Assembly: GCA_000023185.1 (NCBI GenBank)
Contig: CP001624.1
Location: 596,974 to 660,973, forward strand
Length of the DNA stretch: 64,000 bases
Direction of reading: 5' to 3'
Source of the DNA: Rhizobium leguminosarum bv. trifolii WSM1325
Lineage (GTDB): Bacteria; Pseudomonadota; Alphaproteobacteria; Rhizobiales; Rhizobiaceae
The position numbers and the translations under genes are program-made. This document shows, piece after piece, positions 1 to 64,000 of this stretch. Within the stretch, counting starts at the first letter, position 1, and every line of letters starts with the position of its first letter. Below the pieces are notes generated by a model. That model worked only from the letters and a program-made list of their open reading frames with translations, was not told where the DNA came from and did no database searches.

Positions 1-2
1 GC

Positions 3-893
3 TTGTCGGCACTGTCCGCCGATATCCGTATTGTCGCGCAATCCCCCGCAGAATGGCTGGTCGCGATCAATGGCGACGGTGAAACCGCAATGCCGGTCGC
101 GATCGGTCCTGCGGAGGCGGCGATATCGGCCGTCGGCGAAATTTTGAGCCTGTTGGCGATCCTCGGGCAGGGCAGTAGGACAAGGGATATCGATCCGGCG
201 CTTCTGCGGGCGCGTTTTCCGGCGATGGATGGCGTTAAATTCTTTCCTTCACGCGCGGCAGGGATGCCGCTTGCCGGCTCGCACAGGCTCGAGGACGGCA
301 AGACCATACTCGGGGTCAGGCCGGCATTCGGGCAGATGAGAGCGTCTGATCTGATCGCTTTGCTGGATCTGGCAACGGACCGCGGCGCAACAGCCATCCG
401 GCTTGCGCCCGGTCGCGGTTTCTTCCTCATCGGGCTTTCCGCCGATACAGTGCCGGCTATGCAGATGGCCGCCGCCGGACTTGGCTTCAGCACCCAGCCT
501 GGCGACAATACCGAGCATATTGCCGCCTGTGCCGGCGCCGGCGCCTGCGGCTCCGCTTTCTACGAGACGCGAGCTCTGGCGCGCCGGCTCATTGGCGCAG
601 CACCTGCCCTTTTCGACGGTTCGCTGACGCTGCATCTGTCCGGCTGCGCCAAGGGCTGCGCTCATGCCCGGCCGGCGCTGACGCTGACGGGCTCGGCGGA
701 AGGTTATGGCCTCATCCTCAATGGCCTTGCCGCCGATCAGCCGGTCGAACGGATCGCTGGCGGTCGGATCGATTTCGCTATAGAGAGGCTCGCCCGGTCC
801 ATCGAAGACAACAAAGACGCTGGCGAATCGACCGCCGCCTGCCTTACACGGCTTGGCGCAACCGGCGTTTCGAAGGCGCTGCGACAGGAATAG
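3..893 (+). CDS. cobG: CobG, precorrin-3B synthase (5' end cut off by the window)
   Basis: Oxygen-dependent step of aerobic cobalamin synthesis, converting precorrin-2 derived trimethylated precorrin to precorrin-3B. The 296 visible residues are the C-terminal two thirds of a family usually near 450 aa, and the frame is open to the window edge, so the apparent TTG at base 3 is not the true start. The sulfite/nitrite-reductase type siroheme and 4Fe-4S ligands are seen: C-x5-C in ACAGAGACGS and C-x3-C in SGCAKGC. The stop is followed two bases later by the cobH start, consistent with an operon. Identification rests on these cysteines plus the cobHIJ neighbours. Confidence 0.92.
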   Translation: MSALSADIRIVAQSPAEWLVAINGDGETAMPVAIGPAEAAISAVGEILSLLAILGQGSRTRDIDPALLRARFPAMDGVKFFPSRAAGMPLAGSHRLEDGKTILGVRPAFGQMRASDLIALLDLATDRGATAIRLAPGRGFFLIGLSADTVPAMQMAAAGLGFSTQPGDNTEHIAACAGAGACGSAFYETRALARRLIGAAPALFDGSLTLHLSGCAKGCAHARPALTLTGSAEGYGLILNGLAADQPVERIAGGRIDFAIERLARSIEDNKDAGESTAACLTRLGATGVSKALRQE

Positions 894-895
894 GA

Positions 896-1528
896 ATGCC
901 AGACTACGATTATATCCGCAGCGGCGATGCGATCTACGAGCGTTCCTTTGCCATTATCCGTGCCGAGGCCGATCTTTCGCGCTTCACTGACGATCAAGCC
1001 GAAATCGCCGTGCGCATGATCCATGCCTGCGGGCTGGTCGAGGCGGCGGATCATTTTCTGTTCTCGGCCGATTTCGTCAGCGCGGCACGCGATGCGCTGA
1101 AGGGTGGTGCGCCGATCTTCTGCGACGCCGAAATGGTATCCCAGGGTGTGACCCGGGCGCGGCTGCCGGCGCAGAACGAGGTGATCTGCACGCTGCGCGA
1201 TCCGGCGACACCTGAGCTTGCACGCGAGACCGGCAATACGCGCTCGGCTGCCGCCATGCATCTCTGGCTCGATCGGCTGGGCGGCAGCGTTGTTGCGATC
1301 GGCAATGCACCGACGGCGCTCTTCCATCTGCTCGAACTCCTGCGCGACGGCGCCCCGAAACCCGCAGCGATCCTCGGCATGCCTGTCGGCTTCGTCGGCG
1401 CGGCGGAATCGAAGGATGCATTGGCGGAAAATTCCTACGGCGTCCCCTTTGCCATCGTCGGCGGCCGGCTCGGCGGCAGCGCCATGACGGCAGCCGCCAT
1501 CAATGCATTGGCGAGGCCAGGTCTATGA
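896..1528 (+). CDS. cobH: CobH, precorrin-8X methylmutase
   Basis: Moves a methyl group from C-11 to C-12 of precorrin-8X to give hydrogenobyrinate. At 210 aa it has the normal family length. The catalytic histidine is in the conserved stretch MIHACGLVEAADH near residues 41-53. It starts 2 bases after the cobG stop and its stop overlaps the cobI start by 4 bases (ATGA), indicating translational coupling inside the cob operon. Confidence 0.95.
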   Translation: MPDYDYIRSGDAIYERSFAIIRAEADLSRFTDDQAEIAVRMIHACGLVEAADHFLFSADFVSAARDALKGGAPIFCDAEMVSQGVTRARLPAQNEVICTLRDPATPELARETGNTRSAAAMHLWLDRLGGSVVAIGNAPTALFHLLELLRDGAPKPAAILGMPVGFVGAAESKDALAENSYGVPFAIVGGRLGGSAMTAAAINALARPGL

Positions 1529-2256
1529 CGACAAGCGGCCGTCTGATCGGCGTCGGCACGGGCCCCGGCGATCCGGAGCTCCTCACCCTCAAGGCCGTGC
1601 GCGCCATCGAAGGCGCTGATGTCATCGCCTATTTCGCCAAGCAGGGCAGGGGAGGCAACGGCAAGGCGATCGTCGAACCGCTGCTGAAATCCGGGGTGAC
1701 GCTGCTGCCGCTCTTTTATCCGGTGACGACCGAGATCGACAAGAACGACGAACGCTATCAGAGCCTGATCACCCAATTCTACAACCAGTCTGCCAAAGCC
1801 GTTGCCGGGCATCTCGATGCCGGGCTGACCGTCGCCGTTCTCAGCGAAGGCGATCCGCTCTTCTACGGCTCCTATATGCACCTGCATGTCAGACTTTCCA
1901 CACGCTACCCGACGGAAGTGATCCCGGGTATCAGCGCCATGTCGGGCTGCTGGTCGCTGGCCGGCATGCCGATCGTTCAGGGCGACGATGTGCTTTCCGT
2001 ACTGCCCGGTACGATGGCCGAGACCGAGCTGACGCGCCGCCTTGCCGATACGCAGGCCGCCGTCATCATGAAGGTCGGCCGCAACCTGCCGAAGATCCGC
2101 CGGGCGCTGGCGGCGGCCGGGCGGCTTGCGGAGGCCGTCTATGTCGAGCGCGGCACCATGGCGAATGCGGCGATGGAAAAGCTTGCCGACAGGACCGACG
2201 TCGACGCGCCGTATTTTTCGCTGGTGCTGGTGCCGGGCTGGGAGGGCAGCCGATGA
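1525..2256 (+). CDS. cobI: CobI, precorrin-2 C20-methyltransferase
   Basis: SAM-dependent uroporphyrin/tetrapyrrole methylase that methylates precorrin-2 at C-20. Length 243 aa is typical. Family motifs are the N-terminal GTGPGDPELLTLKA loop at residues 8-21 and the SEGDPLFYGSY SAM-binding segment near residues 108-118. It overlaps both neighbours by 4 bases (cobH stop, cobJ start). The GTGPGDPE signature with the EGDPLFYGSY variant points to CobI rather than CobJ or CobM. Confidence 0.95.
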   Translation: MTTSGRLIGVGTGPGDPELLTLKAVRAIEGADVIAYFAKQGRGGNGKAIVEPLLKSGVTLLPLFYPVTTEIDKNDERYQSLITQFYNQSAKAVAGHLDAGLTVAVLSEGDPLFYGSYMHLHVRLSTRYPTEVIPGISAMSGCWSLAGMPIVQGDDVLSVLPGTMAETELTRRLADTQAAVIMKVGRNLPKIRRALAAAGRLAEAVYVERGTMANAAMEKLADRTDVDAPYFSLVLVPGWEGSR

Positions 2257-3017
2257 GCGGCAGGCTTTTCGTGATCGGCACCGGTCCCGGCAACCCCGAG
2301 CAGATGACGCCGGAAGCGCTGGCTGCTGTCGATGCGGCGACGGATTTCTTCGGTTACGGACCTTATCTCGACAGGCTGCAGCTCCGCCACGATCAGCTGC
2401 GGCATGCCTCGGACAATCGCGAGGAGCTCGACAGGGCAGGGGCGGCCCTCGCCATGGCAGCCGATGGCGCCAAGGTCTGCGTCGTCTCCGGCGGCGACCC
2501 TGGCGTCTTCGCCATGGCTGCCGCGGTCTGCGAGGCGATCGAGAACGGGCCGGCCGCCTGGCGCGCGGTCGATCTCGTCATCCTGCCCGGCATCACGGCG
2601 ATGCTGGCAGTGGCGGCAAGAGCAGGCGCACCGCTTGGCCACGATTTCTGCGCCATCTCCCTGTCTGACAACCTAAAGCCTTGGAGTATAATAGAAAACC
2701 GTCTTGCGTTGGCGGCAAAGGCAGGTTTTGTCATCGCGCTCTACAATCCGATCAGCCGGGCACGGCCCTGGCAGCTCGGCGAAGCCTTCAAGCTGTTGCG
2801 TGACCATCTGCCTGCAGCAACACCGGTTATTTTCGGGCGCGCGGCCGGGCGGCCGGACGAACGCATCGCCGTCCAGCAGCTGGCGCAGGCAGATGCGTCG
2901 ATTGCCGATATGGCGACCTGCATCATCATCGGCTCGGCCGAGACGCGCATTGTCACACGGCCAGGCCGGCTGGACCTCGTCTATACGCCGCGGTTCATGG
3001 CGGGGGGAAACAGGTGA
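2253..3017 (+). CDS. cobJ: CobJ, precorrin-3B C17-methyltransferase
   Basis: SAM-dependent methylase that methylates C-17 of precorrin-3B and contracts the macrocycle. 254 aa. Motifs seen: GTGPGNPEQMTPEAL near the N-terminus, VVSGGDPGVFAMAAAV near residues 82-97 and ALYNPISRARPWQL in the C-terminal half, the last being characteristic of CobJ/CbiH. It starts inside the cobI stop. Its 3' end overlaps the 3' end of the convergent cobK by 37 bases. Confidence 0.95.
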   Translation: MSGRLFVIGTGPGNPEQMTPEALAAVDAATDFFGYGPYLDRLQLRHDQLRHASDNREELDRAGAALAMAADGAKVCVVSGGDPGVFAMAAAVCEAIENGPAAWRAVDLVILPGITAMLAVAARAGAPLGHDFCAISLSDNLKPWSIIENRLALAAKAGFVIALYNPISRARPWQLGEAFKLLRDHLPAATPVIFGRAAGRPDERIAVQQLAQADASIADMATCIIIGSAETRIVTRPGRLDLVYTPRFMAGGNR

Positions 3018-3751
3018 TCGATCGCTGCCAGCGCCGCCTCGACAGTGTCGACCGCCTTGACGATCGAGGCCGGGTCGCGCGCCACCATCATCACCTCGAT
3101 ACCGAGCAGGCGGGCTGCCTCGATCTTCGCATAGGTCGCGGCACCGCCGCTATTCTTGGCAATGATGACGTCGATGTCGTGCTGTCTCAGCAGAGCGCGC
3201 TCACCGTCCAGCGCGAACGGACCACGATCGAGGATGTACTGGACATTATCAAGCGCAAGCGCCGGTTCGACGGGATCGACACTGCGGACGAGATAGTGAT
3301 GTTGCGGTGCGGCTTCCGCGTGATGGGCACCCTGCCGGCCCGTCGCCAGAAAGACATGGCGGGGGGAGGGGCCGAGCGCTTCGATGGCAGCCGGAATGCT
3401 CTGCACGTCCCGCCAGCGATCGCCGGCCACGCGTTGCCATTCGGGACGGCGCAGAGCGATGGCAGCAACGCCAGTGGTCTCGGCCGCAAAAGCGGCATTG
3501 GCCGAAATGCGCTCGGCGAAGGGGTGCGTGGCGTCGATCAACAGGTCATATCCGCCGGCCTTCAGGAAATCGGCAAGTGCGACAGCGCCGCCGAAACCGC
3601 CGATGCGGACCGGAACAGGCTGCACGGCCGGTTTTTCGGTGCGGCCGGCAAGCGACAACAAAACATCGCAATCATCACGCGCCGCCAGCGCCTCGGCCAG
3701 CAGCCGCGCCTCGCTGGTGCCGCCAAGGATCAAGATGCGGGGTCTTCCCAT
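2981..3751 (-). CDS. cobK: CobK, precorrin-6A reductase
   Basis: NADPH-dependent reductase that converts precorrin-6A to precorrin-6B. I place the start at the ATG at 3751 because [20 protein letters not shown] matches the family N-terminus; the frame stays open upstream but that part is antisense to cobL. 256 aa is the usual length. DATHPFAERIS near residues 81-91 is a CobK/CbiJ signature. The gene runs against the rest of the cob operon: it is convergent with cobJ (37-base overlap) and its start codon overlaps the cobL start codon on the other strand (shared CATG at 3749-3752). Confidence 0.93.
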   Translation of the reverse strand: MGRPRILILGGTSEARLLAEALAARDDCDVLLSLAGRTEKPAVQPVPVRIGGFGGAVALADFLKAGGYDLLIDATHPFAERISANAAFAAETTGVAAIALRRPEWQRVAGDRWRDVQSIPAAIEALGPSPRHVFLATGRQGAHHAEAAPQHHYLVRSVDPVEPALALDNVQYILDRGPFALDGERALLRQHDIDVIIAKNSGGAATYAKIEAARLLGIEVMMVARDPASIVKAVDTVEAALAAIDHLFPPAMNRGV

Positions 3752-4982
3752 GTCTGATGTTGCTCCTGCGTCCGGCCAGCGCTGGCTGACTATTATCGGC
3801 ATCGGCGAAGATGGTCCAGAAGGGCTGGGCGAGGAGGCGAAGAGGCTGATCGCCACCGCGCCCGCCGTCTTCGGTGGCGTGCGCCACCACGCACTTGCTG
3901 CCTCGCTGATCACAGGCGAAAGGCTTTCCTGGCAGAGCCCGTTCGAGCGCTCGGTCGACGCCATCCTCGAAAGGCGTGGCACGCCTGTTGTCGTGCTCGC
4001 CTCTGGCGATCCCTTCCTCTATGGTGTCGGCGCAACGCTCTCCCGCCATGTGGCGGCGGAAGAGATGCGCAGCATTCCCGCACCCTCGGCCTTCAGCCTT
4101 GCCGCCTCCCGCCTTGGCTGGCCGCTACAGGAGGTTGCAACGATCTCGCTGCATGGACGGCCGATCGATCTGATCCGGCCGCACCTGCACTCCGGACGGC
4201 GCATCGTCGCGCTGACCTCGGACGAGAAGGGGCCCGGCGATCTGGCTGCGCTGCTGACTGCTGCTGGCTTCGGTCAGTCGCAACTTACCGTGCTCGAGGC
4301 GCTTGGCGGCGCTCGGGAACGGCAGAGAAGCGTCCTGGCCGCGGATTTCGACCTGCTGGACGTCGATCCTCTGAATGTCTGCGCCGTCGATATCGCGGCA
4401 GGGGAGGGGGCTCGCATCCTGCCGTTTGCCGCCGGGCTCGAAGATGAGCTGTTCGAGCATGACGGACAGATCACCAAACGCGAAATCCGGGCGATGACGC
4501 TTTCGGCGCTCGCGCCGCGTCATGGCGAACGGCTCTGGGATATCGGCGCGGGCTCGGGATCAATCGGTATCGAATGGATGCTGGCCGATCCGTCACTGAA
4601 GGCGATCGCCGTCGAGCAGTCGCCGGAACGGGCTGCACGTATCGCACGCAACGCATCCGCTTTCGGCGTGCCGCATCTTGCCGTCGTCGAAGGTGCTGCG
4701 CCCGATGCGCTTAGGGGCCTCGCGGCGCCGGATGTGATCTTCCTCGGCGGCGGCGGTAGCGAGCCGGGTGTTGTCGATACTGCGATTGCCGCACTGAAGC
4801 GGGGAGGGCGGCTCGTTGCCAATGCCGTGACGCTGGAGATGGAGGCGGTCCTGCTGGCCGAACATGGCAAGCGCGGCGGTTTCCTCACGCGGATCGAAAT
4901 ATCGCGCGCCCAGCCGATCGGCGGCATGAGCGGCTGGCGGCCGGCGATGCCGGTGACGCAGTGGCGCTGGACGAAAGGATGA
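3750..4982 (+). CDS. cobL: CobL, precorrin-6Y C5,15-methyltransferase (decarboxylating)
   Basis: Bifunctional enzyme that methylates C-5 and C-15 and decarboxylates the ring C acetate side chain. Start chosen at 3750 ([12 protein letters not shown]); the longer open frame upstream is antisense to cobK. 410 aa, with a CbiE-like N-terminal methylase ([28 protein letters not shown]) and a CbiT-like C-terminal Rossmann methylase ([17 protein letters not shown] near residues 255-271). Fusion of both domains is normal for the aerobic pathway. No room exists for a separate promoter between cobK and cobL, so expression must start inside cobK or read through from cobJ. Confidence 0.95.
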
Positions 4983-4986
4983 CGAG

Positions 4987-5745
4987 ATGACGGTGCATTT
5001 CATCGGCGCGGGACCAGGTGCTGCGGATCTGATCACGGTGCGTGGCCGCGATCTCATCGCCCGATGCCCGGTCTGCCTTTATGCCGGCTCGATCGTCTCG
5101 CCCGAACTGCTGCAATATTGTTCGCCGGACGCCCGCATCGTCGATACGGCGCCGATGTCGCTCGACGAAATCGAGGCAGAATATCTTCGCGCCGCCGGAG
5201 CCGGCCAGGATGTCGCCCGGCTGCATTCCGGCGATCTCTCGGTCTGGAGCGCGGTCGCCGAGCAGGTGCGCCGGCTGCAAAAGCACGGCATCGACTATAC
5301 CATGACGCCAGGCGTTCCGGCCTTTGCCGCCGCAGCCTCGTCGCTCGGCCGCGAACTGACGATCCCGGCCGTGGCCCAAAGCCTGGTGCTGACCCGCGTT
5401 TCCGGCCGTGCGTCACCGATGCCGAACGACGAGACACTGGCAAAGTTCGGCGCGACGGGCGCCACGCTGGCGATCCATCTGGCCATCCATGCACTGAAGC
5501 AAGTGGTCGAAGAGTTGACGCCGCTTTACGGCGTCGACTGCCCGGTCGCGATCGTCGTCAAGGCCTCCTGGCCGGACGAGCGCATCCTGCGCGGCACACT
5601 CGGCGATATCGAGGTAAAGATTGCGGCCGAGCCGATCGAACGCACGGCGATCATCTTCGTCGGCCCTTCGCTTGCGGCCGAGGATTTTCGCGAGAGCTCA
5701 CTTTATGATCCGGCCTATCAGCGCCGGTTCAGAGGCAGGCAGTAG
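4987..5745 (+). CDS. cobM: CobM, precorrin-4 C11-methyltransferase
   Basis: SAM-dependent methylase acting on C-11 of precorrin-4 to form precorrin-5. 252 aa. Motifs: [19 protein letters not shown] at the N-terminus and [16 protein letters not shown] near residues 78-93, the GDLS/WSAxxEQ form that separates CobM from CobI/J. It follows cobL by 4 bases and is the last cob gene of the run; a strong hairpin follows. Confidence 0.95.
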
Positions 5746-5752
5746 TTTCGAG

Positions 5753-5781
5753 CGAGAGGCCGCGGCCAGCGCGGCCTCTCG
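5753..5781 (+). terminator. Stem-loop after cobM, likely terminator
   Basis: An 11-bp perfect inverted repeat, CGAGAGGCCGC at 5753-5763 and GCGGCCTCTCG at 5771-5781, with a 7-base loop, begins 8 bases after the cobM stop. There is no clear T-run, so intrinsic termination is likely but not certain. It lies before the convergent 3' end of the isomerase gene and could serve both directions. Confidence 0.6.
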
Positions 5782-5845
5782 TGGCAATCGTCCTGCGCGC
5801 CGCCCCAACACCAATGGCGGTATCAGCCGACGCTTTGGCCAGATC

Positions 5846-6658
5846 TCAAACCCGCGCGCTGAGATAATCCATGCTGGCGCGCAGCGCGCCGGCCGGGTCC
5901 TTCAGCGCATGCACCTCCGCCGCGAAGGGCTCGAAGGAGAACGGGCCGTTATAGCCCGCCTGCAACAGGGCCCTGACCTGCCCGGCATTGTCGAGTAGGT
6001 CGTCGGCGTCGACCAGGACACGGTGGGAATCGCGCATATCGGCAACAGCAACGGAAGGATCGTCGACGCCGGAGATGTGTACGAGGCCAGCAAGCTCGGG
6101 GAAGGTCGCCGCTTCGCCGGCAAGATGATGGTGGAAGGTGTCGTGGACGAGCCTGAAGGTCGATTGCGCACCGAGTTCCCTGATCGCCTCGGCCGCCTCG
6201 GTCTTCGAGCGTAGCGAGCAAATCTCGAAACCGAGCGGCTCGACGAGACCGATAATGCCGGCTTTCTCCAGCATCGGCTTCAATGCAACCAGAGACTGAC
6301 GCAGATTGACCTGCCGTTCGCCATCGGCGCAGCCGGTGCCGTCGTTCTTCGGAACGAGGACAAGCGCCTTGGCGCCGGAAGCGCCGGCATAATCGATCAG
6401 CTCCTGCGCTTCGGCGGCCCGGGCCGCGTTCCACTCGTTGAAGCGCTGCAGGGCGTTGATCGAAATGATCGTCACGCCATGGCGGGCAGCCGCTTGCCTG
6501 ATCACCTCGGGTTTGGTGCCGTCGAGGATGGCATTGCCGGAAAGGTCGTTGCGGATTTCGACGGCATCGATGCCGAGCGATCGGGCCAGCGCAAAGAAAT
6601 CGTCGATGGCAAGCGACGGCGCGGCCATATGGTTGAGCGCAAAACGGATCGACGTCAT
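5846..6658 (-). CDS. TIM-barrel sugar isomerase/epimerase-like protein (IolE/MocC/xylose-isomerase superfamily)
   Basis: 270-aa protein of the xylose-isomerase-like TIM-barrel superfamily, which includes inosose dehydratase IolE, MocC and hydroxypyruvate isomerase. Support: the N-terminal strand-helix pattern with DAVEIRND, the conserved glutamate in VEPLGFE, the HDTFHHHLAG metal-ligand stretch near residues 173-182, and a late glutamate in FSFEPF. A strong ribosome site (AGGAGGAGATACC) precedes the ATG at 6658. It lies downstream of the LacI-type regulator on the same strand, next to a moc-like oxygenase cluster, suggesting action on an inositol-type or related sugar. The exact substrate cannot be read from the sequence. 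Confidence 0.75.
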   Translation of the reverse strand: MTSIRFALNHMAAPSLAIDDFFALARSLGIDAVEIRNDLSGNAILDGTKPEVIRQAAARHGVTIISINALQRFNEWNAARAAEAQELIDYAGASGAKALVLVPKNDGTGCADGERQVNLRQSLVALKPMLEKAGIIGLVEPLGFEICSLRSKTEAAEAIRELGAQSTFRLVHDTFHHHLAGEAATFPELAGLVHISGVDDPSVAVADMRDSHRVLVDADDLLDNAGQVRALLQAGYNGPFSFEPFAAEVHALKDPAGALRASMDYLSARV

Positions 6659-6819
6659 GATCGGTATCTCCTCCTGATCTCCGCATCTAGGCGGAGCAGT
6701 CCTCGTGAATGGGTCAGCGAATCTCTATCGGAATTCGCGTCGCAATCCATCCGTCATCCCCAGCACCCGCTTTCATTGCTGAGAGAATATCGACCGGAAT
6801 GATGGAATTCCATCACGCG

Positions 6820-7848
6820 TCAGATGTTCTCGGAAATATGAATCTCGAACGGTAGGAAGAGCTGTCCGGGAACAGCCGTTTCTCCGTTTTCGATGGCGCC
6901 CGTCATCAGCACCAACAACTCCTTGCAGAGGGCGGGCAGGGGAGTGCCGATCGCCATGGCGACGACATCATCGGCAAGGCCGGCCTTGCTGTCGGGCGTC
7001 AGCTCGTTCACCACCAAGACGATCCTGCCGCCGACACTTTCTTCGCGGAATGCCGAAATTGCCCCCTCCATACCGCCGCCACAGACATAGAGGCCAACGA
7101 GATCGGGATATTTCTGCAGCAGCGTCAGCGTCGCCTCATGGGTGATCTCGGCCGTCTCGAGATTGATCAGCGTATCGACGACATCGAACTCCGGCGCATT
7201 CTCGCGAAAATAGGAACGGAAGCCGATTTCTCTGAGCTCATGGCCGTGAAAGCGGTGGCTGCCGACGAAACAGGCGACCTTGCCGGGCTTGTGTGCCGTG
7301 CGCGCAATCGTCCAGGCGGCGGTGCGCCCGACCTTGCGGTTGTTGACGCCGACATAGGCGTCGCGCACGCCGGTGGCGAGGTCGGAGAGTAACGAGAACA
7401 CCGGAATGCCACGCTCCTTCAGCTCCTCGACCGCCGTCGTCACCGCGGGATAATCCGGGCCGACCAGAGCAACGGCCTGGTTGCGAGCGCCGAGCGTCTT
7501 GATCTTTTCGACGATCGCTGCCGGTGTCGCGGCCGACGGAAAGTCGATCTGCGTCTGGATGCGCGCGGACGTCAGAGCGCGCGCTGCGGTTTCGATCTCA
7601 CGCACGAAGCTCTGATAGAAGGGCTGCATCGGCTTCTGCAGCAGGAAGGCGAGCTTGTATTGCGGCAGATCCTCGAAGACGCGCTGCTTGATCAGCCCGA
7701 CAGCGTGATAGCCGATCGACTGTGCCGCATCATAGACCCGTCGCGCCGTTTCCTCACGCACCCGGTGGCGGGCGTTGAGAACCCGGTCGACGGTGGCGAC
7801 GCTGACGCCGGAGGCGCGGGCAAGATCGGATATGGTGGGACGGCGCAT
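6820..7848 (-). CDS. LacI-family transcriptional regulator
   Basis: 342-aa sugar-responsive repressor. N-terminal LacI helix-turn-helix RRPTISDLARASGVSVATVDRVLNAR (shown here only as motif ISDLARASGVSVATVDRVLN, residues 5-24), followed by a periplasmic-binding-protein-like sensor domain of the xylose/ribose type (SLLSDLATGVRDAYVGVNNR; GSHRFHGHELREIGF). I prefer the ATG at 7848, with AGGAA about 7 bases upstream, over the TTG at 7869. A 10-bp perfect inverted repeat sits 21-45 bases upstream of this start, in the divergent region with the oxygenase genes, so autoregulation and control of that operon are likely. Confidence 0.88.
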   Translation of the reverse strand: MRRPTISDLARASGVSVATVDRVLNARHRVREETARRVYDAAQSIGYHAVGLIKQRVFEDLPQYKLAFLLQKPMQPFYQSFVREIETAARALTSARIQTQIDFPSAATPAAIVEKIKTLGARNQAVALVGPDYPAVTTAVEELKERGIPVFSLLSDLATGVRDAYVGVNNRKVGRTAAWTIARTAHKPGKVACFVGSHRFHGHELREIGFRSYFRENAPEFDVVDTLINLETAEITHEATLTLLQKYPDLVGLYVCGGGMEGAISAFREESVGGRIVLVVNELTPDSKAGLADDVVAMAIGTPLPALCKELLVLMTGAIENGETAVPGQLFLPFEIHISENI

Positions 7849-7868
7849 CTGCGTTCCTGATGGATTCA

Positions 7869-7893
7869 ATCATGAATGCAAGTCATTCATGAT
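7869..7893. promoter_or_regulatory. Candidate operator of the LacI-family regulator
   Basis: Perfect inverted repeat with arms ATCATGAATG (7869-7878) and CATTCATGAT (7884-7893) and a 5-base spacer CAAGT. It lies between the divergently transcribed regulator (start 7848) and the oxygenase gene (start 7980). Position and symmetry fit a dimeric repressor site. Binding by this regulator is inferred. Confidence 0.6.
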
Positions 7894-7979
7894 AGCTTTT
7901 GATAGATTATATCAAGCCTGCATTGAGCGCTTTCCAAAGTCAACCTATTCTCTCAGGCAACGGCAACGGGAGGCGGATA

Positions 7980-9068
7980 ATGGCGACCCAGACAAAGAAG
8001 CGCGACTACGACCTTCTCGGCGAAAGCGGCCGCACCGCGGTGGAAACGGGGCTGGCGGCAGCCGAATGGTATCACACCGACATTGCGCGCAAGGAGATGA
8101 AGGCGCTGATGCAGCGCTCCGATGCGCCGGCGATCCGCGACACGATCATCTGGCTCGGCGCCATGGCAACCTTTGCCGGGCTCGGCATCTATTTCTGGGG
8201 CTCGTGGATCGCGCTGCCCTTCTTCCTCGCCTACGGCGTGCTCTACGGCTCGGCCTCCGACAGCCGCTGGCACGAATGCGGCCATGGCACTGCCTTCAAG
8301 ACGCGCTGGATGAACGATGTCGTCTACCAGATCGCCTGCTTCATGATCATGCGCAACCCGGTGACCTGGCGCTGGAGCCATGCGCGCCATCATACCGATA
8401 CGGTGATCGTCGGCCGCGATCCCGAGATCGCCGTGATGCGGCCGCCTGATCTCTTCCGGCTGGTGCTTAATTTCTTCGGCATCCTCGACGCCTGGCATGC
8501 GATCGTCGATATGCTGCGCAATGCCTTCGGCGGCGTCAGCGCGGCGGAAAAGACCTTCATCCCGGAGATGGAGCAGCCAAAGGCAATCCGCATCGCCCGC
8601 ATCTGGCTGGCGATCTATCTCGTCACGACCGCAGCCGCGATCGCCGTGGGTTCGATCCTGCCGCTGATGCTGATCGGCCTGCCTCGCCTCTACGGCGCCT
8701 GGCACCATGTGCTGACCGGACTGCTCCAGCATGGCGGCCTTGCCGACAATGTGACCGACCATCGCCTGAACAGCCGCACGGTCCATATGAACCCGATCAG
8801 CCGCTTCATCTACTGGAACATGAACTACCACGTCGAACACCACATGTTTCCGATGGTGCCCTATCACGCGCTGCCGAAGCTGCACGCAATGATCAAGCAC
8901 GACCTGCCGGCGCCGAACCCATCGATCTGGTCCGGCTATATCGAGATGATCCCGGCTTTCCTGCGCCAGCTGCGCAATGAGGATTATTTCTTGAAGCGCG
9001 AACTGCCGGCCACCGCGCGGCCCTATCGCGAGGAATTCCACAACGAGCTGGCCCCGGCCGCGCAATAA
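7980..9068 (+). CDS. Membrane fatty-acid-desaturase/alkane-hydroxylase-type oxygenase (MocD-like)
   Basis: 362-aa integral membrane di-iron oxygenase. The three histidine boxes of the desaturase/hydroxylase superfamily are visible: HECGHG near residue 98, HARHH near residue 137 and HVEHH near residue 284, separated by hydrophobic helices. Start at the ATG at 7980 behind a GGGAGG site. A Rieske ferredoxin and a ferredoxin reductase follow at 21- and 11-base gaps, so the three form an electron-transfer monooxygenase. In R. leguminosarum the mocDEF genes with this make-up are linked to demethylation of the rhizopine 3-O-methyl-scyllo-inosamine; the substrate here is inferred by analogy only. Confidence 0.82.
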   Translation: MATQTKKRDYDLLGESGRTAVETGLAAAEWYHTDIARKEMKALMQRSDAPAIRDTIIWLGAMATFAGLGIYFWGSWIALPFFLAYGVLYGSASDSRWHECGHGTAFKTRWMNDVVYQIACFMIMRNPVTWRWSHARHHTDTVIVGRDPEIAVMRPPDLFRLVLNFFGILDAWHAIVDMLRNAFGGVSAAEKTFIPEMEQPKAIRIARIWLAIYLVTTAAAIAVGSILPLMLIGLPRLYGAWHHVLTGLLQHGGLADNVTDHRLNSRTVHMNPISRFIYWNMNYHVEHHMFPMVPYHALPKLHAMIKHDLPAPNPSIWSGYIEMIPAFLRQLRNEDYFLKRELPATARPYREEFHNELAPAAQ

Positions 9069-9089
9069 TTACAATTCAGGGAGGACAAG

Positions 9090-9404
9090 ATGAGCGGAAA
9101 CTGGATTCAGGTCTGCGACAAGGACGAGATCGACGAAGAAGATGTCATCCGCTTCGATCACGACGGGCGCACCTTCGCGGTCTACCGCAGCCCGGACGAC
9201 GAATTCTTCGCCACCGACGGGCTCTGTACGCATGAACATATCCATCTCGCCGACGGGCTTGTCATGGATGAGATCATCGAATGTCCAAAGCATAACGGCC
9301 GCTTCAACTACAAGACGGGCGAAGCCAAGGGCGCGCCGGTCTGCGTCAATCTGAAGACTTATCCTGTCAAGATCGAAGACGGTGCCGTCTTCATCTCGCT
9401 CTGA
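9090..9404 (+). CDS. mocE: MocE-family Rieske 2Fe-2S ferredoxin
   Basis: 104-aa soluble Rieske protein. The cluster ligands are C-x-H in GLCTHEHIHLADG and C-x2-H in IIECPKHNGRF, the classic CxH-x17-CxxH arrangement. It sits between the desaturase-type oxygenase and the FAD reductase and would carry electrons from the latter to the former. A GGGAGGACAAG ribosome site precedes the ATG. The family is typical of rhizopine-type moc loci but also occurs with other oxygenases. Confidence 0.85.
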   Translation: MSGNWIQVCDKDEIDEEDVIRFDHDGRTFAVYRSPDDEFFATDGLCTHEHIHLADGLVMDEIIECPKHNGRFNYKTGEAKGAPVCVNLKTYPVKIEDGAVFISL

Positions 9405-9415
9405 GGGAGGTTGGC

Positions 9416-10642
9416 GTGGTTCATTACGTCATCCTGGGCGCCGGCGAATGCGGTGCGCGCGCCGCCTTCGCCTTGCGGGAAAAGGGTTTTGCCGGCGAGA
9501 TAACGCTGGTTGGGGCCGAGCCGCTTCCGCCCTATGAACGGCCGCCACTTTCGAAGGCCGGCTCCACCGATGCAAGTGATCCGAAATTTATCGCCGCGGC
9601 GGAAAAATACGTCGAAAACGGTATCCGGTTGCTGACCGGCCTCGAGGCAAGGGATCTCGATACCCCATCCAGGACCGTTAGGCTTTCGGACGGTAGCGTG
9701 CTTTCCTACGACAAGCTTCTGCTTGCGACGGGTGCCGCCGCGCGGTCGTTCCCCGGCGCACCGGTAGGCAGCCGACAGATTCGTTCGCTGCGGACGCATC
9801 ACGATGCGGCGGCATTGCGCGATGCCATGAAACCGGGACGGCATATCGCCATCATCGGGGGCGGGTTCATCGGACTGGAACTTGCGGCAACGGCGCGGCT
9901 GCTTGGCGCCGAGGTCACCGTCATCGAGGGGCTGGAGCGCGTGCTGAAGCGTGGCGTGCCGGAGGAGATCGCCCATCTCCTCACCGAGCGCCACCGCGCC
10001 GAGGGCGTCGATATCCGCTGCGGCGTCTCCATCGAGGCGCTGACTGCGGACAACGGACAAGCCCTGATTAGATTGTCGACCGGCGAGGCGATCGAAGCCG
10101 ATCTCGTCCTTGTCGGCATCGGTGCACGGCCGAATGTCGAGATCGCCGAAAAGGCAGGCCTCGCAATCGACAATGGTATTGCCGTCGATATCCATCTCCA
10201 GACCTCCGCACCCGATGTCTTTGCGGCCGGCGACTGCTGCTCCTTTCCGCTGTCGATCTATGGCGGCCGGCGGGTGCGGCTCGAATCCTGGCGCAATGCC
10301 CAGGAGCAGGGCACATTGGCCGCGGCCAACATGCTCGGCCTTAACGAGGCCGTTTCGGCGGTGCCGTGGTTCTGGTCGGATCAGTACGACATGACGCTGC
10401 AAATATCAGGCCTTGCCGAAGGGGCTGCCACGCATCAGCGCCGCGAGCTCGGCGCAGGCGCCTTCATTCTTTTCCATCTCGACGCCGACGGACGATTGAT
10501 CGCCGCAAGCGGCATCGGACCGGGCAATGCGGTGGCACGCGACATCCGGCTCGCCGAAATGCTGATCGCAGCGCACGCCCATCCGAACCCGGCAGCACTC
10601 GCAGCCAGCGACATCAAGCTGAAATCCCTGCTGGCCGCCTGA
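9416..10642 (+). CDS. FAD/NAD(P)-dependent ferredoxin reductase (MocF-like)
   Basis: 408-aa flavoprotein of the ferredoxin/rubredoxin reductase group. Starts at GTG 9416 after GAGGGAGG. Two dinucleotide folds are seen: YVILGAGECGARAAFALRE at residues 4-22 (FAD) and IAIIGGGFIGLELAATARLLGA near residue 143 (NAD(P)H; motif GGGFIGLE), plus VFAAGDCC near residue 268 for the FAD phosphate-sugar region. It probably reduces the adjacent Rieske protein. Co-transcription with the two upstream genes is supported by the short gaps. Confidence 0.85.
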   Translation: MVHYVILGAGECGARAAFALREKGFAGEITLVGAEPLPPYERPPLSKAGSTDASDPKFIAAAEKYVENGIRLLTGLEARDLDTPSRTVRLSDGSVLSYDKLLLATGAAARSFPGAPVGSRQIRSLRTHHDAAALRDAMKPGRHIAIIGGGFIGLELAATARLLGAEVTVIEGLERVLKRGVPEEIAHLLTERHRAEGVDIRCGVSIEALTADNGQALIRLSTGEAIEADLVLVGIGARPNVEIAEKAGLAIDNGIAVDIHLQTSAPDVFAAGDCCSFPLSIYGGRRVRLESWRNAQEQGTLAAANMLGLNEAVSAVPWFWSDQYDMTLQISGLAEGAATHQRRELGAGAFILFHLDADGRLIAASGIGPGNAVARDIRLAEMLIAAHAHPNPAALAASDIKLKSLLAA

Positions 10643-10646
10643 GCCG

Positions 10647-10672
10647 CCCGATATTTTCACCCGATATTTTCA
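10647..10672 (+). repeat. 13-bp perfect tandem duplication
   Basis: CCCGATATTTTCA occurs twice in direct succession (10647-10659 and 10660-10672), immediately before the ribosome site of the PanB-like gene. It may be a slippage product; a regulatory role is possible but unsupported. Confidence 0.9.
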
Positions 10673-10684
10673 AAGGAATTGATG

Positions 10685-11497
10685 ATGAAAAAACATAGAC
10701 GCGCGACCGTCGCCGATCTGCTTGCCGAAAAAGGCAAGCGCCAGCTCACCATGCTGCGCGTCACCTCGCTGGAGGAGGCGGACGCCGCCGAAAAAGCGGG
10801 GATCGACATCGTCTCGGTGCCGCCCTCGCTGCTCGGGCCGGTCTTTCGCGAAGCCGCCCCCACTCTCTTTGCCATTCCGGGGCTCGAATATGGCGACCAT
10901 GTTTCGGCCGAGGACTATCTGCGTGCGGCCTTCGCGGCGCTGAAGGCAGGTGGTGATGCGGTCTATTGCGCCGCAAGCCTGCAGACGATCCGGCGCATGC
11001 GCGATGAAGGTATCCCCGTCTGCGGCCATCTCGGGCTGATCCCTTCGAAGGCCACCTGGACCGGCGGCTTCCGCGCCGTCGGCAAGACGGCAGCGAGTGC
11101 GGCCGAGATCTGGCGGCAGACCAAGGCGCTGGAAGAGGCCGGCGCCTTCGCCGCCGAAATCGAAGTCGTCCCAGGGGATGTCGCTGCCGCCATCAGCCCC
11201 AACACCTCGATGCTGATGATCTCCATGGGGGCAGGCAGCGGTTGCGACGCCCAATATCTCTTCGCCGACGACGTGCTCGGCGCCAATCGCGACCACTATC
11301 CGCGTCATGCCAAGATCTATCGCGACTTCGCCGCCGAACACGACCGGTTGCAGCGCGAGCGCATCGCCGCCTTCACGGAATTTGCCGAAGACGTCAGAAC
11401 CGGCGCCTATCCGGAAAAGCGCCATCTCGTCGGTATCGACGACGCTGAACTGGAGATCTTCCTGCAGCGGCTGAAAAGCGAGACGGGCAAGAGCTGA
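10685..11497 (+). CDS. PanB-like (ketopantoate hydroxymethyltransferase superfamily) protein with altered metal site
   Basis: About 270 aa. The segments GIPVCGHLGLIPSKATWTGG, KALEEAGAFAAEIEVVPGD and GAGSGCDAQYLFADDVLG match 3-methyl-2-oxobutanoate hydroxymethyltransferase. The Mg ligands of typical PanB appear lost: the VGDS motif reads VPPS, and the KIEGG motif reads YCAAS. The glutamate of the ECVP motif is kept (IEVVP). I start at ATG 10685 (AAGGA 7 bases upstream); an ATG at 10682 and TTG at 10679 are alternatives. Position at the end of the moc-like cluster suggests an aldolase/lyase-type step there and not pantothenate synthesis. Confidence 0.7.
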   Translation: MKKHRRATVADLLAEKGKRQLTMLRVTSLEEADAAEKAGIDIVSVPPSLLGPVFREAAPTLFAIPGLEYGDHVSAEDYLRAAFAALKAGGDAVYCAASLQTIRRMRDEGIPVCGHLGLIPSKATWTGGFRAVGKTAASAAEIWRQTKALEEAGAFAAEIEVVPGDVAAAISPNTSMLMISMGAGSGCDAQYLFADDVLGANRDHYPRHAKIYRDFAAEHDRLQRERIAAFTEFAEDVRTGAYPEKRHLVGIDDAELEIFLQRLKSETGKS

Positions 11498-11518
11498 GGG
11501 CAAACGAGCTCTCTTGCC
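11486..11518 (+). terminator. Weak stem-loop at the end of the PanB-like gene
   Basis: GGCAAGAGCT at 11486-11495 can pair with AGCTCTCTTGCC at 11507-11518 with a 2-base bulge. The left arm overlaps the last codons of the gene. No T-run follows, so this is only a candidate. Confidence 0.3.
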
Positions 11519-11628
11519 TCGATGATGTGGGAAGCGCCGCAAAGGTGCTTCCTCTCCATTGGCTTCCGTCCCGGCCTGTGTCAGGAATTATCCGTTCGAT
11601 TCATTCGGAACGGAGTATTCGGTCCCCT

Positions 11629-12525
11629 GTGACGATCGGCTTTGCGCATGCGGAATTGATTGCGGTGCTCGTCGCGGTGACGGGGGACGAACCGCGCGTG
11701 ATGACCATCCGCTCTGGCAACGCGCTGCCGTCGGGACCTTTCGAAATGGGGCATCGAACCCTGCAATCGGGCCTGCGCGAATGGGTGCAGGAGCAGACGG
11801 AACATCCCGTCGGCTACCTCGAACAGCTCTATACCTTCGCCGACCGTGACCGGAACAACGACATCCCAGGCGGACGGACGATCTCGATCAGCTATCTCGG
11901 CCTCGTCAACGAGCAGTCGGGCGCCGGCCGGCCGGGATGGCACGGCTGGTACGAATATTTCCCCTGGGAAGACCACCGGCAGGGCCGGCCAGCCGTGCTT
12001 GACGAGATTATGGCGCGTCTGAGGAGCTGGGCAGATGCCGATCCGGCAAGGCGTGACCATCGCCATCGCCGGGCCGATTTCACCTTCGGCCTCGACGGCG
12101 GCGGCTGGAACGAGGATCTGGCCCTGCAGCGCTATGAACTGCTTTACGAAGCACGGCTCGTCTCGGAAGCCGGATGCGGGGCGGAGACCAATCTCGGCGG
12201 CGCGATGTTTGCCGATCACCGCCGTATTCTCGCAACCGGAATCGCCCGGTTGCGCGCCAAGATCAAATACCGCCCCGTCGTCTTCGAGCTGATGCCGGAG
12301 AGCTTCACGCTGCTGAGACTGCAGCGCACCATCGAAGCCTTGGCGGGGCTGACGCTGCACAAGCAGAATTTTCGCCGCCTCATCGAACAGCAGGAACTGG
12401 TCGAGGAAACCGGCGGAACCGAAAGCGAAACCGGCGGCCGGCCGGCCAAGCTCTTCCGCTTTCGCCACACCGTGCTCGAAGAACGGGCATTGGCTGGAAC
12501 GAAATTACCGCTCTCTCGCAATTGA
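11629..12525 (+). CDS. nadQ: NUDIX-type transcriptional regulator of NAD biosynthesis (NadQ/NrtR-like)
   Basis: Predicted repressor of NAD synthesis: an N-terminal NUDIX-like sensor domain (from VTIGFAHAELIAVLVAVTGDE through the YLEQLYTFADRDR segment) and a C-terminal winged-helix region (FTLLRLQRTIEALAGLTLHK; FRRLIEQQELVEETGG). YLEQLYTFAD is the segment shared by the NrtR/NadQ group. I choose GTG 11629 (298 aa) because homology-like sequence starts there; the frame is open back to a GTG at 11527. It is directly upstream of nadABC, and two copies of a palindrome lie in the gap, which fits NadQ-type control known in alphaproteobacteria. Confidence 0.82.
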   Translation: MTIGFAHAELIAVLVAVTGDEPRVMTIRSGNALPSGPFEMGHRTLQSGLREWVQEQTEHPVGYLEQLYTFADRDRNNDIPGGRTISISYLGLVNEQSGAGRPGWHGWYEYFPWEDHRQGRPAVLDEIMARLRSWADADPARRDHRHRRADFTFGLDGGGWNEDLALQRYELLYEARLVSEAGCGAETNLGGAMFADHRRILATGIARLRAKIKYRPVVFELMPESFTLLRLQRTIEALAGLTLHKQNFRRLIEQQELVEETGGTESETGGRPAKLFRFRHTVLEERALAGTKLPLSRN

Positions 12526-12527
12526 CA

Positions 12528-12546
12528 TATGCTCACTATGAGAATA
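12528..12546. promoter_or_regulatory. NadQ-type operator, upstream copy
   Basis: TATGCTC-ACTAT-GAGAATA, an inverted repeat with one mismatch, 34 bp (centre to centre) upstream of a perfect copy. A TTGACA at 12522-12527 could be the -35 element of the nadABC promoter, so a bound repressor would cover the promoter. Confidence 0.65.
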
Positions 12547-12561
12547 TCTCTTGACCTAAGA

Positions 12562-12580
12562 TATGCTCAAAGAGAGCATA
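12562..12580. promoter_or_regulatory. NadQ-type operator, downstream copy
   Basis: TATGCTC-AAAGA-GAGCATA, a perfect 7-bp inverted repeat ending 14 bases before the nadA start. Two spaced copies suggest cooperative binding of the regulator encoded just upstream. Confidence 0.7.
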
Positions 12581-12594
12581 AATAGGAGCCGGTC

Positions 12595-13566
12595 ATGAAT
12601 TATCCTGTTTCCGCATCTTCGCTCTACGAGCGCGTCAGCCGTGTCATTCCCAAAGCCGAATGGATGACGTTTGAAAATGACGTCGACGCGATCCTCGAGC
12701 TCAAGCGCCGCCGCAACGCCGTCATTCTCGCGCACAACTATCAGACACCGGAAATCTTCCACGGCGTGGCCGATATCGTCGGCGACAGCCTGGCGCTCGC
12801 CCGCAAGGCGATCGAGGTCGACGCCGATGTCATCGTGCTTGCCGGCGTGCATTTCATGGCCGAGACCGCCAAGCTGCTGAACCCCGGGAAAACCGTGCTG
12901 ATCCCGGATCTCGGCGCCGGCTGTTCGCTGGCGGATTCGATCACGCCCGAAGATATCGCGCTGCTGCGCCAGGCCCATCCCGGCGTGCCCATCGTCACCT
13001 ATGTCAACACCTCGGCCGCGGTGAAGGCTGCCTCCGACATCTGCTGCACCTCGGGCAATGCCAAGCAGGTGGTGGAATCGCTCGGCGTACCGAAGGTGCT
13101 GATGATCCCGGACGAATATCTGGCGCGCAACGTCGCCCGCGAGACCGATGTCGAGATCATCGCCTGGCATGGCCATTGCGAGGTGCACGAACTCTTCACC
13201 GCCGAGGACGTGCGCCAGCTGCGAGAAAACCATCCGGGCGTCATTGTGCTCGCCCATCCCGAATGCCCGCCCGAGGTGGTGGCCGAAGCCGATTTCGCCG
13301 GCTCCACCGCCGTGATGTCGGACTATGTCGGCCGGCAGAAGCCGGCGCGCGTCGTGCTGCTCACCGAATGCTCGATGAGCGACAATGTCGCCGTGCACCA
13401 TCCCGACGTCGAATTCATTCGACCCTGCAATCTCTGCCCGCATATGAAGCGCATCACGCTGGCCAATATCCGCGCCGCACTCGAGGAAAACCGCCACGAG
13501 GTCACCGTTGATCCGGCAATTGCGGCGGCCGCGCGCCGCGCCGTCGAGAGGATGCTGGCGATATGA
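12595..13566 (+). CDS. nadA: Quinolinate synthase NadA
   Basis: Condenses iminoaspartate with dihydroxyacetone phosphate to quinolinate, the second step of de novo NAD synthesis. 323 aa. Conserved [15 protein letters not shown] near residue 43, and cysteines for the 4Fe-4S cluster in [20 protein letters not shown] and [12 protein letters not shown]. Ribosome site AGGAG precedes the ATG by 7 bases. The stop overlaps the nadB start by 4 bases (ATGA). Confidence 0.96.
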
Positions 13567-15104
13567 CCGAGCTTCTCGAGCAGCTATCAGGACGCACGGT
13601 GATCGTCGGCAGTGGGCTTGCGGGATTGGTGACCGCGCTGACACTGGCGCCAGAACCTTCCGTGATCGTCACTCGCGCGGCTCTTGGCGCGGAGACGTCG
13701 AGCGCCTGGGCGCAGGGCGGCATCGCCGCCAGCATGGGCGCCGACGATAGCGCGGCACTGCATCTTGCCGATACGCTTGCGGCCGGCGACGGGCTCTGCG
13801 ATCCGGCGATCGCCGCCGGCATCATCGCCGAGGCGCCGGCGGCGATCGCCGCGCTGGAAAAAGCCGGCGTCCGCTTCGACCGGAATGCCGCCGGCGAACT
13901 TTCGCTCGGGCTGGAGGCGGCCCATAATCGCCGCCGCATCGTCCATGCCGAAGGTGACGGCTCGGGTGCGGCGATCATCGCCGCGCTGATCAATGCAGTG
14001 ATGAAAACACCGGCTATATCAGTGCTCGAAGGTTTCGAGGCGCGGCGGATGTTGATGGACGGCGAAAAGGTCGCCGGCCTGCTCTGCGCGACCGCGAATG
14101 GGGCCGCCATTCTGCCGACGTCAAGGGTGGTGCTCGCCACCGGCGGCATCGGCGGGCTTTACGACGCGACCACCAATCCGATCGGCAATTTCGGCCAGGG
14201 GATCGCGCTTGCAGCAAGGGCCGGTGCCGCGCTCGCCGATATGGAGTTCGTCCAGTTCCATCCAACCGCACTCGATTCGCGCCGCAGGCCGTTAGCGCTG
14301 ATCAGCGAGGCGGTGCGCGGGGAGGGGGCTTTGCTCGTCAACGAACGAGGCGAACGGTTCATGGCCCGCATTCCAGGCGCCGAACTTGCGCCGCGCGACG
14401 TGGTGGCGCGGGCGATCAGCGCCGAAATCGCCCGCGGCGGACGGGTCTTTCTCGATGCCCGCGATGCTCTCGGCAGCCGCTTTGCCACGCGCTTTCCTGT
14501 CATCTCGACCCTTTGCGGCGAGGCCGGCATCGATCCGGCGAAAGACCTCGTTCCCGTGCGCCCGGCCGTTCACTATCACATGGGCGGGGTTGCCACGGAT
14601 GCAAATGGCCGCAGCTCGGTTCCCGGCCTCTGGGTCGCCGGAGAGGCGGCCTCGACCGGCCTGCACGGGGCAAACCGGCTTGCCAGCAACTCGCTGCTGG
14701 AAGCGGCTGTCATGGGTATGCGGGCGGCACGCGACATTTCAGGCATGCCGGCAAGTGGTACCGGCACCATCTCCGCCGGGAGTCTCCCGGCGGCTGCCGA
14801 TGCGTCATTCGTGCGGCCGATCGTCTCGCGTCATCTCGGCGTGTTGCGCAATGCCGGCGCCATTCATGGCGCCATCGCCGCCCTGCTGCCGCTTGCCGAA
14901 GGCAAAGGCCCGGCCGCCGATCCGGCCATCGTCGCGCTGCTCATCGCCGTCTTTGCCAGCCTGCGGATGGAATCGCGCGGCGCCCATGCCCGCACCGATT
15001 TTCCGTTGAAGCTCGCCAATGCCAACCGGCGCCGGATGTGCCTCTCCGACGTTCTGGAGATCGCCCGCGCGACGCCGCCCTATGCCCTTGCAAGGAGTGC
15101 CTGA
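13563..15104 (+). CDS. nadB: L-aspartate oxidase NadB
   Basis: FAD enzyme oxidising L-aspartate to iminoaspartate for NadA. 513 aa. FAD-binding [18 protein letters not shown] near residue 14, [13 protein letters not shown] near residue 45, the HYHMGGV active-site region and [15 protein letters not shown] in the succinate dehydrogenase/fumarate reductase-type fold. Overlaps nadA by 4 bases and is followed by nadC after one base, so the three are one operon. Confidence 0.96.
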
Positions 15105-15105
15105 G

Positions 15106-16005
15106 ATGAGCCTCGTTCCCCTTCCGCGCCTGATCGTCGAGCCGCTGGTGCGGGCGGCCCTTCTCGAAGATTTGGGTCTTGCCGGTGACATCACCTCGGC
15201 CTCGGTCATCCCTCGCGATCACCGTTCGACGGTGGTGATGGCGGCCCGTCAGCCGGGCGTGATCGCCGGTCTCGATGCCGCCGAACTCGCCTTTTCCCTC
15301 GTCGATCCCGAGATCGTCATGCGCCGCCATCGTCAAGATGGCGACGCGGTCAAGGCTGGCGATGTGATCGCCACCATCGAAGGCCCCTCGCGTGGCCTGC
15401 TGAGCGCCGAGCGCACCGCGCTGAATTTCCTCGGTCACCTCTCTGGCATCGCCACAGTGACGGCAGGGATCGCCGCCGCCATCCGCGGCACCAAGGCTTC
15501 CGTCGCCTGCACGCGCAAGACGACGCCCGGCCTGAGGGCACTGGAGAAATATGCGGTGCGGGCCGGCGGTGGCATGAACCATCGTTTCGCGCTTTATGAC
15601 GCGGTGCTGATCAAGGATAATCACGTCGCCATCGCCGGTGGGGTCACGGAGGCGATCCGCCGGGCGCGGGCAGGCGTCGGCCATATGGTGAAAATCGAGG
15701 TCGAAGTGGACACGCTCGATCAGCTGCGTGAAGCGATAGAGACCGGCGTCGACGCCGTGCTGCTCGACAATATGACGCTTAATGAGCTGCGCGAGGCCGT
15801 CGCCATCGTCGCCGGCCGGGCGATCACCGAGGCATCCGGCCGCGTCACGCCGACAACGGCCGCCGCAATCGCGGCTTCCGGTGTCGACCTCATTTCGGTC
15901 GGCTGGTTGACGCACAGCGCCCCGGTGCTGGATATCGGGCTCGATTTCGTCGAGGCCGCGACGGCAACGGAGGTTAGCCCGAAACGGATTGCACAGGTGC
16001 TGTGA
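15106..16005 (+). CDS. nadC: Nicotinate-nucleotide pyrophosphorylase (carboxylating) NadC
   Basis: Makes nicotinate mononucleotide from quinolinate and PRPP. Start at ATG 15106 (MSLVPLPRLIVEPLV) with AAGGAG about 11 bases upstream; the frame is open further upstream inside nadB. 299 aa. Signature stretches: LNFLGHLSGIATVT, CTRKTTPGLRALEKYAV, GGMNHRFALYDAVLIKDNH and EVEVDTLDQL. It ends the NAD operon. Confidence 0.96.
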   Translation: MSLVPLPRLIVEPLVRAALLEDLGLAGDITSASVIPRDHRSTVVMAARQPGVIAGLDAAELAFSLVDPEIVMRRHRQDGDAVKAGDVIATIEGPSRGLLSAERTALNFLGHLSGIATVTAGIAAAIRGTKASVACTRKTTPGLRALEKYAVRAGGGMNHRFALYDAVLIKDNHVAIAGGVTEAIRRARAGVGHMVKIEVEVDTLDQLREAIETGVDAVLLDNMTLNELREAVAIVAGRAITEASGRVTPTTAAAIAASGVDLISVGWLTHSAPVLDIGLDFVEAATATEVSPKRIAQVL

Positions 16006-16009
16006 CCCC

Positions 16010-16240
16010 TCAGTGTCCGTCCGACAATTCAGGAAGCTCGGGCAAATGCATGACGAGGGTCCGATGGATGCGGCGTAAAGCCAAGGCCTTGGCGGAGTTG
16101 GTCGCTTCCGGGTCTTTCCTCAGCCGGCGGCTTCGGCTGATCCAGGCGAAGAAGCGCTGCGCGTCGCTGAACCGCCTCTGCAACGAAAGGGAACCTTTGA
16201 AAGGACGAGGGGTTATGCGCCACATCACTGCTGGAGACAT
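16010..16240 (-). pseudogene. Possible remnant of an IS5-type transposase C-terminus
   Basis: The minus strand encodes FAWISRSRRLRKDPEATNSAKA followed by RRIHRTL (key motif RRLxKDPEAT), resembling the conserved C-terminal end of IS5-family transposases. No start, catalytic region or terminal inverted repeats are seen. It fills the gap between nadC and a frameshifted gene, suggesting old insertion and decay. Assignment is by motif memory only. Confidence 0.4.
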
Positions 16241-16245
16241 GGCAA

Positions 16246-17095
16246 ATGTACATCGTTGTTGGCGGGACGGGCCACGTCGGCTCCGCCGTGGCGCAGACGC
16301 TGCTCGACGAAGGCGAAGCCGTCACGATCGTTACTCGAAATTCTGACAAGGCCGGTGCATGGCGACAGCGGGGCGCGGAGGTCGCCGTCGTCGACGTCCA
16401 CGACGTGACGTCGCTGCCGTCGTGGGAAGCGGGCCTTCCTCCTGAACCCGAGCGCTGACATATCGAGCGATACGGATCGGGAGGAACGCGAGAACGTGCG
16501 CTGCATGCTCGAGGCGATCGAAGGATCTGGGCTGGAGAAGGTGGTGGCGCAATCGACCATGGGCGCGCAGCCAGGCGAGAAATGCGGCGATCTCAGTGTT
16601 CTTTACGAACTGGAAGTCGGCCTGAGGAACCAGCCGGTTCCTGCCAGTGTCATCCGCGCAGCCTACTACTTCAGTAACTGGGGTACGATGCTGGGGGCCG
16701 TCACGAGGGACGGGGTGCTAGCGACCATGCTCCCTGCAGACCTCAAGCTCCCAATGGTCGCGCCGGAGGATCTAGGAAAGGTGGCGGCGCGGATCCTGCA
16801 GGAGCCGATCGAACGGATCGGCATATACCCCGTCGAGGGGCCGCAACGGTACTCCCCCAACGATGTCGCCGCAGCCTTCGCTGCCACCCTTGGCCGGGCC
16901 GTTCGCGTCGACGTGATCCCGCGCGAAAACTGGGAAGACGCATACCGCGGTTTGGGCTTTTCCGACGCGGCGGCTCACTCATATGCGAGGATGACGGCTC
17001 TCACCGTCGATGGTCCCGAATATCCCGAGGATGCTATTCGAGGATCGACCTCGCTGCAGGCCTACATAGACAAGCTTGTTCGCGACCGATCCTAA
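16246..17095 (+). pseudogene. NmrA-like NAD(P)-binding protein, frameshifted
   Basis: Two frames together make one NmrA/atypical SDR protein. Frame one (from ATG 16246) gives MYIVVGGTGHVGSAVAQTLL with the GGTGHVG nucleotide motif and runs to HDVTSL near 16416. Frame two then gives RRGKRAFLLNPSADIS and continues through GSGLEKVVAQST and RAAYYFSNWG to the stop at 17095. The join near 16416 needs a shift, and a few residues expected before RRGKRAF are absent, consistent with a short deletion. Without a full Rossmann core either half should be inactive. A translated C-terminal piece from ATG 16496 is possible but not convincing. Confidence 0.75.
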
Positions 17096-17415
17096 CGCGT
17101 CGGGATGGACGAACAGAGAAAGCCAGACCGCCAAAAGCCACTTGGTTGCCGGGCCCGGGCGTCCGCAGAAGGCGCTTCCAATCAGGCCTAAGACACTTTC
17201 TTGGAACCCCCATCGACCCGATCACTCAACCCATACTCGGACGGGCACTCAGGCTTACGCCGCAAATAACCTGCCCCACAGGATGCAACCCGCATCCTCA
17301 CGGAAGTGTTGGCAAAGCATTTCCTCCCCGTGTGGCGCGAGAATATGCAAATATTCGATGAAACTTCTTCTTTTTAAAGCAAAACCGCTATGCGTCTGGC
17401 TCTTATGGCTCTAAC
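17096..17415. other. Intergenic region, no gene recognised
   Basis: 320 bases between the NmrA-like pseudogene and the BTAD/TPR regulator. Short open frames show no recognisable protein. The last 100 bases are AT-richer, with a small palindrome AATATGCAAATATT around 17341-17354, and probably hold the regulator's promoter. Confidence 0.6.
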
Positions 17416-19419
17416 ATGTTTTTTGATTGGCCGGTGCGCTTGCGCGCCTTGGCTTTCAGGGGTGAGAACCGAGATGCAACGGACATCCGGCAGATGCTGA
17501 CGAACAGGCTATGCCTGCTCGGAAGACCGCGATTGCTGGCGGCGGGGAGGGAGCTCCCCTTGCCGGAGAAGTCGTATTTTCTCCTTGCCATGCTCGCCGC
17601 CGAACCCAATGTCGAACTCGACCGCGAAACCGTCAGGCGGCAGCTCTGGCAATCGGAGCTGCCGGAAAAGCGGGCCGGCAGCCTGCGCCAGCTGCTGGCG
17701 CGCATCGAACTGAGCATTCCCGCCGGCCTCCCACCGCTGCTTGCCGCGACCCGAACCCATATCGGCCTTGCCGATGGCTGGGAGGTCGACGTTCATATCC
17801 TGAAACAGAAAGGGCCACTCGCACCCGAAGACGGCGGCCTGCTGAACGGCGAATTTCTCGACGGCGTCAAATCGCCGACGCAGGGCGCCGAGGACTGGCT
17901 GACCTTTGAGCGCCAGCGTGTCGACGAATTGCGCTCCGCCCATCTCACCCGGCTGATCGAGACATCGGAAGACAGATCGGATGACGAGCAGGTCACACTC
18001 GCCAGGCGCCTGCTGGAACTCGACCCTGCCAGCGAGACGGCCTATCGCGCCTTGATGCGCACCTATGTCCGGATGAACGATCCGGCAGCGGCGCGTCAGG
18101 CCTATCTGAAGTGCAAAAGCCAGCTGAAGGACGACTTCGACACCGAGCCGGAAGAAAGCACCACCGCTCTTGCCCGCGAGCTCAACCTGGTGCCGGCGGC
18201 ACAGGCGACGTCAGCCCAGCCGGCGCCTGATCTGTCCATCAATTCGGTCGGCCAACCGCGCATCATCATCCTGCCGCCGGAAAGCATCTTCACCGATCCG
18301 CTGATGGAGCGCGTCGGCAGGGCGCTTCTTGAAGACGTCACCATCGGCCTCAGCCAGCAGCGGGGCTTCAAGGTGATCGCGGCGCATACCAGCCTGGAGA
18401 TCCTCAGCCGTTCGATCGATCCGTCGCGTGCTGTGCCCGGTCCGCTCGACCTGCGCTTCGACTATGCGGTCTACGTCACCATCCAGGGCCGCGACGAGGA
18501 TGTTTATGCCACTTGCCGTCTGACGCGGACGACGACGTCGGAGGTGATCTGGGCCGTCGAACTGCCGCTGGTCATGCAGAAGATCAGCGAATCCTTCGCG
18601 CATCTGACGCGGCGGATCGTCTCCTCGCTCGCCGACACGATCGAGCGTCACGAACTGGCGATGCCGATCGGCGACGCGCCGCCGTCAGCCTACCGTCTCT
18701 ACCTGGAAGGCAAGCGGCTGATCGCCCACACCGACCTGCAGCATCTGCGCCAGGCACGCAAATGGTTCAAATCCTCGCTCAATCGTTATGAACATTTCTC
18801 TGCCGCCCATGCCGGCATGTCGCGCGCGCTCGGCATGGAATGGCTGATCCGCGGCATGCGCGACAAGGAACTGCTCGACGAGGCGAACGGCGCTGCCCGG
18901 CAGGCGCAGCAGTCCGACCCGAACAGCGGCCGGGCTTACCGCGAGCTCGGCTTCGTGGCGCTTTATCGCCGTCGTTTCGACGAAAGCCTGGAATATTTTC
19001 AGCAGGCCCAGGATCTGAATCCCAACGATGCCGACATCCTCGCCGACTATGCCGACGCGCTTTCCCATGATGGCGATTTCGATCGAGCGCTGGAGCTCAG
19101 CCGCGCTGCCTTCAAACTCAATCCGCTGCCGCCGGACTATTATTACTGGAACCTCGGCGGCATCCACTTCATGCGCGAAGAGTATGAAATGGCGATCGAG
19201 GCGCTGGAACCGGTGAAGACGAAGCAGGCGACAGCCCGCCTGCTCGCTGCCTCGCATGCCATGGCGGGCGAGACGGGCAAGGCCAGGAACTACGCCAGGG
19301 TGGTGCTGGAAAACTTCCCCGATTTCCGCAGTGAGGACATCCGTCATTTCGTCCCCGATCGCGATCCCGCCTATACGGAACCGCTCATACAGGGCCTGCA
19401 ACTTGCCGGACTTCCCTGA
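17416..19419 (+). CDS. SARP/BTAD-type transcriptional regulator with C-terminal TPR repeats
   Basis: 667 aa if started at ATG 17416; ATG 17494 (MLTNRLCLLGRPRLL) is an equally good start and begins at the conserved domain. Order: winged-helix OmpR-like DNA-binding region (to about residue 125), bacterial transcriptional activation domain (ARRLLELDPASETAYRALMR; AYLKCKSQLKDDFDTEPEE, residues about 190-250), a middle segment like the adenylate-cyclase-associated TolB-like region (PRIIILPPESIFTDPLMERV), then TPR repeats (GRAYRELGFVALYRRRFDES; ADILADYADALSHDGDFDRA). It immediately precedes the YcaO/TfuA peptide locus on the same strand and is the best candidate for its regulator; SARP proteins often control secondary metabolism. 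Confidence 0.8.
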   Translation: MFFDWPVRLRALAFRGENRDATDIRQMLTNRLCLLGRPRLLAAGRELPLPEKSYFLLAMLAAEPNVELDRETVRRQLWQSELPEKRAGSLRQLLARIELSIPAGLPPLLAATRTHIGLADGWEVDVHILKQKGPLAPEDGGLLNGEFLDGVKSPTQGAEDWLTFERQRVDELRSAHLTRLIETSEDRSDDEQVTLARRLLELDPASETAYRALMRTYVRMNDPAAARQAYLKCKSQLKDDFDTEPEESTTALARELNLVPAAQATSAQPAPDLSINSVGQPRIIILPPESIFTDPLMERVGRALLEDVTIGLSQQRGFKVIAAHTSLEILSRSIDPSRAVPGPLDLRFDYAVYVTIQGRDEDVYATCRLTRTTTSEVIWAVELPLVMQKISESFAHLTRRIVSSLADTIERHELAMPIGDAPPSAYRLYLEGKRLIAHTDLQHLRQARKWFKSSLNRYEHFSAAHAGMSRALGMEWLIRGMRDKELLDEANGAARQAQQSDPNSGRAYRELGFVALYRRRFDESLEYFQQAQDLNPNDADILADYADALSHDGDFDRALELSRAAFKLNPLPPDYYYWNLGGIHFMREEYEMAIEALEPVKTKQATARLLAASHAMAGETGKARNYARVVLENFPDFRSEDIRHFVPDRDPAYTEPLIQGLQLAGLP

Positions 19420-19439
19420 TGCACCGCCTTTTAACGAAG

Positions 19440-19459
19440 CCTGTAACGCTTAAATGACG
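19440..19459 (+). repeat. Direct repeat, left copy, flanking the YcaO/TfuA locus
   Basis: Starts with CCTGTAACGCTT and matches 18 of 20 bases with the copy at 21667-21686 (differences A/G and G/A). It lies 85 bases upstream of the candidate precursor gene. Confidence 0.6.
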
Positions 19460-19524
19460 CAGGCAATGTTTCCCTCCGATGGTTAACGGCAGCAAGGCGC
19501 TGTCTAACCAATCGGAGATGAAAC

Positions 19525-19668
19525 ATGAAGACGAATGCTGACACCACCGCAGCTCAGACACAGTCACTGCGCTTCTCTGCAGCCGCCAAGGCAGCCATGA
19601 AGCAGGACGAGCTCAACGTTTCCGCCAATGCGCTCGAGAGCCTGACGCATGCGCTGAGGTTCCGCTAG
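19525..19668 (+). CDS. Candidate RiPP precursor peptide (47 aa)
   Basis: Small gene ATG 19525 to TAG 19668 with a good ribosome site (GGAGATG, 5-9 bases upstream). The peptide begins MKTNADTTAAQTQSLRFSAA and ends NALESLTHALRFR. It has no cysteine, and Ser/Thr and an acidic middle (MKQDELNVS) suggest leader plus short core. It lies 13 bases before a YcaO gene that is coupled to tfuA, the arrangement expected for a thioamide- or azoline-forming ribosomal peptide pathway. The LRF motif appears twice (residues 15-17 and C-terminal 44-46). No known precursor family was recognised; function is inferred from position. Confidence 0.65.
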   Translation: MKTNADTTAAQTQSLRFSAAAKAAMKQDELNVSANALESLTHALRFR

Positions 19669-19681
19669 GGAACAGATCGGT

Positions 19682-20944
19682 ATGTCTGCTTTCACCGACC
19701 TTGAAACGCTTGCCGGTGACCTTAAACGATCATCGGCCGGTGTCAGCGACTACCATGACCGCGCCGTCACGCCGGCGCAGACCTTGGCGGCCATCAGGCC
19801 GCATCTGCGCGAATTCGGCATTACGCGCGTCGGCCTCCTGACTGCACTCGACGTTTTGAACATCCCCGTCGCCTTCGCAACGAGGCCGAACAGCCATACG
19901 CTCTCGGTCTTTCAGGGCAAGGGTATCGACAACGATGCCGCCATGGCCTCGGCGGCGATGGAGGCGGTCGAGACGCGGATCGCCGAAATTGCCCCCAACG
20001 ACATGACGCAGGCAACGATCGAGAACATGCGGGCGGAGCATGCCGCGATGATCGATCTCGACAATGTCGCACGCTGCGCACCCGACGAAATCGGACGAGC
20101 TCCCATCCCCTGGTGCTCCGGGCTCGACATTCTTTCCGGCAGCAGCGTCTTCGTGCCCTGGTGGCTCGTCGGTCTCGACCATCGCGGCGAGAGGCCGCCC
20201 GGCTTCGAGCAGTCGAGCGATGGGCTCGCCTCCGGCAACACCCCGTCCGAAGCGGTCCTGCATGGGCTTTGCGAGCTGGTGGAGCGCGACGCCTGGGCCC
20301 TGACCCAGCTGAAGTCGCCCGAGCGCCTGAAGGAGAGCCGCATCAACCCCGCCTCCTTCGGCGATGCGGTCATAGATGTCATGACCGACCGGATCACCCG
20401 TGCCGGCATGAAACTGCTGCTGCTCGACATGACGACGGATATCGGCGTTCCCGCTTTTCTGGCCGTCATCATGCCAGGCAACATTTCAGACCGTGTCGAC
20501 GCGCGCTGGTCGCATGTCTGCGGTGGCTGCGGCTGCCACCCCGATCCGGTGCGCGCCGCGCTGCGCGCCATTACCGAAGCGGCGCAGAGCCGGCTCACCG
20601 CGATTGCCGGCAGCCGCGACGATTTCTCGCCGCGCATCTATCAGCGGCTCGACAGGAGTGCGGCGATGCAGCAGGTAGTCGAACTGTGCGAGGGCGACGG
20701 CCGGATGCGCTCGTTCCACGCCCGCGATCGCCGCCCGGCGACGATCCAGGACACCATCGGCCATATTGCCGACCGGCTGGCGGCAACCGGCATCGAGCAG
20801 ATCGTCGTCGTGCCGTTTCCGCACCCGGCCCTGCCGATCTCCGTCGTCAGGGTGATCGTGCCGGGACTGGAGGTCGATATCTCAGGCCAATATATCCAGC
20901 TCGGCCTGCGCGCCGTCAACACCATGAGAGGAGCCGAATCATGA
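19682..20944 (+). CDS. YcaO-domain ATP-dependent cyclodehydratase/thioamidation enzyme
   Basis: 420-aa YcaO protein, which activates peptide backbone amides with ATP. The ATP/Mg-binding motifs are all visible: SAAMEAVE at residues 90-97 (S-x3-E-x2-E), SEAVLHGLCELVERDAW at 189-205 (E-x7-E-x2-ERD) and AITEAAQSRL at 297-306 (E-x2-Q). A Cys-rich stretch VCGGCGCHPDP lies at 279-289. Its stop overlaps the tfuA start (ATGA), and the 47-aa peptide gene precedes it by 13 bases. YcaO-TfuA pairs are known from trifolitoxin (R. leguminosarum) and from thioamidated RiPPs and methanogen Mcr. No exporter or protease is adjacent. Confidence 0.9.
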   Translation: MSAFTDLETLAGDLKRSSAGVSDYHDRAVTPAQTLAAIRPHLREFGITRVGLLTALDVLNIPVAFATRPNSHTLSVFQGKGIDNDAAMASAAMEAVETRIAEIAPNDMTQATIENMRAEHAAMIDLDNVARCAPDEIGRAPIPWCSGLDILSGSSVFVPWWLVGLDHRGERPPGFEQSSDGLASGNTPSEAVLHGLCELVERDAWALTQLKSPERLKESRINPASFGDAVIDVMTDRITRAGMKLLLLDMTTDIGVPAFLAVIMPGNISDRVDARWSHVCGGCGCHPDPVRAALRAITEAAQSRLTAIAGSRDDFSPRIYQRLDRSAAMQQVVELCEGDGRMRSFHARDRRPATIQDTIGHIADRLAATGIEQIVVVPFPHPALPISVVRVIVPGLEVDISGQYIQLGLRAVNTMRGAES

Positions 20945-21684
20945 AGGTGCTGTTCGTCGGCCCGAGCCTTGGCAGCGATCTTGCCGCAGCAAGAGCCATG
21001 TCCTCCCGCATCGATTTCCGGCCGCCGGCGGCTGCCGGCGACATCCTGAAGGCCGTTCAGGACGGCGCCACCGCGATCGGTCTCGTCGACGGCTATTTCG
21101 GCGATCTGCCCTCGGTCTGGCACAAGGAAATACTTTACGCACTCGAACATGATGTCGCCGTTGCCGGCGGCGCCAGCATGGGCGCGCTGCGGGCAGCCGA
21201 ATGCGCCCCCTTCGGCATGGTCGGGCTCGGCTCGATCTTCGAAGATTACGAGTCAGGGCGGCTGCTCGACGACGAGGCCGTCGCGCTTGTGCATGCGCCG
21301 CAGGAGCTCGGCTGGCTGCCGCTTTCCGTACCCTGGGTCGATTTCGAGCCGACCATCGATGCGCTTCACGCCGTTGGCGAAATTTCGCTCGCCGAGCGCA
21401 AGAAACTCCTGCTTGCCGGCCGTTTCCTGCATTTCTCCGAGCGCACCTATGCGAAGGTGGCCGACGAGTGCCATTTCCGCAAGCCGCGCCGCGACCACAT
21501 CCTCGCCGCCATCCGGGGGAACCGCGTCGAGCGCAAGCGGGGCGACGCGTTATTGGTGCTGGAATGGCTGTGCCTGGACAAATTCCGCCCTATCAACCGT
21601 GACTGGCGCTTTGCCGCGACCTCGCACTGGGAACTCCTGCACGCCGAAGTCACGCGCAATGCGGTTCCTGTAACGCTTGAATAA
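20941..21684 (+). CDS. tfuA: TfuA-like protein, YcaO partner
   Basis: 247 aa. Core TfuA motifs: VLFVGPSL at residues 3-10, GYFGDLPSVWHKEILYAL at 51-68 and AGGASMGALRAAECAPFGM at 75-93, followed by IFEDYESGRLLDDEAVALVH. TfuA proteins assist YcaO enzymes in thioamide formation, probably supplying or channelling sulfur. ATG 20941 overlaps the YcaO stop, so the two are translationally coupled. The last codons carry the right copy of the flanking direct repeat. Confidence 0.9.
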   Translation: MKVLFVGPSLGSDLAAARAMSSRIDFRPPAAAGDILKAVQDGATAIGLVDGYFGDLPSVWHKEILYALEHDVAVAGGASMGALRAAECAPFGMVGLGSIFEDYESGRLLDDEAVALVHAPQELGWLPLSVPWVDFEPTIDALHAVGEISLAERKKLLLAGRFLHFSERTYAKVADECHFRKPRRDHILAAIRGNRVERKRGDALLVLEWLCLDKFRPINRDWRFAATSHWELLHAEVTRNAVPVTLE

Positions 21685-21686
21685 CG
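21667..21686 (+). repeat. Direct repeat, right copy, at the end of tfuA
   Basis: CCTGTAACGCTTGAATAACG; the first 12 bases are identical to 19440-19451 and 18 of 20 match overall. It covers the last codons and stop of tfuA. Confidence 0.6.
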
Positions 21687-21750
21687 GTCGCGGCGGAAGA
21701 TGCAGTAATGATGGAATCGTAGGGTTCCACGACCAAAGAGGGCGGGAACG

Positions 21751-22017
21751 ATGTTTGAACAACACAACGAAGCTACCGGCAGCGAATACGCAAGGATCTT
21801 CCGGCTGCTGTCGGCAGCCAAGGAGGAGGCTGAAAAGCTTCAGCTGCGCAATCTGATGCACCTGACGAACATGGCGCTGCTGCAGGTCGTCATCGATTGG
21901 GACGGCATAGATCCCGACAGGGAGCTTGACGTCAATCTCGAGAAGCTGGTCGGCAGCAAGGCCAAGATCGCAATGAAGGATGCCAGCGAGAATCTAATCC
22001 TGATCGATCGCCATTGA
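21751..22017 (+). CDS. Small conserved-looking protein of unknown function (88 aa)
   Basis: Not recognised. Begins MFEQHNEATGSEYARIF after an AGAGGGCGGGAACG ribosome site. Predicted largely helical: SAAKEEAEKLQLRNLMHLTN and LMHLTNMALLQVVIDW, then a charged C-terminal half (DVNLEKLVGSKAKIAMKD). It lies 66 bases after tfuA on the same strand and could belong to the peptide locus or be independent. No signal peptide or membrane segment. Confidence 0.6.
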   Translation: MFEQHNEATGSEYARIFRLLSAAKEEAEKLQLRNLMHLTNMALLQVVIDWDGIDPDRELDVNLEKLVGSKAKIAMKDASENLILIDRH

Positions 22018-22065
22018 TCCCGATCAATCGCTATCGATCCTCATAGATCCTTGTTGATCCTCATG
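22016..22065 (+). repeat. Degenerate 10-bp repeats rich in GATC
   Basis: After the 88-aa gene the sequence runs in 10-base steps such as GATCCTCATA, GATCCTTGTT and GATCCTCATG. Seven GATC tetramers lie between 22002 and 22059. It may be slippage or a binding array; nothing else indicates function. Confidence 0.5.
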
Positions 22066-22098
22066 CGGTCCGTTGGGTTCGCGTGAAGGACAACCGGT

Positions 22099-22503
22099 CT
22101 ATTCGGCCGCTTCGGTGTCCAGCTGTTCGGTGTTGGCAATCGCCTGGACGAGCTTCAGAATCTTCTTGCGAAGCGCTTCGTTCTTGATCGAAAAGAACGC
22201 CGCGTTGAGAAGGACGCCTTCGCGCGAAATAACGAATTCCTCGCTGGGAGCGGGGTTGTCGTTGGCATTATCAGGGGTCGACAGGTCGTCGAAGAACGTC
22301 CTGACATCAACCTTCAGCGCGCCGGCGATTTCGACCAGCATGCTGGCGGAAACGCGGTTGGAGCCCTTTTCGTATTTCTGGATCTGCTGGAACGTTACGC
22401 CAACACGATCGCCCAGTTCCGTCTGAGAAACTTTCCTCAACAGACGCTGGATGCGGATCGTCTTTCCGACGTGAACATCGACGGAATGCGGTTCTTCTTT
22501 CAT
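22099..22503 (-). CDS. XRE-family helix-turn-helix regulator
   Basis: 134-aa protein with an N-terminal Cro/C1-type HTH: VGKTIRIQRLLRKVSQTELG and DRVGVTFQQIQKYEKGSNRV, residues about 12-50, then a short helical tail with PSEEFVISREGVLLNAAF. Such stand-alone XRE proteins are frequent in rhizobia. Ribosome site AAGGGAAATAAG before ATG 22503. It is convergent with the RiPP-side gene and its target is not evident. Confidence 0.85.
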   Translation of the reverse strand: MKEEPHSVDVHVGKTIRIQRLLRKVSQTELGDRVGVTFQQIQKYEKGSNRVSASMLVEIAGALKVDVRTFFDDLSTPDNANDNPAPSEEFVISREGVLLNAAFFSIKNEALRKKILKLVQAIANTEQLDTEAAE

Positions 22504-22705
22504 CTTATTTCCCTTCTGAAGGCAGCGGACAGGGGGTTATTCGCCATATCCGTGTCAACAACTTTTAGCCGAGATAATTAAGGCTAGCAATTGCTTGCAT
22601 GTAGATAGCGTTAAGCCCGAATATCTGGCCTTTTTTGTCCCGGAATGGTACAAAAAACATGCCAAAATGACACGCCCAGGAGACCGGTCGCTTTATTTTG
22701 TGACG

Positions 22706-23542
22706 TCAGAGCGACCAAAGGCGCTGTGCATTGGCGAAAAGCAACTTCGAGCGCTCCGTCTCGCTCACGCCGGAAAGCATGGCATGGGTCGCCGCAACCC
22801 AGGTCGAGAGGCCGCCGCCGAGCGTACAGACCGGCCAGTCGCTGCCCCAGACGACGCGGTCCCAGCCGAAACTCGCGATCACATGTTCGATATAGGGCTG
22901 CAGCGTTTCTGCCGTCCAGGTCTTCGCATCGGCATAGGCGACGACGCCGGAGACCTTGCAGACGACATTCGGCCGCCGGGCAATCTCTGATATGCCGGCC
23001 TTCCAGGGCTCAAAGGCGTCCGAGCGGATATCCGGCACGCCGCAATGGTCGAGAACGAACTGTAGGTCGGGCGCAAGATCGGCGAGGGCGGTCACACGGC
23101 TCGCCTGATGCGGCAATGTGCAGAGGTCGAAAGTCAGGCCGCTGCCGCCGATACGCCTGATGTTTTCGCGAAACAGGGCGCCTTCGGAGACATTATCGGG
23201 CACGACATGCAGCACGCGGCGAAACCCCTTGACGAAGGGATCGGCCTTTTGCCGCTCGAGATAGGCGGCAAAGCCTTCCGCTTCCGGCCGGCAGGAGACG
23301 ATGGCGCCGGCAATCAGACTGCCTTCCTTTTTGGCGATCTTGGCGACGTGATCGGTCTCGGTCTGCATCGCAGTGGGATCGACATCGACCTCCATGTGCA
23401 ACACCGTGGTGATGCCGCAGCGCCTGGCCTCCGTCGCATAGGTCTCGTAGAGGAAATCATGATCGAGATCAGGCGCGCCGGAGAGCCAGGGATAGGGCAG
23501 CGCCGACCGATCGATGATATGCAGATGGGTGTCGATGAACAC
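22706..23542 (-). CDS. Amidohydrolase-2 family lactonase, probable L-fuconolactonase
   Basis: 278-aa metal-dependent hydrolase of the amidohydrolase-2 group. GTG start at 23542 gives MFIDTHLHIID with the HxH metal motif; VLDHCGVPD near residue 165 and VVWGSDWPVCTL near 236 supply the later His and Asp. This group contains L-fuconolactonase and related sugar-acid lactonases. The neighbours (IclR regulator, SDR dehydrogenase, fuconate dehydratase) support the fuconolactone step. GAGGAG lies upstream of the start. Confidence 0.8.
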   Translation of the reverse strand: MFIDTHLHIIDRSALPYPWLSGAPDLDHDFLYETYATEARRCGITTVLHMEVDVDPTAMQTETDHVAKIAKKEGSLIAGAIVSCRPEAEGFAAYLERQKADPFVKGFRRVLHVVPDNVSEGALFRENIRRIGGSGLTFDLCTLPHQASRVTALADLAPDLQFVLDHCGVPDIRSDAFEPWKAGISEIARRPNVVCKVSGVVAYADAKTWTAETLQPYIEHVIASFGWDRVVWGSDWPVCTLGGGLSTWVAATHAMLSGVSETERSKLLFANAQRLWSL

Positions 23543-23634
23543 GCGTCTCTCCTCAGGGCGTGGCTTTGCCGCAACCTATCCCTGGTGAATGGATTGTTCA
23601 AATAGAAATTCCCGCTTCGCGCCGATGCCACCCG

Positions 23635-24420
23635 TCAGCCGGAATTGACGACACTGGCGCCGGCAAGCAGCGAAAGCTGGGCAGCGGTCTTCTGCACCAG
23701 CGTGATCGCCTGGGTGATATCGGGAGCCGACGGCGCGTTGACGAGCGCGATGAAGGGGCAGGTGAGGGCGGCGATGGAGCGGTGGTCCGGTCCGAGAACG
23801 GGAGCTGAAAGATTGTAGACGCCAGATGTCTGGGCGCTCGCCATCATCTCGTAGCCGCGCTCGCGGATCTGGTCGAGACGATCGTAGAATTCTGGCCCGA
23901 GTTCGACCTCCGCACGACTGCGCACATGTTCTAAGATCATCATCTCCCGCTCCTCCTCGCTGCGGAAGGCGAGCAGCACATGCCCCGACCCGGTGTCGAA
24001 GAGGCTGATATGGGCGCCGATGCGGATCGAAAACCCCCAATAGTCCGGCGCCTCCTGTTGGGCGATGACGACGGCAGCACCCCGATCGAAGACGGCGAGA
24101 TGATTGGCCTGGCGCGTGCGCTGGGCGAGATCGCGCATCAGCGGCGTGGCATAGGAGGCGAGCCGGCGCACCGGAGCGTGCAGCTGCGCAAGGCCGAAGA
24201 GCTTCAGCGTCAGCGAGTAGCGGTCGCCATCCAGCCGGGTGACGTAACCGCGGCGCACCAAGCGATCGAGCATGCGGTAGAATTCGTTGGGGCTGCGGTC
24301 GAGCCGCTTGGCGATGTCGGCCTGGGTGAGGCCGCTGTCGACGCCGGCGAGCAATTCCAGGATATCGAGGCCCTTGTCGAGGGCAGGAGCGCGGTAGCGG
24401 TCGGACTCGTCAGTCTCCAT
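23635..24420 (-). CDS. IclR-family transcriptional regulator
   Basis: 261 aa. N-terminal winged helix (ALDKGLDILELLAGVDSGLT; QADIAKRLDRSPNEFYRMLD, residues 13-52) and C-terminal IclR effector domain (NHLAVFDRGAAVVIAQQEAP; GVYNLSAPVLGPDHRSIAAL). It is divergent from the SDR/fuconate dehydratase genes and upstream of the lactonase on its own strand, with a palindromic site in the shared region, so it probably controls the sugar pathway. Confidence 0.88.
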   Translation of the reverse strand: METDESDRYRAPALDKGLDILELLAGVDSGLTQADIAKRLDRSPNEFYRMLDRLVRRGYVTRLDGDRYSLTLKLFGLAQLHAPVRRLASYATPLMRDLAQRTRQANHLAVFDRGAAVVIAQQEAPDYWGFSIRIGAHISLFDTGSGHVLLAFRSEEEREMMILEHVRSRAEVELGPEFYDRLDQIRERGYEMMASAQTSGVYNLSAPVLGPDHRSIAALTCPFIALVNAPSAPDITQAITLVQKTAAQLSLLAGASVVNSG

Positions 24421-24509
24421 TGCTTCCTCCTGTGAATATCAGCCTGCATATACGCAGAACCGCAGCCGGAAAAGCAAAACTTCGCACTTGACCCTTGGCC
24501 AATCGTTTG

Positions 24510-24529
24510 TTTGTCTATAAACAGACAAA
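24510..24529. promoter_or_regulatory. Candidate IclR operator
   Basis: Inverted repeat TTTGTCT-ATAAAC-AGACAAA, 90 bases upstream of the IclR gene start and just upstream of the decayed mutarotase gene. A TTGACC at 24488-24493 could be a -35 element for the plus-strand genes. Size and AT-rich centre fit IclR-type sites. Confidence 0.5.
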
Positions 24530-24569
24530 TCATCACTGAAGAACATGCCGAGGACAGGGAGGAACGACC

Positions 24570-24843
24570 ATGCAGCGCATGGGAATGGCCATCGGCCCTG
24601 GAGCCGGCGACGGTTGCCGTAGTCAAGCCTCCGCATTCAGCCGGTTTGCGGGATCCGGCGCTGATCTGCCTTTTCAACAGTGGCAAGTCCTCCATTTAAT
24701 ACAGAGAGCCGAACGCATCCGAAAGCAGGCCCACGCAATGGCGGCCTGGATGCCTTGCTAGAACCCGCTTGAAACGCGCAAAGAGGGCGAATGGTGGACG
24801 ACGATGGACAAGACGCCATCACGACCGAGCTTCGCCAAGACAT
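24570..24843 (+). pseudogene. Decayed L-fucose/L-rhamnose mutarotase gene
   Basis: A strong ribosome site (AGGGAGGAACG) and ATG 24570 begin MQRMGMAIG, the N-terminus of the rhamnose/fucose mutarotase family. The continuation LEPATVAVVK...HSAGL is in the next frame from 24598 (ending NSGKSSI, like the family's NIRNYSI), and the family's C-terminal signature ETRKEGEWW reappears in the first frame near 24771-24800 behind an in-frame stop at 24759. Frameshifts, a stop and lost segments show it is dead. It sits first in the sugar operon where a mutarotase would be expected. Confidence 0.75.
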
Positions 24844-24893
24844 GAACCGCATTCCATCGTCCAGCTTAGACAATTTCAGAAAAGGCCCGTGAT

Positions 24894-25628
24894 ATGACAA
24901 ACAGACTTTCCGGCAAGACCGTTCTCATCACCGCCGCCGGCCAGGGCATCGGCCGGGCGACGGCGGCAGCCTTTGCCGCGATCGGCGCCAAGGTCCACGC
25001 GACCGACATCAACACCGAGGCCTTAACGACGCTTGCCGCGGAGACCGGGGTTTCCACCCATAAGCTGAACGTGCTCGATGCCGATGCGGTCAAGGCTCTC
25101 GTCGCCGAGATCGGAGCCGTCGACGTGCTCTTCAACTGCGCCGGCTTCGTCCATGCCGGCTCGATCCTCGAAATGAAGGATTCCGATCTCGAATTCGCCT
25201 TCGACCTCAACGTCAAGGCGATGATCCGCACCATCCGCGCCGTCCTGCCCGGCATGATCGAGCGCAAGGACGGGGCAATCATCAACATGGCCTCCGTCGC
25301 CTCCAGCATCAAGGGCGTGCCGAACCGCTTCGCCTATGGTGTCACCAAGGCGGCGGTGATCGGGCTCACCAAAGCCGTTGCCGCCGATTATGTCGGTCAG
25401 GGCATCCGCTGCAACGCCATCTGCCCCGGCACGGTGGAAAGCCCGTCGCTGCAGGACCGCATGCGGGCGCAGGGCGATTACGACGCGGCGCGTGCCGCCT
25501 TCATCGCCCGCCAGCCGATGGGCCGGCTCGGCACGCCGGAAGAGATTGCCGATCTCGCCGTCTATCTCGCCGGCGCGACCTACACCTCGGGCCAGGCGAT
25601 CGCCATCGACGGCGGCTGGACGATCTGA
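24894..25628 (+). CDS. SDR dehydrogenase, probable 2-keto-3-deoxy-L-fuconate dehydrogenase
   Basis: 244-aa classical short-chain dehydrogenase. NAD-binding TAAGQGIGRATAAAFAAIGA near residue 13, NCAGFVHAG near 81, catalytic Ser in INMASVASS and Tyr-x3-Lys in YGVTKAAV near residue 150, and GTVESPSL typical of the 2-keto-3-deoxyfuconate/hydroxybutyrate type-2 group. It is followed by fuconate dehydratase, supporting oxidation of the dehydrated sugar acid. Confidence 0.82.
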   Translation: MTNRLSGKTVLITAAGQGIGRATAAAFAAIGAKVHATDINTEALTTLAAETGVSTHKLNVLDADAVKALVAEIGAVDVLFNCAGFVHAGSILEMKDSDLEFAFDLNVKAMIRTIRAVLPGMIERKDGAIINMASVASSIKGVPNRFAYGVTKAAVIGLTKAVAADYVGQGIRCNAICPGTVESPSLQDRMRAQGDYDAARAAFIARQPMGRLGTPEEIADLAVYLAGATYTSGQAIAIDGGWTI

Positions 25629-25717
25629 TTTCAGCCGACGATGCGGCCGGCGGTCCCGTCGGCCGGTCCGACCCCAGCAATCGACCCCATGTGGTCGGCC
25701 CAATCGGGAGTAACATC

Positions 25718-26995
25718 ATGACCCGCATCACCGACCTTCGTGTCTTCGATCTCCGCTTTCCCACGTCGCAAAGCCTGGATGGATCGGATGCGATGAATCC
25801 CGATCCGGATTATTCGGCGGCCTACGTCATTCTCGATACGGATGCGCCCGGCCTTGCCGGCCATGGCCTGACCTTTACCATCGGCCGCGGCAACGATATC
25901 TGCTGCATGGCGATCGAAGCGATGCGCCACCTCGTCGTCGGCGCCGACCTCGCCGAAGTTCTCGCCCATCCCGGCACTTTCTGGCGGCATCTGACCAGCG
26001 ATAGCCAGCTGCGCTGGATCGGGCCGGAGAAGGGCGCCATTCATCTGGCGACCGGCGCGGTCGTCAATGCCGTCTGGGATCTACTCGCCAAACAGGCCGG
26101 CAAGCCCGTCTGGCGGCTCGTCGCCGAGATGTCGCCGGAAGAGATCGCCGATATCGTCGATTACCGCTATCTCACCGACGTTCTGACGCGCGACGAGGCG
26201 GTCGAGATCCTGAAGCGCGCCGAGGCGGGCAAGGCGGAACGCATCGCCATCCTCGAAAAAGAGGGCTACGCCTGCTACACGACCTCGGCCGGCTGGCTTG
26301 GCTACGGCGACGAAAAGCTGCGCCGCCTCTGCCAGGAGGCGATCGATGCCGGCTTCAACCATATCAAGATGAAGGTCGGCCGCGATCTCGAAGACGATAT
26401 CCGCCGCCTCAGGATTGCCCGCGAGGTGATCGGTCCCGACCGCTATCTGATGATAGACGCCAACCAGGTGTGGGATGTCGGCCAGGCGATCGACTGGGTC
26501 AAAGCGCTTTCCTTCGCCAAGCCGTTCTTCATCGAGGAACCCACAAGCCCGGACGATGTCGCCGGCCACCGCAAGATCCGCCAGGCGATCAGCCCGGTGA
26601 AGGTCGCGACCGGCGAGATGTGCCAGAACCGCATCATGTTCAAGCAGTTCATCGCCGAGGGTGCGATCGACATCGTACAGATCGATTCCTGCCGCATGGG
26701 CGGACTGAACGAAGTTCTCTCCGTGCTGTTGATCGCCGCCAAGTTCGACCTGCCGGTCTGGCCGCATGCCGGCGGCGTCGGGCTCTGCGAATATGTGCAG
26801 CATCTGTCAATGATCGATTACGTCGCGGTGTCGGGCACCAAGGAAGGTCGCGTCATCGAATATGTCGATCACCTGCACGAACACTTCCTCGATCCCTGCC
26901 TGATCGAGAACGCCGCCTACATGCCGCCCACCCTGCCGGGCTTCTCCATCGAGATGAAACCGGCCTCGATCGGCAACTATACGTTTGGAGGTTAA
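25718..26995 (+). CDS. L-fuconate dehydratase (enolase superfamily)
   Basis: 425 aa. Starts at ATG 25718 behind GGGAG. Enolase-superfamily features of the fuconate dehydratase group: N-terminal RITDLRVFDLRFPTSQSLDG, IKMKVGRDLEDD with the KxK base, metal ligands in MIDANQVWD, FIEEPTSPDD and ATGEMCQNR, and the late histidine in WPHAGGVGLCEYVQH. It removes water from L-fuconate to give 2-keto-3-deoxy-L-fuconate. Together with the lactonase and SDR it makes most of an oxidative L-fucose-type pathway; the first dehydrogenase is not in the window. Confidence 0.88.
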   Translation: MTRITDLRVFDLRFPTSQSLDGSDAMNPDPDYSAAYVILDTDAPGLAGHGLTFTIGRGNDICCMAIEAMRHLVVGADLAEVLAHPGTFWRHLTSDSQLRWIGPEKGAIHLATGAVVNAVWDLLAKQAGKPVWRLVAEMSPEEIADIVDYRYLTDVLTRDEAVEILKRAEAGKAERIAILEKEGYACYTTSAGWLGYGDEKLRRLCQEAIDAGFNHIKMKVGRDLEDDIRRLRIAREVIGPDRYLMIDANQVWDVGQAIDWVKALSFAKPFFIEEPTSPDDVAGHRKIRQAISPVKVATGEMCQNRIMFKQFIAEGAIDIVQIDSCRMGGLNEVLSVLLIAAKFDLPVWPHAGGVGLCEYVQHLSMIDYVAVSGTKEGRVIEYVDHLHEHFLDPCLIENAAYMPPTLPGFSIEMKPASIGNYTFGG

Positions 26996-27239
26996 GGAAA
27001 CTGCGCCGGGGATGACGTATCCAATTCCGGCCGCATGATACTTTCCTGATTTCAATAGTCTTTCCTACTACCGATGGGCTTCCAATCTGCCGGGACTGCT
27101 CCAATTCACTTGGAGGCGGCGAAGCTTGCTTTTTAGAGCGCCGAGGAATAGCTTTGCAGTGTGAATGCGGAGGGGGCCTAGCACCAGCAGGCCAGCAAAT
27201 TTTATTGAACTTAGACAATAGAATGTTTGCGATCGAGCC

Positions 27240-29819
27240 ATGCCCAAGTTTCGTCACGCCAAGAGACTGTGCGCTTATCTGCTGATTGTTGCAGGAATGC
27301 TGCTGTCGATTAACACGGCATTTGCCGCCGTTACAGAAGAGCGCGGACGCCGCGTCGCTCTCGTCATCGGCAACTCGGTCTATAAGACGCTGCCCTCCCT
27401 TCCCAATCCTGCCAATGATGTCGAAGAGGTCGCGACCACGTTGCGCGCGGCCGGTTTCGATGTGACGATCGGCGTCAATGTCGACCGCATCGGGCTGGAA
27501 GATACGGTGCGCCGCTTCCTGCGTTCGACCAGCAATGCCGAGGCCGGCCTGATCTATTATTCGGGCCACGGCATCCAGGTCGGCGGCCAGAATTTCATCG
27601 TGCCAGTCGATGCGACGCTGGAGACGCCCTATGACGTCGAGACGCAGACCATGCCGCTCGACCTCATCCTCAACCATCTCAAGCAGAATTCGCGGGTGCA
27701 GTTGATCTTCCTCGACGCCTGCCGCAACAATCCCTTCAATGCCCAGAAATTCTGGATGGCGGAGAAACTGGAGCCGGTCGGCGCCACGCGCGGACTTGCG
27801 CGCATCGACAGCGACCTCGGCAGCCTGATCGCCTTTTCCACAGAACCCGGCCAGGTGGCGCTCGATGGCACCGGCGCGCTCAGCCCCTATTCCGAATCCT
27901 TCATCAAGCGGGCGAGCGAACCCAACAAGGAAATCCGCCAGGTCCTGACCGATGTGCGCCGCGACGTGATGGCCATGACCGGCGGCAAGCAGGTCCCCTG
28001 GGAAAACTCCTCGCTGATGGACAGCTTCTATTTCATTCCGGCGCCGCCGCCGCCGAGCGTCGAATCGATGCAGCAGGTGAGCGTGCCGGAGGGTGCGGCC
28101 ACGACCAAATTGCCGATCGCTCCGCCGCATGACGAGACCGGCTCGGCGCTGCTCGTCACCGTCAACCAGCTGCCTAAGACCGGCAAGCTCAGCTTCGACG
28201 GCAAGCCGGTCGAGCAGGGCGCAAAGATGCCTGCCGCGGCACTGACGGCGCTGACCTATGATTCATCAGGTGTTGCTGCCGGAACCGTCGGCCTGATTGG
28301 CTATACCGTGAGCGATCCTTACGGTCAGGCGGCGCAGGGCGTCGTCGCAATCACCGTCTCGGCCGACGCCGGCGCCAAGCTCGCCCAGCTCGAGCAGGAA
28401 AAACAGGTGCGGCTTGCCGATGCCGACGCCTATCTGAAGACGCTGCCGCGCGACGTCGACACGACGATCGGCGTCGGCCCTGTAGAAGCCAGCCTGCCGG
28501 TCGTGCCGGCATCGGCCGCGGAGATGACCTTCAAGGTCGCGGCCCTGCCCGACAAGGGCACGCTGCGTGCCGGAGACCGGGTGATCGGGCTCGGCCACGT
28601 GCTTGAAGCCGCCGATATCCCGGCGCTTTCCTACGAGCCCCAGATCGGCACTGAAAACCAGCCTTTCGCCGTGACGCTGCAGGCCGCCAATGACGACTTG
28701 CCGCCGGCGACCGTCACTTTCAAGCCGACGCTCGACGCCTGCGATACATCAGCCGCAGCTCCGCTCGACCTGCAGGGCGTGACAGCGGGCAAGTTGCCGA
28801 ACGAGATCGACGCCGATGAAGCACTGTCGGCCTGCACGGAGGCGATAAAGGCCTATCCCGAGGTGGCGCGCTTCGTCTATCAACTTGGCCGCGCCCAGCT
28901 TGCCAACCGCGACGCCAAGACGGCTTTTGCGACGATCAAGAAGGCGATGGACGCCGGGCATGTCCGGGCGATCGACCAGCTTTCCAGCCTTTATATCGTC
29001 GGCGCGTCCGTACCAGCCAACCCGGCGAAGGCGAATGAAATCGTCCAAGCAGCGGCCAAGAAGAACGATCCCTACGCCTTATACACTTACGGCAAGAGTC
29101 TCTATTACGGACGAGGAGTTAAGGCTGATACCGAGCAGGGCCTCAAGCTCATGCTGCAATCGGCGGACCTCGGCCATACCTTTGCGATGAACGAACTCGG
29201 CTACATCTTTCTTAATGGAGTCAATGTTCCCGCCGATCCCGAGCGCGGTATTCGCTTCTATGAGGCCGGCCTCGCACGCAATGATATTTATTCGATGAAC
29301 AATCTGGCGTTGGTTTACCGGTTTGGAAAAGCCGTGCCTCAAGATTTCGGCAAAGCGTTGGAGCTTTTCACCAAAGCAGCTGAAGGCGGGCAACCCTATG
29401 CTCCCACCAACCTCGGGCGCATGTACAGAGACGGCATCGGTGTCGCCGCCGACAAGTCTGCCGCGATAAAGTGGCTGGAGATGGGCGCGGAGCGCGGCGA
29501 TTACTGGGGCGCGCTCGACCGCGCCAGATTAGCAAAGGATGAGGTCGCAGACCCGGAGGGCATGACAATTGCCGCACGGTATTTTGCGCTCGCAACTGCC
29601 GTCAACTTGCCAAGAACAGGCGATCCCAAGAATCAAGCTCTGGCGGAACTCAAGACGCTTCCTACCGCTGCGAAGAAGAAAGCAGAGGCAAGCTTCACCA
29701 CCGAGCTAAGCGCTCAGGAACAAAAAGCAATTCCCAAATCCAAGTCGCTCGATGACAGGCTCGTTAAGCTCGCCAAAGCGACATGGGTCAAGCGAAATCC
29801 ACGATTCGATCTCTTCTGA
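27240..29819 (+). CDS. Exported caspase-like (peptidase C14) protein with Sel1/TPR repeats
   Basis: 859 aa. A signal peptide (residues 1-30, cut near AFAA) exports it. The caspase/p20-like domain follows: RVALVIGNSVYKTLPSLPNP, catalytic His110 in YYSGHGIQ and Cys161 in IFLDACRNNPF, both intact. A middle region of beta-rich repeats (residues 280-500; QLPKTGKLSFDG and ALPDKGTLRAGD are similar) is followed by Sel1-like repeats from about 570 to 780 (YGKSLYYGRGVKADTEQGLK; LALVYRFGKAVPQDFGKALE). Such proteins process or regulate partner proteins in the periplasm; the target is unknown. First gene of the caspase-rich region; 245 bases of untranslated DNA precede it. Confidence 0.85.
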   Translation: MPKFRHAKRLCAYLLIVAGMLLSINTAFAAVTEERGRRVALVIGNSVYKTLPSLPNPANDVEEVATTLRAAGFDVTIGVNVDRIGLEDTVRRFLRSTSNAEAGLIYYSGHGIQVGGQNFIVPVDATLETPYDVETQTMPLDLILNHLKQNSRVQLIFLDACRNNPFNAQKFWMAEKLEPVGATRGLARIDSDLGSLIAFSTEPGQVALDGTGALSPYSESFIKRASEPNKEIRQVLTDVRRDVMAMTGGKQVPWENSSLMDSFYFIPAPPPPSVESMQQVSVPEGAATTKLPIAPPHDETGSALLVTVNQLPKTGKLSFDGKPVEQGAKMPAAALTALTYDSSGVAAGTVGLIGYTVSDPYGQAAQGVVAITVSADAGAKLAQLEQEKQVRLADADAYLKTLPRDVDTTIGVGPVEASLPVVPASAAEMTFKVAALPDKGTLRAGDRVIGLGHVLEAADIPALSYEPQIGTENQPFAVTLQAANDDLPPATVTFKPTLDACDTSAAAPLDLQGVTAGKLPNEIDADEALSACTEAIKAYPEVARFVYQLGRAQLANRDAKTAFATIKKAMDAGHVRAIDQLSSLYIVGASVPANPAKANEIVQAAAKKNDPYALYTYGKSLYYGRGVKADTEQGLKLMLQSADLGHTFAMNELGYIFLNGVNVPADPERGIRFYEAGLARNDIYSMNNLALVYRFGKAVPQDFGKALELFTKAAEGGQPYAPTNLGRMYRDGIGVAADKSAAIKWLEMGAERGDYWGALDRARLAKDEVADPEGMTIAARYFALATAVNLPRTGDPKNQALAELKTLPTAAKKKAEASFTTELSAQEQKAIPKSKSLDDRLVKLAKATWVKRNPRFDLF

Positions 29820-29843
29820 AACGGCGGTCCGGGGGCGCCTCAC

Positions 29844-30518
29844 ATGAACAGCAAGCTAATCATCCGTGGCCTATTGTGCTCGACATTCATCGCAGGCTCA
29901 GGCGCGATCCTACAGGGTTGCATCTTCGACCCAGGCGCCAGAACACTGTTCTCCAGTGAAGAGCCTGCCAGGAACGTCACGCCTGCCAGGAAAACCACGC
30001 CCACCGTCAGAAGAGTGGCCGCAACGAGCAATCAACCAGCTTTCGCCCGCTCTGAGAACGGTTCCGGTGGGAATTCTGGCTCTGGTGGCGGCATGGGCGG
30101 TTCTTCTAGCGGTAGTTCTTCCTCCAGCGGCGGCGATACAGGTGGAGGCAACACAGGTGGCGGTTGGAATTCAGATCGTCGCTTGAAGACACAAGTTCGT
30201 CGCATAGGGACTTCACCCTCTGGAATTCCAGTTTACGCATTTCGCTACATATGGGGTGGACCACTCTTTATCGGCACGATGGCTCAAGACCTCCTGCTAA
30301 CCAGACCTGATGCTGTGCTTCAAACTGCTTCAGGCTATTACATGGTGAGCTACGAAAAGCTCGATATCGATATGATATCTCTGGCAGAAGGCATCTCGTT
30401 CGCTACTATCGAAGCAGGTGCAACAGCCGTGGCACTTGCTGTTGACGCAGCAAGCAAACGCCAGCGGAAACCACCCGCCGTTTTTTCTTCGCAACGCGCC
30501 ATGCAAACGGCAATGTGA
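29844..30518 (+). CDS. Lipoprotein with C-terminal S74-like (intramolecular chaperone/tail-spike type) domain
   Basis: 224 aa. N-terminal signal with a lipobox-like ILQGC (Cys about residue 27). A Gly/Ser-rich linker spans about residues 70-112. The C-terminal part NSDRRLKTQVRRIGT, YAFRYIWGGPLFIGTMAQD and DAVLQTASGYYMVSYEKLDI matches the peptidase S74 / tail-fibre chaperone domain (SDRRLK, FRY, MAQD). In rhizobia such single-domain proteins are common; here it follows the caspase gene by 24 bases, so co-expression is likely. Autocleavage cannot be judged. Confidence 0.7.
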   Translation: MNSKLIIRGLLCSTFIAGSGAILQGCIFDPGARTLFSSEEPARNVTPARKTTPTVRRVAATSNQPAFARSENGSGGNSGSGGGMGGSSSGSSSSSGGDTGGGNTGGGWNSDRRLKTQVRRIGTSPSGIPVYAFRYIWGGPLFIGTMAQDLLLTRPDAVLQTASGYYMVSYEKLDIDMISLAEGISFATIEAGATAVALAVDAASKRQRKPPAVFSSQRAMQTAM

Positions 30519-30656
30519 TCCAAGAAATCGGCTGAGTGCACAATCCGGAGAACGGAATTCCAGCAATCTGAAGCCCCCGCGTTGTTCGGGTTGCGCCCTC
30601 ATAGCCGTCTGGCTCATCTCTCGACGAACATCGCGTGATGGCCGGTTGCGATCCCA

Positions 30657-30836
30657 GGCTTCCCTGCCAGCGGCCTTGCGGAAGGGCTTGCCCGAGCCGG
30701 CATGCTGGCGATCGTCAGTATAATCTATCTGCGGCATGAGCGCGCGGAAGAACGCATGCTGAGCCGGGATCCCGCCCATCGAGACTATGCCGAGCGCGTC
30801 GCGGCGCATGCACTTCTAGCGAGCCGGCTGGCGTGA
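30657..30836 (+). pseudogene. Remnant of an isoprenylcysteine methyltransferase-type (ICMT) gene 3' end
   Basis: An open frame of 59 codons without start gives YLRHERAEERMLSRDPAHRD then YAERVAAH, the typical C-terminus of membrane isoprenylcysteine carboxyl methyltransferase-family proteins (ERMLxRDPxYxxYxxRV). Upstream membrane segments are missing. The rest of the 30519-30847 gap shows no gene. Confidence 0.5.
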
Positions 30837-30847
30837 GGTCCCGACCG

Positions 30848-32458
30848 TCAGCCGTCGAGCCCCTTGAAGCGGACCGGCTGGTAGCCGCGCATCAACAGGC
30901 TGCCGAGTGAATAGGTATTGCGGCAGACGCGGCCCTTGCAGGCATTCGGCGAGGCTTCCATCACCTCTACCTTCTTGTCGGCCGTGAAGCGCATGAACAA
31001 CAGCACATGCGAGCCCGGCTTGTTCAGTGCATCGCCCGGCCGCATCGACCAGGGGTCGGAGAGGCGCTTGGTGATCCCGGGGATGGCGCGCGTCGAGACG
31101 TGCATCTTCAGGCCCCAGGCGTCGCTGACGAAGCCGGAGCAATCGACGCCGAGGATGTTGGATTGCGGCGCGCTCTTGGTGCAGACGTTGCCGGCGGTCT
31201 GGCCCTTTTCCACGCCGCCGATGAAATTCTCGAGCGGCGTCTTGCAGCCCCAGCAGTAGGGAACACCTTTGACCGTCTGGCCGCGCTTGCCGATCAGGTA
31301 GATCGGGCGGCGCAGCCGGTTCATGTTGACGCAGCCCGGTCCCGGATCCCTGCCATAGGCGGTTGGTGTCACCAGCCAGTTCATCGTCTCGAAGCCGATT
31401 GCCCGCTCGATGACGTCGCTGCGCGATTTCGGCACGATCGCCACCTTCGGCGTCTTGCCGGGCTTGCCGGCAGCCGGCTGCTTGGTGGGCCGAGCGACGG
31501 CAAGCTTGCGGCCGGGCTCCCGGCCGTCGAGCCGCAGCACCTGCGCCCGGCTTTCCTGCGAGCGGAGATAGAGCACGTCACCGCGCGGACCGATCGCCAC
31601 GAAGCGTCTGGAGAATACCGTACCCGGTTCGATCGGCAGGTCGTAGACCCGGTCCATCGCGCCGTTCGGCGTGAATCGCACCACCAGCATGCCGGTGCGC
31701 TCGGGCCGGTCGGCGGGTACGAGCTCGACCAGCGCATAAGGCCTGCCTGTCGTGTCGATGTCGAGAAGTTCGACGGTGCCGATCCGCCCTTCCGAGGCGA
31801 GTTGCAGCGAGAGGAAATTCTCCTCCGAGCTGCTGCGCCGCAGCAGGATCTCAGCCTTGTCGTTTGCAGCAGCCGAGACCTCGGCGACGATATCGCCGAG
31901 CCCGCGGCTCGGCACGTATTGAATGACCGGCGGGCGGGCCTCGGGCCGGCTGGTGCTGCGACCGATCTCGTCGATGATGCTGTTCAGTGGCCCCGGTGAT
32001 ACCGAGCCCATCGAGGCGAAGACCGAGCGGGTGTAGTCGTCGGCATCAGCGCCGCCGTCGACGGCGCGCAGCGTCTGCGACCGGCCGTCGGCATCGGTGG
32101 AGCGCTCGAGCGGCACGACGCCGTCGGACCAGAGGTAGAGTTCGTTGTGAACGACGGCGAGATCCTCCGCCGTGGCATTTTCCGGCAGCGGCAGGACCGC
32201 AGGCTCGGCCTGCGAGCGTTCGGCGTCGACGGCGAGCACGCGGCCGTTGTTCTGGTCGAGGATGTAAATGGTGCCGTCGTCGCCGACGGTGATCGCCGCC
32301 GGCCCGGATGCCTCCGCTTCCTCGTTGGAAGAAATGATGCCGACCGAACGCGCGCCGTCGCCGCCGCGAAGCTCGATGATCGTCGTGTCTTTGGCAAAAA
32401 CCGGCGAGGCGACCGCAAGTGCCGCGGCAAACAAAATATGCGACCCAAAACTACGCAT
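30848..32458 (-). CDS. Exported beta-propeller (NHL-like) protein with C-terminal NlpC/P60-type domain
   Basis: 536 aa, signal peptide ending near VFAKD (residue 23). N-terminal part has repeats like those of NHL/SMP30 propellers: GPAAITVGDDGTIYILDQNN, DLAVVHNELYLWSDG and DIDTTGRPYALVELVP. The C-terminal 150 residues carry an NlpC/P60-like cysteine hydrolase core: NILGVDCSGFVSDAWGL (Cys about residue 437) and the His region MRPGDALNKPGSHVLLFM, with extra Cys (YCWGCK; NACKGRVCRN). It may cut peptidoglycan peptides or another amide. It runs opposite to the surrounding caspase genes. Confidence 0.75.
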   Translation of the reverse strand: MRSFGSHILFAAALAVASPVFAKDTTIIELRGGDGARSVGIISSNEEAEASGPAAITVGDDGTIYILDQNNGRVLAVDAERSQAEPAVLPLPENATAEDLAVVHNELYLWSDGVVPLERSTDADGRSQTLRAVDGGADADDYTRSVFASMGSVSPGPLNSIIDEIGRSTSRPEARPPVIQYVPSRGLGDIVAEVSAAANDKAEILLRRSSSEENFLSLQLASEGRIGTVELLDIDTTGRPYALVELVPADRPERTGMLVVRFTPNGAMDRVYDLPIEPGTVFSRRFVAIGPRGDVLYLRSQESRAQVLRLDGREPGRKLAVARPTKQPAAGKPGKTPKVAIVPKSRSDVIERAIGFETMNWLVTPTAYGRDPGPGCVNMNRLRRPIYLIGKRGQTVKGVPYCWGCKTPLENFIGGVEKGQTAGNVCTKSAPQSNILGVDCSGFVSDAWGLKMHVSTRAIPGITKRLSDPWSMRPGDALNKPGSHVLLFMRFTADKKVEVMEASPNACKGRVCRNTYSLGSLLMRGYQPVRFKGLDG

Positions 32459-32471
32459 TGCCTCGACCCCC

Positions 32472-32582
32472 AGAACAGGATGATTTTAGTCCGATCCGGC
32501 TAATAATCTGAATCCTGTTCTCAATTAAGGTTAGTGCATGATGTCGTCCGAAAACCGATCACACTTTTCGGCATCATGCACT
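32472..32582. repeat. RIME-type composite palindromic repeat
   Basis: Two adjacent palindromes: AGAACAGGAT...ATCCTGTTCT (32472-32521, imperfect) and AGTGCATGATG...CATCATGCACT (32533-32582). The same two-palindrome arrangement occurs at 57810-57916. Length about 110 bp matches the Rhizobium-specific intergenic mosaic element class. Confidence 0.8.
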
Positions 32583-32718
32583 GTTACCGTCACGCTTTTC
32601 AAAAATGGTAGGCTAGATATCACTTCTCAGCAAGCCGTTGCTTTCCAAACGATTTGGAGATCTGCGCGGGCGATAGTACAAGATCATCGTCTCGAAGATT
32701 TGTCGGCAGGGAATGCTT

Positions 32719-33309
32719 ATGCTGGAATGGAACGGTGACGAACTGGCGCTCGATATAAGCTTGCTGGAGCAGGTTCGCGCGGCGAGGATAGATTTCTCAG
32801 ACCGCGTCTGCGCTGCCTCAGCCAGCAAGGACGACAAGCATCTGGCGCAACTGCGCTCGGAGCCGACCTACCTGATGGCCGAGTTCCTCTATTCGATGAA
32901 GGTCTTCGGCATCAGCACCGCCGAGGACATCGAGCGCTTCGCCGATCTGCACAATGATTACGTGGTTTCGCTGACCCGCGATCCGGCCAAGCTGCAACGT
33001 CTGGGGCTTTCACAGGATCGTGCGCTCGCCTCGATGTTCACCGCCGACACCAAGCCGCGGCTGATCCAGAACTGGGCTGACAAATCAGGCGCGATCGACC
33101 AGTCCAATCTCGCCCGTTTCCTTGTTGCGGTGATGTCGAGCGAGACCTGCCGCAAGACGTTGATCGATTTCGAAACGGCAGGCTTCATGCAGCGCAAGCG
33201 CTCGCCCTACGGCACCATGGTCGTCTGGTCGACCGGAATGATCGAGGAGATCTTCGGCGAGATGCTGCGCGATCTGCGCCTCGGCTTGCAGCAATTGAAG
33301 ATCCTCTGA
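32719..33309 (+). CDS. Protein of unknown function with winged-helix-like C-terminal half
   Basis: 196 aa from ATG 32719 (AGGGA 6 bases upstream; ATG 32713 is too close to it). Not assigned to a family with certainty. Residues about 130-180 (LARFLVAVMSSETCRKTLID; FETAGFMQRKRSPYGTMVVW) look like a MarR-type winged helix with a beta hairpin, so a DNA-binding role is possible. N-terminal part is helical and acidic. No signal peptide. It may regulate the surrounding exported protease genes; this is a guess from position. Confidence 0.6.
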   Translation: MLEWNGDELALDISLLEQVRAARIDFSDRVCAASASKDDKHLAQLRSEPTYLMAEFLYSMKVFGISTAEDIERFADLHNDYVVSLTRDPAKLQRLGLSQDRALASMFTADTKPRLIQNWADKSGAIDQSNLARFLVAVMSSETCRKTLIDFETAGFMQRKRSPYGTMVVWSTGMIEEIFGEMLRDLRLGLQQLKIL

Positions 33310-33310
33310 T

Positions 33311-33372
33311 GCATGTCGCCCGGAAGTGTGCGGCGGTAGGTCAACGACATGCATAAAACAAAGAGCAAAGGC
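33311..33372. repeat. Rhizobial palindromic repeat, short copy
   Basis: GCATGTCGCCCGGAAGTG...CGACATGCATAAAACAAAGAG, an inverted repeat (GCATGTCG/CGACATGC) with tail. It matches the first half of the copy at 33464-33564. Confidence 0.7.
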
Positions 33373-33463
33373 GCCGCTGCCAGCCGATTTCAACCCTCCC
33401 AATCGATTGGCACTGTGCGCCGTTGCCTTCCTTTCGGCCTCTCCCTATTCTCGGGGCGCCTAT

Positions 33464-33564
33464 GCATGTCGCCCGCAAGGGTGCAGCGGTTCCGGGAGAA
33501 CGACATGCAAAAAACAAAGAGCGAAAGCACGTCGCATGAATCAAGTTTAATGCGACATGCTTTT
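33464..33564. repeat. Rhizobial palindromic repeat, full copy
   Basis: GCATGTCGCCCGCAAGGG...CGACATGC at 33464-33508, a common AAAACAAAGAGC linker, then a second part GTCGCATGAATC...GCGACATGC to 33564. Two palindromic parts of about 100 bp in total are typical of rhizobial mosaic repeats. Confidence 0.7.
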
Positions 33565-33601
33565 GTCGCGCAGTGGCGCCAATAGGACGGATTTGACGAC
33601 G

Positions 33602-33979
33602 ATGACGAAATCCTGGCTCATAACCTTGTCGATCGGCCTTCTGCTGACGCTGCAGACGCCGCGGCTTGCCTATTCCGGCCCTGCCGAGGACGCGCTTGCG
33701 TCGCGGAACCCCTCACTTGCGGCGCTGCGCCAGCATGACGAAAAGGCCTTTGCTGCGGCGGCTGCAATCATCGCCGAACAAGAACGCGCCAAGGGGCTGG
33801 CGCCCGGCGAGGCGAAGCTGCCCGATGCGACCTCTCCCGGCCGCGACATGGGCTCAGGCCCCGGCAAGGAATTCACGGTCGACAATCCGGATATTCTTTG
33901 GCTCTACAATTCCTCACCCGAAGGAATGAGCGACCTGATCTCGATTTTGAAATCAGCCGGGCAGAAACCCAAGAACTAA
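33602..33979 (+). CDS. Small exported protein of unknown function (125 aa)
   Basis: Starts at ATG 33602; the frame is open back to 33557 but that part is inside a repeat. Signal peptide with hydrophobic core LSIGLLLTLQ, cut near YSGPAED (residue 26). The mature part is Ala/Glu-rich helical (EKAFAAAAAIIAEQERAKG) with a conserved-looking C-terminal segment NPDILWLYNSSPEGMSDLIS. Not recognised. It precedes the OmpA-DUF4384 gene by 210 bases on the same strand. Confidence 0.65.
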   Translation: MTKSWLITLSIGLLLTLQTPRLAYSGPAEDALASRNPSLAALRQHDEKAFAAAAAIIAEQERAKGLAPGEAKLPDATSPGRDMGSGPGKEFTVDNPDILWLYNSSPEGMSDLISILKSAGQKPKN

Positions 33980-34189
33980 CCATCTCCCTGCAGTTGAACG
34001 GACTATAACAGGCCCCGGTTATGCCAGAGCGTGAGTCTTGCTCACGTCTTTGCCTTGTCGGATTCTTGGCGGCTCCAAATAATTTGTAACCCTCCCTCAA
34101 GCAAGACAGGCAAAGCCATCCCAATTTCGCCAGTCAGTGCTATTCTCATCTTCAACACAGTGTGAGATGTTCGAAGAGGAGGTTTTCCA

Positions 34190-36148
34190 ATGCCGAACCG
34201 CAAAGCCATCTTGGCAGCAGCCACCTTTCTTTCGTTCTTCTCGGTGGTTCCCGCCGTCGAGGCGCAGAACGAACGCACATTGACCGAAGCGCCGGCGCAG
34301 ACCGGGCCCGTCAGCGTCACCTTCGATCGCGCTGAAGCCAAATACGCCATCGGCGAAGTTGTCGGCCTCTTCATCCAGTCGACCGAGAACGCCTATGTCA
34401 CGGTGCTGAATGTCTCGCCGAATGGCGCAGTCGTGAAGCTTTTCCCGAACAAGTACCAGACCGACGCCCTTGTCGGCGCCGGCAAGCGCGTGCAGGTGCC
34501 GGATCCGGCAAGCGGCGCCAAGCTGCAGGTTTCAGGCCCGGTCGGTCAGGAGCAGATCAAAGTCTTCTATTCCTCCAAGCCGCTGAACATCTTCGCCGAT
34601 CTCGGCGGCAGCGGCGGCGGCATGTTCCGCTCGGTTGACGGCGGCATGGATGCCGTCTCCCGAAGCCTTGAAGAGGCCCGAAGCCTCGGCACCAAGATCA
34701 GCAGCAAGACGCTGATGTTGACGACGGTCGATAGTCCGGCCGCTGTCCCGCCCGTCGCAGCCGCCCCCGCAGCAAAACCCGCGCCAGTCGAGCAGGCTGC
34801 AAAGCCGCCCGTTGCGCCGAAACCTGCAGTCGCTCCGAAGCCGAAGCCGGTGACGAAACAGGAAGTCGCCAAGAAGCCGGAAACGGTGGTGGAAAAACCG
34901 AAGCCTGCAGCTCCGAAAAAGGTCGCGCCGAAGCCCGTCGAGCAGGCAGCACAGCAGCCGCCGAAGAAATACAAGATCGTCACCAACCTGGCGCCCGGCC
35001 AGGAGCTTGCCGCCGACGAACTGGAGCTGATCGGGCCCGCCGATACGACTTCATCCACCAAGCCGACCCAATATAAGCAACCGACGACGCAGTATAAGCA
35101 GCCGGCCCAGACGTCCCAGACGAAGATGCCGAAACTGCCGATGCCACAGATCAAGATGCCTCAATTCAAGCTTCCCGGCGGCTTCAGCATCAAGATGCCG
35201 CAGCTAAACCTCGGCCGTTCGGCCGAACCTGGCCAGGCAGGGGAAGAGATCGAGGTAGCAAACGCCGATACGCCTGTTTGCACGGCTCTTCTTGATAAGC
35301 TGAACACCGCCGTTGCCGCCAAGGATATCAGTGCTGCCGCGTCTGAGGCTGATGCGATCGCCGTCAGCGCCGATTGCGGCCAGTTCCAGGTGAATGCCCA
35401 GCGCCGCGTCGCGGCCCTCAGGCTTTCGGCTGCCCAGGAGATGATGGCCGCCAACCAGCCGGTCGCCGATTACGAGCCGTTGCTTGTCGCCGCCGACAGC
35501 CCGCAGGTGCTCTGGCAGGCCTCCGCCACACTCGGCGAAATCTATTTCTCCTCACGCCGCTTCGCCGATGCCGCCGCCGATTACCAGCAGGCGATCGAGA
35601 TCATCAAGAACGAGACCCGCACGCCGAAGGCGCCACCGGCCGAGACGATCTCCGATCTCATCCAGCGCGCCGCCCAGGCCCGCATCCTTGCCGCCAACCC
35701 GACGAGCGACAATCCTGAAGGCAGTTTCGTGCCGGCCGAGAAGGATCACCGCAGCGGCGTGCTCGGCGGCATCTATTCCGAGAATGTGCGCGGCATCGTG
35801 CCGGTCTCCATTCCGGTTCCGATCACCTTCGACTTCAACAAGTCGAGCTTCACCTCGATCGGCACCGAAGCCGCCGAGGAGCTGCTGGAGGCGCTGAAAG
35901 AGCAGAAGCCCGGCCGCATCATCCTCATCGGCCATACCGACCGGCGCGGCGGTGACGACTATAATCAGAAGCTTTCCGAACGCCGCGCCCAGGCCGTCGC
36001 CGACTTCCTGAAGAGCAATGGCCTCGACGCGACAATCGACGCCGAAGGCCGCGGTGCATCCGAGCCGGTGGACGTCACCGCAACCGCAAACCTCACCGAA
36101 GACGATGTCGATGCGCTGAACCGCCGCGTCGAATGGCGCCGCGAGTAG
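34190..36148 (+). CDS. DUF4384 - OmpA-family envelope protein
   Basis: 652 aa with a signal peptide (residues 1-26, AVEAQ). Order: DUF4384 domain (FDRAEAKYAIGEVVGLFIQS; VLNVSPNGAVVKLFPNKYQ, residues about 38-90), a Lys/Pro/Ala-rich linker with many PKP and KP steps (190-270), short repeats such as QYKQPTTQYKQP, a TPR-like helical part (GEIYFSSRRFADAAADYQQA), and a C-terminal OmpA peptidoglycan-binding domain (ITFDFNKSSFTSIGTEAAEE; LIGHTDRRGGDDYNQKLSER). It likely spans from the outer envelope to peptidoglycan. GAGGAGG precedes the ATG. It heads the tight run caspase, trypsin-caspase, serpin, pseudokinase. Confidence 0.85.
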   Translation: MPNRKAILAAATFLSFFSVVPAVEAQNERTLTEAPAQTGPVSVTFDRAEAKYAIGEVVGLFIQSTENAYVTVLNVSPNGAVVKLFPNKYQTDALVGAGKRVQVPDPASGAKLQVSGPVGQEQIKVFYSSKPLNIFADLGGSGGGMFRSVDGGMDAVSRSLEEARSLGTKISSKTLMLTTVDSPAAVPPVAAAPAAKPAPVEQAAKPPVAPKPAVAPKPKPVTKQEVAKKPETVVEKPKPAAPKKVAPKPVEQAAQQPPKKYKIVTNLAPGQELAADELELIGPADTTSSTKPTQYKQPTTQYKQPAQTSQTKMPKLPMPQIKMPQFKLPGGFSIKMPQLNLGRSAEPGQAGEEIEVANADTPVCTALLDKLNTAVAAKDISAAASEADAIAVSADCGQFQVNAQRRVAALRLSAAQEMMAANQPVADYEPLLVAADSPQVLWQASATLGEIYFSSRRFADAAADYQQAIEIIKNETRTPKAPPAETISDLIQRAAQARILAANPTSDNPEGSFVPAEKDHRSGVLGGIYSENVRGIVPVSIPVPITFDFNKSSFTSIGTEAAEELLEALKEQKPGRIILIGHTDRRGGDDYNQKLSERRAQAVADFLKSNGLDATIDAEGRGASEPVDVTATANLTEDDVDALNRRVEWRRE

Positions 36149-36171
36149 CTGAGGCGGGGAGGAGCTTGGCC

Positions 36172-37788
36172 ATGACCGCATTCGTTTCCATGGCCGCAGC
36201 ACTTGCCCTCCTCACCATGGCGGCCACCGATAGCCTGGCAAGGGTCATCGAGGCGCCCGAGCGTGGTGCAGTCAGGGCCGTGCTGATCGGCATCGACCTC
36301 TACCGCAACGTTCCGCCGCTGCACGGGGCCGTCGCCGATGCCGAGGATCTTTCGCTTTCGCTGCGTTCGGTCGGCGTCGAGGACATGACGCTCTTGAAGA
36401 ATGGTGCTGCCGACCGCGAGGGCATCTTCCACGCGATCGAGGCCGTGACCGAAAGGGCAGGGCCTGGCGATCTCGTCGTGCTCGGCATCGCCGGTCACGG
36501 GTCGAGCGAGCCGGAACGAGTCAAGGGTTCCAAACCGAGCGGCCGCGACGAGGTCTATGTGCTTGCCGGCTTCGACACCCGGCTACCGGGTTCGCGCGAG
36601 CGCATCTTCGGCGACGAATTCAAGGCGCTGATCCGCAATCTAGAGAGCAAAGGCGCCGATGTCGTCTTCATCGCCGATACCTGCCATGCCGGCGGGATGA
36701 CCCGCGACGTCGATCCGCGCGGCGCCGAGATCACCTGGCGTCAGGCGCCTTCCTATACGATCGAGGAGGACGATCTCGCGCCGATTTCGACCACGGCGGA
36801 TGCCCTGTCCACCGGCTTCGATTTCAAGCGGCTGACCTTTCTCGCCGCCGTCGACGAAAACACCAAGTCGCCCGAGATATCAATTCCCGGCATTCCGCAA
36901 AAACGCGGCGCGCTGAGCTATGCCACCGCCCGCGCCTTCGAAGGGGCGGCCGACCGCAACGGCGACGGCGCCGTCAGCCGCCGCGAACTGTTCGAATATG
37001 TGCGCCAGGCGGTCTACCAGTTCACCAACCAGCGGCAGAACATCTTTACCGAAAGCCCGCCCGGAACCGATCTCGATCGCGCGGTCGTCTATCATTACGA
37101 AGGGGCGGGGCCCCAGGCGGCGGCGGAGAAATCAAACACTCCGCTGCCCGCCGAGCCCGCACCGATCAGCGTTGCCGCCCTCGGCTCCGATCCGGTGCTG
37201 CAGGGGATCGACGCCGCCGTCACGCCGTTCAAGCTAACGGAAGGTGCCGATGCCGAACTTGTCTTCGATCCCGCAAAACACGAGGCGATTGCCGGCGGCG
37301 ATGTCGTCGCCTCCGCCATCGGCGCCGGCGACATGCCTTTCGTCGTCGACCGGATGGCCGCGCTCGATGCGCTGAAGCGGCTCTCCGAGACCAACCCGCA
37401 GACCGTGCGCGTGACGCCTTCCGATACCGTCCATCGTGAGGGTGAGCGCGTCGGCGTCACCGTTTCGGATCTATCAGGCCGCAAGCTCGTGCTCTTCGAC
37501 GTCACGGGCGATGGCACCGTACAGTTCCTCTATCCGGGCGAGAAGGAGGTCGATGCCGAGATGTCTGCCACCTTCGATCTCGACCTGTCCGTCGTCGCCC
37601 CATTCGGCACGGACCTGCTCGTCGCCGTCACCTCTAAAACGCCGATGCCCGAACTTCTGGAGTTCCTGAAGCAGAACGACAGGCGCCGCACCGCCGGCAA
37701 TATCGCCAAGCGCCTCGGCGAATTCCTGCCCGAGGGCGCGCGCGTCGGATTTACGGTCCTCTATACCTCCGCCGGAGCCAAGCTATGA
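36172..37788 (+). CDS. Exported caspase-like protein with EF-hand-like loop and DUF4384
   Basis: 538 aa; start at ATG 36172 with GGGGAGGAG upstream, 23 bases after the OmpA gene. Signal peptide to about LARV (residue 25). Caspase domain: AVLIGIDLYRNVPPLHGAVA, His109 in GIAGHGSS and Cys171 in IADTCHAGG, both intact. Residues 261-272 (DRNGDGAVSRRE) fit an EF-hand calcium loop, so calcium activation as in metacaspases is possible. C-terminal DUF4384-like region from about 400 (SDTVHREGERVGVTVSDLSG; DGTVQFLYPGEKEVD). The stop overlaps the next gene's start (ATGA). Confidence 0.85.
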   Translation: MTAFVSMAAALALLTMAATDSLARVIEAPERGAVRAVLIGIDLYRNVPPLHGAVADAEDLSLSLRSVGVEDMTLLKNGAADREGIFHAIEAVTERAGPGDLVVLGIAGHGSSEPERVKGSKPSGRDEVYVLAGFDTRLPGSRERIFGDEFKALIRNLESKGADVVFIADTCHAGGMTRDVDPRGAEITWRQAPSYTIEEDDLAPISTTADALSTGFDFKRLTFLAAVDENTKSPEISIPGIPQKRGALSYATARAFEGAADRNGDGAVSRRELFEYVRQAVYQFTNQRQNIFTESPPGTDLDRAVVYHYEGAGPQAAAEKSNTPLPAEPAPISVAALGSDPVLQGIDAAVTPFKLTEGADAELVFDPAKHEAIAGGDVVASAIGAGDMPFVVDRMAALDALKRLSETNPQTVRVTPSDTVHREGERVGVTVSDLSGRKLVLFDVTGDGTVQFLYPGEKEVDAEMSATFDLDLSVVAPFGTDLLVAVTSKTPMPELLEFLKQNDRRRTAGNIAKRLGEFLPEGARVGFTVLYTSAGAKL

Positions 37789-40310
37789 GCACGTCGATCA
37801 GCAGGGTCCTCAATATTGCGTCCGTCATGCTGCTTCTGGCCACTCCCGTGCTGGCGCAGCAGGATACTGATTTCGCCGGCGAGGATGGCGGGCGGGTCAT
37901 CGGCGGCCAGGCGGCCAAGAAGGGCGAATGGCCCTGGCAGGTGAAGATCCTGGCGCCCGATCCCGAACAGCGCGGCCGCTTCGGCGGCCATTGCGGCGGC
38001 TCGCTGATTTCGCCGCGCTGGATATTGACGGCCGCCCATTGCGTCACCAGCGGCCGCTCCGGCAAGCAGGATCTCTTCGCCCGCGACCTGCTGATCGTCG
38101 AGGGTAAATCGAAGATCGACAAGGTGATCGCCGTCGATGGGCCCGATAAGCCGGGACTGGCCGTGGAAGACGTGATCATTCACGAGGACTTCGACCGCAA
38201 GGTCTTCGCCAACGACATCGCCCTCATCAAGCTGAGCGAGCCCGCCAAATCGAAGCCGGCGATCCTTGCCTCGGCCTCGGACGACGAAGTGGAGGCAGCC
38301 GGCCACCCCGCCGTCGTCACCGGCTGGGGCTACACCAAGGCCGATCACGGCTGGGACGACAAATACCTGCCGACCGAGCTGCAGGAAGTGGAACTGCCGA
38401 TCGTCCCGCGCGAGGACTGCCGCGCCGCCTATCGCGACAGTTCGATGCGCATGAACCCGATCGACGAGCGCAATGTCTGCGCCGGTTATGCCGAAGGCGG
38501 CAAGGACGCCTGCCAGGGCGACAGCGGCGGGCCGCTGGTCGCCCAGCGTCCCGACAAGCGCTGGATCCAGCTCGGCATCGTCAGCTGGGGCGCCGGCTGC
38601 GCTGAGGCCGAGCACTACGGCGTCTATACCCGTGTTGCCGCGTTCCGCGACTGGATCGCCGCCAAGACCGACGGCGACGTGCCTGATGTTGAAGGGCCCG
38701 CTGCCAATGATCAGGTCGCGTCCACCACCACCAGTAGCGGGATGAAGCAGAGGAAGTCCGGACAGGAAGAGGCCAACCTCGCCATCACCACCCCACCCGC
38801 CGGCGATACCGCGCCGGCTGGGACGACCGAAACGCCAGACGCGCCGGCCAACGATACCGCGCCAGTTGACAAGCCCGTCGCCGACGAACCCGCCGTGCGG
38901 CCAGCAGTCGTCCAGACGCCGGTGATCGAAAGCAAGCCCGGTGACCGCGCGCTGTTGATCGGCATCGACGACTACGAGATGCGCGAGGCGAAGCTGACCG
39001 GTTCCGCCACCGATGTGAAGGCGATGCAGGTCTTCCTCGCCAAGACGCTCGCCTACCGCCCGGAGCAGATCCACACGCTGACCAACCGCAAGGCGACCCG
39101 CGAGGCGATCCTTGCCGAAATCGACGACTGGCTGGTGCGCCAGTCGACGCCCGGAAGCCGCGTCTTCCTCTATTTCAGCGGCCAGGGCTCTGAAGAAATG
39201 GGCGCCGAGGAAACGACGAGCCCGACGCTGGTGGCCGTCGATGCCAAGCTGGTGCGCGAGGGCGGCAAGGTGACGGTCACCAACCAGATCCGCGAAACCG
39301 AGATCGCCGCAAGGCTGAACAGCCTCAAGGATCGCCGCGTCACGCTGCTGATCGATGCCTGCCATGTCGGGCCCGGCAGCCGCAGCGCGGTGGCCGCACC
39401 ATCCGGCACCGTGCGTTGCCTCGGCCCGGCGCTGGCAGGGCTCGAACCGCCGAACAAATCAGGCAAGGAAGCGAAATTCTCCTTCGGCGGCGAAAACGCC
39501 ATGGTCTGGTCGGCTGTCAACGCAGGGCAGTGGGCGCTGGTCGATAGCGAGGCCAAGCCACCGCTTGGCGTCTTCACCCGCCGCTTCATCGAAGGCGTGC
39601 AGGATGGCGTGGCGCGCGCAGCCGACAAGCCGAATGTCAGCAATGCCGCTTTGCTCGATTATGTCCGGCGTAAATCCGACGAATATTGCCGGACGCATGC
39701 GGGAGATTGCCGCTTCACGCCGGTGCCGCAATTTTATGGCCAGCCGGATGCGCTCGGCCGGGATGTCATCACCGGCGACGAGGCGAAGACGGCGGTCGCC
39801 GCCGTCGAGAATACGCTGAAGAGCGACAATGAGGCGGGCGTCGCCGTCGACGTGCTGCCCGGCACTGCGGTCAGCATCGGCGACAAGGTGGCGATGCGTG
39901 TGTCCACCAAAAAGTCCGGTTACCTGATCCTGGTCGATATCGATGCCTCCGGCAAGCTGACACAGCTTTTTCCTAACAAGCGCTCGATGGGGCTGAAACC
40001 ATCAGCCAAAAGCGGCGACAACCGGCTCGATCCGGCCCGGCCGGTCGTCGTGCCCGATGCGCGCAATCCCTATACCGGCTTCGAATATGTAGTGGAGGGA
40101 CCGGCCGGCGTCGGCATGGTCGTTGCCATCCTCAGCGACAAGCCGATCGAAGTGCTCGACCTGCCCGACGTGCCGACGCCGCTCGTCGGCCAGCGCGCCG
40201 CCTTCAACTATGTCTACGATCTCGCCCGAAGCCTCAGGATCGTCGGCGACGACGAAACCGGCGCCCAAGGCAAATGGTCGTTCGATTCCAAATTCTATCG
40301 CATCCGCTGA
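37785..40310 (+). CDS. Exported trypsin - pseudocaspase - DUF4384 fusion
   Basis: 841 aa. Signal peptide to about residue 24 (PVLAQ). Chymotrypsin-fold domain (38-292): RVIGGQAAKKGEWPWQV, His85 in LTAAHC, Asp144 in NDIALIKL, Ser247 in CQGDSGGP, complete triad; Asp241 at the S1 specificity position predicts cleavage after Arg/Lys. RVIGG suggests zymogen-type activation. After a Thr/Pro/Ala linker comes a caspase fold (388-680) with Cys526 in LIDACHVGP, but the catalytic His is replaced by Gln467 in YFSGQGSEE. A DUF4384 domain (AVSIGDKVAMRVSTKKSGYL; TQLFPNKRSM) ends the protein. Coupled to the upstream caspase gene and followed by a serpin after 13 bases. Confidence 0.88.
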   Translation: MSTSISRVLNIASVMLLLATPVLAQQDTDFAGEDGGRVIGGQAAKKGEWPWQVKILAPDPEQRGRFGGHCGGSLISPRWILTAAHCVTSGRSGKQDLFARDLLIVEGKSKIDKVIAVDGPDKPGLAVEDVIIHEDFDRKVFANDIALIKLSEPAKSKPAILASASDDEVEAAGHPAVVTGWGYTKADHGWDDKYLPTELQEVELPIVPREDCRAAYRDSSMRMNPIDERNVCAGYAEGGKDACQGDSGGPLVAQRPDKRWIQLGIVSWGAGCAEAEHYGVYTRVAAFRDWIAAKTDGDVPDVEGPAANDQVASTTTSSGMKQRKSGQEEANLAITTPPAGDTAPAGTTETPDAPANDTAPVDKPVADEPAVRPAVVQTPVIESKPGDRALLIGIDDYEMREAKLTGSATDVKAMQVFLAKTLAYRPEQIHTLTNRKATREAILAEIDDWLVRQSTPGSRVFLYFSGQGSEEMGAEETTSPTLVAVDAKLVREGGKVTVTNQIRETEIAARLNSLKDRRVTLLIDACHVGPGSRSAVAAPSGTVRCLGPALAGLEPPNKSGKEAKFSFGGENAMVWSAVNAGQWALVDSEAKPPLGVFTRRFIEGVQDGVARAADKPNVSNAALLDYVRRKSDEYCRTHAGDCRFTPVPQFYGQPDALGRDVITGDEAKTAVAAVENTLKSDNEAGVAVDVLPGTAVSIGDKVAMRVSTKKSGYLILVDIDASGKLTQLFPNKRSMGLKPSAKSGDNRLDPARPVVVPDARNPYTGFEYVVEGPAGVGMVVAILSDKPIEVLDLPDVPTPLVGQRAAFNYVYDLARSLRIVGDDETGAQGKWSFDSKFYRIR

Positions 40311-40323
40311 ACAGGAGCGAACC

Positions 40324-41508
40324 ATGCCGAAATCCACTCTGTTGGCGGGTCTTGCCGCTTTTCTGATGACACTTGCCCCGTCCGCCCATGCCGGCAACTC
40401 CGGTGACAGCAAGGCGATGCTTGCAGCACAAGCAGGGCTTGCCGCCGAACTCATCGATCGCACCCTGGCAAAGGAGGGTGCTGCCAATATCATGGTGTCG
40501 CCGGCAAGCCTTGCCGCAGCACTCGGTCTGGCAAGCCTCGGCGCCTCCGACGAGGGCAAAGCCTCGATCGCCAAAGGTCTCGGCTTCGGCGGCGAGGTCA
40601 AGGGACCGGAGGCGGTGCTCGACGCGATCTATCAGGTGAAGCCGGCGGCTGCGGATGCGCCGTTGACTGCGGCGGTCGCGATCGTCTTCGACGACAAGCT
40701 GGTGCTCGTCCCCGATGCGCTTTCCATGCTCGCCCGCCACCGGATCAAGCCCTCGATCGAGGATCTCGACGGACCGAAATCGGTCGAGCACATCAACGGC
40801 TGGGTAAGCCAGGCAACGCGAGGCGCCATTCCTGTCATCCTGGACTCTCCGCCCGGCGGCGGCTTCGTCAGTCTTGGCGCGCTCTCCTTCAAGGCGCGCT
40901 GGAAGACGTCTTTCGAGAAGGAAAGCCCGGCAAGCCCCTTTCAGCGGCCGGATGGGTCGACGATTTCGGTGCCGATGATGCATCTTGCCGGCGATGGCCA
41001 GAGGTTCCGCTCCGACGAGAAATTCTCAGCCGTCGACCTTGCCTATGCCGGCGAGAGCTACAGCATGGTCGTGGTGGCGGCGCGCTCCGGCAAGGGTGTG
41101 GGCGGCGCGGATCTGAAGACGCTTGCTTCCTGGCTGCAAGGGGAAAAATTCGAGGCCGCCAAGGGCGAAATCTTCCTGCCCCGCTTTTCCCTGAACGACG
41201 GCCGTGATTTGATGCCGATACTCAATGCGATGGGCGTGGCGCCCGAGAAGGCCAAGGATGCGGGTTTCCCGGGTTTCACCAAGGAAAACATCCGCTTGTC
41301 GCGCGTCCTTCAGAAGACGATGATCAAGGTTGACGAAAACGGTACGGAGGCGGCAGCAGCCACGGCTGTTATCACGGAACGCAGCATCGATCCGAAGCTT
41401 GTACGCGTCGTGGCCGATGCCCGTTTTGCCTTCGCGCTTCGCGATACCAAGACCGGCCTGCTGCTCGCCGCAGGCCTTATCGGCGATCCATTACTGGCAG
41501 GCGAATAG
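40324..41508 (+). CDS. Exported serpin (serine protease inhibitor)
   Basis: 394 aa with signal peptide (residues 1-23, AHAGN). Serpin landmarks: NIMVSPASLAAALGLASLGA near residue 55, GALSFKARWKTSF near 185, IFLPRFSL near 283, the hinge DENGTEAAAATAV at 337-349 with the small residues needed for loop insertion, and the end FAFALRDTKTGLLLAAGLIG. The reactive loop reads TAVITERSIDP; the Arg353-Ser354 bond aligns with the P1-P1' bond of antithrombin with a loop one residue shorter, predicting inhibition of trypsin-like enzymes. Own start at ATG 40324 after AGGAG. Adjacent to the trypsin-domain gene. Confidence 0.9.
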   Translation: MPKSTLLAGLAAFLMTLAPSAHAGNSGDSKAMLAAQAGLAAELIDRTLAKEGAANIMVSPASLAAALGLASLGASDEGKASIAKGLGFGGEVKGPEAVLDAIYQVKPAAADAPLTAAVAIVFDDKLVLVPDALSMLARHRIKPSIEDLDGPKSVEHINGWVSQATRGAIPVILDSPPGGGFVSLGALSFKARWKTSFEKESPASPFQRPDGSTISVPMMHLAGDGQRFRSDEKFSAVDLAYAGESYSMVVVAARSGKGVGGADLKTLASWLQGEKFEAAKGEIFLPRFSLNDGRDLMPILNAMGVAPEKAKDAGFPGFTKENIRLSRVLQKTMIKVDENGTEAAAATAVITERSIDPKLVRVVADARFAFALRDTKTGLLLAAGLIGDPLLAGE

Positions 41509-41550
41509 AGTTCGGTTTCATGAACGTAATGAATGCAGGGGGACAAGTGC

Positions 41551-43956
41551 ATGAGAAGTGATCTGATCGCCCGCTACACGATCGGCGAGCCGGTCTATGA
41601 GAACGAGTTCATCGTTTATCCGGCCCAGGACAAGCGGATGGACCATGCGGTCTTCATCGTCGCGCCCGATATGGCGCTGAAACTGGACAAGGCTCGTTTC
41701 GAGCGGGTCTGGACCTCGATCAACGAGGCCAAATCGCTGACGGCGCGGCGCTTCGTCGAGATCGAGGACCTCATCCCGCCGTCGCCGGAAGACGACAATT
41801 TCTACATCGTCGAGAAGCGGCCGTCGAAAACGCTGCACCAATATCTCGACGAAACGGAAATGGTGGCTTACGAGCGCGCCGTGGAGATCGGCCGCCACAT
41901 CCTCGAGGGGCTGGCAACGCTGCACGGCGCCGGCTACGCCCACAATGCGCTGACGGACCAGTGCATCTACGTCTCCGAGGATTATTCCGGCCTGTCGGTG
42001 CGGATCGGCAACCTGCACCTGATCTCGAAGATCGGCGAACACATCATCCCGCCCTATGTGCCGGAATTCGGGGCGCCGGAAATCTATGCCAGCGGCACCT
42101 TCTCCGCCTCATCGGCACTCGATATCTACGCAATGGGCATGATCGCCTACAAGCTCTTCCTGCCGCGGCAGACCTATGCCAGCGTCTTCGACAGCGTCAT
42201 GGTCTGGGAAGACGAGCATCAGCGCGAGCAGAGCTGGAAGAACATCCATCTCGACCCTTCCAATATCTTTCCCCGCCTCGACGTGCTGATCCCAGGCTTT
42301 CCCGAGGGTCTTGCAAGTCTGGTGGAAAGGATGCTGAGCCGCGATCCAAGCGCGCGACCGCGCACGGGCGCCGATGCGCTGGGCGAATTTGCCCGGGTGA
42401 CGACAGGCATCCAGCCGATGTCGTGGGATCCGCGCGGCGGCATGCAACAGCAGCAGGACGCCCCGAAGCCGAAAAAATGGACGCCTCTCAAGATCTCCAT
42501 GATCGCCGCACTGCTCTTGATCTGCATCGGCGTCGGCGTCTTCACCATCCCGAAGCTGCTCGCCCCGGATCCGAAACTCGTCGCCGATGTCGGCACCTGG
42601 AAGAAGGAGGCAGAAAGCCGCAAGCAGAAGGCGATCGCCGCCAAGGCGCCGGAGCGTCCTTCCGGCGATCAGGCAAAGCTCGCCTATGATACCGGCGCCG
42701 CGGCGCTGACATCGGCCGATGCCCTGCTCAAGGATGAAGATTACGAAAAGGCGCTTCCGGGCTTCCAGACGGCAGCCATCAATCTCGGCAATGCGCTGAT
42801 CGGCATCTCGAAGGAGAACGCCGAGAAGGCGAAAGCTGCCGCTTCGGCCGCCGGCGGCGACAAGGCGCCAGGTTTTGCCGAGGCTGACGCCAAGATGAAG
42901 ACTGCCGCCGATGCCGCCACCGCAAAGCAGATGCATGCCGCCGTCGATGCTTATGACGCGTCGAAAACGACGTTTGACGAGCTCGCCAAGGCGCTAAGCG
43001 CGCTGACGGCAGCCGAAAAGGACGCGGCGGGCAAACGCGAAACCGTCAATCGCATCGGCGCCGGCGATAGTCCCGATGTCGCCAAGGCGACCGGGCTGAT
43101 GACCGATGCCAAGGCCAAGGCAGAGCAATGGCAGATGCCGGCCGCGACATCTGGCTATGGCGACGCTGCCAAGCTTTTCGATGCCGTCATCGCCGATGTC
43201 ATGGCGGCAAAGGACGAGGCGACGGCGCTGAAGCAGAAAGTGACCGATCTCAGCGCCTCGATCGCGACCCGTGCAGGTGCTGCCGATCCGGCGCTTGCCG
43301 CACTCGCTCCGAAGATCGGCGAGGCCGACGGCCGCTACACCGCCGAGGCCTATAAGCTCGCGGTCGTCGCCTATCAGCCGATCCTTGCCGATCTCGAGGC
43401 GCTGTCGGCGCGCGGCTTCTGCCCGGTTTCGCAGACGCTTGCCTTCGAGACCGTCCCGGCCGGAAGTTATTCGCTGGAGAATGTCCGGCTGATGACCTCG
43501 TCGATGAAGGAAATCGGCGGCATGCTCGGCGTTGCCAACGACGCCGTGAAGATCGACAAGTCCTTCTGCATGCAGACGAAGGCCGTCACCCGTGCCGAGA
43601 TGGCGGAATATTACACCGCCAATTCCGATCCCGCCGCCGCACAGGCCTATGGCGACAATCCGCAGCAGCCGGCCGACGACGTGCCGCTTGCCGTGGCGCA
43701 GAACTATACGGCCTGGCTGTCGAAGCAGCTGAACGCCCCCGTCCACCTGCCGTCGGCGACGGAGTGGATGGCAAGTGCGGCGAAGATCACCCAGGAAAAG
43801 CTGCCCGATAATGGTGATATCATCCTGCAGTGGAGCGCCACCCCCTGCGAAGCCGGCGGCAATGTCGCCTTCATGGCGCAGGAAGGCTCGACCTTCGTCG
43901 TCTGCTCCGATGCGTCGGCCGGCGGCATTTTCCGCGTCACCGCCGAATTGCGGTGA
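41551..43956 (+). CDS. Membrane protein with pseudokinase domain and C-terminal FGE/SUMF1-like region
   Basis: 801 aa from ATG 41551 (AGGGGGA 7 bases upstream). N-terminal protein kinase fold (10-285): the HRD loop is HNALTDQ (130-136) and the DFG position reads GNLHL (153-157), so catalytic residues are lost, while late motifs remain (APE at 175-177, DIYAMG at 191-196, RDPSARP at 264-270). One membrane helix at about 314-336. The outer part is a long Ala/Lys/Asp helical repeat region (365-620). The end (VPAGSYSLENVRLM; KAVTRAEMAEYYT; LPSATEWMASAA) resembles formylglycine-generating/SUMF1 domains. Likely a signalling scaffold linking cytoplasm and periplasm. Confidence 0.78.
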   Translation: MRSDLIARYTIGEPVYENEFIVYPAQDKRMDHAVFIVAPDMALKLDKARFERVWTSINEAKSLTARRFVEIEDLIPPSPEDDNFYIVEKRPSKTLHQYLDETEMVAYERAVEIGRHILEGLATLHGAGYAHNALTDQCIYVSEDYSGLSVRIGNLHLISKIGEHIIPPYVPEFGAPEIYASGTFSASSALDIYAMGMIAYKLFLPRQTYASVFDSVMVWEDEHQREQSWKNIHLDPSNIFPRLDVLIPGFPEGLASLVERMLSRDPSARPRTGADALGEFARVTTGIQPMSWDPRGGMQQQQDAPKPKKWTPLKISMIAALLLICIGVGVFTIPKLLAPDPKLVADVGTWKKEAESRKQKAIAAKAPERPSGDQAKLAYDTGAAALTSADALLKDEDYEKALPGFQTAAINLGNALIGISKENAEKAKAAASAAGGDKAPGFAEADAKMKTAADAATAKQMHAAVDAYDASKTTFDELAKALSALTAAEKDAAGKRETVNRIGAGDSPDVAKATGLMTDAKAKAEQWQMPAATSGYGDAAKLFDAVIADVMAAKDEATALKQKVTDLSASIATRAGAADPALAALAPKIGEADGRYTAEAYKLAVVAYQPILADLEALSARGFCPVSQTLAFETVPAGSYSLENVRLMTSSMKEIGGMLGVANDAVKIDKSFCMQTKAVTRAEMAEYYTANSDPAAAQAYGDNPQQPADDVPLAVAQNYTAWLSKQLNAPVHLPSATEWMASAAKITQEKLPDNGDIILQWSATPCEAGGNVAFMAQEGSTFVVCSDASAGGIFRVTAELR

Positions 43957-44227
43957 GCGGTCGGAAGCGTGGAGACTGATAGGGGGAGCGGTGTGCCGCT
44001 GACACGGGGCAAGGTAATCTGTTGCAAACCCAGAATGCGTCCATCAAGGCGACACCTGTCGACGCAGCGCGGGGCGGATCAACATAAGGTCGTAGGCGCC
44101 CTTTCTTCATCATTCGACAGCTCGCGCTCAAGGGGTGCCACTCGCAAGTTTTCAATTCCACATTTCAGAATACGCGCGTATATTGAAATTGGGACTGCAA
44201 TATCCGTGCCTTGAGGGGTCGAGGACA

Positions 44228-44539
44228 ATGTGCTGGAACACATCATCAGCATTCACGCCGGTAGGGTTTGCTTTGCGAGGCCCGGCATCTCGCAAGATCG
44301 TATGGACGCTGGGCGACGCGGCGCGTCTCCTGATCAACGACTGGCCTTGCGATGACGGCGAGGAATATGTGGCTGCAGTCAAAGCCTGCGTCGACGCATT
44401 GAGCGGCAAGATTGCCCCGGAACAATTCCGGGAAGCGCTTCTGCGTGCGGCCGATGAGGCCGGTATCGCTGCCCTATCGCTCGTGCGGCAGGGAGTGGGA
44501 GAGCGACGACCGGACCTTCCCTCAAGCGCGCAAAGATAG
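44228..44539 (+). CDS. DUF982 protein
   Basis: 103 aa. Matches the small DUF982 family abundant in rhizobia: WTLGDAARLLINDWPCDDGE followed by AAVKACVDALSGKIAPEQFR and LLRAADEAGIA. Start at ATG 44228 behind GAGGA. Function unknown; the family is often near symbiosis and mobile regions. The 271 bases upstream show no gene. Confidence 0.75.
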   Translation: MCWNTSSAFTPVGFALRGPASRKIVWTLGDAARLLINDWPCDDGEEYVAAVKACVDALSGKIAPEQFREALLRAADEAGIAALSLVRQGVGERRPDLPSSAQR

Positions 44540-44675
44540 TCCGAGCTTCGAGGGCCAACCGCCTTTCGCCGTCACGTTTGCGCCAGTTGCAAACATCGTG
44601 GCGTCTCCGACGATTTGATCGACCCTCGTTGCTTTATTGCCCGCCTCGAAATTTCTTGGCAGGGGTGTCTGGCGG

Positions 44676-44693
44676 TGGTAATAATTCCTACCA
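44676..44693. promoter_or_regulatory. Candidate ParD autoregulatory operator
   Basis: Inverted repeat TGGTA-ATAATTCC-TACCA, 20 bases before the parD start, where an antitoxin would bind to repress its own promoter. Confidence 0.4.
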
Positions 44694-44713
44694 TAAGTGC
44701 ATGGAGGTGAGTT

Positions 44714-44995
44714 ATGGCCAATGTTGAGAAGATCAGCGTCTCAGTGACGCCGCAACATGCCGACTTGCTGCGTGACGCTGTTGGAAGCGGTGCCTACGCC
44801 AGCGCCAGCGAGGTCATCCGCGAAGCGATGCGCGATTGGTCCGCCAAATGGCAGCAACGCAGCGGCGATATCGAAAAGCTGCGCGAAATGTGGGCCGAGG
44901 GCAAGGCGAGCGGAACTGCCTCGCCAGTCGATTTCGATGAGACGCTTGCGGAAGCGCGGCAGGAACTGAAGGCTGCCCGCGGACATGGCGGTTAA
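44714..44995 (+). CDS. ParD-family antitoxin
   Basis: 93-aa ribbon-helix-helix antitoxin of the ParD/CopG type: KISVSVTPQHADLLRDAVGS, then YASASEVIREAMRDW for the DNA-binding fold, and an acidic tail expected to bind the toxin. ATG preceded by GGAGGTG. The ATG of the parE reading frame overlaps its 3' end by 11 bases, the usual layout, but that toxin frame is broken. Confidence 0.85.
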   Translation: MANVEKISVSVTPQHADLLRDAVGSGAYASASEVIREAMRDWSAKWQQRSGDIEKLREMWAEGKASGTASPVDFDETLAEARQELKAARGHGG

Positions 44996-45294
44996 GCTTC
45001 TCGGACGCCGAGGCGAGAGTCGACGTCAAGCAAGTCTTCGTCGCCATAGGCAAAGAGCAGCCCCAGGCGGCCGAGCGGTATTTCCAGCAGTTCCGCTACA
45101 AGGCCGGCTTGCTTATCGATCATCCGCGTCTTGGCGAGCGCCACGCCGAGATCTTCCGCACCGCGCGGATGCTAGTCGAAGCGCCGTATGTGATCCTGTA
45201 CGAGACGCACCCCGACACGGACGAGGGCGAGGTTGATGCGGTCGAGATCATCCGCGTGGTGGATGGCCGGCGCGATCTGGCGGCGCTTTTCTAG
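44985..45294 (+). pseudogene. ParE-family toxin, apparently frameshifted near its start
   Basis: The expected start ATG 44985 gives MAVKL, typical of ParE, but within 15 bases the ParE sequence continues in another frame: FSDAEARVDVKQVFVAIGKE, RYKAGLLIDHPRLGERHAEI and LVEAPYVILYETHPDTDEGE with the conserved end IIRVVDGRRDL. No ATG or GTG exists in that second frame before 45109 (TTG). A shift between 44997 and 45000 is therefore needed to make toxin. Either a true loss-of-function change or a sequencing error. Confidence 0.65.
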
Positions 45295-45562
45295 GAATTT
45301 GAGGTGGACGAGGATAGAGGCTGTCGCACACCCTCAAAGGCGGCTTAAAATCCGTTCACACGCACGCACAGGTCCACGCACACCGGGAATCTCTATGCAA
45401 TAACTAAATAAATTCAATATGATATCGCATGATGCAACTGACTTTGAGATAAAGGTCATCGCCAGTATTCCGGCAAGTCCTTGACATCGCTACCCGGCTC
45501 GCGCGGCATCGATGATGAACAAGCCACATTTGTATGTCAGCGAGCAGCCGCAAGACTGGCGG

Positions 45563-46441
45563 TCAACGGCGCGCCGGAGGCTTCACCGCGGCCCGCCGCT
45601 GCAGCGCGAAGCGCGCTGCCGAGCAGTTGACATCGGGAACGAGATCGTAGGTCTGTTGGTAGAGGGTCAGCGCCAGCGTTTTGTTGCCGCGGTTTTCCGA
45701 GGCAAGGGCTGCGAGTGCCGTGCGCTTGTAGGCCTCGACGATCGGCTCGGCGGCCTTCGCCAGCGCGGCGTCATCAGACGGTTCGGCGGCAAGCGAAAGG
45801 GCGGCATAGGTTGCGTCGCCATCCCTGCCGACACGGCCGCCGACTGCCCCGTTGAAGCTCGCCTCCGAAACCTGGCGCATGCGTCGGGCATTCTTGATGC
45901 ATGTCGGAATGCGGCCGGCTTCCGCATTGATGCGTTCTGCCGTTGGGCCACCCTCCGCGCTGCCGCTGTCGGAGAGGATTACGTAACCGATGATGCCGAC
46001 GATGGCGAGATAGGCGACACCCATGCCGGCGAGGAAGGCCGGCTGCTTGAGGAGCGACTTTTTCGGCTTGTCGTCACCTGCCTTGGAAGCCTCCTTCTTC
46101 GGCGCCTCCTTGGCGGCGGCCTTGACGACGAACTGGAATTCGACGTCCTTGCCGAGGCGGAAGCTGTCGCCGGCTTTCAGCGAGGCCGTCTGCAGCAGGG
46201 CTTCGCCGCGCAGCATGATCGGGTTCAGCCCCATGCGGCGAATGATGAAGCCGCCGTCGCTCTGCCGCTCGATGCGCGCATGGATCGGCGCAAGGAACGG
46301 ATCGTCGACGACGATATCGGCATTACCAGCCCTGCCGATCGACATTTCCGGCCGGTCGAGCACATGGCTGCGGCTCTGGCCACCGGGACCGGTCTGCAGA
46401 AGGCTTGGTTTGTTTCCGCGAAAGAAGGAAAAAAAGGCCAT
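45563..46441 (-). CDS. FHA-domain membrane protein
   Basis: 292 aa. N-terminal FHA domain (residues 25-107): MSIGRAGNADIVVDDPFLAP with GR and the later IHARIE, and NPIMLRGEALLQTASLKAGD; the Ser usually before xxH is replaced (PFLAPIH). After a Lys/Ala linker one membrane helix (FLAGMGVAYLAIVGIIGYVI, 135-155) leads to a periplasmic helical region. Last gene of the minus-strand Tad operon, 2 bases after tadC. FHA domains bind phosphothreonine, so a Ser/Thr kinase partner is implied. Confidence 0.82.
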   Translation of the reverse strand: MAFFSFFRGNKPSLLQTGPGGQSRSHVLDRPEMSIGRAGNADIVVDDPFLAPIHARIERQSDGGFIIRRMGLNPIMLRGEALLQTASLKAGDSFRLGKDVEFQFVVKAAAKEAPKKEASKAGDDKPKKSLLKQPAFLAGMGVAYLAIVGIIGYVILSDSGSAEGGPTAERINAEAGRIPTCIKNARRMRQVSEASFNGAVGGRVGRDGDATYAALSLAAEPSDDAALAKAAEPIVEAYKRTALAALASENRGNKTLALTLYQQTYDLVPDVNCSAARFALQRRAAVKPPARR

Positions 46442-46443
46442 GA

Positions 46444-47346
46444 TCAGAACATCCCACTCGACATCATCTCGACAATTGCAGGCGCCAGTACCAGAAGCAG
46501 GATCGACACGACGATCATCATCGCCGGCATGACGATCTTGGCCTTCAGCTTTTCACTGGCCCTGTCGGCCTTTTCCCAGCGCCGGAAGCGTAGGTCGCGC
46601 GCATGTTCGCGCAACAGCTCGACGCGGTTGCTGCCCTCGACTTCGCCCTGAATGACGGCGCGGATGACGCGGATGACCTCCTCGGCGGTCATGCGGCGCT
46701 CCAGACGTTGCAACGCCTCGATCATGCCGGTGCCGAGCGCCACGTCCTTCAGCGTCTGTTCGATCTCCTCGCTCATGACAGTGCCGGGTGCGGCTTCGGC
46801 ATAAAGCCTCAGGCTTTCCGGCAGCGTCGCCTGCGCCTGCTGCGTCATGACGACCAGATCGAGGAAATAGGGAAATTCGCGCGAAATGCGTTCCTTGCGG
46901 TCCTGCGCCTTGTCGTCGGCGACGACCCAGAAATAGATCGCGGGGATCAGGCCAAGGATCAGCCCGGCCACGAGCCCGCCGATCACGCTGCCGCTGGCAA
47001 TACCGAACAGCAGGCCGAGCACGACGAAACCGAAAAGACTTAAGACCACGAGAAGCGCGATATATTCCCGCCCCGTGACGCCGCCGAAGGGCCGGCCGCC
47101 ATAGATCAATTTCTGCTCCAGCTGCGCGCCGTAATCAGCCAGGAGGGTCTCGAAATGCGTCAGCACGAATTCGACCGGCGTGCGCATGCCGATGCTATCG
47201 ACGATATTCGGCGGCGGACCATCGCCGCCTGCGGACCGGCGCACCACCTGAATGCTGCCGAGCATATCGCCTATCCACCAGACGAACAGCGCAGCGGTGA
47301 TCCCGGCAAAGACGATGGCGATCGGGGCGAGGGGTATCTGAGACAT
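46444..47346 (-). CDS. tadC: TadC-like inner-membrane platform protein
   Basis: 300-aa GspF/TadC family protein with membrane helices near residues 5-25, 95-150 and 275-295. Family features: EFPYFLDLVVMTQQAQATLP and ALQRLERRMTAEEVIRVIRA. It forms the platform with TadB on which the pilus ATPase works. Start overlaps the tadB stop (ATGA). Confidence 0.88.
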   Translation of the reverse strand: MSQIPLAPIAIVFAGITAALFVWWIGDMLGSIQVVRRSAGGDGPPPNIVDSIGMRTPVEFVLTHFETLLADYGAQLEQKLIYGGRPFGGVTGREYIALLVVLSLFGFVVLGLLFGIASGSVIGGLVAGLILGLIPAIYFWVVADDKAQDRKERISREFPYFLDLVVMTQQAQATLPESLRLYAEAAPGTVMSEEIEQTLKDVALGTGMIEALQRLERRMTAEEVIRVIRAVIQGEVEGSNRVELLREHARDLRFRRWEKADRASEKLKAKIVMPAMMIVVSILLLVLAPAIVEMMSSGMF

Positions 47347-48209
47347 CAGACCGACACCTTCATCATCGAGCGCATCCAGAAGAAACCGGTCGCGTAGAGA
47401 ATGGCGCCGACGATCGCGATGACGATGCCGATGGCGTTGCCGAACACCTTGTCGATCAGTTCCGGCTGGCCGAAGAAGATCATCAGCATCATGAACAGCG
47501 CGCCGCCATTGACGACGCGAAAGTTCATGCGCGCCTGCGACGACGAGGTCGTGATCTTCTGATCGAGCTTCCAGATTTCCTTGAAGGATTTCGACATTTC
47601 GGTCAGCGGCTCGGAGATGTCACCGCCCTGGCGGGCAAAGAGACCGAGGGCTGCATCGACCATCTTGAAGTGCAGGCTCGGCACGTTGCGGCCGTGGCGG
47701 TCGAGCGCCTCGACCAGGCCGATGCCGAGCTTCTGTTCGCGGGCGATGCGCTCGAACTCGCGCGAGGCCGGCATCTGGCCGGTATCGGCCACCGCATTGA
47801 CGGCGATGGCGAGCGGCTTGCCGGTGCGCACCGCCGAGACGATCTGGTCGACGGCATAGGGAAGCTGCGATTCGATCTGCAGCCAGCGACGCTGCAGAAA
47901 ATAACGGATCATGCCCTTGGGGAGGAAGATGGCGACCGGGATGGCGATGACGATGCCGAAGATCGGCCCGAAGATCAGCGAAATCACGATGAAGACGACG
48001 ATCGCCGTGATGCCGTAGGCAAGGATCATCGTATAGGGTGGAACGGCATCGCGCCCGAAGACCTGCGCCGCCTCGCTGGCCAGCGCAATGTCGCGTTCGG
48101 TGGCGCGCAGCAGCGGCGCCGGCCAGCGCACCGGCGCGCCCCAGACGAGCAGCCCCGCCGTCACAGCGCCGAGGGCGACCGTAAAAATCTGCAGAATGCT
48201 GATATTCAT
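47346..48209 (-). CDS. tadB: TadB-like inner-membrane platform protein
   Basis: 287-aa GspF/TadB family protein. Start at ATG 48209 (MNISILQIF, GAGGGGGAAACG upstream); the open frame further upstream is repeat DNA. Features: QLPYAVDQIVSAVRTGKPLA, EFERIAREQKLGIGLVEALD, FALFARQGG-like LGLFARQGGDISEPL, and several membrane helices. Paired with TadC. A rhizobial repeat separates it from the upstream ATPase gene. Confidence 0.88.
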   Translation of the reverse strand: MNISILQIFTVALGAVTAGLLVWGAPVRWPAPLLRATERDIALASEAAQVFGRDAVPPYTMILAYGITAIVVFIVISLIFGPIFGIVIAIPVAIFLPKGMIRYFLQRRWLQIESQLPYAVDQIVSAVRTGKPLAIAVNAVADTGQMPASREFERIAREQKLGIGLVEALDRHGRNVPSLHFKMVDAALGLFARQGGDISEPLTEMSKSFKEIWKLDQKITTSSSQARMNFRVVNGGALFMMLMIFFGQPELIDKVFGNAIGIVIAIVGAILYATGFFWMRSMMKVSV

Positions 48210-48221
48210 CGTTTCCCCCTC

Positions 48222-48323
48222 AGAGCAATTCCAGAAAAAGTGCGAAGCGGTTTTTCCGTCCGGAATTGCGTAAAAACAAAAGCTTAGAGCGGTTCTGCGT
48301 TTCCGCGAAACCTGAACCGCTCT
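48222..48323. repeat. Rhizobial palindromic repeat between tadA and tadB
   Basis: First part GCAATTCC...GGAATTGC (48225-48269), then AGAGCGGTT...AACCGCTCT (48286-48323). Its last bases fall within the stop codon of the ATPase gene (48322-48324), so the element abuts and partly forms the gene end. Confidence 0.75.
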
Positions 48324-50220
48324 AGACGAACATGTCCAGTTTTTCGATCTCGCCGTCGTCGTTGAACTCGACGAGCTCGGCGACGAAGCTCGGCAGGTAG
48401 CCGGTGAAGGCATGCACGGCCTGGCCGCCGGCACGGCCGACGAGATTGAAGATCGGCTCGACGATGATGAGGCCGGTATCCGGATCGATACCGATCACCT
48501 CCGATATTTCGGTGACGGCGCGCCGACCGTTTGCCAGGCGGTTCAGCTGCACGACAAGTTCGACCGCGGCAACGATCTGCTGGCGGATCGCCATGACAGG
48601 CAGCGAGCTCTGCCCCTGCAGCACCATCACCTCCAGGCGGGTCATCATGTCCTGCGGCGTATTGGCATGCGCCGTCGTCATCGAGCCGGCATGGCCGGTG
48701 TTCATCGCCTGCAGCATGTCGATCGCCTCGGCGCCGCGGCACTCGCCGACGATGATGCGGTCGGGACGCATGCGCAGCGCGTTGCGCACGAGGTCGCGGA
48801 TGGTGACGCTGGTCTCCGACTCCGCCGTCTTCGGCCGCGATTGAAGATAGACGACATGAATGCCGTCGAGCTGCAGTTCCGACGTGTCTTCGACGGCAAC
48901 GACGCGCTCGCCCACCGGAATGAACTGCGACAGGCTGTTCAAGAGCGTCGTCTTGCCGGAGCCGGTGCCGCCTGAGACGACGATGTTCTTGCGGGAGCGG
49001 ACGGCCGCCTCGAGGAAGGCGCGCATCGGCTCGCTGAGCGCGCCGGCGGTCACCAGTTTGCTGATATCGAGCCGCGACTTGCCGCCGAACTTGCGGATGG
49101 TGAGGCAGGCGCCCTTGACCGCCAGCGGCGGAATGACGGCGTTGACGCGAGAGCCATCCGGCATGCGGAAGTCGGCCATCGCCTCGCTCTCGTTGATCGA
49201 GCGGTTGGAATCGACGGCGATGCGCTCGATCACCTTCATCAGCTGCCGCTCATTGGCGAAGGCGAAGGGATAGCGCTCCAGCAGGCCGAATTTTTCGACG
49301 TAGATCTCGTCGTAGCGCGTCACCATGATTTCCGAGATCACGTCGAGATCCATCAGCTCGGAGATCGTTCCCCAGCGATACATCAGCTCCTCGATGCTGG
49401 AGCGCAGGTGCATATGGGCGATCTCATAGCGGTCACCGGCGTTAAAAAGCGCTTGCCTGGACTGGAAAGCTGCGCTGAAACGGGTGTCGAGCTGGGCAAA
49501 GTCCGCGCGGGTGGATTCGAAGTTGAGCTTGAGCTGCAGCGCCGAAATCAGCGCCTTGCCGACGTCGAAGAGGCGGCGATTGTCCTGCTCCTCGCGCGAC
49601 AGGCTTGCGGCATTCGACGATGCGTCGCGCCGCCCCGTTCGGGCAATGCGTTTGGCCAGCCACCGATAGACGGCGTTCTTGATGACAAGGATGACGAGAT
49701 CCTGCTGTGCTGCGTCGAGCGCCTCCTTGATGAACATGTCGAGGCGTTCGCGGATGCGGTTTCGCGTGTCCTCGCGGCCGAAATCGGCGGATTTGACGAG
49801 CCGGTCATATTGCGTGTCCTTCAGCAGACGTTCGTGGATTTCCATCTGCAGGGCGAGCACGCGTTCCTGATCGGGAAATTGCGTCACCACCTCGGCGGCC
49901 GCGGCCGGCTCGACGAGCTCGATCGTGACATTCGGCACCCAGATCGACATGCCGGCCGAGACTGCAACCGGGGTGCCGGCCCGAAGCGGCTGATCGTCGA
50001 CCCGCGTCGGGTTGCGTCCGTGATGCTGCACCGACCATCCCTGGCCGGACTTCCGCAGCACGAATTGCGGCGAAGAGACGTGGCTGCCACGCAACCGCAC
50101 GACCCCCGCGCCGGCGGGCAGCGTCAGCGTGCTGCTCTCGCCGACGAAATAGGTTTCGTTCGCCGAGAGCGGGATGACCTCTCGACCGCTGCCGTCCTCA
50201 TAGGAAATCTTCAACAGCAT
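48322..50220 (-). CDS. tadA: TadA/CpaF-type secretion ATPase with N-terminal FHA-like domain
   Basis: 632 aa. Residues 1-110 form an FHA-like beta domain (YFVGESSTLTLPAGAGVVRL; GSHVSSPQFVLRKSGQGWSV, with a glycine and SxxxF order like FHA), then the CpaF family: SVSEIM-like DLDVISEIMVTRYDEIYVEK, Walker A SGGTGSGKTTLLNSL near residue 416, VVAVEDTSELQLDG, RMRPDRIIVGECRGAEAIDM and GHAGSMTTAHANTP. It powers pilus assembly from the cytoplasm. A second, shorter TadA lies at 56646. The FHA fusion is unusual and ties it to the adjacent FHA protein. Confidence 0.85.
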   Translation of the reverse strand: MLLKISYEDGSGREVIPLSANETYFVGESSTLTLPAGAGVVRLRGSHVSSPQFVLRKSGQGWSVQHHGRNPTRVDDQPLRAGTPVAVSAGMSIWVPNVTIELVEPAAAAEVVTQFPDQERVLALQMEIHERLLKDTQYDRLVKSADFGREDTRNRIRERLDMFIKEALDAAQQDLVILVIKNAVYRWLAKRIARTGRRDASSNAASLSREEQDNRRLFDVGKALISALQLKLNFESTRADFAQLDTRFSAAFQSRQALFNAGDRYEIAHMHLRSSIEELMYRWGTISELMDLDVISEIMVTRYDEIYVEKFGLLERYPFAFANERQLMKVIERIAVDSNRSINESEAMADFRMPDGSRVNAVIPPLAVKGACLTIRKFGGKSRLDISKLVTAGALSEPMRAFLEAAVRSRKNIVVSGGTGSGKTTLLNSLSQFIPVGERVVAVEDTSELQLDGIHVVYLQSRPKTAESETSVTIRDLVRNALRMRPDRIIVGECRGAEAIDMLQAMNTGHAGSMTTAHANTPQDMMTRLEVMVLQGQSSLPVMAIRQQIVAAVELVVQLNRLANGRRAVTEISEVIGIDPDTGLIIVEPIFNLVGRAGGQAVHAFTGYLPSFVAELVEFNDDGEIEKLDMFV

Positions 50221-50240
50221 GGCTTATTCCCCCGCGACGG

Positions 50241-51197
50241 TCACATGCGCGTCCAGTTGATGCTCGGCAGGTCCTCGACGATATTGTCGGCCGGATTGCG
50301 CAGCACGAGGTTCAGGCTGCCGTTCGACTGGCCCATGGCAAAAATCAGCATTTCAGCTTCCGACGGTGTCACTTCGACGGTCACATTGTTGTAGGTGCTG
50401 TTCGCCTTGGTGACCGCACCCTCCGCCGTCGTCGCCGCGCCGACAGCCAGAACCTTGACATTTTGCAGGAAGGTGCGGGTGACGACGCGGGTACGCGAGC
50501 TGATGCCGAGTTTATAATCCTGCGCCTGCTTGCGGTAGGCGTTGACGTCGTTCTCGTCGGCGCCGGGATACTGGGTGAGATAGTTCTTCAGCATCTGTTC
50601 GACCGGCGACTGCGGCTGGGCTGGAGCCTGCGGCTGTCCGGCTGCGGGCGGCGCCTGGCCCGGCACGGCAGGCTGACCTGGCAAGGCAGCGGGCTGGCCG
50701 GGAGCTCCCGGCTGGGTCGCGGCGGCCGGCGCCACGGGCTCGACCGGTTCGTCGACCGTGCCGAGGATGTCGACATAGCTGCCCGGCTCGACGAAATGGC
50801 CGACGGCCGCGGCCGCGTTGACAGGGAGGGTCAGCGCCCGCTTGCCGGGCGCGATCATCGTCGTCAGGCGTCCGCCGTCGGTATCGTCGAAATACTGAAA
50901 GAGCAACACGGAGCCGGCCGGAATATCGCTCGCAGCCGTCCTGTCCTTCAGCCATTCCTGATAGGCGCTGGCGGCGGGAACCGCGAGTTTGGCCAGCGCC
51001 CCGAAGCTTTCCGGCAGCATCACCGGTTCGGCGAGCATGTCGGGCGTGATCGCCTGTCCTCGCGTGACCTTCCTGTCGGGCTGGAGCCGCATGAAGGCAT
51101 AGGCCACCTGCTCGTTCTTGACGCTCTCGGTCCAGAAGTAGAGCAGAACGCCGGTGATGAGCCCGACGATGACAGCCGCGATGAGCTTCCAGTTCAT
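50241..51197 (-). CDS. cpaB: CpaB/RcpC-like pilus assembly protein (SAF domain)
   Basis: 318 aa. N-terminal membrane anchor WKLIAAVIVGLITGVLLYFW, then SAF-type domain (DRKVTRGQAITPDMLAEPVM; IPAGSVLLFQYFDD), ITLPVNA-like RALTLPVNAAAAVGHFVEPG and SYVDILGTVDEP, a Pro/Gln/Ala-rich insert, and a C-terminal VTVEVTPSEAEMLIFAMGQS segment. CpaB supports the outer-membrane secretin in Tad systems, though no secretin gene is seen here. Confidence 0.85.
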   Translation of the reverse strand: MNWKLIAAVIVGLITGVLLYFWTESVKNEQVAYAFMRLQPDRKVTRGQAITPDMLAEPVMLPESFGALAKLAVPAASAYQEWLKDRTAASDIPAGSVLLFQYFDDTDGGRLTTMIAPGKRALTLPVNAAAAVGHFVEPGSYVDILGTVDEPVEPVAPAAATQPGAPGQPAALPGQPAVPGQAPPAAGQPQAPAQPQSPVEQMLKNYLTQYPGADENDVNAYRKQAQDYKLGISSRTRVVTRTFLQNVKVLAVGAATTAEGAVTKANSTYNNVTVEVTPSEAEMLIFAMGQSNGSLNLVLRNPADNIVEDLPSINWTRM

Positions 51198-52132
51198 GGT
51201 GTTATTCCTTCGACGAAGGGTTGCCTGATTTGAATGACTTCGACGGTCCGGCCGTCGGTTTTGCTGCGAGTGTACAAAACATTGGCCTCGACGCTGCCGC
51301 GCCGGCCATAAAGTGCTGTGACCCCGCCGCGCTGTGCCGGCGGCGTCTCGATGGTAAAACCGTCGCGGGCAAGCAGATCGGCGCGCTGATCGGACCAGCG
51401 CACGGCCGACAGCGTGCCTTTCGACACGACCGTGCGCGACGTGTGGCTTTGGTCGCGATCGCCGATATCGCTCAGCACCTCGACACCGGCCGGCGGACGC
51501 AGCGACATCGGCAGCTTGCTGACATCGGCGGGGGCCGCAAAGGCCGGCAGCGTCGAGGCAACATCCTCGAAGCGGCTCATCAGCACCTCGGTCCTCGGCG
51601 CATCGGCGGGACGGCGGATCATGATCGAGACGCCCGGGATCGGCGCTCTTGCCGAAGGATTTTTAGGATCCTGCCGGCGGAGATAGTCGAGGGCCGCCTC
51701 GCCGTCGCCGTCGAAGAACCGCACCACCACGGCGAGATCGTCGCGGATGCGGCTCGTCTTCGGGACGATCAGCATGTTGGCGGCAATGACCGCGGTCAGT
51801 TCTTCCTTGTTATCGCTCCTGGGCAAGGCCGGCCTTGTATTGGCGGCCAGCACCCGCAGCCATTCGTCGGTGATATCGGAAATGCTGCGATCGCTCTGGT
51901 AGGGCGTGAATTCAAGCGGCTGGCCGTTGATGACGAGATCGCGCGGCGCCCGCTCCGGCGCGCCGAGGATGCCGGCCAGCATCGAATTCAGCGGCACTTT
52001 GAAATCCTTGTAGATTTCGGCACGGACCGGTGTGGCCACGGCGGCGGCGAGCCCGATCACCAGCACCAAACCAGTGAGATGGCCGGCAAGGTGACCGGCG
52101 AGACGAAAGGAGATGCGCGCGCCCTGCATCAT
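51194..52132 (-). CDS. Exported protein of unknown function in the Tad operon
   Basis: 312 aa from ATG 52132. Signal peptide with core LTGLVLVIGLAAAVATPVRA (cut after about residue 37). Mature part not recognised; segments PLNSMLAGILGAPERAPRDL and VEANVLYTRSKTDGRTVEVI suggest a soluble periplasmic or lipoprotein-like component. It overlaps the cpaB start by 4 bases and sits where other Tad operons carry the secretin, but no secretin motif is present. Confidence 0.7.
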   Translation of the reverse strand: MMQGARISFRLAGHLAGHLTGLVLVIGLAAAVATPVRAEIYKDFKVPLNSMLAGILGAPERAPRDLVINGQPLEFTPYQSDRSISDITDEWLRVLAANTRPALPRSDNKEELTAVIAANMLIVPKTSRIRDDLAVVVRFFDGDGEAALDYLRRQDPKNPSARAPIPGVSIMIRRPADAPRTEVLMSRFEDVASTLPAFAAPADVSKLPMSLRPPAGVEVLSDIGDRDQSHTSRTVVSKGTLSAVRWSDQRADLLARDGFTIETPPAQRGGVTALYGRRGSVEANVLYTRSKTDGRTVEVIQIRQPFVEGITP

Positions 52133-52133
52133 C

Positions 52134-52814
52134 TTATTTCGCTCCCGGGAAGACGCCGTCGAACAGATCGCCGGAATCGTCGGCCACATCGCGGATTTCC
52201 CGGCGCAGCGTCGGATCGTAGCCACGGCGCGTGGTATCGTTGTTGTGGGAGGCAAACAGCGTCGAATCGTCCACCGTGAACGCGTCCTTCCAGCGGAGGC
52301 TTCTGATCGTATCGAGATCGTCGGAATCCCTGAACTTGTAGACCCGGTCGGCCGTCGCGGTGACGAGCTGCGGCTTCTCATTGGCGAGGTCGCCGACCAT
52401 GTCGCCGAAATCGCGCCCGTCGCTCTTCAAGGTATTTTGCACGTCGTCCCAGACAAAGGTGCGTTGCGGGTCGCCGTCGCCTTCATGCGATGGCGTGCGC
52501 GCGCAGCTCATGGCGTCGCCCCCGGGCAGTGCCGGCAAGGCCGGGATCGGGAAGACGTTCGAGAAATCCGACGTGCAGTCCAGCCCATTCGCCTCGGCGA
52601 AGGCGGCGTTGCGCATCGCAAGCATGGTTCCCACCTTCTTGGTGGAAATCTTGTTGGCGTGGATGACGAAAATCACGATCAGCAGGATAACTGGCGCGGC
52701 AAGTACGAATTCGATCGAGGCGAGACCGCGCCTGTCGCGGTGCAGCCGCATCAGCAGCCCGCGGCCTGGAAGACCGCCCGTAGGCTCAGTGTGTGTTGAC
52801 GGCAGCCCAGGCAT
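52134..52814 (-). CDS. TadE-like minor pilin
   Basis: 226 aa. Prepilin-like N-terminus RDRRGLASIEFVLAAPVILL with Glu at +5 and a hydrophobic helix (residues 28-50), as in TadE proteins. Start at ATG 52814 with GGAGGAG close upstream, inside the end of the preceding gene (29-base overlap). Processed by the prepilin peptidase of this cluster. Confidence 0.78.
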   Translation of the reverse strand: MPGLPSTHTEPTGGLPGRGLLMRLHRDRRGLASIEFVLAAPVILLIVIFVIHANKISTKKVGTMLAMRNAAFAEANGLDCTSDFSNVFPIPALPALPGGDAMSCARTPSHEGDGDPQRTFVWDDVQNTLKSDGRDFGDMVGDLANEKPQLVTATADRVYKFRDSDDLDTIRSLRWKDAFTVDDSTLFASHNNDTTRRGYDPTLRREIRDVADDSGDLFDGVFPGAK

Positions 52815-54426
52815 TGGCTCCTCCTCGGTCGAAGACGCGGGTCAGACCGGTAAAACTGTCGGCCGCCGGGCTCTGCTTGATGGTGTTCGAAACCTCGCCG
52901 ATATCGTCGGCTAGCGTGGCGGGCGCAAGCGATGCCAGCCAGTCCTGTGTGTAGAGGTCGAAGGCCGTGTAATTGTGGACCCAGCTCTGCGCGAGCGCAT
53001 AGGCCGACGGTGTCTTGTCCTTGAAGATGCGGATCTGCAGCCTGGCGCGCGGGGCGCGCGAAACGATCGCCAGCGTCTGGTAGTCGTCGAGTTGCTCGCC
53101 GCCGAAAGGCGTGAAGTTGAAAGGTGTGCGTCCCTTCAGCCAGTAAGGCTTCGGGAAGGAAACGACAGGCAGTGCGCCTGCCATCGAAATCGCAGCACCC
53201 GCCGGGCTGCAGACCCCATCCCAGATCGTGTCGAACTTGCGGGTGAAATCGTTCTCGTCCTTTGTCTGCGCGTCGGAATAACGCGGCGGTACGTCGATCG
53301 GCAGTTGGAAGGGGTTGGTGATGCCGACGCCGATGCCGAAGACCTCGTCCGCGAGCCAGAAGCTGACGTCGAGCGCTGCTTCTTCCAGCCAGCTCAGATC
53401 ACCGGCATATTGCTCGACGATCGCCTTGAACGGTACCTTGCTTAGGTAAGCCGGGCCGAAGGCTTCATAGAAGATGTAGAAGTTCACCAGCGCATCGTCG
53501 ATGCCGCTTTCGTGGTTCACCCAGTCGCGAATATGGCTGCCATCGACGCCGCCTGCGGTCAACGGACCCTTGCCGTTGGGGAAGCCGCGGTTGGCGAACT
53601 CGCCGCGCATGAGGAACGGGTCCTGCCCTTGGGTGCCATAGGTCATGGCAATGCACATTTCAGCATAGGCAGAGGCGGGATTGATGCCGTCGCGATCGAC
53701 CGGCAGGTTACCGCCCGCACCCTCTCCGGCGTTGTTGCAGGACTCGCAGGGCGGATGGAAGACGACGTGGTCCGACTTGTTCAGGCGCACCAAATGCAGG
53801 GCCTCGTTGCCGACGCGTTGCGGGAAGCTTTCGACGAGATAGTCGTTGAGGTCGTTCATGGCGTCGATAATGTCGCTGGACTTCACGATGAGGCCCAAGG
53901 GATCATAATCGAGCTGTGCTTTTACCGTATATCCAATCGCCAGGCCGGCTTCCGTCGCCCGGAACCCCTGGAAAGCCAGGCAAGCGCCGTAGATGATGCC
54001 ACCGACGATCGGCACCTTCTGCCAGCCGGGGCAATAGGGCATTGGCGGAAGCGGCGGCAGGAGCGACGCCGGCCCGAAGCCTTCGGTGAACGAATATTCG
54101 GCGAGTTTCGCCAGAATGGCGGCCGAGCGCACGGCCAGTTCCGCCGTCGTCAGCTGGAAGGCGACCGAGGTCGCCATGACGACGGTTGCCTGCGAGGAGG
54201 CGACGTTGTTCATCGCCATGATGTTGAGATAGCGGGCTTCCCAGTCGGCATGGACGAGTGCGGCGGCATCGGCCGTGTCCTGCGTGCGCTGCTTGTCGTA
54301 GATCATCTGTCCCGTATTCAGGATCCAGACGATCATCAGCGCGAGCGCGATCGTCATGTAGAGGATGATCGGTGACAGGAAGCCGCGTTCGTCGCGATGC
54401 AGGCGCTTGATGAGGGTCGGTGTCAT
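52786..54426 (-). CDS. TadG-like pilus-assembly protein
   Basis: 546 aa from ATG 54426. N-terminus RDERGFLSPIILYMTIALAL with one hydrophobic helix and QDTADAAALVHADWEARYLN, the TadG/TadE-G signature (GQxxxDxADAAAL). The large exported remainder has Cys-rich and Trp-rich parts (PPCESCNNAG; ISMAGALPVV) without a von Willebrand domain that I can see. Overlaps neighbours on both sides. Confidence 0.78.
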   Translation of the reverse strand: MTPTLIKRLHRDERGFLSPIILYMTIALALMIVWILNTGQMIYDKQRTQDTADAAALVHADWEARYLNIMAMNNVASSQATVVMATSVAFQLTTAELAVRSAAILAKLAEYSFTEGFGPASLLPPLPPMPYCPGWQKVPIVGGIIYGACLAFQGFRATEAGLAIGYTVKAQLDYDPLGLIVKSSDIIDAMNDLNDYLVESFPQRVGNEALHLVRLNKSDHVVFHPPCESCNNAGEGAGGNLPVDRDGINPASAYAEMCIAMTYGTQGQDPFLMRGEFANRGFPNGKGPLTAGGVDGSHIRDWVNHESGIDDALVNFYIFYEAFGPAYLSKVPFKAIVEQYAGDLSWLEEAALDVSFWLADEVFGIGVGITNPFQLPIDVPPRYSDAQTKDENDFTRKFDTIWDGVCSPAGAAISMAGALPVVSFPKPYWLKGRTPFNFTPFGGEQLDDYQTLAIVSRAPRARLQIRIFKDKTPSAYALAQSWVHNYTAFDLYTQDWLASLAPATLADDIGEVSNTIKQSPAADSFTGLTRVFDRGGANAWAAVNTH

Positions 54427-55220
54427 AGCAGGTTCACCTCCGCCGTCGAGATCGTGTAGTAGCGGCCGTCCTTCCTCTGGCCGCGGGCAAAGACCCAGCC
54501 GGCATATTCGAGCAGCAGGAAGCGCGCTTCCACCTTGGCGGTGACCGGCACATGCGGCGAGCGGTTGATGGCCGCATAGAGCGCCATCGGCGCGCGGTCG
54601 ACGGTCACGGTGACGTTTTGCGGGTCGAACATGTAGCGGGCCTGGTTGCGCATCGCGCGCCAGTTCTTCGAAAGCCCGGAGGCATCTGCAAGGTTTTTCA
54701 GCGCATCTTCCGGCGGCTGGCAGGCGCCGACGCATTTCAGCTGGTCGTAGGGTGCGGCCGGGATCAGCGCCAGGCGGGCGGCAAGATCGGCTTTGCCGGC
54801 AGCAGCGTCGTCATCGCAGGTCTTGACGTCGATTAGGCTTCGCAGCGTGATCGGCAGGGCCGGGCAGAAATAGACGCGGGCGCTGCGGGCCGCCGCATAG
54901 GCAGCATAGTGGGTGAAGAGGTGGTTTTTTGCCAGGATGGTGAACTGGAAGACCACGAACATGAAGAAGACGAAGACCGGTGTCACCAACACGAAATCCA
55001 TCATTGTCGTGCTGCCGGAGGTATCGCCGTGCAACTCCGATATCCGGCGCCGGCGGGCGGAAAGCCGCGGCAGCAGCAGCATAGAGGCAAGCAGCAGCAT
55101 GGCGATCGCAAAGGTACCGAGGAGCGCGCCGTGATCCTGAGGGACCCAGAAGGTCCGCGAGTGCAGGATCGAACTCCAGAAGGCACCGTCGAAGATGGGG
55201 CGTTCGAGTTCAGCGCGCAT
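54423..55220 (-). CDS. TadE/TadF-like pilus protein
   Basis: 265 aa from ATG 55220. Two hydrophobic helices: ALLGTFAIAMLLLASMLLLP and MMDFVLVTPVFVFFMFVVFQ, the second like TadE/F pseudopilin helices, then THYAAYAAARSARVYF and a periplasmic domain with Cys pairs (KCVGACQPP). Start overlap of 4 bases with the next gene. Confidence 0.7.
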   Translation of the reverse strand: MRAELERPIFDGAFWSSILHSRTFWVPQDHGALLGTFAIAMLLLASMLLLPRLSARRRRISELHGDTSGSTTMMDFVLVTPVFVFFMFVVFQFTILAKNHLFTHYAAYAAARSARVYFCPALPITLRSLIDVKTCDDDAAAGKADLAARLALIPAAPYDQLKCVGACQPPEDALKNLADASGLSKNWRAMRNQARYMFDPQNVTVTVDRAPMALYAAINRSPHVPVTAKVEARFLLLEYAGWVFARGQRKDGRYYTISTAEVNLL

Positions 55221-55225
55221 TGCCG

Positions 55226-55789
55226 TTACCTCACGAATGAAAGAGGGGTGAAATCGGGCATGAAAAGGCACCAGAGAAGTCCGAGAGCAGCGGCAACGCC
55301 GAAGCGAACGGTATGATGGGTTTCGCGCGGCTTCAGCACGGAAGCGGCATCGCGGAAACCGGCAGGCAGGAGAAGCGCAAACAATCCGACCGTTCGGGCC
55401 AGCACGCTCCACTGAACACGCCGCGCCATGGAGAAAACGGCAATCACGCCGCCGACCATCAGCGATGCAAGTGTGACGTCGATGGCGGGCCAGAGGCCAA
55501 GAATGGCGCCGAGCGCCGCCATCAGCTTGACGTCGCCGCCGCCGCAGCTTCCGGCTGCGAAGGCGATGATGAAGATCAGGCCGGCTGCAAAGAGGCCTGC
55601 GAAAGCAAGCCCTATCCCCGCGAGACCGCCGCTGACTGCCGCCAACATGAACCCGCCAAGCAGGCAAGGATAAGTGACGGCGTTCGGGATATGACCGTGG
55701 CGATGGTCGAGCACCGCCGCGGTCATGGTACAGGCGACGGCAAGAGCCGCCGCCGCAGGCACCAGGGTCAGATCATAGGTCGTATCCAT
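55226..55789 (-). CDS. cpaA: CpaA/TadV-type prepilin peptidase (A24)
   Basis: 187 aa from ATG 55789. Membrane aspartyl peptidase: first Asp in AVLDHRHGHIPNAVTYP near residue 30 and second in the GGGDVKLMAALG motif near residue 84, with about six hydrophobic helices. It would process the pilin and TadE-like proteins. Confidence 0.85.
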   Translation of the reverse strand: MDTTYDLTLVPAAAALAVACTMTAAVLDHRHGHIPNAVTYPCLLGGFMLAAVSGGLAGIGLAFAGLFAAGLIFIIAFAAGSCGGGDVKLMAALGAILGLWPAIDVTLASLMVGGVIAVFSMARRVQWSVLARTVGLFALLLPAGFRDAASVLKPRETHHTVRFGVAAALGLLWCLFMPDFTPLSFVR

Positions 55790-55802
55790 GATCCCGACCC
55801 GC

Positions 55803-56006
55803 TTATTGACCCGGCTCAGGAATTCTCTCGGCATCCGAGAGCGCCGTGTTCTTTTCGTTGAACCATTCGCCGATCTGTTTGCCGAATGCGAGCAGGATCA
55901 GCATCAGCGGAATGACGATCAGGGCGACGGCCAGGACGATCTGGGCCATGTCGCCGCGTTCGTCCTTGTGAAGTGCAATTGCGAGAGTCTTGAGTTTACC
56001 AAACAT
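55803..56006 (-). CDS. Flp-pilin-like small membrane protein (67 aa)
   Basis: Begins MFGKLKTLAIALHKDERGDM at ATG 56006 with GAGGAGTAC upstream. Prepilin-like DERGDMAQIVLAVALIVIPL then a long hydrophobic helix and an acidic tail. Position before the prepilin peptidase suggests it is the major pilin or a pseudopilin; it lacks the standard GAIAAEY Flp motif. Confidence 0.68.
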   Translation of the reverse strand: MFGKLKTLAIALHKDERGDMAQIVLAVALIVIPLMLILLAFGKQIGEWFNEKNTALSDAERIPEPGQ

Positions 56007-56514
56007 GTGAGTACTCCTCATTCCCAGGTTTGTTTCGGTTCGAAGCCTTGGTGAAGATGAACCAAGCATACGCTATCGATCCGAACGAGCATGTTGCTCG
56101 ATCCAATGATATTTTCTGCTTCAGCTTATCTTCCCCGGCGGCCAACGTTTGTTGAGCAACACCATTAAGACCCAAGAGTGCGCCCAAGGCCAGCCCTCCG
56201 TCAAGCAAACGAAACGAAGGGTTCCAATTGTCTTGGAGGCATCGGCGGCAAAGTCGCAGTTGACGCCCGGTTTTTTTAACTAACCTTTTGAACAGGCTGA
56301 AGTTTTACCTGTGGAGAAGAAGTTTTTGATGGTCCTTCGCGGCTTCGTCTACTGCTCCATAATTGGCCAATTCTTTCAAAGCGATAGAAGAGAAGGCGTA
56401 CCGCGGGCAGAATCACCGCCCGCACGCCACCCGACCATGGCGTTGTTTGATGATCTGGATTAAGCTTTCCTGAAATGGTGGGTATCGCCCGCCAGTCGAT
56501 CCGGAGAGAGAACG
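56007..56514. other. Divergent intergenic region of the Tad cluster
   Basis: 508 bases between the minus-strand pilin-like gene and the plus-strand 43-aa gene. No protein recognised on either strand. AT-rich stretches around 56270-56360 probably hold divergent promoters. A hairpin GCGGGC...GCCCGC lies at 56403-56423. Confidence 0.6.
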
Positions 56515-56646
56515 ATGGAAACGATGAGCAGCATCTTAATACTTGGATTGGTCCTCATTCCATTGATGATGTTCTTTCCGACCGCGGTTCAGATGATGGC
56601 GACGCTGTTCGGCATGAGCACGGTCCTGGTCGGGATGCCGCTCTGA
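56515..56646 (+). CDS. Small membrane peptide (43 aa) before the second TadA
   Basis: METMSSILILGLVLIPLMMF begins it, and it is almost entirely hydrophobic with a second stretch MMATLFGMSTVLVGMPL. Strong ribosome site CCGGAGAGAG 8 bases upstream of ATG 56515. Its TGA overlaps the ATG of the second TadA (TGATGA at 56644-56649), so the two are translationally coupled. Not matched to a known family; could be a pilin-like or docking subunit. Confidence 0.7.
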   Translation: METMSSILILGLVLIPLMMFFPTAVQMMATLFGMSTVLVGMPL

Positions 56647-57788
56647 TGAAGGCCGTATCCGACGACGCTGCCGAACAGGCCACCTTCCAGGTCCTGACCC
56701 GGGCGCTGGACAAGCTGCTTGGGCCGATCCGTTTTCTCCTCGATGATCCGAGCGTGTCCGAAATCCTGATCAACGGCACATCCGACATTTTCGTCGAAAG
56801 GCGAGGCAAGCTCGAACGCGCCGATACGCGTTTCGCCAGTCGTGAGGATCTGGAATCGGCCGCGCGCAGCATCGCGCAGTTCTCAGGCAAGCGGCTGACG
56901 CCGGAGGAACCGAGCGTCGAGGCCCGTCTGCCGGATGGTTCGCGCGTGCAGATGATCCAGCCGCCCGCGTCGCGCACCGGGCTTTGCATCTCCATCCGCC
57001 GCTTTCTGAAAGAACATCGCAGCATCCACGATCTCGTCACCCAGGGCAGCCTGACCGACGAGTCGCTGACGCTGCTGCAGGCCGCCGTTGGGCTGCAAAA
57101 GAACGTCATCATCTCCGGCGGCACCGGCACCGGCAAGACGACGATGCTGAACGCGCTGTCGGAAGCCTTTGCCGACCACGAGCGCATCATCGTCATTGAA
57201 GACACGTCCGAACTGCAGATCCGTAAGGAACACGTGGTCTATCTCGAAGTGACGAAGCCCGATCGGTTCGGCCGCGGCGGCGCCAGCATCCGCGACCTGT
57301 TCCGCTCGTCGCTGCGCATGCGGCCCGACCGGGTCATCGTCGGCGAGTGCCGCGGCGGCGAGGCGCTCGATATGATCCAGGCAATGACATCAGGTCACAG
57401 CGGCAGCCTTTCGACGGTGCATGCGAATACGCCCTATGACTCCCTGCACCGGCTGGAAACGCTGGCGCTGATGTCTGATATCGACATGCCGCTTCGGCCG
57501 CTGCGCGCCCAGATCGCCTCGGCGGTCGACGTCGTCGTGCAGATCGCCCGCTTCAAGCGCACAGGAAGGCGCCGGGTGGTCGAGATTTCCGAGATCAAGG
57601 GCCTGAACAATGACGGCCAGTATATCGTCGAAAGCATCTACAAGCTCGAGGGCGACGGCCATTCCAATCCCGACGGCGCACTGCTGTGGACCGGTGTAGT
57701 ACCGAGCTTTGCCGCCGATGCGCTGGAGGAGCTGCAAGGCGCGGCGCGCCCCGAATGGGTCGGCGCCGCCTCGCTGCATACAGCTTGA
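56646..57788 (+). CDS. Second TadA/CpaF-type secretion ATPase
   Basis: 380 aa, without the FHA-like front end. CpaF family motifs: LDDPSVSEILINGTSDIFVE, Walker A SGGTGTGKTTMLNAL near residue 158, IIVIEDTSELQIRKEHVVYL, RMRPDRVIVGECRGGEALDM and GHSGSLSTVHANTPYDSLHR. It runs opposite to the main Tad operon and is coupled to the 43-aa peptide. Two ATPases suggest extension and retraction, or a separate conjugation-like TrbB role; TrbB is an alternative family name. Confidence 0.85.
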   Translation: MKAVSDDAAEQATFQVLTRALDKLLGPIRFLLDDPSVSEILINGTSDIFVERRGKLERADTRFASREDLESAARSIAQFSGKRLTPEEPSVEARLPDGSRVQMIQPPASRTGLCISIRRFLKEHRSIHDLVTQGSLTDESLTLLQAAVGLQKNVIISGGTGTGKTTMLNALSEAFADHERIIVIEDTSELQIRKEHVVYLEVTKPDRFGRGGASIRDLFRSSLRMRPDRVIVGECRGGEALDMIQAMTSGHSGSLSTVHANTPYDSLHRLETLALMSDIDMPLRPLRAQIASAVDVVVQIARFKRTGRRRVVEISEIKGLNNDGQYIVESIYKLEGDGHSNPDGALLWTGVVPSFAADALEELQGAARPEWVGAASLHTA

Positions 57789-57809
57789 AAACGATCGAAA
57801 CCCGCCTCT

Positions 57810-57916
57810 AGACCAGGATGATTTTGGGCCGGATTGGCCTAAAATCATCCTGGTCTACGTTATATAGTGAGAGCATGATGTCATCGGAAAACCTCACACT
57901 TTTCGGCATAATGCTC
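57810..57916. repeat. RIME-type composite palindromic repeat
   Basis: AGACCAGGATGATTTT...ATCATCCTGGTCT (57810-57856) followed by GAGCATGATG...ATAATGCTC (57871-57916), 107 bp in total. It matches the arrangement at 32472-32582. The second palindrome abuts the soxG stop at 57919. Confidence 0.85.
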
Positions 57917-57918
57917 TG

Positions 57919-58464
57919 TCAGACGTCGTCCTTTTCAGCGCTCGCCGCCATATGCACGAGATCGTCCCAGAGGCTTTCGGCAAAACCGCGCAGGACCGTG
58001 AGTTCGAAGCTGTCATCGCCGGTGCGGACGATCTGCACGGAGAGATGACCGACCATCGTCATGGCCGAATGGCCTTCCGGAAAGACGGAAGGATCGAGAT
58101 CGACGGCGGCCCCCCTTGAGAGAAGTGCGCGCGAAGAACGGCCGGAAACGCCGATACGCACGCGCCCGTGGCTCTGGTCCATGACGAAAGCCTTTCCCGC
58201 AAGTGCTGCCGCGAGAGCATGGAGGCTGGCGGGCACGAGCGGCTCGTGGCCGGCGACGAACCATTGCCGGAAGCCTGCCTTACGGATCGAACTTTTCGCA
58301 AAGCCTGCTTTCACCAATTCTGCGGCGAGCGCGGTGGGCTCGATTGCGCCGAGCACATGCAGGAGATGGCCCTCCGGCAAGGCTTCCAGCCGGACGCCCG
58401 CCCCTGAGATGCCTTTATATGCTGCCCCGGCCAGAACCGGCTTGTGTTGCGGAAGATCACGCAT
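57919..58464 (-). CDS. soxG: Sarcosine oxidase gamma subunit
   Basis: 181 aa from ATG 58464. Small subunit of heterotetrameric sarcosine oxidase. Matching stretches: EGHLLHVLGAIEPTALAAEL, GRSSRALLSRGAAVDLDPSV and FPEGHSAMTMVGHLSVQIVR. Its start overlaps the end of soxA by 8 bases. Last gene of the operon. Confidence 0.85.
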   Translation of the reverse strand: MRDLPQHKPVLAGAAYKGISGAGVRLEALPEGHLLHVLGAIEPTALAAELVKAGFAKSSIRKAGFRQWFVAGHEPLVPASLHALAAALAGKAFVMDQSHGRVRIGVSGRSSRALLSRGAAVDLDPSVFPEGHSAMTMVGHLSVQIVRTGDDSFELTVLRGFAESLWDDLVHMAASAEKDDV

Positions 58465-61414
58465 GGAGCTTCTCGTTTTCGGGATCGATGAAGACGGGAT
58501 GGCAGAGCACCGCATCGGTGAATTCGTTGCGCAGGCCGTTCCAGACCGTCACCTTTTCACCGATGCGCTCCGGCCCACGCCTGACGAGCGCCAGGCCGAT
58601 CGTATGGCCGAGCCCTGGCGAAAAGGCGCTTGAAGTGACGTAGCCTTGGTCGTTTTCGAGGGTCGCCGCAACGCCGTCGGCGAGAATATGCGAGCCGGTG
58701 CGGAAACCGGTCGCCGGATTAAGCGGCTTGACGCCGACAAGGCGCTGCCGGTCGGGATCTTGCAGCCCTTCGCGGGCAAGCAATGCCTTGCCGATGAAAT
58801 CCGGCTTGGTTGATGAAACCATGCGGCCGAAACCGAGGTCGCCAGGCGTCACCGTGCCGTTGATTTCGGCATGGGTGACATGGCCCTTTTCGATGCGCAT
58901 GACGCCGAGCGCTTCGGCGCCATAGGCGCAGATGCCATGTTTCTCGCCCGCCGCCATGATCGCATCCGCAACGCCTTCGCCGTAGCCGGCGGGCACCGCC
59001 AGCTCGTAGGCGAGTTCGCCCGAGAAGGAAATCCGGAAGAGCCGCCCTTCAAGTTGGCCGCCGAACAGGGAGACCTTGCGCGCGCTCATGAAGGGGAAGG
59101 CTGCATCCGACAAATCCTCGTCGACGATCTCCTGAAGAATGGCGCGCGACTTCGGCCCGGCAACGGCCATCTGCGCCCATTGATCGGTCGAGGAGGCGAA
59201 GCAGACGTCGAGTTCCGGCCAGAGCGTCTGGGCGCAGAATTCGAGATGGGTCAACACGCCGGCGGCAAGTGCGGTCGTCGTCGTCATGAAGAAATGCTCG
59301 TCACTGAACCGGCTGGTGGTGCCGTCATCATAGATGAAGCCGTCCTCACGCAGCATGATGCCGTAACGCGCCTTGCCGACAGCGAGCTTGGCGAAGCCGT
59401 TGCAATAGATGCGATCGAGGAAGGTCGCGGCATCCCTCCCTGATATTTCGATCTTGCCGAGGGTCGAGACGTCGCAGAGGCCGGCATTCTTCCGGATGTT
59501 CAGCACCTCGCGGTCGACGCTTTCACGCCATGTCGTCTCTCCGGCGCGCGGAAACCAGGCGGACCGGTACCAGAGGCCGGTTTCGACGAAGATCGCGCCA
59601 TTCTTCTTAGCCCAGCCATGCAGCGGCGATTTGCGCGCCGGCTGGAAATGTTTGCCGCGCGACGCCCCAGTCAAGGCGCCGAAGGAAACCGGCGTATAGA
59701 AGGGCCGGAAAGTCGTCGTTCCCACATCGGCGGGCGACACGCCGCGCGCCTCGGCAAGGATGCCGATGGCGTTGATGTTGGAAAGCTTGCCCTGATCGGT
59801 CGCCATGCCTGATGTGGTGTAGCGCTTGGCAAGCTCGACATGACCGTAGCCTTCGCGGACGGCGAGGCCGAGATCCTTGAGATGCACGTCGTTCTGGTAA
59901 TCGACGAAGGCCTTGCCCTTCGAGCCCTTGACCGACCAGAGCGGCTTTGCCTGTGCAGCCGCCTCGGACGCCAAGGCAAAGGCCGGTTCCGCCGCCGCGA
60001 AACCGATCGCCTTCAACGCGGCAACTGCCTTTGCGGCGCCATCGCCGAGGCAGGTCGCGGTTTGCGCAAGGCCGGCAGCCGAGCCGGCAACGGTCAGACC
60101 TTCCTGCTGGACAGGCGCCAGAAACGCCGAGGCTTCGTCCGACCATTGCGGTTTCGCACCGCGATGGCAGGCAAGATGAATGATCGGGCTCCAGCCGCCC
60201 GACATGGCTAGCGCATCGGCTTCGATCCGGCGGGTGCCGGTTGCGGTTTCGACGCTGACGCCGCGCAGGCGCTTGCCGCCAAGCGCATCGATGACCCTGG
60301 CGCCCTTCAGCACTTCGGCGCGGCCCTGCCAGCTCGCGGCCGCATCCGCGCGGCTGTCGACGATCGCCGCGACGGTGAGGCCGGCGGCCTCCAGATCGGC
60401 TGCGGTTCGATATCCGGCATCGTTGGTGGTGAAGATGACCGTGCTTCTGCCGGGCGCGACCGCCTGCCGATTGAGATAGCTGCGCATCGCGCCTGCCATC
60501 ATCACACCGGGAATATCGTTGCCGCCGAAGACCAGCGGACGCTCCTCGACGCCGGTTGCAAGGATCGCCTGGCGGGCGACGATGCGCCACAACCGTTCCA
60601 CGGGGCGTTCCGGATCCGGCATCGCCACATGCTTCTGCACCCGTTCGACGGCGCCAAAGACATTGTCGTCATACCAGCCGAACACCGTCATGCGCGGCAG
60701 GCGGCGCACGTTCTCCAGGCTCGCCAGTTCGGCAAGCAGCTCGCCGAGAAGCGCATCCGCCGGCTTGCCGTCAATAGTGCCGCTGTCGGAAAGCAGGCTG
60801 CCGCCAAGTTCGGACCCCTCGTCGGCGAGGATGACGCGCGCACCGGCGCGGCCGGCGGTCAGCGCTGCGGCAAGACCGGTCGGGCCGGCACCGATCACCA
60901 GCAGATCGCAATGCGCCCAGCATTTCTCGTAGCTATCGGGATCGGCCTCGTAGGAAGCCCTGCCGAGGCCCGCCGCCTTGCGGATCACCGGCTCGTAGAG
61001 CTTTTCCCAGAGGGCCGCCGGCCACATGAAGGTCTTGTAGTAGAAGCCGGCACTGAGGAAGGGCGACAGCAGCCCGTTGACCGCGCCGACATCGAAGCCG
61101 AGCGAAGGCCAGCGGTTCTGGCTCTTTGCCGTCAGCCCCTGGTAGAGCTCGATCATCGTGGCGCGCGTATTCGGCTCGGTGCGCCCGCCGCTGCCCGTCG
61201 TTACCAGCGCGTTCGGTTCGGCAGCGCCCGCCGTCAGGATGCCGCGCGGGCGGTGATATTTGAAGCTGCGGCCGACGAGCTGGACGCCGTTGGCAAGCAG
61301 CGCCGAGGCGAGTGTATCGCCCGGATGGCCTTCGAGTGGCCTGCCGTCGAAAGTAAAACCGAGCGTCGTGGCGCGGTCGATGCGGCCGCCGGAGGAAAGA
61401 CGGAAGCTCGTCAT
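58457..61414 (-). CDS. soxA: Sarcosine oxidase alpha subunit
   Basis: 985 aa from ATG 61414 (MTSFRLSSGGRIDRATTLGF). N-terminal 2Fe-2S-like fold (HPGDTLASALLANG), NAD-binding VIGAGPTGLAAALTAGRAGA near residue 180, and a C-terminal aminomethyltransferase-type folate domain (AGLCDVSTLGKIEISGRDAA; GEKHGICAYGAEALGVMRIE). It oxidises sarcosine with tetrahydrofolate as one-carbon acceptor, giving glycine and peroxide. Overlaps soxD by 4 bases. Confidence 0.95.
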   Translation of the reverse strand: MTSFRLSSGGRIDRATTLGFTFDGRPLEGHPGDTLASALLANGVQLVGRSFKYHRPRGILTAGAAEPNALVTTGSGGRTEPNTRATMIELYQGLTAKSQNRWPSLGFDVGAVNGLLSPFLSAGFYYKTFMWPAALWEKLYEPVIRKAAGLGRASYEADPDSYEKCWAHCDLLVIGAGPTGLAAALTAGRAGARVILADEGSELGGSLLSDSGTIDGKPADALLGELLAELASLENVRRLPRMTVFGWYDDNVFGAVERVQKHVAMPDPERPVERLWRIVARQAILATGVEERPLVFGGNDIPGVMMAGAMRSYLNRQAVAPGRSTVIFTTNDAGYRTAADLEAAGLTVAAIVDSRADAAASWQGRAEVLKGARVIDALGGKRLRGVSVETATGTRRIEADALAMSGGWSPIIHLACHRGAKPQWSDEASAFLAPVQQEGLTVAGSAAGLAQTATCLGDGAAKAVAALKAIGFAAAEPAFALASEAAAQAKPLWSVKGSKGKAFVDYQNDVHLKDLGLAVREGYGHVELAKRYTTSGMATDQGKLSNINAIGILAEARGVSPADVGTTTFRPFYTPVSFGALTGASRGKHFQPARKSPLHGWAKKNGAIFVETGLWYRSAWFPRAGETTWRESVDREVLNIRKNAGLCDVSTLGKIEISGRDAATFLDRIYCNGFAKLAVGKARYGIMLREDGFIYDDGTTSRFSDEHFFMTTTTALAAGVLTHLEFCAQTLWPELDVCFASSTDQWAQMAVAGPKSRAILQEIVDEDLSDAAFPFMSARKVSLFGGQLEGRLFRISFSGELAYELAVPAGYGEGVADAIMAAGEKHGICAYGAEALGVMRIEKGHVTHAEINGTVTPGDLGFGRMVSSTKPDFIGKALLAREGLQDPDRQRLVGVKPLNPATGFRTGSHILADGVAATLENDQGYVTSSAFSPGLGHTIGLALVRRGPERIGEKVTVWNGLRNEFTDAVLCHPVFIDPENEKLHA

Positions 61415-61692
61415 GCCGGTTCTCCGCTTAGCTTGGAAAGAGCGGCATCCCTGACGCCGTGGACCACATGGGTGACGGTATCGCGTTCGACGATCAGCCA
61501 GCGGCGGCATCCGGAAGAGTGGTGCCAATATTCGCTGTGCCGGCCTCTCGGATTGTCGCGCAGATAGACATAATCGAACCAGGCCGCCGCACCGGCATCC
61601 GGCGCCGGCCTGATAAGGCCGGCATCGCCGCGGATCGAGAACTCCTCCTTCGGTCGGGCGCCGCAATGGGGACAGGAAATCAAGCTCGCCAT
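61411..61692 (-). CDS. soxD: Sarcosine oxidase delta subunit
   Basis: 93 aa. Zinc-binding subunit: CPHCGARPKEEFSIRGDAG with CxxC at residues 7-10, and HHSSGCRRWLIVERDT with His/Cys ligands; DYVYLRDNPRGRHSEYWHH is a family signature. Start at ATG 61692. The stop overlaps the soxA start. Confidence 0.92.
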   Translation of the reverse strand: MASLISCPHCGARPKEEFSIRGDAGLIRPAPDAGAAAWFDYVYLRDNPRGRHSEYWHHSSGCRRWLIVERDTVTHVVHGVRDAALSKLSGEPA

Positions 61693-61703
61693 CTTAAACG
61701 TCC

Positions 61704-62954
61704 TCAGTGCAGATTGGGCTGGGCGCCGACGCCCTTTTCGTCGATCGGATAGCCCCGCGCGAAGCGGTCGAGCCGGAAGGCGCGGGCGGTCTGATGCGGC
61801 GCGTTGCGGGCGATCAGATGGGCGTAGCAGAAGCCGGAGGCGGGTGTGGCCTTGAAGCCGCCGTAACACCAGCCGGTGTTGAGATAGAGATTGTCGATAT
61901 GGGTGCGGTCGATGATCGGCGAGCCGTCCATGCTCATATCCATGACGCCACCCCAGGAGCGCAGATAACGCACGCGCGACAGCGACGGAATCAGCGCCAG
62001 CCCGGCTTCGGCGACATGCTCGACCGAGGCGAGATTGCCGCGCTGGGCATAGGAATTGTAGCCGTCGATGTCACCGCCGAAGACCAGGCCGCCCTTGTCC
62101 GACTGGGACGCGTAGAAATGCCCGGCGCCGAAGGTGACGACCGTGTCGATGAACGGTTTCAGCCCTTCGGAGACGAAGGCCTGCAGCACATGGCTTTCGA
62201 TCGGCAGGCGAAGGCCGGCCATATCGGCGACGACGGTGGAGTTGCCGGCGGCAGCAAGCGCCAGCTTGCCGCAGCCGATGAAGCCCTTGTTGGTCTCGAC
62301 GCCGGTAATCCGACCGTTTTCGCTGCGGATGCCGGTCACCTCGCACTGGGTGATGATGTCGACGCCGCGCTGATCGGCGCCTCGCGCATAACCCCAGGCG
62401 ACCGCATCGTGGCGCACCGTGCCGCCGCGCGGCTGGAACAGGCCGCCCATAATGGGGAAACGGGCATTGTCGAAATCGAGGAAGGGCAATTTCCTGCGTA
62501 CCGCCTGCCGGTCGAGAAGCTCGGCGTCGACGCCATGCAGCCGCATGGCGTTGCCGCGGCGCGTATAGGCGTCGCGCTGCGCGTCGGAATGGAAGAGGTT
62601 GAGAACGCCGCGCTGCGAGACCATGGCGTTGAAGTTGAAGTCCTGCTCCAGCCCCTCCCAAAGTTTCATCGACAGCTCGTAGAACGGATTATTACCCGGC
62701 AGCAGATAGTTCGAGCGGATGATCGTCGTGTTCCTGCCGATATTGCCGGAGCCGAGATAGCCCTTTTCGAGGACAGCGACATTGGTGACGCCGAATTCCT
62801 TGGCAAGGTAGTAGGCGGTGGCAAGACCATGCCCGCCGCCGCCGACGATGATGACGTCGTAATGCGGCTTCGGCGCCGGGTCGCGCCAGGCCGGCGCCCA
62901 GCCTTTGTTGCCGCGAAGGCCGTTCAAGAAAATCGAAAGAGCGGAATAGCGCAT
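61704..62954 (-). CDS. soxB: Sarcosine oxidase beta subunit
   Basis: 416 aa from ATG 62954 (MRYSALSIFLNGLRGNKGWA) with GGAGTGACC upstream. FAD-binding VIIVGGGGHGLATAYYLAKE near residue 34, and the covalent FMN/FAD region GNIGRNTTIIRSNYLLP. C-terminal LNTGWCYGGFKATPASGFC. First gene of soxBDAG. Divergent from a GlxA-type regulator. Confidence 0.95.
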   Translation of the reverse strand: MRYSALSIFLNGLRGNKGWAPAWRDPAPKPHYDVIIVGGGGHGLATAYYLAKEFGVTNVAVLEKGYLGSGNIGRNTTIIRSNYLLPGNNPFYELSMKLWEGLEQDFNFNAMVSQRGVLNLFHSDAQRDAYTRRGNAMRLHGVDAELLDRQAVRRKLPFLDFDNARFPIMGGLFQPRGGTVRHDAVAWGYARGADQRGVDIITQCEVTGIRSENGRITGVETNKGFIGCGKLALAAAGNSTVVADMAGLRLPIESHVLQAFVSEGLKPFIDTVVTFGAGHFYASQSDKGGLVFGGDIDGYNSYAQRGNLASVEHVAEAGLALIPSLSRVRYLRSWGGVMDMSMDGSPIIDRTHIDNLYLNTGWCYGGFKATPASGFCYAHLIARNAPHQTARAFRLDRFARGYPIDEKGVGAQPNLH

Positions 62955-63040
62955 GGTCACTCCGGAAAGAACAGCTGCATGATGCCAGAAAGAGAAGGGC
63001 TGACTTGCACAGAAGGGACACAAATCGCTAAGAAAGAGAC

Positions 63041-64000
63041 ATGTCCTCTATTGATAGTAGAAATGTCCAGAAAATCGGCTTCATCCTTATCCCGGGATTT
63101 GCGCTGATGTCCTATGCTTCGGCGACCGAACCGCTCAGGGCGGCAAATCTTTTGGCCGGACGCGAGATCTATCGACTGCAGATCTTCTCGCCCGATGGCA
63201 CGCCGGCGCTCTCCTCCTCGGGCACAAGCGTCCCCGCCGAGCCTCTCCCGGTCAGGGGCTCGGGGCTCGGAACGGCCTTCGTCTGCGCCGGCGGCTTGCC
63301 CCGCGACTGGCGGTACCCCGGCGTACTTGCCTGCTTGCGGCAGCTGTCGCGCGAAGGGGTGAGGATCGGCGGCATCTCGGGTGGCCCCTATCTGATGGCC
63401 GCCGCCGGACTGCTTGGCGGCCGCGACTTCACCATCCACTGGGAGCATGCGGCCGCCCTTCTCGAAGCCTTCCCGGACCTGACGCCGCGCCAGGCGCGCT
63501 TCGTGATCGACGGCAACCGGATCACCTGCGGCGGCGGCATCGCACCGCTCGACATGATGCATGTGCTGATCGCCGAGCGCATGGGGCCGGATTTCGCCCG
63601 CCGGGTCAGCGACTGGTATCTGCACACCGAGGTCAACGAGCCCGCTGCACCCCAGCGCGCCTCGCTGGCGCAGCGTTACGGCGTCCATCATTCCGGCCTG
63701 CTCAACGTTCTCGAACGGATGGAAGAGACGATCGAGATGCCGCTCGAGCGTGCCGCCATGGCGCGCATCGCCGGCGTCACCACCCGCCATCTCGACCGGC
63801 TCTTTTCGGCCCATCTCGGCACCACCTTCCTCGATCAGTACCGCAGGATCAGGCTGCAGCATGCCCATCGCCTGCTGAAGCAGAGCCCGCTTTCCGTCTC
63901 GGAAATCGCGGTGGCCACCGGTTTTTCCAGTCTGAGCCATTTTTCCCGGATGTTCCGTGCCGTCTACGGCATCGCTCCGCGCGCGGCGCGGCGGGAATAG
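63041..64000 (+). CDS. GlxA-type AraC-family regulator of the sarcosine operon
   Basis: 319 aa. N-terminal DJ-1/PfpI-like domain (IGFILIPGFALMSYASATEP; GISGGPYLMAAAGLLGG, where the usual nucleophile Cys is absent) and C-terminal AraC double HTH (MARIAGVTTRHLDRLFSAHL; VSEIAVATGFSSLSHFSRMF). Divergent from soxBDAG with an 86-base gap, so it is probably the activator for sarcosine or betaine catabolism, as GbdR-type proteins are. The stop is the last codon of the window. Confidence 0.88.
   Translation: MSSIDSRNVQKIGFILIPGFALMSYASATEPLRAANLLAGREIYRLQIFSPDGTPALSSSGTSVPAEPLPVRGSGLGTAFVCAGGLPRDWRYPGVLACLRQLSREGVRIGGISGGPYLMAAAGLLGGRDFTIHWEHAAALLEAFPDLTPRQARFVIDGNRITCGGGIAPLDMMHVLIAERMGPDFARRVSDWYLHTEVNEPAAPQRASLAQRYGVHHSGLLNVLERMEETIEMPLERAAMARIAGVTTRHLDRLFSAHLGTTFLDQYRRIRLQHAHRLLKQSPLSVSEIAVATGFSSLSHFSRMFRAVYGIAPRAARRE

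Follow-up and report, generated by a model that had tools for sequence, protein, structure and literature searches.

A putative regulator-linked YcaO-TfuA peptide locus on a plasmid of Rhizobium leguminosarum

At the end of plasmid pR132502 (a 660,973-base record) of Rhizobium leguminosarum bv. trifolii WSM1325 lies a six-gene unit that is best read as an activator-controlled YcaO-TfuA thioamidation system of the RiPP type with a new precursor family; we put the probability of this reading at about two in three. The whole 64,000-nucleotide stretch analysed here, which forms that end of the plasmid, is called the window, and all coordinates are its own. The occurrence of ycaO-tfuA in Rhizobium is not new as such, since a 2021 survey already has Rhizobium among the dominant proteobacterial TfuA cluster families (PMC8120280). 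In that survey's main text, the words "BTAD", "tetratricopeptide" and "repeat" are absent, and the regulator link, the DNA box and the precursors reported below were not encountered in the accessible portions of the open-licence literature searched. One apparent literature match joining BTAD to YcaO was discarded, the "btad" displayed in the open-licence text being part of DOI strings. A search of the same literature for TfuA with Methylobacterium and a precursor peptide gave no match.

The six-gene unit and its 47-residue peptide

The features of the locus are the following:

17434..19419, plus strand: gene of a BTAD (SARP-type) regulator; RefSeq start GTG at 17434; Pfam BTAD and TPRs
19430..19459, plus strand: putative regulatory box 1, with TTTAACG, TGTAACG and AATGACG at periods of 12 and 11 bp
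19442-19459, plus strand: core of box 1, TGTAACGCTTAAATGACG, a direct repeat
19514..19517, plus strand: GGAG ribosome site of the peptide gene, from the sequence
19525..19668, plus strand: gene of the 47-aa candidate precursor peptide, C-terminal end ...NALESLTHALRFR, from conservation and selection
19682..20944, plus strand: ycaO; Pfam YcaO 1.7e-68
20941..21684, plus strand: tfuA; Pfam TfuA 3e-37
21669..21686, plus strand: putative regulatory box 2, TGTAACG CTTG AATAACG, overlapping the end of tfuA and preceding the 88-aa gene
21751..22017, plus strand: gene of an 88-aa helical protein, at 44/44 loci, without a Pfam or NCBIfam family
22099..22503, minus strand: gene of a small HTH (HTH_3) regulator; Pfam HTH_3 1.6e-12; at 44/44 loci

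The initial annotation had placed the peptide gene, ycaO and tfuA at coordinates that the sequence bears out. It was equally right about the strong ribosome site of the small gene (GGAG, 19514-19517), the 13 bases that separate this gene from ycaO (19669-19681, with the ycaO ATG at 19682) and the overlap of the ycaO stop (20942-20944) with the tfuA ATG at 20941, in which the letters ATGA are shared. The peptide frame runs from an ATG at 19525 to a TAG at 19666-19668; its 47-residue translation is free of cysteine, as had been stated, and RefSeq already has it as the hypothetical protein WP_012763602.1, alongside ycaO and tfuA. The locus had been described as compact. Peptide, ycaO and tfuA are indeed present together, but the locus is not confined to three genes: also part of it, and previously overlooked, are the BTAD/TPR regulator, the two boxes of direct repeats, the gene of the 88-aa protein and a conserved HTH gene. 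Exporter, protease and immunity genes, which had been reported not to adjoin, are likewise missing from the RefSeq annotation within 6 kb of ycaO (the gene table may be incomplete). The annotated neighbours are genes for L-aspartate oxidase, nadC, the BTAD regulator, the 88-aa protein, the HTH regulator, an amidohydrolase, an IclR regulator, an SDR and L-fuconate dehydratase.

Near relatives were gathered with six peptide patterns taken from the YcaO and run against 84,980 species genomes, a scan that reaches near YcaO relatives only. It matched 75 stretches, and 46 of these encode a YcaO relative, in 44 distinct loci. At every one of the 44, a peptide ending in HA(L/V)(R/K)FR is encoded just upstream of ycaO, and eleven residues are invariant in 45/45 peptides (R16, S18, A20, A21, K26, Q27, N35, H42, A43, F46 and R47). 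Because the frame is present at all 44 related loci with these eleven invariant residues, its conservation goes far beyond chance and the ORF is a real gene. Its dN/dS is about 0.18 overall (pairwise; usable dS in 464 of 990 pairs), 0.55 (436 pairs) for the first 15 columns and 0.094 (476 pairs) for the 32 that follow towards the C-terminus, values that are descriptive since the pairs are not independent. Conservation beside ycaO-tfuA and purifying selection on the frame, both proposed earlier as checks, are thus found; the conserved leader with a variable core that had also been anticipated is reversed in the window's family, where the N-terminus varies and the C-terminus is constrained. Leader and core cannot be assigned in the 47-aa peptide by sequence comparison, a shared N-terminal stretch being absent and the C-terminus conserved. 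The GGAG site is kept in 16/16 aligned upstream regions. A profile search of 5.8 billion proteins returned 39 peptide relatives of 42-71 aa, a length range imposed by the search itself. The peptide occurs in 9/394 genomes of the same family, in five of the eight same-genus genomes sampled and, as one copy each, in 115/72,556 plasmid records. Small, conserved and encoded next to the ycaO-tfuA pair, it is a candidate RiPP precursor.

The companion genes are just as constant. The BTAD regulator, the 88-aa protein and the HTH protein are each encoded at 44/44 near-relative loci. The three most distant of these loci (L042-L044) lack all of the amidohydrolase, IclR and SDR genes of the flanks; a few other gaps lie at the ends of L022, L029 and L041. 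All nine peptide-bearing genomes of the family (the window, L135, L140, L145, L146 and L189-L192) keep the regulator, peptide, ycaO, tfuA, 88-aa gene and HTH gene. The regulator, 88-aa and HTH genes belong to the locus, which is a six-gene unit. The 88-aa protein has no Pfam or NCBIfam match; its AF2 model is a three-helix bundle (pLDDT 79), and a fold search with this model gave nothing at E <=0.001.

Enzymes, regulator and direct repeats

All three ATP-binding motifs that had been read in the YcaO are present: SAAMEAVE, ELVERDAW and EAAQSR align with SACMEAIE, EIIERDAW and EVAQSR of MJ1094, the YcaO of M. jannaschii (structures 6pe3/6peu). MJ1094 is also the nearest solved structure (3.7e-33), and that of the TfuA is 6xp8 (2.4e-28). 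Against NCBIfam, the window YcaO scores 202.5 bits with the McrA-thioamidation model and 113.7 bits with the SagD azoline model, both under the model cut-offs (219.25 for SagD), and it passes the general YcaO kinase-domain model. An adjoining ycaO and tfuA with ATP motifs, the mark of a YcaO-TfuA thioamidation pair, are found here. The mark of an azoline (TOMM) locus, an E1-like, ThiF or RRE partner beside the YcaO, is not among the genes annotated within 6 kb of ycaO, a statement about annotation only. As a separate observation, the window, L042 and L043 have a first ATP motif of the form SxxExxET; in the paralogue L002, as in MJ1094, it is SxxExxER.

The regulator combines a Pfam BTAD domain (4.4e-14) with TPRs, the combination of a SARP-type BTAD protein. 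RefSeq names it "BTAD domain-containing putative transcriptional regulator", and the source annotations of its relatives name SARP-family activators. From N- to C-terminus it consists of a helix-strand region, the BTAD domain, a central region that the source names of relatives call TolB-like, and a TPR solenoid. In its AF2 model (pLDDT 83.5) the C-terminus fits TPR superhelices in a fold search, and the modelled N-terminus is compatible with a winged helix; Pfam Trans_reg_C gives weak matches in 4/44 regulator relatives (best 0.0063). Pfam finds no NB-ARC in the window regulator.

Classical SARP sites are heptamer repeats 11 bp apart, as described in a review (PMC10972967). The window has heptamer direct repeats with an 11-bp period upstream of the presumed target genes, which is the sequence pattern of such a site. 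With up to 3 mismatches, CCTGTAACGCTTRAATRACG occurs twice in the window (expected 0.01), and TGTAACGN5ATRACG has 2 exact matches in the 7.4-Mb genome, one before the peptide gene and one before the 88-aa gene, both at the locus, with 0 for the reversed-pattern control. With up to 5 mismatches, the box lies upstream of the peptide in 42/44 near relatives, no box being recognisable there in L043 and L044, and at the tfuA end in 44/44. Across 16 aligned loci, sequence conservation drops off around the box. The BTAD/TPR regulator would be the protein that binds these boxes. A looser pattern, TGTMACGN6TMACG, has five matches in the window's own genome and one in the reversed-pattern control, and two of the five stand at the genome's two YcaO loci. 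The other three (C2, C4 and C5) were considered as further loci and treated as chance, because no ORF of at least 60 aa nearby matches the locus references (precursor, 88-aa protein, regulator, YcaO, TfuA and HTH), a test that a precursor under 60 aa would escape.

A wider clade with its own precursors

TfuA is found in 62/397 genomes of the order. The order survey took 72 of 75 TfuA places, omitting the window and two contig-end fragments of one genome, and 41 of the 72 have a regulator match upstream on the same strand. Such loci are called regulator-linked, meaning a phmmer match to the window's regulator; the matches of L104 and L117 are short and weak. Pfam on 44 regulators (these 41 plus L101, L109 and L121) gives BTAD in 29 and TPR_2 in 33. 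In a YcaO tree of the 72 loci and the window, a branch with 99% SH-aLRT has 42 regulator-linked rows and seven others on one side and 24 rows, none regulator-linked, on the other. The seven comprise L101, L109 and L121, where the regulator lies between two ycaO genes and the tree took the far one; L103 and L148, where a contig end cuts the locus; and L127 and L137, which are without a regulator. As far as this quick tree goes, with several long branches and loci that are not phylogenetically independent, regulator linkage is a property of one YcaO clade. On the unlinked side, the opposite strand of L082, L084, L085 and L091 gives a regulator-like match of lesser strength.

The companion genes were followed through the same loci. 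An HTH relative is found in 25/41 regulator-linked loci and in one of the 31 others (L127), and an 88-aa-type gene on the same strand in 26/41 and in two of the 31 (L103 and L127). L103 and L127 fall in the same YcaO clade as the regulator-linked loci. Farther out, a class-wide sample has the regulator upstream at 3/24 further TfuA places, all in one family, and a phylum sample at 0/3 new ones; two loci of the class sample, L164 and L165, carry a gene resembling the regulator at another position in the stretch.

When no sequence is fixed in advance, a scan recovers 11-bp repeats in other regulator-linked loci as well. The consensus is TGYMACG-N4-TGYMACG, scored out of 14 with a threshold of 13. 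In the 130 bp at the tfuA end, a score of at least 13/14 is reached in 25/47 loci of the regulator-linked type and 0/25 other TfuA loci, a comparison to be read with the consensus having been drawn from the same loci and several of them being closely related. With two more regions added, 28/41 regulator-linked loci have such a box (shuffle mean 0.05) and 13/41 have none; control periods from 8 to 14 other than 11 give a box in at most 3/41. The window's own two boxes score only 11 and 12 of 14. Taken together, the sequence comparisons suggest that the window locus is a member of a widespread group whose loci bring a regulator gene of their own and DNA repeat sites to match.

The precursors of this group are diverse. 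A further locus of this kind lies on contig C1 of the window's own genome, where the peptide is another one, of 70 aa. A profile seeded with this peptide finds a precursor-like ORF at 30/41 regulator-linked loci and no match at the 31 non-linked loci of the order; the profile was grown on the same loci, so the 0/31 is the informative part. Four more of the 41 have a window-type peptide, and the remaining seven (L114, L115, L117, L134, L139, L143 and L144) have other ORFs or none that is clear. The precursors found with the profile share an N-terminus like MAKxVVLGLxGExGLWLVDLEAGTV, a stretch absent from the window-type peptide, and their C-terminal parts differ between loci. Tandem repeats make up part of several: RSDAASHHYFPNRG in L106, TRSDAASHIFYG in L132 and GGLFERSE in L119, with QSQAGV repeats after a different N-terminus in L101. 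Pfam and NCBIfam give no convincing family for eight relatives' precursor candidates and one 88-aa-type protein. DUF3993 was rejected for the L132 precursor; it scores 25.7 bits against a cut-off of 22.4, but through the tandem-repeat region, in which no single stretch passes. The other precursor matches are weak or repeat-driven.

Proposed mechanism, alternatives and known systems

What the sequences show is gene content, conservation, selection, co-occurrence and the boxes; for the preferred reading, we infer regulator binding to the boxes, the substrate, the thioamide chemistry and its site, and the fate of the peptide as follows. The BTAD/TPR regulator would bind the 11-bp-spaced heptamer repeats and turn on the peptide gene and the 88-aa gene. 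Once the 47-aa peptide is made, YcaO would activate one or more of its backbone amides using ATP, and TfuA would aid sulfide delivery. The resulting thioamide (+16 Da) would lie in the C-terminal part that is conserved, perhaps close to the N..(L/I)(T/V)HA(L/V)(R/K)FR end. Cleavage and export, if any, would fall to enzymes encoded elsewhere, or the peptide may remain inside the cell. In favour of this reading stand the constancy of the six genes, the selection on the C-terminal part, the nearest structures and NCBIfam scores of the enzymes, the absence of an annotated azoline partner, the single YcaO clade and the boxes. Against it stand the missing shared N-terminal stretch, the reversed pattern of conservation, the loci that depart from the box consensus and the Pfam BTAD match in no more than 29/44 regulators.

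A secreted antibacterial, bacteriocin-like product, with its export, cleavage and immunity genes elsewhere, is possible but doubtful. TfuA has been implicated in the making of trifolitoxin (PMC4603692), the trifolitoxin producer T24 has the locus, relatives' precursors carry tandem repeats as thiovarsolin precursors do (PMC6511847), and the peptide is patchy, in 5/8 same-genus genomes, like accessory traits. However, its strong C-terminal constraint (dN/dS 0.09) is not diversification, and no immunity or transport gene is annotated nearby. The initial annotation had set a YcaO-TfuA pair in the trifolitoxin locus itself. This is inaccurate, because the tfx cluster of T24, tfxABCDEFG, is reported to lie on the chromosome (PMC9670871) and the T24 orthologue of the present locus, with the peptide and both boxes, on a plasmid; judged by annotated neighbours only, the tfxABCDEFG set is absent from the window locus. 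In the T24 copy, the tfuA frame is open for 641 codons. That the tfuA of 1996 is the tfuA of this locus was considered: plasmid pRA_T24_1 alone has two TfuA genes, that of the present locus near 1,206,000 and another near 670,000, and it could be either or neither.

The modified peptide might instead be an intracellular signal that binds the regulator's TPR domain, closing a sensing circuit without a secreted product. TPR solenoids, the fold predicted here, are peptide-binding scaffolds, and in RRNPP regulators the TPR domain binds a cognate peptide. One TPR regulator family goes with one YcaO clade, the unit holds two regulator genes, the second box precedes a small protein of no known family, and the neighbourhood is annotated without exporter, protease or immunity gene. 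We nevertheless think this unlikely: activators situated in a cluster are also normal for secreted metabolites, and the tandem core repeats of relatives resemble multi-copy product release. A bolder form would make the thioamidated peptide the internal ligand of the SARP-type TPR activator in a self-contained, non-secreted circuit across Hyphomicrobiales, its precursor switched between a leader-plus-repeats form and a short, C-terminally constrained one; this we regard as a long shot.

There is also a slim chance that the 47-aa protein plays an accessory part and that the target of YcaO and TfuA is a larger protein of the cell, as with MCR or uL16. YcaO enzymes are known to thioamidate proteins (PMC13063428), and the conservation of the short protein is that of a protein partner, unlike that of a fast-changing precursor; against this, the uL16-type YcaO of E. 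coli is described as working without TfuA and without a small ORF nearby (PMC13063428), and relatives have tandem-repeat precursors in the same gene position. Formation of azolines or other backbone changes at Ser/Thr of the peptide is highly improbable: the ATP-binding motifs are present and invariant S18 and the mostly-Thr position 41 could cyclise, but TfuA adjoins, no cyclodehydratase partner is annotated nearby, the peptide has no Cys and the YcaO is nearer to the McrA-thioamidation model than to SagD.

If thioamidation under an activator is what the locus does, a Gram-negative YcaO-TfuA subclass would be defined by a single clade of the enzyme together with one regulator family, one DNA box and a testable catalogue of precursors, tandem-repeat ones among them. 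The regulator and box would make expression, often an obstacle to product discovery, controllable, and the locus would offer an entry to the role of TfuA in rhizobia, a question raised by the link between tfuA and trifolitoxin.

A 2015 survey separated the YcaOs that go with TfuA from azoline formers; at that time their substrates were not known (PMC4603692). For thiovarsolin (var) of Streptomyces varsoviensis, precursor, YcaO and TfuA adjoin as in the window, and these three were shown in Streptomyces to be sufficient for the thioamide; its precursor family ranges from non-repeating members to five repeats (PMC6511847). Unlike the window locus, thiovarsolin clusters are actinobacterial, several have extra enzymes, and the core is APR (PMC6511847); the window has no other modifying enzyme annotated nearby, different precursors, a BTAD/TPR regulator and 11-bp boxes. 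The closest solved structures of both window enzymes are archaeal, which recalls the YcaO-TfuA system for McrA thioamidation in methanogens. However, that system acts on a large protein, and the window scores under the equivalog cut-offs. TfuA and trifolitoxin of Rhizobium T24 belong to the same genus, in a strain that carries the orthologous locus. The window regulator resembles the SARP activators of Streptomyces, which have BTAD, in some cases TPRs, and heptamer direct repeats as sites (PMC10972967), and differs from them in its Gram-negative host, the lack of an NB-ARC match in Pfam, the TGYMACG heptamer and its place in a YcaO-TfuA locus.

Reading frames and gene calls around the locus

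Between nadC and the regulator, the RefSeq gene table of the window lists no CDS, and it is in front of the regulator that an SDR/NmrA-like gene, judged by eye, was found at 16246-17095, split into two separate ORFs.

Pieces of the SDR/NmrA-like gene (assigned by eye)
16246-16458, smaller ORF
16496-17095, larger ORF

The larger piece has a match in a single one (L009) of the 44 distinct loci that encode near relatives of the window's YcaO, and the whole is possibly a decaying gene. Further downstream, at 20113-21684, the tfuA frame of WSM1325 runs open through ycaO for 641 codons, as does that of the trifolitoxin producer T24, which is not the case in TA1; overlong gene calls are possible in this interval.

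Labels in existing annotations

TfuA of these loci bears the bare name 'toxin' in some annotations, and in some genomes the regulator is labelled likewise; examples come from plasmid records, CP053208.2 among them, and from proteins P0079 and P0126. Nothing in the present analysis supports this label for either protein.

Variant loci

A second regulator-peptide-YcaO-TfuA-small protein locus is present in the WSM1325 genome itself, on another contig (C1, near 3207448; loci L002 and L113), where an HTH gene precedes the regulator and the locus has a box of its own, TGTCACGCTTTTTTCACG. In the related locus L189, a divergent window-type peptide (4755-4910) ends in THAMRYQ, and a second box-like repeat stands between peptide and ycaO. 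In the related loci L101, L109 and L121, a single regulator is flanked by two ycaO genes: it follows the first of them, and after it come a long precursor-like ORF, the second ycaO and tfuA.
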